Source: Candidatus Poribacteria bacterium (GTDB taxonomy: Bacteria > Abyssobacteria > SURF-5). From it: a DNA stretch of 18,403 nucleotides. Positions 1 through 18,403 of this stretch are shown one piece after another. The first letter of the stretch is position 1. Every line of letters begins with the position of its first letter. Location of the stretch: the NCBI GenBank assembly GCA_016215705.1, contig JACRIR010000008.1:1-18403 (forward strand). The letters run 5' to 3'. The notes under the pieces are model-generated. The model searched no databases. It saw nothing but the letters and a program-made list of their open reading frames with translations, and was not told where the DNA came from. The position numbers were made by a program, and so were the translations under genes.

Positions 1-696
1 CCACACGGGACCAGTCAAAAGGCTTATGTCTTTTGTAAAGAAATAGTAGAGGCCGACGCCTCCACCACCGATAGAGTTTTCCCCGCTGGCATAATCAGCG
101 GCAAAGATGAGCTTGCTGTACTCGTTGCCCTGCATATCCGTGGTGGGCATAAACGCTCTGTCGAACCCGACCATGAAGCCCTCGTTTTCCTCGTTTCCGT
201 CGCCGTCGACCAGAGAGTCTTCATTACCTATATAGGGTCCGATGTGCACTCGTCCCAAATATGGGATTGTTTTTCCGACCAATCCGTAGACAATATTCTG
301 GTCTGTGACATCTTTTTCGGTTCCTACATTGAAAATCCCGAGGTTAAGCGCTGGCGACCCGTTGAACAGCGAGCCCTCGGGTGTTCCCACTTTGGCATTA
401 AAGGAGACGGGGTCATCAGTGGGTTCAATGACGTCTACTCCTATTTCCATCCGGAATTTGTCAAAGGGTAATATCCCTATAGTCAAACCGGAGTCCGTTG
501 GCAGGGAGTCTCCATCGTTTTGGAAGACAGTGAAATAGTTGTCGACACCGATGTGCAGGACGCCAAAGGGCTGAATGTCGGTCGTTGCCGGAGTCCAGTA
601 GGTTGTTGAGGGCGTTGCGACCGCCATATCAACACCTAACAAGAGTAAGAGCGCCCCGGCCGTAAGAACTGCTGCCAAGAACTGTGCCTTCTTCAT
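1..696 (-). CDS. Exported outer-membrane-like (putative porin) protein, partial
   Basis: The frame is open for 232 codons from ATG at 696 to the left edge, so the C-terminus is missing. A strong Shine-Dalgarno (GGAGAGG) lies just upstream. Residues 1-28 form a signal peptide: MKK, a Leu/Ala core (AAVLTAGALLLLL), and an Ala-containing cleavage zone near MAVATP. The mature part is rich in Gly, Asp, Asn and aromatics with alternating beta-type segments (FGVLHIGVDNYFTVF, RVHIGPYIG, GGGVGLYYFF), as in outer-membrane beta-barrels. It is the third gene after amt and P-II on the same strand, 173 bp behind P-II. From memory, putative porins of the TorF type occur beside glnK-amtB in Gram-negatives, so a channel role linked to ammonium is plausible but inferred. 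No specific family motif was recognised. Confidence 0.75.
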   Translation of the reverse strand, partial: MKKAQFLAAVLTAGALLLLLGVDMAVATPSTTYWTPATTDIQPFGVLHIGVDNYFTVFQNDGDSLPTDSGLTIGILPFDKFRMEIGVDVIEPTDDPVSFNAKVGTPEGSLFNGSPALNLGIFNVGTEKDVTDQNIVYGLVGKTIPYLGRVHIGPYIGNEDSLVDGDGNEENEGFMVGFDRAFMPTTDMQGNEYSKLIFAADYASGENSIGGGGVGLYYFFTKDISLLTGPVW

Positions 697-821
697 TTCA
701 TCCTCTCCATTCTATTGACTACGCCTCGTAGTGCATGCTTTTCTCGGAACAACTAAGAATCCAGCCAGACTCTCCAAGCTCCGGGGTCCCTTGATATTCT
801 CTCCTTTCGTTGATTTGCCTC

Positions 822-863
822 TATTCCGTGTCATTCGTCCATATTAGTGTGATTCGTGATCCT
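822..863. repeat. 'attcgtg' dispersed repeat in the P-II/porin spacer
   Basis: Short quasi-periodic words (ccgtgtcattcgtcc, gtgtgattcgtgatcc) start just beyond the P-II stop codon. The same words recur near 3196-3215, 8802-8832, 10815-10850, 11014-11126, 14309-14354 and 15609-15934. The rest of the 173-bp spacer shows no clear promoter or terminator. Confidence 0.6.
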
Positions 864-869
864 AATTTT

Positions 870-1259
<390 letters not shown>

Positions 1260-1293
1260 TCACTCTTGCCAACCGGCGGTCGTATGGGGCCCG

Positions 1294-2892
1294 TCAATTG
1301 GACGTTGGTGTTTCCGACGCCTTATCGAGGAGAACTCCGCTGAAGCCGGGCACTCCCATCTCGGGAATATCCAGACCATCGACTTCCGTTTCCTCGTCAA
1401 CCCGGTTGCCCACCACCATGTCAATCACTTTGAAGATGATCAGCGATATCAACCCCACATAGACGACGTTCGCGATTACGCCTATGCACTGGGCGAGGAA
1501 TTGCGAGGCGTCACCGTAGAAGAGTCCTTTCACGGTTCCCGCAACTCCGTTCCAGCCGTCGCCGTATGTGCCGTCTGCAAAAAGCCCGAGGGCAAGACAG
1601 CCCCAAGCGCCGTTCATTCCATGAACCGCGATGGCGCCGACCGGATCGTCTATCTTGAGCTTTCTTTCAATGAAGAGGAATCCTTCGACGACCAGAACTC
1701 CCGCGACGAGGCCGATGATGCAGGCGCTGACGGAGTTGACAAACGCGCAGGGCGCGGTGATCGCCACCAGCCCGGCAAGCATCCCGTTGCACATCATGCT
1801 GGGGTCCGGTTTCTTGAAGCGAATGAGCCATACCCACAAGGTGGCCGCCACTGCCCCAGTCGCAGACGCGAGCATGGTATTGGTGGCGACGACCGCGATG
1901 CGAAGATCGGTTCCAGCCAGAGTCGAGCCGGGATTGAAGCCGAACCATCCGAACGCGAGGATGAATGTCCCAATGACTGCCATCGGAATGTTGTGGCCGA
2001 GGATGGGATTCGGCGTGCCGTCCTTATTGTATTTGCCATGCCGTGGGCCGAGGAGCCAAGCGCCCACGAGACCAATCACACCCCCTGTCATGTGGACGAC
2101 CGACGAGCCGGCGAAGTCCACGTGCCCATGGCCGAGTCCGAAGTTTCTGCCCATGGCCGAAAGCCAGCCGCCACCCCATACCCAGTTGCCGTAGATCGGA
2201 TAGATGACCGTCCCCACAAGCAAGCCGTATATGAAAAAAGAAAGGTATTTCCAGCGCTCCGCCATCGCGCCGGTCGGAATTGTCGCTGTAGTGTCCATGA
2301 ACACCATTTGGAAGAGGAACATCGTGAATATCGCCACGTCATAACCGCCTCCGGATAAGAAAAAGCCCTTCATCCCGAGTAGCCCGAACTCTTTTCCGAA
2401 GAGGCTTATCGTCAACTCATGATCCAGACCGGCATAGCCTCCCAGCGACGCAAGGGCGCCAACGCCTCCGAACATGAACGCGAACCCGCAGATGTAGAAT
2501 CCGAGCATACCTAGCGGATAGATCATCATGTTCATGGCCATCGTATGGGCGGCATTCTTCGCGCGGGTGAAGCCCGTTTCCACCATCGCAAATCCTGCCT
2601 GCATGAACATCACCAGAAACCCGGTGATAAGGGTCCACATCATGTTAATGGCGACTTTGTTGTGTCCCACGGCGCTTCCCAACTCTTGAATGGTGGGCGA
2701 CCCTGCTTCGGCGGCAGGAACATCCGTGATAGCGCCCGTGTTCGCGCCGGAGGGATCAGCCTGCCGCGCTGCCGGGGCCGCCGCGGCGACCTCGATAGTC
2801 GGCGCCACTTCCTGTTCCTGTGCCGCAACCGGCACAGCCACGCCTACTATAACAACCCCTAAGACAAACAACCAACATAATTTTCTTAACAT
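1294..2892 (-). CDS. amt: Ammonium transporter (Amt/MEP/Rh family)
   Basis: This 532-residue inner-membrane channel conducts ammonium. Residues 1-24 are a signal peptide ending VPVAAQ. An Ala/Pro/Glu-rich linker runs to about residue 75, followed by eleven or so membrane segments. Diagnostic sequence includes QAGFAMVETGFTRAKNA (98-114), DFAGSSVVHMTGG with the first pore histidine His267, GWFGFNPGS (315-323), and AIAVHGMNGAWGCLALG with the second pore histidine His424. The C-terminal cytosolic tail VDGLDIPEMGVPGF resembles the GlnK-interacting tail of the family. The ATG at 2892 has a good Shine-Dalgarno (GAGAGGA). It heads a three-gene minus-strand cluster with P-II and an exported barrel-like protein. 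The extra linker between signal peptide and first membrane helix is longer than in E. coli AmtB and has no obvious domain. Confidence 0.96.
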   Translation of the reverse strand: MLRKLCWLFVLGVVIVGVAVPVAAQEQEVAPTIEVAAAAPAARQADPSGANTGAITDVPAAEAGSPTIQELGSAVGHNKVAINMMWTLITGFLVMFMQAGFAMVETGFTRAKNAAHTMAMNMMIYPLGMLGFYICGFAFMFGGVGALASLGGYAGLDHELTISLFGKEFGLLGMKGFFLSGGGYDVAIFTMFLFQMVFMDTTATIPTGAMAERWKYLSFFIYGLLVGTVIYPIYGNWVWGGGWLSAMGRNFGLGHGHVDFAGSSVVHMTGGVIGLVGAWLLGPRHGKYNKDGTPNPILGHNIPMAVIGTFILAFGWFGFNPGSTLAGTDLRIAVVATNTMLASATGAVAATLWVWLIRFKKPDPSMMCNGMLAGLVAITAPCAFVNSVSACIIGLVAGVLVVEGFLFIERKLKIDDPVGAIAVHGMNGAWGCLALGLFADGTYGDGWNGVAGTVKGLFYGDASQFLAQCIGVIANVVYVGLISLIIFKVIDMVVGNRVDEETEVDGLDIPEMGVPGFSGVLLDKASETPTSN

Positions 2893-3639
2893 GCTTATCC
2901 TCTCTTTCCCTTTTCACGCCAGGCCGTCATTCTGAGCGAAGCGAAGAATCTCCATTCGTGGCCGCAATTTCTCGCTGCATAGGCGCAAGACCGCAAAGGA
3001 ATCTGTGAAATCCACGATTGCGCACGTTTTGTATCAGTCATCCATGTAATCCGCAAAACCAACGGTCAGTAAGAAATCAGTTTCCTGTTGAAATCTGAAT
3101 TTGTGAAAACCGCGAGAATCGGTTGTTCCGGATATGTTTCTTCTCCTCTCTTTTCCTTTGTTACCTTCATTTGCGCTATTTGTTGGCATCCGTGTGATTC
3201 GTGATCCGCTACTTCTTTGGTCCTGCTCATTGCTGAAGCAACCTGCTTCCGAAATAGGCACATTCGTGGAGAGATTCTTGCCTTCGACGGGAGAGAAATC
3301 TTTGCTGAAGGATGCGGTGTTTTGGCGGAAATCACTTGAATTCATGGGGTTTTCTCAGCTTTCAATTCCCGGAACCAAGTGCCAGCCAGGTGAGTCATTA
3401 GGCGAGGTTCGAGAGGATTAAGAGCAACAAGAATGCCAACCACAGAAGGGAAAGGTGAAAGGGCAAAGGCGAAAGGGAAGGATCAGACCGCAAAGACGCA
3501 AAGGTCGCAAGGAAAAGAAGTCGGAACGCCCGACGCACGAACGGGAACAAACGGCGTGAATGGGAGAAGAAATCAGGGCCCAAATGCAAGGGCTATTTAT
3601 CTGCCGTCCTTCGTAAACTTCGTAGATGAAGGGATGTCT
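2893..3639. repeat. Gene-free region with dispersed repeat words
   Basis: No convincing gene in about 750 bp. It holds gtcattctgagcgaagcg (2926-2943), an 'aatctgtgaaatccacg' stretch (about 3000-3016), 'catccgtgtgattcgtgatcc' type words (about 3187-3207), and 'aaaggcgaaaggg' plus 'accgcaaagacgcaaagg' words (3439-3516). Frames open across it show low-complexity translations. I see neither a clear amt promoter nor a strong corA terminator here. Confidence 0.6.
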
Positions 3640-4707
3640 CTACAACCATTTCTTCCTCTTGAAATACATCAACATGGCCAGGCATGTGAGGAGCATGATG
3701 AGAAGCGCGCCGAAATATCCCCACCGCCATTCAAGCTCAGGCATGTGTTTGAAATTCATTCCGTAAACGCCGGCTATGAAGGATAAGGGCATGAATATCG
3801 TGGCAATGATAGTCAGCACCTTCATTATTTCGTTCATCTTGTTGCTCATGCTGGAGAGATAGATATCGAGCATGCCGGAGAGCATCTCGCGGAAGGTTTC
3901 TATCGTGTCAATAATGTGGATGGTGTGATCATAGACGTCTCTTAGAAATATGCGGGTGGGCTCGTTGATCAATGACGATTCCAGGCTTTCCAGTCTGTCT
4001 ATCACTTCCCGCAAAGGCCAAACCGACCTGCGCAGGAATATCATTTCCCGCTTCAAATTATGAACCGTTGTCAACGCTTTGGTCGTCGGGTTGGCAATCA
4101 GGTCATCCTCGAGAGACTCTATTTGTTCGCCGAGCTTTTCCAGAATGACGAAATAGTTGTCAACGATTACGTCGAGCAGGCTGTATACCAGATAATCCGC
4201 GCCCAACGACCTTATTCGGCCTTTTTGTTTTCTGATACGCTCCCTGACCGGGTCGAACACATCGCCTCCTTCGGCCTCCTGGAAAGAGATGACGAAACTT
4301 CGTCCGAGAATCAGGCTTACCTGCTCGACATTTACGGCGCCGCTCTTTTGATCGAGAGAGAGCATCTTCACGACAACATAAGCGTAATCTTCATATTCGT
4401 CCATTTTGGGGCGCTGGTCCGTGTTCAAAATATCTTCCAGAACCAGAGGATGGACTCCGTAACAAGAGCCGATCTTCTCAAAAATCTCGATTTGATGAAT
4501 TCCCTCGACGTCAATCCATGTCACGTGCGGCGCATCCTTGAAGCGAACGCATTCGTCAATCGTCCTGACTTGCGTTTCCTCGAAATCGTTCTCGTCGTAA
4601 CTCATTATCCGTATCTTTACTTCGCCCGCTTTCCGTCTCCCGATATGAATGAGAGTGCCGGGCGGTGCGCCTGTCTTTATGGACCTTTGCTTCACAAGTC
4701 TTGGCAT
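3640..4707 (-). CDS. corA: CorA-family magnesium/cobalt transport protein
   Basis: A 355-residue divalent-cation channel of the inner membrane, close in length to Thermotoga maritima CorA (351). The N-terminal two-thirds is the cytosolic alpha/beta domain (HVTWIDVEGI, HPLVLEDILNTDQRPKMDEYEDYAYVV split over 64-130) followed by a long stalk helix. Two C-terminal membrane helices bracket the signature Gly-Met-Asn at residues 316-318 (AGVYGMNFKHMPELEW), and the protein ends in the basic KRKKWL typical of the family. The start is taken at ATG 4707, because MPRLVKQR is preceded by GAGAGG and matches the family start. The frame is open upstream, but that stretch overlaps the FadH gene and is not family-like. 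It lies 103 bp downstream of the FadH-type gene on the same strand, and a T-rich tract (4751-4772) in that gap may partly uncouple them. Confidence 0.95.
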   Translation of the reverse strand: MPRLVKQRSIKTGAPPGTLIHIGRRKAGEVKIRIMSYDENDFEETQVRTIDECVRFKDAPHVTWIDVEGIHQIEIFEKIGSCYGVHPLVLEDILNTDQRPKMDEYEDYAYVVVKMLSLDQKSGAVNVEQVSLILGRSFVISFQEAEGGDVFDPVRERIRKQKGRIRSLGADYLVYSLLDVIVDNYFVILEKLGEQIESLEDDLIANPTTKALTTVHNLKREMIFLRRSVWPLREVIDRLESLESSLINEPTRIFLRDVYDHTIHIIDTIETFREMLSGMLDIYLSSMSNKMNEIMKVLTIIATIFMPLSFIAGVYGMNFKHMPELEWRWGYFGALLIMLLTCLAMLMYFKRKKWL

Positions 4708-4810
4708 GACAGTCAGCCTCTCACTATCTGAATCATTCCGGCGGTAGCGGGGAAAAAACAAAAAAAAGCCACGTGACAGACCACAAACAGGTTGACATCT
4801 CGCGGCGCGG

Positions 4811-6811
4811 TCATATCTTGCGCCCGAGAATAGTGGCTTCGTAAATGGCATCGATGCCTTTTTGTGGGATGTGCGCGTCGCCGAGGATATGTATCTCCGG
4901 CGCCGCGCCTGCCCATCTTTCTTTGAGGCGGGGGTCGGCTTCATAGCCTGCGGCGATAATTATCGTGTCGGCTTCGAGCATTTGCTGCTGTCCGTCAAGT
5001 GATATGAGCAGACCTTCGTCTGTGACCCTGACGTATCGCGCGTCAGTTATGGTTCGCACGCCGAGATTCTTGAGTTCCTGAAGCGTGAGCCAACGCGTGC
5101 TGCGACCGAGGGAGTCACCGACCTTCGAGCCGCGCCGCACGAGCGTTACTTGATGCGGGCCTTTGTGGGCGAGGTCCAGCGTTCTCTCCGCCGGCAGCAC
5201 GTTGTTTTCAATAAGAAACAGAGCGGTCTCCGGTGTGATGCGGCCCTCGCGCGCGACGAAGATGGCGACCTCGCAGGCGACGCCTCCGGCTCCGATAACC
5301 ACCACCTTTCGGCCAAGCGGCTTCCCGCCGGTGAGCGCTTCGTCGGCGAGGATAACTTTGTCGTTGTCGATCCCGGGAACGTTGGGGATGCGCGTGATGC
5401 CGCCGGTCGCAAGCACAAGAACGTCGGGCTTCTCCTTTCTTGCCTTTTCCGGGGTCATCTCGATTCCGCATATGATTTCCACGCCGGCTCGGCGCGCGGC
5501 GCTGTCCAGATAGCGAACGGTGTTTCCGAACTCCTCGCGGCCCGGCGGAATCGCGCTCAGCGCAAGTCGGCCGCCGAGGCGCTTGCTTTTCTCGAAGAGG
5601 GTGACGCGATGGCCCCTCTGAGCAAGCACTCGAGCCGCTTCCAATCCTCCTGGCCCGCCTCCAACCAGCATGATCTTCCGAGGGTTTGCAGACTTTACCA
5701 GCGCGAGTTCGTTCTCGCGGCCTCTGGTGGGATTATTCATGCATGTGGAGGGCTGTCCGCCGAAAATCGTATCGAGACAGCCTTCGTTGCAACCGGTACA
5801 CGGGATGATTTCATCGAAACGTCCCTCGCGCACCTTCTTCGCGAAATAGGGGTCAGCGTTGAGAGCGCGCGCCATTGCGATGAAATCGGCGCTGCCGTCG
5901 GCCAGGATTTGTTCCGCAAGAAGGGGATCGTTGATACGGTTGCACGTTACGACGGGAACACTCAAATGAGGGCGCATAAAGCGAGCCAGGAATACGAACG
6001 CGCCGCGCGGAACCGAGGCGGCGACAGTGGGGACTCTGGATTCGTGCCAGCCCACCTGAATGCTTATCGCATCAGCGCCCGCTTCCTCGAAAAGCTTTGC
6101 GATCTTGACTGATTCTTCAATCGTGTTTCCGCCGTCCATAAGCTCGGCGCCGGAATGGCGCACGACAACGGGATAATCATTCCCGCACGCTCGTTTGACG
6201 GTCCGGATGACCTCTATTCCGAATCGAGCGCGGTTCTCGAGAGAGCCGCCGTACTCGTCATCGCGCGTGTTGGAGACCGGCGAGAGGAATTGAGCGATGA
6301 GATAGCCGGTGGAGCCCATCACTTCAACGGCATCGAAATCGGCCTCGCGCGCTCTGCGCGCAGCGGCGGCGAAATGCTCAATCGTTTCGTGAATTTCGGG
6401 AATCGACAGAGCGCGCGGGGTTTCGCGGGTCAGTTTCGAGGGGATGGCCGACGCGGAGACCGGTTGTTCACCGTCCATCATGAACGAAAAGGCGTATCTC
6501 CCGCCGTGAAAGAGTTGGGCGGCGGTCTTCGCGCCGTGCGAATGGAGGCGCGCATTCATCTTTTTCATGCTGGGAATATACTTGTCGTCCTCGATGCTCA
6601 GAAAGCCGATTCCTCCGCCTCCGAGCCGGTGCATCTTGAATCCTCCGAGGAAGAGCAGGCCGGCCTCGCCTTTTGCGCACTCCTCATAGTAACGGACAAA
6701 CCGTTCCGTCACGTATCCGTCCTCGGCATAGCCGAGATGCATTGCGGCCATGACGATGCGGTTGCGTGTGGTCAACGATCCGATACGGCCTTCGCTCAAG
6801 AGATGCTTCAT
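4811..6811 (-). CDS. FadH-type Fe-S flavoenzyme (2,4-dienoyl-CoA reductase / old yellow enzyme family)
   Basis: A 666-residue cytosolic NAD(P)H-dependent flavoprotein, matching the length of E. coli FadH (about 670). Domains are an FMN-binding TIM barrel (1-330), a 4Fe-4S cysteine cluster at Cys338, 341, 345 and 357 (CTGCNEGC then C), an FAD-binding Rossmann motif GGGPGGLEAA (384-393), and a second nucleotide-binding motif VIGAGGVACE (505-514). By alignment from memory with FadH, Tyr170 (EVMGSTGY) and His256 (GWHESRVPT) are the catalytic acid pair. The family reduces 2,4-dienoyl-CoA or other enoates, and the exact substrate cannot be read here. Shine-Dalgarno AAAGGA precedes ATG 6811. A promoter-like pair lies at 6869-6898. 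An acyl-CoA synthetase about 2 kb upstream is compatible with unsaturated acyl-CoA metabolism. Confidence 0.93.
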   Translation of the reverse strand: MKHLLSEGRIGSLTTRNRIVMAAMHLGYAEDGYVTERFVRYYEECAKGEAGLLFLGGFKMHRLGGGGIGFLSIEDDKYIPSMKKMNARLHSHGAKTAAQLFHGGRYAFSFMMDGEQPVSASAIPSKLTRETPRALSIPEIHETIEHFAAAARRAREADFDAVEVMGSTGYLIAQFLSPVSNTRDDEYGGSLENRARFGIEVIRTVKRACGNDYPVVVRHSGAELMDGGNTIEESVKIAKLFEEAGADAISIQVGWHESRVPTVAASVPRGAFVFLARFMRPHLSVPVVTCNRINDPLLAEQILADGSADFIAMARALNADPYFAKKVREGRFDEIIPCTGCNEGCLDTIFGGQPSTCMNNPTRGRENELALVKSANPRKIMLVGGGPGGLEAARVLAQRGHRVTLFEKSKRLGGRLALSAIPPGREEFGNTVRYLDSAARRAGVEIICGIEMTPEKARKEKPDVLVLATGGITRIPNVPGIDNDKVILADEALTGGKPLGRKVVVIGAGGVACEVAIFVAREGRITPETALFLIENNVLPAERTLDLAHKGPHQVTLVRRGSKVGDSLGRSTRWLTLQELKNLGVRTITDARYVRVTDEGLLISLDGQQQMLEADTIIIAAGYEADPRLKERWAGAAPEIHILGDAHIPQKGIDAIYEATILGRKI

Positions 6812-6868
6812 ATTTTTCCTTTCACATCCGGCGCATTTTCTCAGAAACCATGTGGGCGAACCGCATTC

Positions 6869-6898
6869 AGTTTATCTGTTTTCGCTGACGGTTGGCAA
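6869..6898 (-). promoter_or_regulatory. Probable sigma-70 promoter of the FadH-type gene
   Basis: Reading the minus strand, TTGCCA (6893-6898) is followed after 18 bp by TAAACT (6869-6874). The start codon at 6811 would be reached after a leader of about 50 nt. It sits between the stop of the ferredoxin remnant and the FadH start. Confidence 0.5.
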
Positions 6899-6906
6899 CT
6901 CCGAGT

Positions 6907-7116
6907 CTATTCCAACTTCATTTCGATGCCGCGGCCGGCGGCACGCTTGAAATTCCAGTCCATCAGGTCTGCCGGTGGCCGGTCATGCTCGGATTCGGGT
7001 TTCCGCACGAGCTTTGTCGATTGGGTCGGACATTTCCGCGTGCATACCCCGCATCCGATGCGGCGTTCGGCGAGGACCCGGTAACTGCCATTATCTTCGA
7101 CAATGGCATCCCTTTC
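6907..7116 (-). pseudogene. Ferredoxin-domain protein, 3' remnant
   Basis: A minus-strand frame of 69 codons ends at TAG (6907-6909) and reads clearly as the C-terminal end of a 4Fe-4S protein: RDAIVEDNGSYRVLAE, then CGVCTRKCP with three clustered Cys and a Cys-Pro, then LVRKPESEHDRPP and a tail DLMDWNFKRAAGRGIE. In intact relatives an earlier Cys cluster precedes 'DAI', but here an in-frame TAA (7117-7119) interrupts just before it. The first Cys of the visible cluster is replaced (RRIGCGVC where CIGCGVC is usual). No start codon with a ribosome site is in frame. I read this as a 5'-truncated, decayed gene. It is on the same strand as, and directly upstream of, the FadH-type gene. Confidence 0.7.
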
Positions 7117-7202
7117 TTATTGCCCATGTGGTATGAGATAATAGGCGAAACGGGAGCCAACAACTTGCTGATCCTACGGCGGAGGCCAAAGGTGGATTCA
7201 TA

Positions 7203-7535
7203 ATGAACGAGCACACACAACAACAAATCGCCGATTCTCTCGAGACCACGCCCGAGCTTCTGCATTTCATGCCCGAGCTTCTTGCTGACATATGGGAACT
7301 TGGTGGTTCGCCGGGGATTGTGGTCAATATGCTCAGGCCGTTCAAGCTCCCCGCACGGAAAGCGAAGGTGCTGGACCTCGGATGCGGGAAGGGTGCGGTG
7401 GCGGTCACATTGGCGAAAGAGCTCGGATTTCGGGTGTTCGGGGTAGATTTGCTAACGCAGGTAATCGGCGCCGTCTGGCTGCTGCAGCGGGCAGAATCAG
7501 GCGGCGCACATCGCAGCCACAAGGAGGCATCATAA
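7203..7535 (+). pseudogene. SAM-dependent methyltransferase, 3'-truncated
   Basis: A 110-codon frame begins with a well-placed ATG (AGGTGG, 8 nt upstream). It starts as a class I methyltransferase: helices LLHFMPELLADIWELGGSP (19-37), then motif I VLDLGCGKGAVAVTL with the SAM-binding Gly loop (about 56-70) and the acidic end of beta-2 at GVDL (78-81). Family members continue for another 150 or so residues. Here the similarity stops at GVDL and is replaced by about 29 unrelated residues (LTQVIGAVWLLQRAESGGAH...) before a TAA at 7533-7535, right at the cold-shock terminator. The remaining SAM-binding and all substrate-binding parts are lost, so it cannot be a working enzyme. It is one of only two plus-strand genes in the window. 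Confidence 0.75.
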
Positions 7536-7575
7536 AACAAAAGCCCCGCATCTGATTAAACAGACGCGGGGGCTT
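7533..7575 (-). terminator. Rho-independent terminator after cold-shock gene 1
   Basis: Minus strand: a GC-rich stem (AAGCCCCCGCGTCTG against CAGATGCGGGGCTT, with one mismatch or bulge and one G-U) and a 6-nt loop, followed by TTTTGTTTTA. It lies about 25 bp beyond the stop codon and abuts the end of the truncated methyltransferase frame. Confidence 0.88.
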
Positions 7576-7598
7576 GTGCGCATTAGTCTATGGAGAGC

Positions 7599-7799
7599 TT
7601 AGAGTTTCTCCACGTTCTCTGCCTTCAGACCTTTCGGCCCGTTGACCGTCTCGAAGCGAACGCGATCGTTTTCGGAGAGCGTCTTGAAACCGCTTCCCTG
7701 AATCGACTGATGGTGTACGAACACATCCGGTCCGCCGTCTTGAGTTATGAAGCCATAACCTTTTTGGTCATTAAACCACTTCACTGTTCCTTCCGGCAT
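7599..7799 (-). CDS. Cold-shock protein (CspA family), copy 1
   Basis: A 66-residue single CSD/OB-fold protein that binds single-stranded RNA/DNA and acts as an RNA chaperone. RNP1 (KGYGFI) and RNP2 (DVFVHH) are intact. The start is ATG 7799 ([10 protein letters not shown]). A GTG 12 bp upstream is in frame but lies inside the Shine-Dalgarno AAGGAGGTGA and is not used. The gene has its own consensus promoter (7940-7968), a leader of about 130 nt with an internal terminator hairpin (7849-7888), and a second terminator after the stop. It differs from copy 2 (8280-8480) by four residues: Ser/Gly, Val/Ala, Asn/Thr and the last residue Leu/Ile. Confidence 0.96.
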
Positions 7800-7848
7800 T
7801 AGTATTGTCACCTCCTTGGTCTAAATTGAAGTAATGTCCCCTCACAAG

Positions 7849-7888
7849 AAAAAAGTCCGCAAGAGCTAGCAGCAACTCTTGCGGACTT
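7849..7888 (-). promoter_or_regulatory. Intrinsic terminator/attenuator hairpin in the cold-shock leader, copy 1
   Basis: Minus strand: a perfect 13-bp stem (AAGTCCGCAAGAG at 7888-7876 with its complement at 7865-7853), a 10-nt loop, and a run of six T then CTT. This is a textbook intrinsic terminator, but it sits between the promoter and the start codon, about 50 nt before the ATG. An upstream leader segment (7916-7922, CTCTTCG on the minus strand) could pair with the left arm and open the hairpin. The placement implies premature termination unless antitermination occurs. CspA-family proteins are known antiterminators in E. coli, so autoregulation is an inference. Confidence 0.75.
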
Positions 7889-7939
7889 GAGCAAACAGCG
7901 CGATCAACTCACTTACGAAGAGCTTTACTCCTACGCGGA

Positions 7940-7968
7940 AGTATACCACATACCATTGCGGTTGTCAA
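7940..7968 (-). promoter_or_regulatory. Sigma-70 promoter of cold-shock gene 1
   Basis: Minus strand: TTGACA (7963-7968), a 17-bp spacer and TATACT (7940-7945). This is a near-perfect consensus. Transcription should begin near 7933 and give a leader of about 130 nt. Confidence 0.88.
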
Positions 7969-7989
7969 ATGCGCTGGAAGAGAATCGTC

Positions 7990-8205
7990 TTTCGGGTTGA
8001 CAAGATTGAGCCACGGAGGGCATCACGGAGAGAAGCGAAGAAACTGCAAGGTAATCGAAAAGACGGTCTCAAAGGTTAATCCCACCGCCGATGTTGAGAT
8101 TGCTTTGCTCGGGCCTGCATCCCGCTTCGGGCGGGATCGCAATGACTGCGTTATGGAAATCATGTCAGGAATTCGCAATTTGAAATTTAGTAGTACAGTG
8201 TGACG
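7990..8205. repeat. Repeat words and a hairpin repeat between the csp units
   Basis: No gene. It contains 'gccacggagggcatcacgg' words (about 8012-8030) and an element with a stem atcccgc/gcgggat (8119-8125, 8131-8137) inside an outer attgc/gcaat pair (8098-8102, 8139-8143). This resembles common dispersed hairpin repeats of the 'gcatcccgcttcgggcgg' type. Confidence 0.55.
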
Positions 8206-8213
8206 GCTTATGA

Positions 8214-8253
8214 AAACAAAAGCCCCACGTCTGATCGCACAGACGCGGGGACT
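8214..8253 (-). terminator. Rho-independent terminator after cold-shock gene 2
   Basis: Minus strand: stem CCCCGCGTCTG against CAGACGTGGGGC, 6-nt loop, then TTTTGTTTTC. Compared with copy 1 the loop has changed and the stem is kept by G-U tolerance, which indicates a maintained structure. Confidence 0.88.
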
Positions 8254-8279
8254 TGTGCGCATTAGTCTATGGAGAACCT

Positions 8280-8480
8280 TTAGATTTTCTCCACGTTCTC
8301 TGCCTTCAGACCTTTCGGCCCGGTGGCCGTCTCGAAGCGAACGCGGTCGTTCTCGGAGAGCGTCTTGAAGCCGCCTCCCTGAATCGACTGATGGTGTACG
8401 AACACATCCGGTCCGCCGTCCTGAGTTATGAAGCCATAACCTTTTTGGTCATTAAACCACTTCACTGTTCCTTCTGGCAT
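8280..8480 (-). CDS. Cold-shock protein (CspA family), copy 2
   Basis: A 66-residue cold-shock-domain protein with RNP1 KGYGFI and RNP2 DVFVHH. The start is ATG 8480 behind AAGGAGGTGA, by the same reasoning as copy 1. It is 94% identical to copy 1 (four substitutions, none in the RNP motifs). It has its own promoter (8621-8649), its own leader with the attenuator-like hairpin (8530-8569), and its own terminator. Two independently driven copies suggest dosage or differential expression. Confidence 0.96.
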
Positions 8481-8529
8481 AAGTATTGTCACCTCCTTAA
8501 TCTAAATTGAAGTAATGTCCCCTCACAAG

Positions 8530-8569
8530 AAAAAAGCCCGCAAGAGCTAGCAGCAACTCTTGCGGACTT
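8530..8569 (-). promoter_or_regulatory. Intrinsic terminator/attenuator hairpin in the cold-shock leader, copy 2
   Basis: Same structure and position as in copy 1: 13-bp stem (8557-8569 with 8534-8546), 10-nt loop, T-run. The single stem difference from copy 1 changes a U-A pair to U-G, so pairing survives. It lies about 50 nt before the ATG. Confidence 0.75.
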
Positions 8570-8620
8570 GAGCAAACAATGCGATCAACTCACTTACGAA
8601 GAGCTTTACTCCTGGCCATA

Positions 8621-8649
8621 AGTGTAGCACATGTCTCAGCCGTTGTCAA
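8621..8649 (-). promoter_or_regulatory. Sigma-70 promoter of cold-shock gene 2
   Basis: Minus strand: TTGACA (8644-8649), a 17-bp spacer and TACACT (8621-8626). The spacer differs greatly from copy 1 while both hexamers and the spacing are kept. Confidence 0.85.
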
Positions 8650-8679
8650 ACGCGGTGGAATAATAACCGACTTTCGTGC

Positions 8680-8898
8680 CGAAAAGGTTGATCCACGAAG
8701 AGCGCTAAGAAAAGCGAAAGGAGGGAACCGCCGATGAATGCAGATACACGCCGATCAAGAAAAAAGGAAAAGAAGAAGAAGCTAACCACAAAGGTCAGGA
8801 GTTCATTCGTGTAATTCGTCCAATTCGTGATCCAAACTTTTTCTTCTTTGGTTGCGGCTATGCCGCGCTGTGCAAATCTGCGGAATCTGCGGATTCCT
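8680..8898. repeat. Dispersed repeat words upstream of csp copy 2
   Basis: About 220 bp without a gene. Words include gatccacgaagagcgc, 'gccgatgaatgcagatacac' (8731-8750), a purine tract of gaag units, 'attcgtgtaattcgtccaa' (8805-8823) and 'aatctgcggaatctgcgg' (8874-8891). It ends six bases before the acyl-CoA synthetase stop. Confidence 0.6.
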
Positions 8899-8903
8899 AT
8901 GTC

Positions 8904-10775
8904 TTATACAATCCCCACTTCATAGTGGACCGTATAATGTCCGAGCACTGAGTTGATGCGGTCGCGCAGGGTTTGGCCGGAGACGCCGGCGCGGGGCTTG
9001 GCGGTCACGAGCGCGAGGGTGCCGTGGACTTTGTGTTCTTTGACCGAGACCTCGATTGAGTCGGCGATGTCGGCGAGAGTCTTGAGTTCGGTCTCGAAGG
9101 CTTCTTTGATGGCGTCGTAGCGAAGAGCGGGCTTGAAAATCTTGCCGATAGCCGTCATGGGCATCGATGGGATGACGTTGACTCTCTTCGGCAGTGCCGC
9201 TCGCTCGGCGATGTGTTCGCGGCAATACTTCTCGACCTGGGCAGGATCGAGATTTGCGCCCGGCTTTGGCATCACGTACGCCACCGGCACTTCGCCAGCA
9301 TGTTTGTCGGGTCGGCCGACGGCTGCAGCAAGCGCGACGCCGTCTATCTTATAAAGGACTTCTTCGATTATAGCCGGGTCGATATTGTGACCGCCGCGAA
9401 TGATTAGTTCCTTCTTCCGGCCTGTAAGCCAGAGGTAGTGGTCTTCGTCCATGCGGCCCATGTCGCCGGTGTTCAGCCAGTCGCCCTGAACCCACACGCC
9501 TTTGTTGTGAGCCTCGTCGGCGTATCCTTTGAAGACGTTTGGGCCGCGAACCACGACTACTCCGATCTCGTCGGTCTTGCAGTCGCGCACGTAATTGCCC
9601 TTCTCGTCGAGAATGACGGTCTTCATCTCCTGGTAGGGGATTCGCAGGCCGACTGAGCCCACCTTGCGAACGCCGTCACGCGGATTGCACGACGAGACAA
9701 CTGTGCCCTCCGTCAGCCCGTAGCCCTCAAGCAGCTTGAGACCTGTGCGCTCCTCGAACGCGCGAAACACTTGCACCGACAGCGGCGCAGCGCCGCACAT
9801 CGCGTATTGGAGCGAAGAGAGATCGATGCCGTCGGTGGGGACATCGAGCAGCATCGAGAGAACCGTCGGCACGGCCATGAAGGAGTTCACGCGGTATTTC
9901 TCGGCGATTTTGAAGAAGTTCTTGATGATGCCCGGGTCGCGGTAGCCGGTGGGGCTGAGCATCACGACCGACGCGCCGACCGAGAACGGCGCGAGGCCGG
10001 TCAAGAGCGGCGCATTTGCATGGAAGAGGGGGAGGCCGAACATCATTGTGGTACCCTGTGTCAGTTCCAGCGCGACCGCGCACACCATCGCCGAATACAT
10101 TTCGTTCATGTGAATCCGCATTGCGAGTTTCGGCGTGCCGGTCGTGCCGCCGGTATGATACAGCGAGCAAACTTCGTCGGGCGCGAATTGTCGGCCCGAA
10201 TCGAGTTTGTTCGGATTATATTTGTCGATGACCTCGTCGTAACCATAAATGCCATTTGTCTCATCAGAAGGCCCCATCACGCGAACGATTGCCTTGAGGG
10301 TGGGTATGTCCTTGCGAATCTTTTCCACTTTCGTCCAGATGTCCGAGCCCGGATACTCGCCGAGCGCGATGAGGACCTTCGTCTGCGCCGAATTCATGAT
10401 GTCGCGGATTTGGGCCGGCTCGAGCAGCGGATTGATCGGGTTCGCGATGCCGGCGGCTTCGGCGCCCCACAGCGCAAAATGGGTATGCGGCAGATTCGGG
10501 AGGATATACGTCACGACGTCGCGCGGACCGATTCCAAGGTCACAAAAGAGGTTGGCAGTTTGCGTGATACGGCCAAGGAACTGGCGGTAGGGAATTTCCA
10601 TCGGCGTTTCCCACATCTCGCCCGACATTAGGAAATAGAGCGCCACGGCGTCGGGATTCTGTTTTGCGCCGGCACTGATAAGCTCGTATGTGCTTTTTGC
10701 CCTCACGCGCTCGCTGAGGGGGACCGCCTCAATCGCCTTGACGTCGTCGATGTTGCGAAGATTTAGCTTTTCCAT
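8904..10775 (-). CDS. Acyl-CoA synthetase (AMP-forming, ANL superfamily)
   Basis: A 623-residue ATP-dependent enzyme that adenylates a carboxylic acid and transfers it to CoA. The phosphate-binding loop is YHTGGTTGTPK (206-216). The adenylate motif is GYGLTEG (351-357). GDWLNTGD (431-438) and GRKKELIIRGGHNI (452-465) mark the A8 hinge region. The catalytic lysine near the C-terminus is Lys545 in TAIGKIFKP. About 70 residues follow the usual A10 lysine, longer than typical medium-chain ligases, and carry no motif I know. It is similar to the PRK07529-type acyl-CoA synthetases. Substrate chain length or aromatic preference is not readable. ATG 10775 is preceded by GGAG at 9 nt. It stands alone between repeat regions, so any link to the FadH-type enzyme is functional inference. 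Confidence 0.93.
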   Translation of the reverse strand: MEKLNLRNIDDVKAIEAVPLSERVRAKSTYELISAGAKQNPDAVALYFLMSGEMWETPMEIPYRQFLGRITQTANLFCDLGIGPRDVVTYILPNLPHTHFALWGAEAAGIANPINPLLEPAQIRDIMNSAQTKVLIALGEYPGSDIWTKVEKIRKDIPTLKAIVRVMGPSDETNGIYGYDEVIDKYNPNKLDSGRQFAPDEVCSLYHTGGTTGTPKLAMRIHMNEMYSAMVCAVALELTQGTTMMFGLPLFHANAPLLTGLAPFSVGASVVMLSPTGYRDPGIIKNFFKIAEKYRVNSFMAVPTVLSMLLDVPTDGIDLSSLQYAMCGAAPLSVQVFRAFEERTGLKLLEGYGLTEGTVVSSCNPRDGVRKVGSVGLRIPYQEMKTVILDEKGNYVRDCKTDEIGVVVVRGPNVFKGYADEAHNKGVWVQGDWLNTGDMGRMDEDHYLWLTGRKKELIIRGGHNIDPAIIEEVLYKIDGVALAAAVGRPDKHAGEVPVAYVMPKPGANLDPAQVEKYCREHIAERAALPKRVNVIPSMPMTAIGKIFKPALRYDAIKEAFETELKTLADIADSIEVSVKEHKVHGTLALVTAKPRAGVSGQTLRDRINSVLGHYTVHYEVGIV

Positions 10776-10795
10776 TTGGATTTACTCCGTTTTCT

Positions 10796-11345
10796 CAATA
10801 CAAAGAAGAGGTCGGATTACGAATCACACGAATTGGAAACGAATGACACAAATGAATTCTACCACAAAGTCACAAAGTCACAAAGAAGGAATTTCTGGAA
10901 CGCAAATTATACGAATTCAGACACGAACTTGAAACTGCAAACAAAGAACCTTGATCTTCACCGTGGAGTACACGGCGCAGCGAAGCCGCAACCAATCAAA
11001 AGAAAGAAAAAACTTTGGATCACGAATGTCAGGAATCACGCAAGGCCCGAGACGAATTATACGAATCAAATCCAAGAAGAAGAGGAAGACTTTCTTTGGA
11101 ACACGAATTACACAAATTACACGAACACAGACTCCTCAGTGTCATCCCCGCGAAAGCGGAAATCCATTTAAGAACAACGAATTATGAAGATATGTTTTTG
11201 AAAATCACGACAGGAATTCACGTTTTTGAAAAGGAGTAGTACGGAGAACCCGCACTACCTCATCTGCGTTGCGAAATCTGCGGATTCGGACACAAGCCCC
11301 CCTTCTTCCTGTTCCTTTCGCCTTACTCCTTTCGCCTTTCGCCTG
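10796..11345. repeat. Repeat-rich intergenic region
   Basis: 550 bp without a gene. Elements: 'cacgaattggaaacgaatg' (about 10827-10845), three 'gtcacaaa' units (10864-10884), a 46-bp element at 11014-11059 also found at 14309-14354 with 5 mismatches, a 31-bp 'ggaacacgaattacac' element at 11096-11126 also found at 15904-15934, 'gtcatccccgcgaaagcgg' (about 11142-11160), and 'cctttcgcctttcgcc' (about 11328-11343). Frames here translate to low-complexity Asn/Thr/Tyr-rich sequence. Confidence 0.7.
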
Positions 11346-11351
11346 TTCTTG

Positions 11352-13289
11352 CTACCGCGGAATAATGGGCAAATCTATGGCGGAAGCGTGGGCCGCGTTT
11401 CTCTGAAATTCCAGTGTCGGAGGCGGATCGGTTTTCAGCAACGCGAAGTGGTCCTTGTCCGCCCCGGCAATCGCGACGCGCATGGAATGACCTTTCTTGA
11501 ATAAATAGGAAGTGGGCAGCAAATCGAACGTGAGTTCCGCCACTTCACCGGGTACAAGCGGCTCTGCGTCCTTTTTCTTGAATGTGTGATAAGGGTCGGG
11601 TATCCAATAGGGAGGCTTTTCGTCGCTCACCTTGCGGTGGAGCGCCCGAAGTTCGCCTTCTGTGACGTAGGTGACGTGACCCGCCGGGTCAACGTCCTCG
11701 AGGTACACAAAGAAGTTTCCATCATCAGCCGTGGAGGTCACGAATAGTTTGACGATGGGGTGACCCGTCACTTCCATATCCTCGCCCAGCGGAGCGCCGG
11801 TATAGCGCAGGAGCTTTCCGTCGTCCTCGGTTCTATTGGGGTATCCCCATACGACGTCTCCGCGGGGTCCGGTCAAGGAATTCCAGTGCGCGATGTCCCC
11901 CGTTCCGGCCGAATAGTCCACGATGTATGTGTCGTGTCCAGCGTCGTCGGAGGGTTTGGTTTCTGAAAGTCCTGCGTCAGACGAGAAGTACAGAGTTCGG
12001 AGTTGTTGATTTGGAAGCGGCCACGTGTCGGCGGATTTCCATTTTTCCTCGCCCATTGTGAAATAGTAGATGGGCTTCTCCTCCATGATGCCATTCCGGA
12101 TGCCCTTAAGGTGGTAGTCGAAGAACCGCAACATTTCAAGGTTGTGGTTGAATTCAGGCTTGTGAGAAGTTCCCCACGGACTGATTCCATGCCTTCCGCC
12201 GTGATCCCACGGGCCGATGATAAGTTTTTTTGAATTCTCGAGAGTCAGGTATTTTTCTATGGCCGCGCGTTGATACGCTCCATCATACCAACCGGAATAG
12301 AAATAGATGGCGGCGCCCGAGGACTCCAACTTGTCAACAAACGAGGATGAACTCATCATGTCGGCAGTGCCTACGCCGGAGGGGCTGACGTCGTCGCGGA
12401 ACGTGACCCCGAGCGCCTCTTTGTGAACATCGTTATTGTTTGCGTGGTCGCGGATGGCTGCGGCAAGGAGCGATCCGTCTTTGTCATCATCGACCGGTTT
12501 GATCCCTTTCACCATCATGCGCACCTTCGGGCCGTATTTGGCGGTGATGGTGTTCGTGTCAATCGCGTGATTGCCGGCCGCCCATGTTTCCGTGAACCAC
12601 GTCTGGTGTATCCCTCCGGGAAACCCGATGTCGTTATACACGTCAAAAAATGAAAATCGCGGGGCAACGGCCTTGACGGCGGGATGGTTATTGACCAGTA
12701 AGAATTCGCTCGTCGAGCCTGTATAGGAAGTGCCAAAACTGCCGACTTTTCCGTCAGACCATGGCTGGCGAATGATCCAGTTCACGATTTCTCCGCCGTC
12801 CTTCACCTCATCCGCCGGGAGCTCGTACGGCCTGCTGCCGAACGATGCGGCAGACCCTCGCGCATCAATACTTACCCACGCATAACCATACGACACGAAG
12901 AATCGTATGGATTTCGCCACCTCTGTCGGCGCGCGCTTGAGGGAGAACGGCCATTTGTATTCAAGAGAGCGGATGTAGCGAGTCTGGTAGAGGATGGTGG
13001 GAATTTTCTCGCTGTCGGGTAGTCCCTTCGGCAAATGAAGGTCGACGGCGATCTTGACGCCGTCTCGCATGGTCAGATAGAACGAAGTGGTCTGTACATC
13101 CCTATATTTCGGGAAGCTGTATCCTGAATACCGTCCGGGAGCGCTTACCTTTTCTTTCGACAAATCAGCTTGTCGGCGCGCATGTTGGCCGGTGACACAA
13201 CCGGCGAGACCTATCGCGATTCCCAACACGAGGATGAGGAAGAAAGTCTTCCGCGAGCTGAAACCCCATTTATTCCGAACCATGTTCAT
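11352..13289 (-). CDS. Lipoprotein CocE/NonD-family hydrolase (S15-type)
   Basis: A 645-residue exported alpha/beta hydrolase. The start is ATG 13289, 8 nt behind AAGGAG; an ATG 30 bp further up lacks a ribosome site. Residues 1-31 form a lipoprotein signal with lipobox LAGC and Cys31 as the lipidated residue, so it is membrane-anchored in the envelope. The triad by family alignment is Ser188 in GTSYTG, Asp336 in SGWYDGAY and His363 in GPWDHGG. The oxyanion region is IDARGSAASFG (141-151). The C-terminal half (about 430-645) is the jelly-roll domain of X-Pro dipeptidyl-peptidase/CocE proteins. Known members cleave cocaine, cephalosporin esters or X-Pro peptides, and many are unassigned esterases or amidases. 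The substrate here is unknown. It follows the ferredoxin-nitroreductase after 123 bp on the same strand. Confidence 0.92.
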   Translation of the reverse strand: MNMVRNKWGFSSRKTFFLILVLGIAIGLAGCVTGQHARRQADLSKEKVSAPGRYSGYSFPKYRDVQTTSFYLTMRDGVKIAVDLHLPKGLPDSEKIPTILYQTRYIRSLEYKWPFSLKRAPTEVAKSIRFFVSYGYAWVSIDARGSAASFGSRPYELPADEVKDGGEIVNWIIRQPWSDGKVGSFGTSYTGSTSEFLLVNNHPAVKAVAPRFSFFDVYNDIGFPGGIHQTWFTETWAAGNHAIDTNTITAKYGPKVRMMVKGIKPVDDDKDGSLLAAAIRDHANNNDVHKEALGVTFRDDVSPSGVGTADMMSSSSFVDKLESSGAAIYFYSGWYDGAYQRAAIEKYLTLENSKKLIIGPWDHGGRHGISPWGTSHKPEFNHNLEMLRFFDYHLKGIRNGIMEEKPIYYFTMGEEKWKSADTWPLPNQQLRTLYFSSDAGLSETKPSDDAGHDTYIVDYSAGTGDIAHWNSLTGPRGDVVWGYPNRTEDDGKLLRYTGAPLGEDMEVTGHPIVKLFVTSTADDGNFFVYLEDVDPAGHVTYVTEGELRALHRKVSDEKPPYWIPDPYHTFKKKDAEPLVPGEVAELTFDLLPTSYLFKKGHSMRVAIAGADKDHFALLKTDPPPTLEFQRNAAHASAIDLPIIPR

Positions 13290-13309
13290 TTGCCAGACTC
13301 CTTTCCGGC

Positions 13310-13325
13310 AGAGAGACATCTCTCT
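13310..13325. repeat. Perfect 16-bp inverted repeat just upstream of the hydrolase ribosome site
   Basis: agagagacatctctct: 7-bp arms with a 2-bp centre, lying about 20 bp before the start codon. It could be an operator or a weak leader hairpin. There is no further evidence. Confidence 0.4.
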
Positions 13326-13385
13326 AAGTTTGACAGTTTGCCGGTTTGACAGTCTGGGAGTTCAAACTCCAAACTGCCAAACACA
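13326..13385. repeat. 'gacagtttg' direct and inverted repeats
   Basis: Two direct units tttgacagt, one inverted counterpart (caaactgccaaac), and a central palindrome ggagttcaaactcc (about 13358-13371). They fill the spacer between the hydrolase and the nitroreductase. On the minus strand the outer arms could form a stem, but no T-run follows, so I do not call it a terminator. Confidence 0.5.
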
Positions 13386-13412
13386 CAAACCTCTTCTTGG
13401 CCTTTCGCCTTC

Positions 13413-14282
13413 CTATTCCCATCTTGTCTTGATCGGGTTCCTATCGACGGTTCTGAGATAAGCGAGTTTCGGGTAGCCCATGATGACGACGCTGTAGACT
13501 TCGTGTCCGGGCGGCAGCTTCAACTCTTCGGACACGGGCTGATACATCTTGGCGGCCATCTCGAAGAGGCCGATGTAGGTGGCCTCCAATCCCATGGTCC
13601 GGGCCGTCAGACTCATGGTTGTCGAGGCAATGACGCAGTCGTCTTTGGGCGTGCGGGTCTGTGAATGTGAATGGAAAATAACAACGGCAGGCGCTTTGTA
13701 GAAGACGGGGTCGTAACCCGCAGCGCGAGCCATGCTCAAGCGGTTCTTGTAATTGGCCAGAATCTGCATTGTTTCCAGGCTCGCAATCGATTCCGTTTCC
13801 CTGCCCTTCATTTCCTCTAGCGTTTTCTCGGCGCCCTCGCCCATTTGGATGAAGAAATCGACCGTCAAGTCCGATAGCTTTTGTCGCTTCTTCGGGTTCT
13901 GGGCGACGATAGCCCGGACGGTTTGGGCGTTGCCGCCAGTCGGAGCATAACGGCAAACGTCGATAAGTTTTTCCAGGATTTCCCTCGGGATATCTTTGTC
14001 TTTGAAGTGGCGGTGGCTTCTTCTTGCGCGGATGAAGCGAATGAACGCATCCGTCTCGAAGGTCGCATTGTCGCCAATCTCGACGAAATTGCTCATGTCC
14101 ATCTTATGGTGGACGATTGCTCCTTCCGGGCAAAGAGACACGCAATGGCCGCAGAGGCTGCAACTGTTCTCGTCAGCATGCGCGGTTACCACGCTGTCCT
14201 GTTTTGAGAAGGAGAACGGACACCTGAGCGCGCATATGCCGCACTCGCTGCATTTGTCTTTGTCGATTGTAACCCAACCCAT
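13413..14282 (-). CDS. Ferredoxin-nitroreductase fusion protein
   Basis: A 289-residue cytosolic protein starting at ATG 14282 (AGGAGG at 8 nt). The frame is open 45 bp further, without a ribosome site. Residues 1-55 are a two-cluster 4Fe-4S ferredoxin domain: Cys11, 14, 17, 21 (CSECGICALRCP) and Cys41, 44, 47, 51 (CSLCGHCVSLCP). Residues 78-289 are a nitroreductase-type FMN domain, with the phosphate-contacting RRSHRHF at 87-93 and APTGGNAQ at about 116-123. The fusion lets a low-potential ferredoxin feed electrons straight to the FMN, usual in anaerobes. The natural substrate is unknown. The AbrB-like gene lies 126 bp upstream on the same strand and may be in the same transcript. Confidence 0.93.
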   Translation of the reverse strand: MGWVTIDKDKCSECGICALRCPFSFSKQDSVVTAHADENSCSLCGHCVSLCPEGAIVHHKMDMSNFVEIGDNATFETDAFIRFIRARRSHRHFKDKDIPREILEKLIDVCRYAPTGGNAQTVRAIVAQNPKKRQKLSDLTVDFFIQMGEGAEKTLEEMKGRETESIASLETMQILANYKNRLSMARAAGYDPVFYKAPAVVIFHSHSQTRTPKDDCVIASTTMSLTARTMGLEATYIGLFEMAAKMYQPVSEELKLPPGHEVYSVVIMGYPKLAYLRTVDRNPIKTRWE

Positions 14283-14308
14283 TGTTCGAACCTCCTCATA
14301 GTCCAACT

Positions 14309-14354
14309 CTTGGAACACGAATGTCACGAATCGCGCAAGGCGCGAGACGAATTA
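14309..14354. repeat. 46-bp dispersed element, second copy
   Basis: It matches 11014-11059 with 5 mismatches in 46 and a more diverged copy at 15609-15650. Here the centre gains a small hairpin, tcgcgc-aag-gcgcga, not conserved in the first copy. It sits between the AbrB-like and nitroreductase genes. Confidence 0.7.
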
Positions 14355-14408
14355 CGAATATAGGCTCGTGAGTATCAGTCGAGCAAAAGCGAAAACCCAT
14401 GTCTTCGT

Positions 14409-14696
14409 TCATTCGGTCAGCATTTGCGCTATTGGTCCGAGCATTTCGCGGGCGGACTCCGCGAATTGGTCGGCCTTGACGAGCGTGAGCCGGGAGATTC
14501 TGTCGCCCGACTCGCAAGCGATTAGTGCAAGCTTGTCGCCTGACTTCAACCCCGCTTTGTCTCTGATCTCTTTTGGTAAGAGTATCTGCCCTCTGGCGTC
14601 GAGCGTGACGAGCGCTTCGATTTTGCAGCAAGGCGTTGGCGCTGAGTCCCCTTCCGTTCCGGCTGTTTGCGGGGCGTCTTTTGTGCGTCTTATCAT
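14409..14696 (-). CDS. AbrB/SpoVT-fold DNA-binding protein, HgcC-like
   Basis: A 95-residue protein starting at ATG 14696 (MIRRTKDAPQ). An upstream ATG at 14714 is part of the ribosome site ATGGAGGTGA and is unlikely to be used. The core VTLDARGQILLPKEIRDKAGLKSGDKLAL (about 30-58, split motif ARGQILLPKEIRDKAG) is a swapped-hairpin AbrB/MazE domain. A Cys-Cys pair (23-24) precedes it, and the C-terminus ends in a helix with ESAREMLGPIAQML. From memory this architecture, CCK-x-E then RGQ-x-LPKE then a C-terminal 'LGP', matches the HgcAB-associated protein HgcC and relatives near arsenite-methyltransferase-like genes. No hgcA or hgcB is in the window. Role: a likely transcriptional regulator, targets unknown. 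Confidence 0.85.
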   Translation of the reverse strand: MIRRTKDAPQTAGTEGDSAPTPCCKIEALVTLDARGQILLPKEIRDKAGLKSGDKLALIACESGDRISRLTLVKADQFAESAREMLGPIAQMLTE

Positions 14697-14731
14697 TTCA
14701 ACTTTCACCTCCATATTACGCGCGTTGTTCC

Positions 14732-14758
14732 GTATTTTCTGTATTTTCAGTATTTGCC
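14732..14758 (-). repeat. Three tandem 9-bp AT-rich repeats in the AbrB-like leader
   Basis: Plus-strand units gtattttct, gtattttca and gtatttgcc lie between the predicted transcription start (near 14756) and the ribosome site. AbrB-fold proteins often bind AT-rich repeats, so an autoregulatory operator is possible. Similar 'tttctccgtattt' words occur in the repeat field (about 15280-15296), so it may be a repeat fragment. Confidence 0.5.
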
Positions 14759-14762
14759 GAAG

Positions 14763-14791
14763 ACTCTACCATAAGGGGTTCTGTCTGTCAA
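14763..14791 (-). promoter_or_regulatory. Sigma-70 promoter of the AbrB-like gene
   Basis: Minus strand: TTGACA (14786-14791), a 17-bp spacer and TAGAGT (14763-14768). The leader would be about 60 nt. Confidence 0.75.
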
Positions 14792-14792
14792 G

Positions 14793-15510
14793 TCGGCCAG
14801 AAACGGAGGCGAAAGGCGAAGGGCGAAAAGCGAAAGGGGCACAAGGCAGAAAATCGAAAGTCGAGAATCGAAAGTGGAGACATTCGATTTCGGATTGGAA
14901 GGAACTGAACGGGAATCCCGCGAGGCGCGGGAATTCGCAAGGCTCAGCCACGCCGATGAGCGCGCATGAACACCGATAGAATGCAGGGCGAAAGGGGCCG
15001 ACAGGCAACGATAAACGATGAAGCGAAAAGAGAGATCGCAAAGGGCAAAAGAACACGATTTTCCTTTGTAAGTCGTTGTCGCATAAGGCTGTAACGCATG
15101 TTTCGGCGCGTGACGCATGATTGTCATTAGTTCGCTAGTAAAGAGAATATAGGTGATAGGTAAATGGCGGCTTACGCCACTCCCGATTTTGGATTCTAGA
15201 TTTTGGATTTTGGATTGAAAAGAAGAAGAGGAGACGCAAATGTGGCAAATGCGCAATAAAGGGGACAGATTCATTGGTGTTTTCTCCGTATTTACTTTGT
15301 AAGCCATTGTCGCACAGGGAGATGACACAAATGACACAAGCATGACACAAGCATGACACAAAGAACAAGCAGGCGAAAGGCGAAGGGGCAAAGGCGAAAG
15401 GGAGTATGGAAATAGAGTGTTGGCAGAGGCTTCCGGAGGGCCAGGATGGACAGATTGGCGCGGGTTTTTGGAGAAATATGACACAAGTGACGCAAATGAC
15501 ACAAGGAATC
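14793..15510. repeat. Repeat field A
   Basis: No gene. Elements: 'aggcgaaaggcgaagggcg' (about 14806-14824), 'cgaaagtcgagaatcgaaag' (about 14853-14872), 'gccgatgagcgcgcatgaac' (14952-14971), a 25-bp pair ctttgtaagYcRttgtcgca at about 15065-15088 and 15296-15319, 'attctagattttggattttg' (about 15192-15211), and tandem 'gacacaa' units (15323-15361, 15480-15503). Long frames through it translate to Ser/Leu/Pro/Cys-rich low-complexity sequence. Confidence 0.7.
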
Positions 15511-15693
15511 GTGTTTCGTCTGAAAATCTTTACAGATCAGTCGTCTGAAACGAATTTCTTGAGCCATAAAGGACCCAGAGTTCACTGAGAGATTATTTTC
15601 AGAAGAGAACTGGAACACGAATGACGTGAATCGCGGAGTGCGGGACGGCCACGCAGGCGTGAGGACCCGGATGGACGGCTTTGTGATTTTCAT
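15292..15693 (-). pseudogene. 5' stump of a gene fused to repeat-derived sequence
   Basis: ATG 15693 has a good Shine-Dalgarno (GGGAGAAAGGA) and a promoter-like pair about 60 bp upstream. The first 18 or so codons read like a genuine N-terminus (MKITKPSIRVLTPAWPSR). From codon 19 the frame enters the plus-strand 'tggaacacgaatgacgtgaa' repeat read backwards, and it continues for 133 codons through repeats, giving Cys/His/Leu-rich sequence (LCHLRHLCHIS). I infer that a real gene lost its body and the stump now reads into repeats. I do not recognise the original family with confidence. Confidence 0.4.
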
Positions 15694-16045
15694 GGTGAGT
15701 CCTTTCTCCCTTTTACCTTTTGGTCCAGGGCCAGTGTGCGCTTTGATATCTTTATGATAACGGGACAGGGGAAAGTTGGTCAACGAACTTTTTGTTAATT
15801 TTTTGGGCAAAAGATGGAACACGAATGACAGGAAGTAGTTCGGAGTGTCTAAAGTGAGCTAAAGTGTCTAAAGTGCAAGAAGAGAAAGCCAAAAGGAACG
15901 GACTGGGAACACGAATTACGCGAATTACACGAACTGAACGAGTACAAGCTCTTGGGTAAGCCACAGAGGGCGAAGAAAAGGAAGAAGAAAAGGAGAAGAG
16001 GAAATCGTGAACCACGGGGAGCACGGGGAAAAGAAAGGCAACCAA
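15605..16045. repeat. Repeat field B
   Basis: Third diverged copy of the 46-bp element (15609-15650), 'ggaacacgaatgacagg' (about 15815-15831), 'ctaaagtg' units (15849-15878), the 31-bp 'ggaacacgaattacgcg' element (15904-15934), and a purine-rich tract with gaag units (15960-16040) ending in 'accacggggagcacgggg' (16012-16029). No plausible gene apart from the stump above. Confidence 0.65.
15754..15783 (-). promoter_or_regulatory. Promoter-like pair upstream of the gene stump
   Basis: Minus strand: TTGACC (15778-15783), 18 bp, TATCAT (15754-15759). Transcription would begin near 15747, about 54 nt before ATG 15693. No intact gene lies downstream until 14696. Confidence 0.45.
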
Positions 16046-16104
16046 CAGATTCGCACGAATCAAGAAGAAGAGTGTCAACCATCGAGGAGGTTTGGAGTAG
16101 GCGC

Positions 16105-16551
16105 TTATTTCAAAACAGGGCCCAATGTCCGGATCGGGTCAATCTGATCCGACTGTCGCCCAAAAACATATGAAAAGGGTATAGCGATGAGGTCGCCGAC
16201 GATGTATGTCGCAAACGTTACTGCAAACAGGATTCCGTAAAACTGTATCTTTCCCGCAAGCAAAAGAGGAAGGAAAACAGTAAGGAACCATATCGACTTG
16301 TAAGAGAGCTGCAAGACCAAAACAGGAACATATTTGAGAGGGGAACGCAGACCCAGTATGGACAATATTCCGAATGAGGCGTAAACGCTGCCAGCGATCC
16401 CGAAAATCACAGGGTCTCGATCAGGCATTGCAAAGAGGGACTTCATGATGTCGGGAGTGAACAGCATTCCCAGGCCGAATCCACCGGCGCCGGCAATAGT
16501 GTAACCGTACATGAACCTGAGCCAGCCCCACCGAACATTGGCGTTGGACAT
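16105..16551 (-). CDS. Small integral membrane protein, unknown function
   Basis: A 148-residue protein from ATG 16551, which has an excellent ribosome site (AGGAGGAGGAACA). The frame extends 10 codons upstream without one. It shows four hydrophobic segments, at about 12-35 (MYGYTIAGAGGFGLGMLF), 50-72 (VIFGIAGSVYASFGILSILGL, about), 78-102 (VPVLVLQLSYKSIWFLTVFL) and 105-130 (IQFYGILFAVTFATYIVGDL), with a short charged C-tail. A Lys-Ser pair sits inside the third segment (LSYKSIW). I do not recognise a family. It is 78 bp downstream of the HicB-like gene on the same strand, but this does not look like a toxin-antitoxin partner. Confidence 0.75.
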   Translation of the reverse strand: MSNANVRWGWLRFMYGYTIAGAGGFGLGMLFTPDIMKSLFAMPDRDPVIFGIAGSVYASFGILSILGLRSPLKYVPVLVLQLSYKSIWFLTVFLPLLLAGKIQFYGILFAVTFATYIVGDLIAIPFSYVFGRQSDQIDPIRTLGPVLK

Positions 16552-16629
16552 TGTTCCTCCTCCTTGAATTGTCGGACTCATGCCGCCATGGAGACGCGTC
16601 TACTGTGTTTCCCAAGGCGCCTTGTTTTC

Positions 16630-16956
16630 TTACCCTGCCTTGGTTTTCCCGATGCCTCTGCCTAGAATGTATACCACAAGTTGATTGAGGCTCACACCTT
16701 CTTCGGCTGCCTTTCTGGCAAGCTCTCGGTGCAGGTTCTTTGGAACACGGACGTTAAACTTGCCGCTCTTGGGCTGAGGCGCCGGAAGGCCGTCAGCTTC
16801 ACAGACTTCTATGTATTGTTTGATAGCGGCTTTTGCGTTCTTCAATGCCTCCAACTCGGTCAGACCGCCTGTAAATATTGAAGGAATACCGGGAATACGC
16901 GCATAAAAGCCTCCCTCTCCATTCGGCTCGATTATAATCTCAAATCCCTTATGCAT
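16630..16956 (-). CDS. HicB-like antitoxin, apparently without HicA
   Basis: A 108-residue protein with Shine-Dalgarno GGAGGAGGG. Residues 1-55 form the degenerate RNase-H-like HicB fold (FEIIIEPNGEGGFYARIPGI then GGLTELEALKNAKAAI). Residues 65-102 are a ribbon-helix-helix DNA-binding segment (SGKFNVRVPKNLHRELARKA, then EEGVSLNQLVVYIL). HicB proteins neutralise the HicA mRNA interferase and repress their operon. No HicA (dsRBD-like, about 60 residues with a catalytic His) is visible on either side. Its ATG overlaps the stop of a 39-codon frame (ATGCATAA), and beyond that lies a PIN toxin gene, so it may be an orphan or may serve a different partner. Confidence 0.85.
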   Translation of the reverse strand: MHKGFEIIIEPNGEGGFYARIPGIPSIFTGGLTELEALKNAKAAIKQYIEVCEADGLPAPQPKSGKFNVRVPKNLHRELARKAAEEGVSLNQLVVYILGRGIGKTKAG

Positions 16957-17068
16957 GTCCCTCCTCCTTCAAATACGCGAGTATCTTCTTGACGTCCGCC
17001 GTGGCCGTGAATTTTCTCCGGTCTCTTAGAGTCCGAGCGTCTTCAGAAGCCTGGCTGTCGAATAACAT
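16949..17068 (-). CDS. Possible 39-residue small protein between the PIN and HicB-like genes
   Basis: ATG 17068 to TAA 16949, overlapping the PIN gene's last 43 bases in another frame and the HicB-like start by 8 bases. The C-terminal half reads like a real helix (ATADVKKILAYLKEEGHA) and contains the downstream gene's ribosome site, which would couple translation. It has no clear ribosome site of its own. It may be a coupling peptide, the tail of a lost partner, or chance. Confidence 0.3.
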   Translation of the reverse strand: MLFDSQASEDARTLRDRRKFTATADVKKILAYLKEEGHA

Positions 17069-17457
17069 TCGACGCCGGCGCCGTCGAAGTCCTTGTCATT
17101 CGTCCAGAGGGGAATGCCCAAGTAGAGCGCCAACGCCGGCAGCTCGACGTCATCAGGGTCACGCTTGCCGATCAAGCGGGATGCAGTAGGAATGAATCTC
17201 CTGTACTGGCTGAGCTTGTATTCCGCGATCGCCAGGAGCCGGAATTGCGCCTCCAGAACCTCGCGGGCGATTCCATAGGCCGCCGACATTGTCGGGAGGT
17301 ATTCCCATACCTCTTCGAGTGTGACGGCTGCGGAGACGACATGAACGGCCGATCGAGTAAAGACTTTGAGCGAGGCCTTCCCGATGATGGCCGATAGGAT
17401 GACGTTAGCGTCGGCGACGACGCTTTCTATTCTTTTCCCGCCAGGTTTTGAAGTCAC
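17026..17457 (-). CDS. PIN-domain toxin (VapC-like)
   Basis: A 143-residue predicted metal-dependent RNase. The acidic PIN residues are in place: Asp16 in VVADANVILSAI, Glu48/49 in TLEEVWEYL, Asp100-103 in KRDPDDVELPALAL, and Asp121/123 in TNDKDF. Its GTG start at 17457 lies within the antitoxin gene, overlapping it by 53 bp in another frame. No later start keeps the first catalytic Asp, so the overlap is probably real. The pair forms a two-gene operon with translational coupling, driven from 17702-17730. Confidence 0.9.
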   Translation of the reverse strand: MTSKPGGKRIESVVADANVILSAIIGKASLKVFTRSAVHVVSAAVTLEEVWEYLPTMSAAYGIAREVLEAQFRLLAIAEYKLSQYRRFIPTASRLIGKRDPDDVELPALALYLGIPLWTNDKDFDGAGVECYSTARLLKTLGL

Positions 17458-17683
17458 GCAGGACTCGCTTTTCAGTGACGCCGGCCTTCCGTAAGTTGGT
17501 GGAAACGGCTTCTCCGAGTCGCTCTAATAGTTCCTGTCTCAAATCCACCGGAAGAGCTTGCGGCTCTTTCATTGGAACGACGATGCTCGCGAGTTTCCCA
17601 TGACGGGTGACAAAAACCAACTCTTTGCCGCCAAGAAGCTCCGGCGCTCGATTCCTGAATTCTCGCACTCCGGTCACTTGCAT
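17405..17683 (-). CDS. Phd/YefM-like antitoxin
   Basis: A 92-residue protein starting at ATG 17683, with GGAGGT six bases upstream. The N-terminus (MQVTGVREFRNRAPELLGG, then VFVTRHGKLASIVVPM) is the Phd/YefM DNA-binding fold, which dimerises and represses its own promoter. The C-terminal part (about 45-92) is helical and ends in a basic tail (KNRKRRRRR). Part of that tail is encoded by the overlap with the toxin gene and so is constrained by two frames. It neutralises the PIN toxin encoded directly downstream. Confidence 0.85.
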   Translation of the reverse strand: MQVTGVREFRNRAPELLGGKELVFVTRHGKLASIVVPMKEPQALPVDLRQELLERLGEAVSTNLRKAGVTEKRVLRDFKTWREKNRKRRRRR

Positions 17684-17701
17684 TCTGGCACCTCCACCGA
17701 C

Positions 17702-17730
17702 AGTTTAGCATGATTCCGGTTATGTGTCAA
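17702..17730 (-). promoter_or_regulatory. Sigma-70 promoter of the antitoxin-toxin operon
   Basis: Minus strand: TTGACA (17725-17730), a 17-bp spacer and TAAACT (17702-17707). The leader to ATG 17683 is only about 13 nt and carries the ribosome site. Confidence 0.82.
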
Positions 17731-17734
17731 CTAT

Positions 17735-17744
17735 TGTGTACACA
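17735..17744. promoter_or_regulatory. TGTGTACACA palindrome next to the -35 box
   Basis: A perfect 10-bp palindrome 4 bp from the -35 hexamer, with a related half-site (tatgtgtcaa) overlapping the -35. A likely operator for the antitoxin or toxin-antitoxin complex, by analogy with other such operons. Confidence 0.45.
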
Positions 17745-17811
17745 TAATATAGGCATGGACGCAGTCAGGTTTTGTCGATGTGTCGACCTGCCCCCCGCAT
17801 TTTCGTCTGCA

Positions 17812-17947
17812 CGTGGGGGAAAAGGGGAAACGGTTAAACGGGGAAACGGGAACAAGAAAGAAGGAGAGGCGGCTTCAACCAGGGGAACACTGAGAAAAGA
17901 AGAAGAAAAGGAAATTCACCACGAAGGCGCGGAGGCACAAAGAAGTA
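17812..17947. repeat. Purine-rich, G-run-rich repeat tract
   Basis: Four G-runs (17815-17819, 17824-17827, 17840-17843, 17848-17850) separated by 4, 12 and 4 bases could form a G-quadruplex on the plus strand. Gaag-rich sequence follows, then a 'caccacgaaggcgcggagg' word (about 17918-17936). The tract lies between two divergent toxin-gene promoters. The rest of 17745-18008 holds no gene. Confidence 0.5.
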
Positions 17948-18008
17948 ACCCTCCCTTATAGAAAGATGTACAATGTCCTCGATGTCGGGCCTCATAGTGG
18001 GCGTGCTG

Positions 18009-18037
18009 TTGACAATGTCTGACGGTTGTCATATAAT
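18009..18037 (+). promoter_or_regulatory. Perfect consensus sigma-70 promoter of the terminal PIN gene
   Basis: TTGACA (18009-18014), exactly 17 bp, TATAAT (18032-18037). A TGACA/TGTCA inverted repeat (18010-18014, 18027-18031) spans the spacer. The start codon is only 6 bp beyond the -10, so transcription should begin at or within a base or two of the ATG. Confidence 0.88.
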
Positions 18038-18043
18038 TATCAT

Positions 18044-18403
18044 ATGGTGATCTTTGACTCATCGACGCTGATCCTGCTCGCGAGGGCAGAAATGCTGGAA
18101 GTGTTTATTTGTAATTTTCCGGAGCATGCCTTCGTGCCGGAGAAGGTGATAGAAGAAGTCTTGATTAAAGGAAGTCCGGAGACGTTACAAGTAGCCGCTC
18201 TGATTGATAGCGGCAGTATCCGCGTGCGGACGGTGGATGACCGGAAACTCATACAGAAGCTAATGAGTGATTTCACCATCGATCCGGGCGAGGCAGAGGC
18301 GATAGCGCTTGCGTTGAAGAAGAAGGGGGCTGTGGTTGCCACTGATGACAGAAACGCCATCAGGGCGTGCAAACTCCTGAAGATAGATTTCATTACTGCG
18401 CTC
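18044..18403 (+). CDS. PIN-domain protein (toxin-like), partial, predicted leaderless
   Basis: 120 codons are open from ATG 18044 to the right edge, so the C-terminus is missing. The PIN fold is clear: Asp5 in VIFDSSTLILLARA, Glu38 in VPEKVIEEVL, the Glu83/Glu85 region in IDPGEAEAIALALKK, and Asp101/102 in VVATDDRNAIRACKLL. It resembles the nucleic-acid-binding PIN proteins of the DUF3368 group. No ribosome site precedes the ATG, and a perfect promoter ends 6 bp before it, so translation is expected from a leaderless mRNA. The next in-frame ATG (18092) would delete the first catalytic Asp. No antitoxin is seen upstream on this strand; a partner could lie beyond the window. Confidence 0.88.
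   Translation, partial: MVIFDSSTLILLARAEMLEVFICNFPEHAFVPEKVIEEVLIKGSPETLQVAALIDSGSIRVRTVDDRKLIQKLMSDFTIDPGEAEAIALALKKKGAVVATDDRNAIRACKLLKIDFITAL

Follow-up and report, generated by a model that had tools for sequence, protein, structure and literature searches.

What is an intrinsic terminator doing between the promoter and the start codon of a cold-shock gene? The question arises twice in the window (the whole stretch of DNA analysed, 18,403 nucleotides), where two tandem csp genes, each encoding a 66-aa cold-shock domain protein, both carry a terminator-bearing leader. We read the region as an attenuator that acts in cis on the transcription of cold-shock genes, and we give this reading a probability of about 0.6.

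Two tandem csp units and their leaders

All leader and csp features of the window lie on the minus strand (Table 1). The copy A and copy B units form a duplication in register with an offset of 681 bases (window 7544-8649), which includes promoter, leader, gene and 3' terminator. For copy A, the first-pass annotation had described a perfect 13-bp hairpin with a T-run between a near-consensus promoter and the csp ATG, and had judged this hairpin as strong as the terminator after the gene. Both statements were confirmed: stem, T-run and promoter are as described, and the predicted energy is -24.5 kcal/mol for the leader hairpin against -21.3 for the 3' terminator at 7571..7544. Nor does its predicted stability fall below that of either terminator 3' of the two csp genes. 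In a scan of the 2-kb region, 9 sites resembled terminators, where 2.2 would be expected. Judging from the position of the promoter, transcription of copy A probably starts near 7933. The CUCUUCG element of copy A can pair with the terminator's left arm and is also similar to the Csp-binding sequence UCUU. The second csp gene with a like leader (promoter to start, 8649..8480) and the recurrence of the leader in other genomes go beyond the first-pass annotation.

Table 1. Positions of promoter, leader, gene and terminator elements of the two csp units in the window
Feature	Position	Strand	Remarks
Promoter of csp copy A, sigma70-type	7940..7968	-	TTGACA-17-TATACT, extended TG; 11/12 consensus
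P1 helix, 5' strand GGAGUAA	7925..7931	-	close to predicted +1 (~7933); partner 7828-7834
Predicted antiterminator hairpin, 5' strand CUCUUCG	7916..7922	-	complementary to left arm
Leader intrinsic-terminator hairpin, copy A	7853..7888	-	left arm AAGTCCGCAAGAG (7888-7876), right arm CTCTTGCGGACTT (7865-7853); perfect 13 bp, 16 pairs counted
U6 tract of copy A leader terminator (T6 in DNA)	7849..7854	-	
P1 helix, 3' strand UUACUUC	7828..7834	-	present in read-through RNA only
Shine-Dalgarno AAGGAGGT, copy A	7810..7817	-	core invariant in A4
csp copy A	7599..7799	-	66 aa, ATG at 7799; Pfam PF00313, E 1.8e-26
Terminator 3' of csp copy A	7544..7571	-	
Promoter of csp copy B	8621..8649	-	TTGACA-17-TACACT
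CUCUUCG of copy B	8597..8603	-	
Leader terminator hairpin, copy B	8534..8569	-	one G-U replacing A-U
csp copy B	8280..8480	-	Pfam PF00313, E 1.2e-25
Terminator 3' of csp copy B	8223..8250	-	

Occurrence of terminator-bearing csp leaders in Abyssobacteria and Omnitrophota

Five csp genes are present in the genome from which the window comes (G000, 5.47 Mb). The hairpin motif CCGYAAGAGTTN{3,12}CTCTTRCGG has 4 matches in its 5.47 Mb, all in csp leaders, and the reversed control has 0; the fifth csp leader (L005) carries another hairpin with a weaker U-run. With four copies of the motif, every one at a csp gene, a repeat element or a general terminator was rejected as an explanation, and because the promoter sits upstream of the hairpin, the hairpin is not merely the terminator of the upstream gene. 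The order promoter-terminator-start was found for all ten csp genes of G001 and G002, which belong to the family of G000, and hence for 14/15 csp genes of the three genomes (4/5 + 10/10); a promoter occupies the equivalent place in 15/15 of their csp leaders. By the same energy-based terminator detector, which was used throughout, this order was found in 19/32 cases in Omnitrophota (a set sampled by protein), in 3/40 in other phyla and in 1/435 control ORFs of G000. This bacterium of the deep subsurface is little known; in it and in its relatives, nearly all cold-shock genes carry the same RNA stop signal before their coding part, and related leaders occur in many Omnitrophota; the csp genes are therefore probably switched on by polymerase read-through.

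The first-pass annotation had proposed a covariance search upstream of csp genes in related genomes, and by such a search the leader does recur. A covariance model built from 12 class I leaders (R2) was searched against 31 genomes, and matches above 32 bits were only those 12 csp leaders; the next-best match, at 31 bits, belonged to a non-csp gene.

Omnitrophota csp leaders have a similar hairpin (CCGYRAGG..CCUUGCGG followed by U6-8) in the equivalent place. A model of nine leaders of this type (R1; one each from Auribacterota and from a UBP3 contig included) has hits with E <= 0.01 in 162 of the 285 Omnitrophota genomes, and the related leader is also found on csp genes in a few other phyla. 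Among 98 sense-strand R1 matches examined, 95 immediately precede a gene for a cold-shock-domain protein (94 counted by script, and L198 by eye), mostly at a constant distance from it. In these leaders the 5' end of the mRNA, GUAGUAAAUAA, pairs with UUAUUUACUAU just 5' of the Shine-Dalgarno sequence in a helix, P1, that encloses the terminator. Own P1 partners beat swapped partners in 85/94 Omnitrophota leaders. In an alignment fitted to the model, 24 of 26 pairs had two-sided changes (113 cells against 25 in shuffles, a value reached by 0/500 shuffles). Covariation was kept in a structure-blind MAFFT alignment for P1 (10/11 pairs) and for the terminator stem P3 (6/8), so that both helices of this leader, directly 5' of a csp gene, covary. 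The conserved parts of the leader are the helices and the U-rich stretch.

Several variants were seen among these leaders. In L146 (1501-1475) and others (L149, L168) of Omnitrophota, GUAGUAAAUAA is repeated between the Shine-Dalgarno sequence and the start codon (GUAGUAAAUAAUG), and the P1 3' strand could therefore pair with either copy; for the partner on the start-codon side, own pairs beat swapped pairs in 68/94 Omnitrophota leaders. A second switch, at the level of translation, is possible through this repeat. A long form of the leader (L070, L085, L099, L104, L105, L114) adds a hairpin between the U-tract and P1 and has a long helix UUAGAARUCUU/AAGAUUUCUAA, the whole giving a three-way junction. 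P1, or only the 5' GUAGUAAAUA, is kept without a terminator in L079, L106, L250 and L255 (Omnitrophota), which suggests that leaders can lose the terminator as a module. Hairpins of unrelated sequence with a U-tract stand in the equivalent place in csp leaders of other phyla, L074, L103 (Elusimicrobia), L019, L021 and L056, some of which have a long-range helix; these are possibly independent inventions.

The Abyssobacteria and Omnitrophota leaders agree in layout (promoter, hairpin, Shine-Dalgarno), and both have the CCGYAAG/CUUGCGG core followed by a U-tract, with AGUAA...UUACU as flank. Omnitrophota csp leaders are matched in register by R2, the best of them reaching 36 bits (E 8e-5 in 150 kb), partly via the Shine-Dalgarno sequence. 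R1 gave no match in the whole of G000 at E up to 10; on the window it scores 17 bits, with agreement in hairpin core and position. P1 is strong in Omnitrophota and weak across the window's phylum: in the window it has 7 bp (GGAGUAA/UUACUUC) with a shuffle fraction of 0.04, and for this phylum the evidence is too weak to take it as a proven helix. Taken together, a common origin of the two groups is likely but not proven.

Competing structures and a proposed attenuation model

The attenuators of trp, pyr, T-box and riboswitch leaders rely on an upstream strand that vies with the intrinsic terminator for one of its arms. A candidate for such a strand is present near the 5' end of 12/12 class I leaders as CUCUU (once CUUUU), which is able to pair with the AAGAG-type left arm, and its complementarity is kept though its flanks are little conserved. 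In RNA that ends where the right arm begins, the CUCUU:left-arm pairing is predicted to be dominant (0.67-1.00 at 37 C), and the apical left arm of class I leaders is predicted to be held at 0.64-1.00 against 0.34-0.56 with shuffled upstream sequence. Shuffle fractions for left-arm sequestration in single leaders range from 0.000 to 0.26, and these tests are not independent because the leaders are related. Since CUCUU and AAGAG are almost constant (of their five pairs three vary, on one side only), the pairing is without covariation support. Shuffle comparison gave no left-arm sequestration above chance in the class II leaders L005, L124 and L125, and in Omnitrophota sequestration by upstream sequence was below chance (0.05 against 0.17 shuffled); the antiterminator is therefore not general, and for Omnitrophota it was rejected. 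As to the pairing of 7916-7922 with the left arm, which the first-pass annotation had put forward, CTCTTCG matches AAGAG and the left arm is predicted to be held in every class I leader, whereas the near-invariance of the pairing keeps covariation from proving it, and it is absent in the three class II leaders and in Omnitrophota. A 5'-terminal hairpin (AGAGU/ACUCU), tried as an anti-antiterminator, was discarded at a predicted occupancy near 0 after the left arm is made.

The terminator becomes the predicted minimum-energy fold only after the emergence of 7-10 nt of its right arm. At equilibrium, the terminator is predicted to be far more stable than the antiterminator (about -35 against about -20 kcal/mol), so any switch must be kinetic.

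What the comparisons show is the anatomy of the leader, its conservation, its confinement to csp genes and, for Omnitrophota, the covariation of P1 and of the terminator stem. Together with the competing strand, the layout and this confinement point to transcription attenuation, from which we infer termination in vivo, a switch and its signals as follows. Polymerase would start at the strong promoter and reach the intrinsic terminator about 80 nt downstream, and many transcripts should therefore stop before the coding part. In the window's phylum, the nascent leader would first fold the antiterminator, with the 5' CUCUU holding the left arm of the terminator, and the right arm would have to displace CUCUU quickly, before polymerase exits the U-tract. 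Retention of the antiterminator would give read-through and Csp synthesis, and its opening would give termination. Temperature or Csp protein is a plausible signal, suggested by the csp identity of the controlled gene. In the form that we prefer, cold may slow displacement and thereby raise read-through, and abundant Csp, an RNA chaperone binding UCUU or U-rich RNA, may speed refolding into the terminator and so exert negative feedback; the sign of the Csp effect on read-through is a guess. In the read-through RNA, the 5' end may pair with the stretch just 5' of the Shine-Dalgarno sequence (P1), which probably stabilises the mRNA or shapes the ribosome site.

A leader terminator could also act without regulated antitermination, a fixed low read-through tuning the Csp level and a stable small RNA arising perhaps as a by-product. 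The hairpin is indeed much more stable than any alternative fold, and the Omnitrophota leaders do have the terminator and no antiterminator; but 12/12 class I leaders have kept, between little-conserved flanks, a CUCUU able to pair with the left arm, a weaker promoter would be a simpler way to fixed tuning, and we consider this explanation unlikely. Rather improbable, in our judgement, is a post-transcriptional thermosensor or stability element, in which P1 closes a long hairpin, the U-tract mainly binds Csp in the read-through mRNA and termination is minor. The strong covariation of P1 in Omnitrophota, its presence without a terminator in L079, L106 and L250, and the ability of the Omnitrophota P1 3' strand to pair beside the start codon would suit such an element, as would the affinity of Csp proteins for U-rich RNA, CspB having reportedly been crystallised with UUUUUU and with GUCUUUA RNA (cited in PMC7704496). 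A stem with a run of 6-8 U in canonical order is, however, the signature of an intrinsic terminator, and the weakness of P1 in the window's phylum also argues against it. The order of promoter, hairpin and U-tract would fit a small-RNA gene as well, the terminated RNA then being an independent small RNA and csp being transcribed mainly from a start downstream of the hairpin. This is very improbable, as the scan that covers the csp leader (at least 9/12 matches required) detected no promoter in the stretch from hairpin to start codon, and in 95 of the 98 sense matches the element goes with a csp gene, with a spacing that is mostly constant.

The attenuation reading, which the first-pass annotation had also put forward as a candidate, is well supported by comparison: order and hairpin are found on csp genes only, and the left arm is predicted to be held in 12/12 class I leaders. 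Its further term 'riboswitch-like' is unsupported in the sense of a small-molecule ligand, with no Rfam riboswitch in the window. More tentatively, at somewhat below even odds, the leaders of several phyla may make up an undescribed csp leader family, in which an intrinsic terminator and a competing structure would act as a cold- and Csp-sensing autoregulatory switch, followed in Omnitrophota by a P1 switch at the level of translation.

Relation to known csp leaders

We know of no natural terminators established as those by which Csp proteins control their own genes. The leader described here resembles the classical attenuators (trp, pyr, T-box and riboswitch leaders) in the competition of an upstream strand with a terminator arm. 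It differs from them in having no identified leader peptide, ligand domain or binding protein, and in Omnitrophota the competing strand itself is missing.

E. coli cspB and cspG are known to undergo premature, Rho-dependent termination at their 5' ends (PMC7815308), and the cspA-family leaders of E. coli and Salmonella are Rho-dependent switches (Delaleau et al. 2024, as cited in PMC12350095). Those switches are alike in stopping transcription prematurely in the leader of a cold-shock gene, but they use Rho, whereas a canonical intrinsic hairpin and U-tract are found here. The cspA thermoregulator RF01766 is likewise a long structured csp leader; unlike the leader here, its model contains no leader terminator as seen in the alignment. 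Neither RF01766 nor another Rfam leader matched the window above its gathering score (Rfam 15), and the Rfam search of the window and relatives returned only a coding-driven cspA match and a tRNA. A borderline RF01766 match in the relative L114 was rejected, being carried by the coding part while the leader aligns poorly. The cspB and cspC genes of B. subtilis also have regulatory leaders, with cold-shock boxes in or near which the cspC leader mutations lie; unlike here, the accessible part of that source describes no leader terminator (PMC8307031).

The claim of the first-pass annotation that no such csp leader had been described held in Rfam and in the accessible literature, where our search, with subscription journals mostly outside its scope, found no description of intrinsic terminators in csp leaders. 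As far as we could check, the principle of attenuation is old, and the RNA and its location are new. Csp proteins act as antiterminators in E. coli (PMC12562117; PMC9765468), and CspB and CspD of B. subtilis are reported to favour termination at some terminators (PMC8307031), so that action on terminators has been shown in both species with opposite signs. Csp autoregulation by attenuation can be tested directly on the roughly one hundred covarying leaders, in each of which an intrinsic terminator immediately precedes a csp gene. That enterobacteria use Rho and these phyla intrinsic terminators suggests that a stop of transcription in their leaders is a solution at which csp genes have arrived repeatedly.

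Elsewhere in the window, two small adjacent ORFs at 17026-17683 resemble a PIN-type toxin and an antitoxin, and ORFs at 870-2892 look like genes for a PII signal protein and for an ammonium transporter, in glnK-amtB order.
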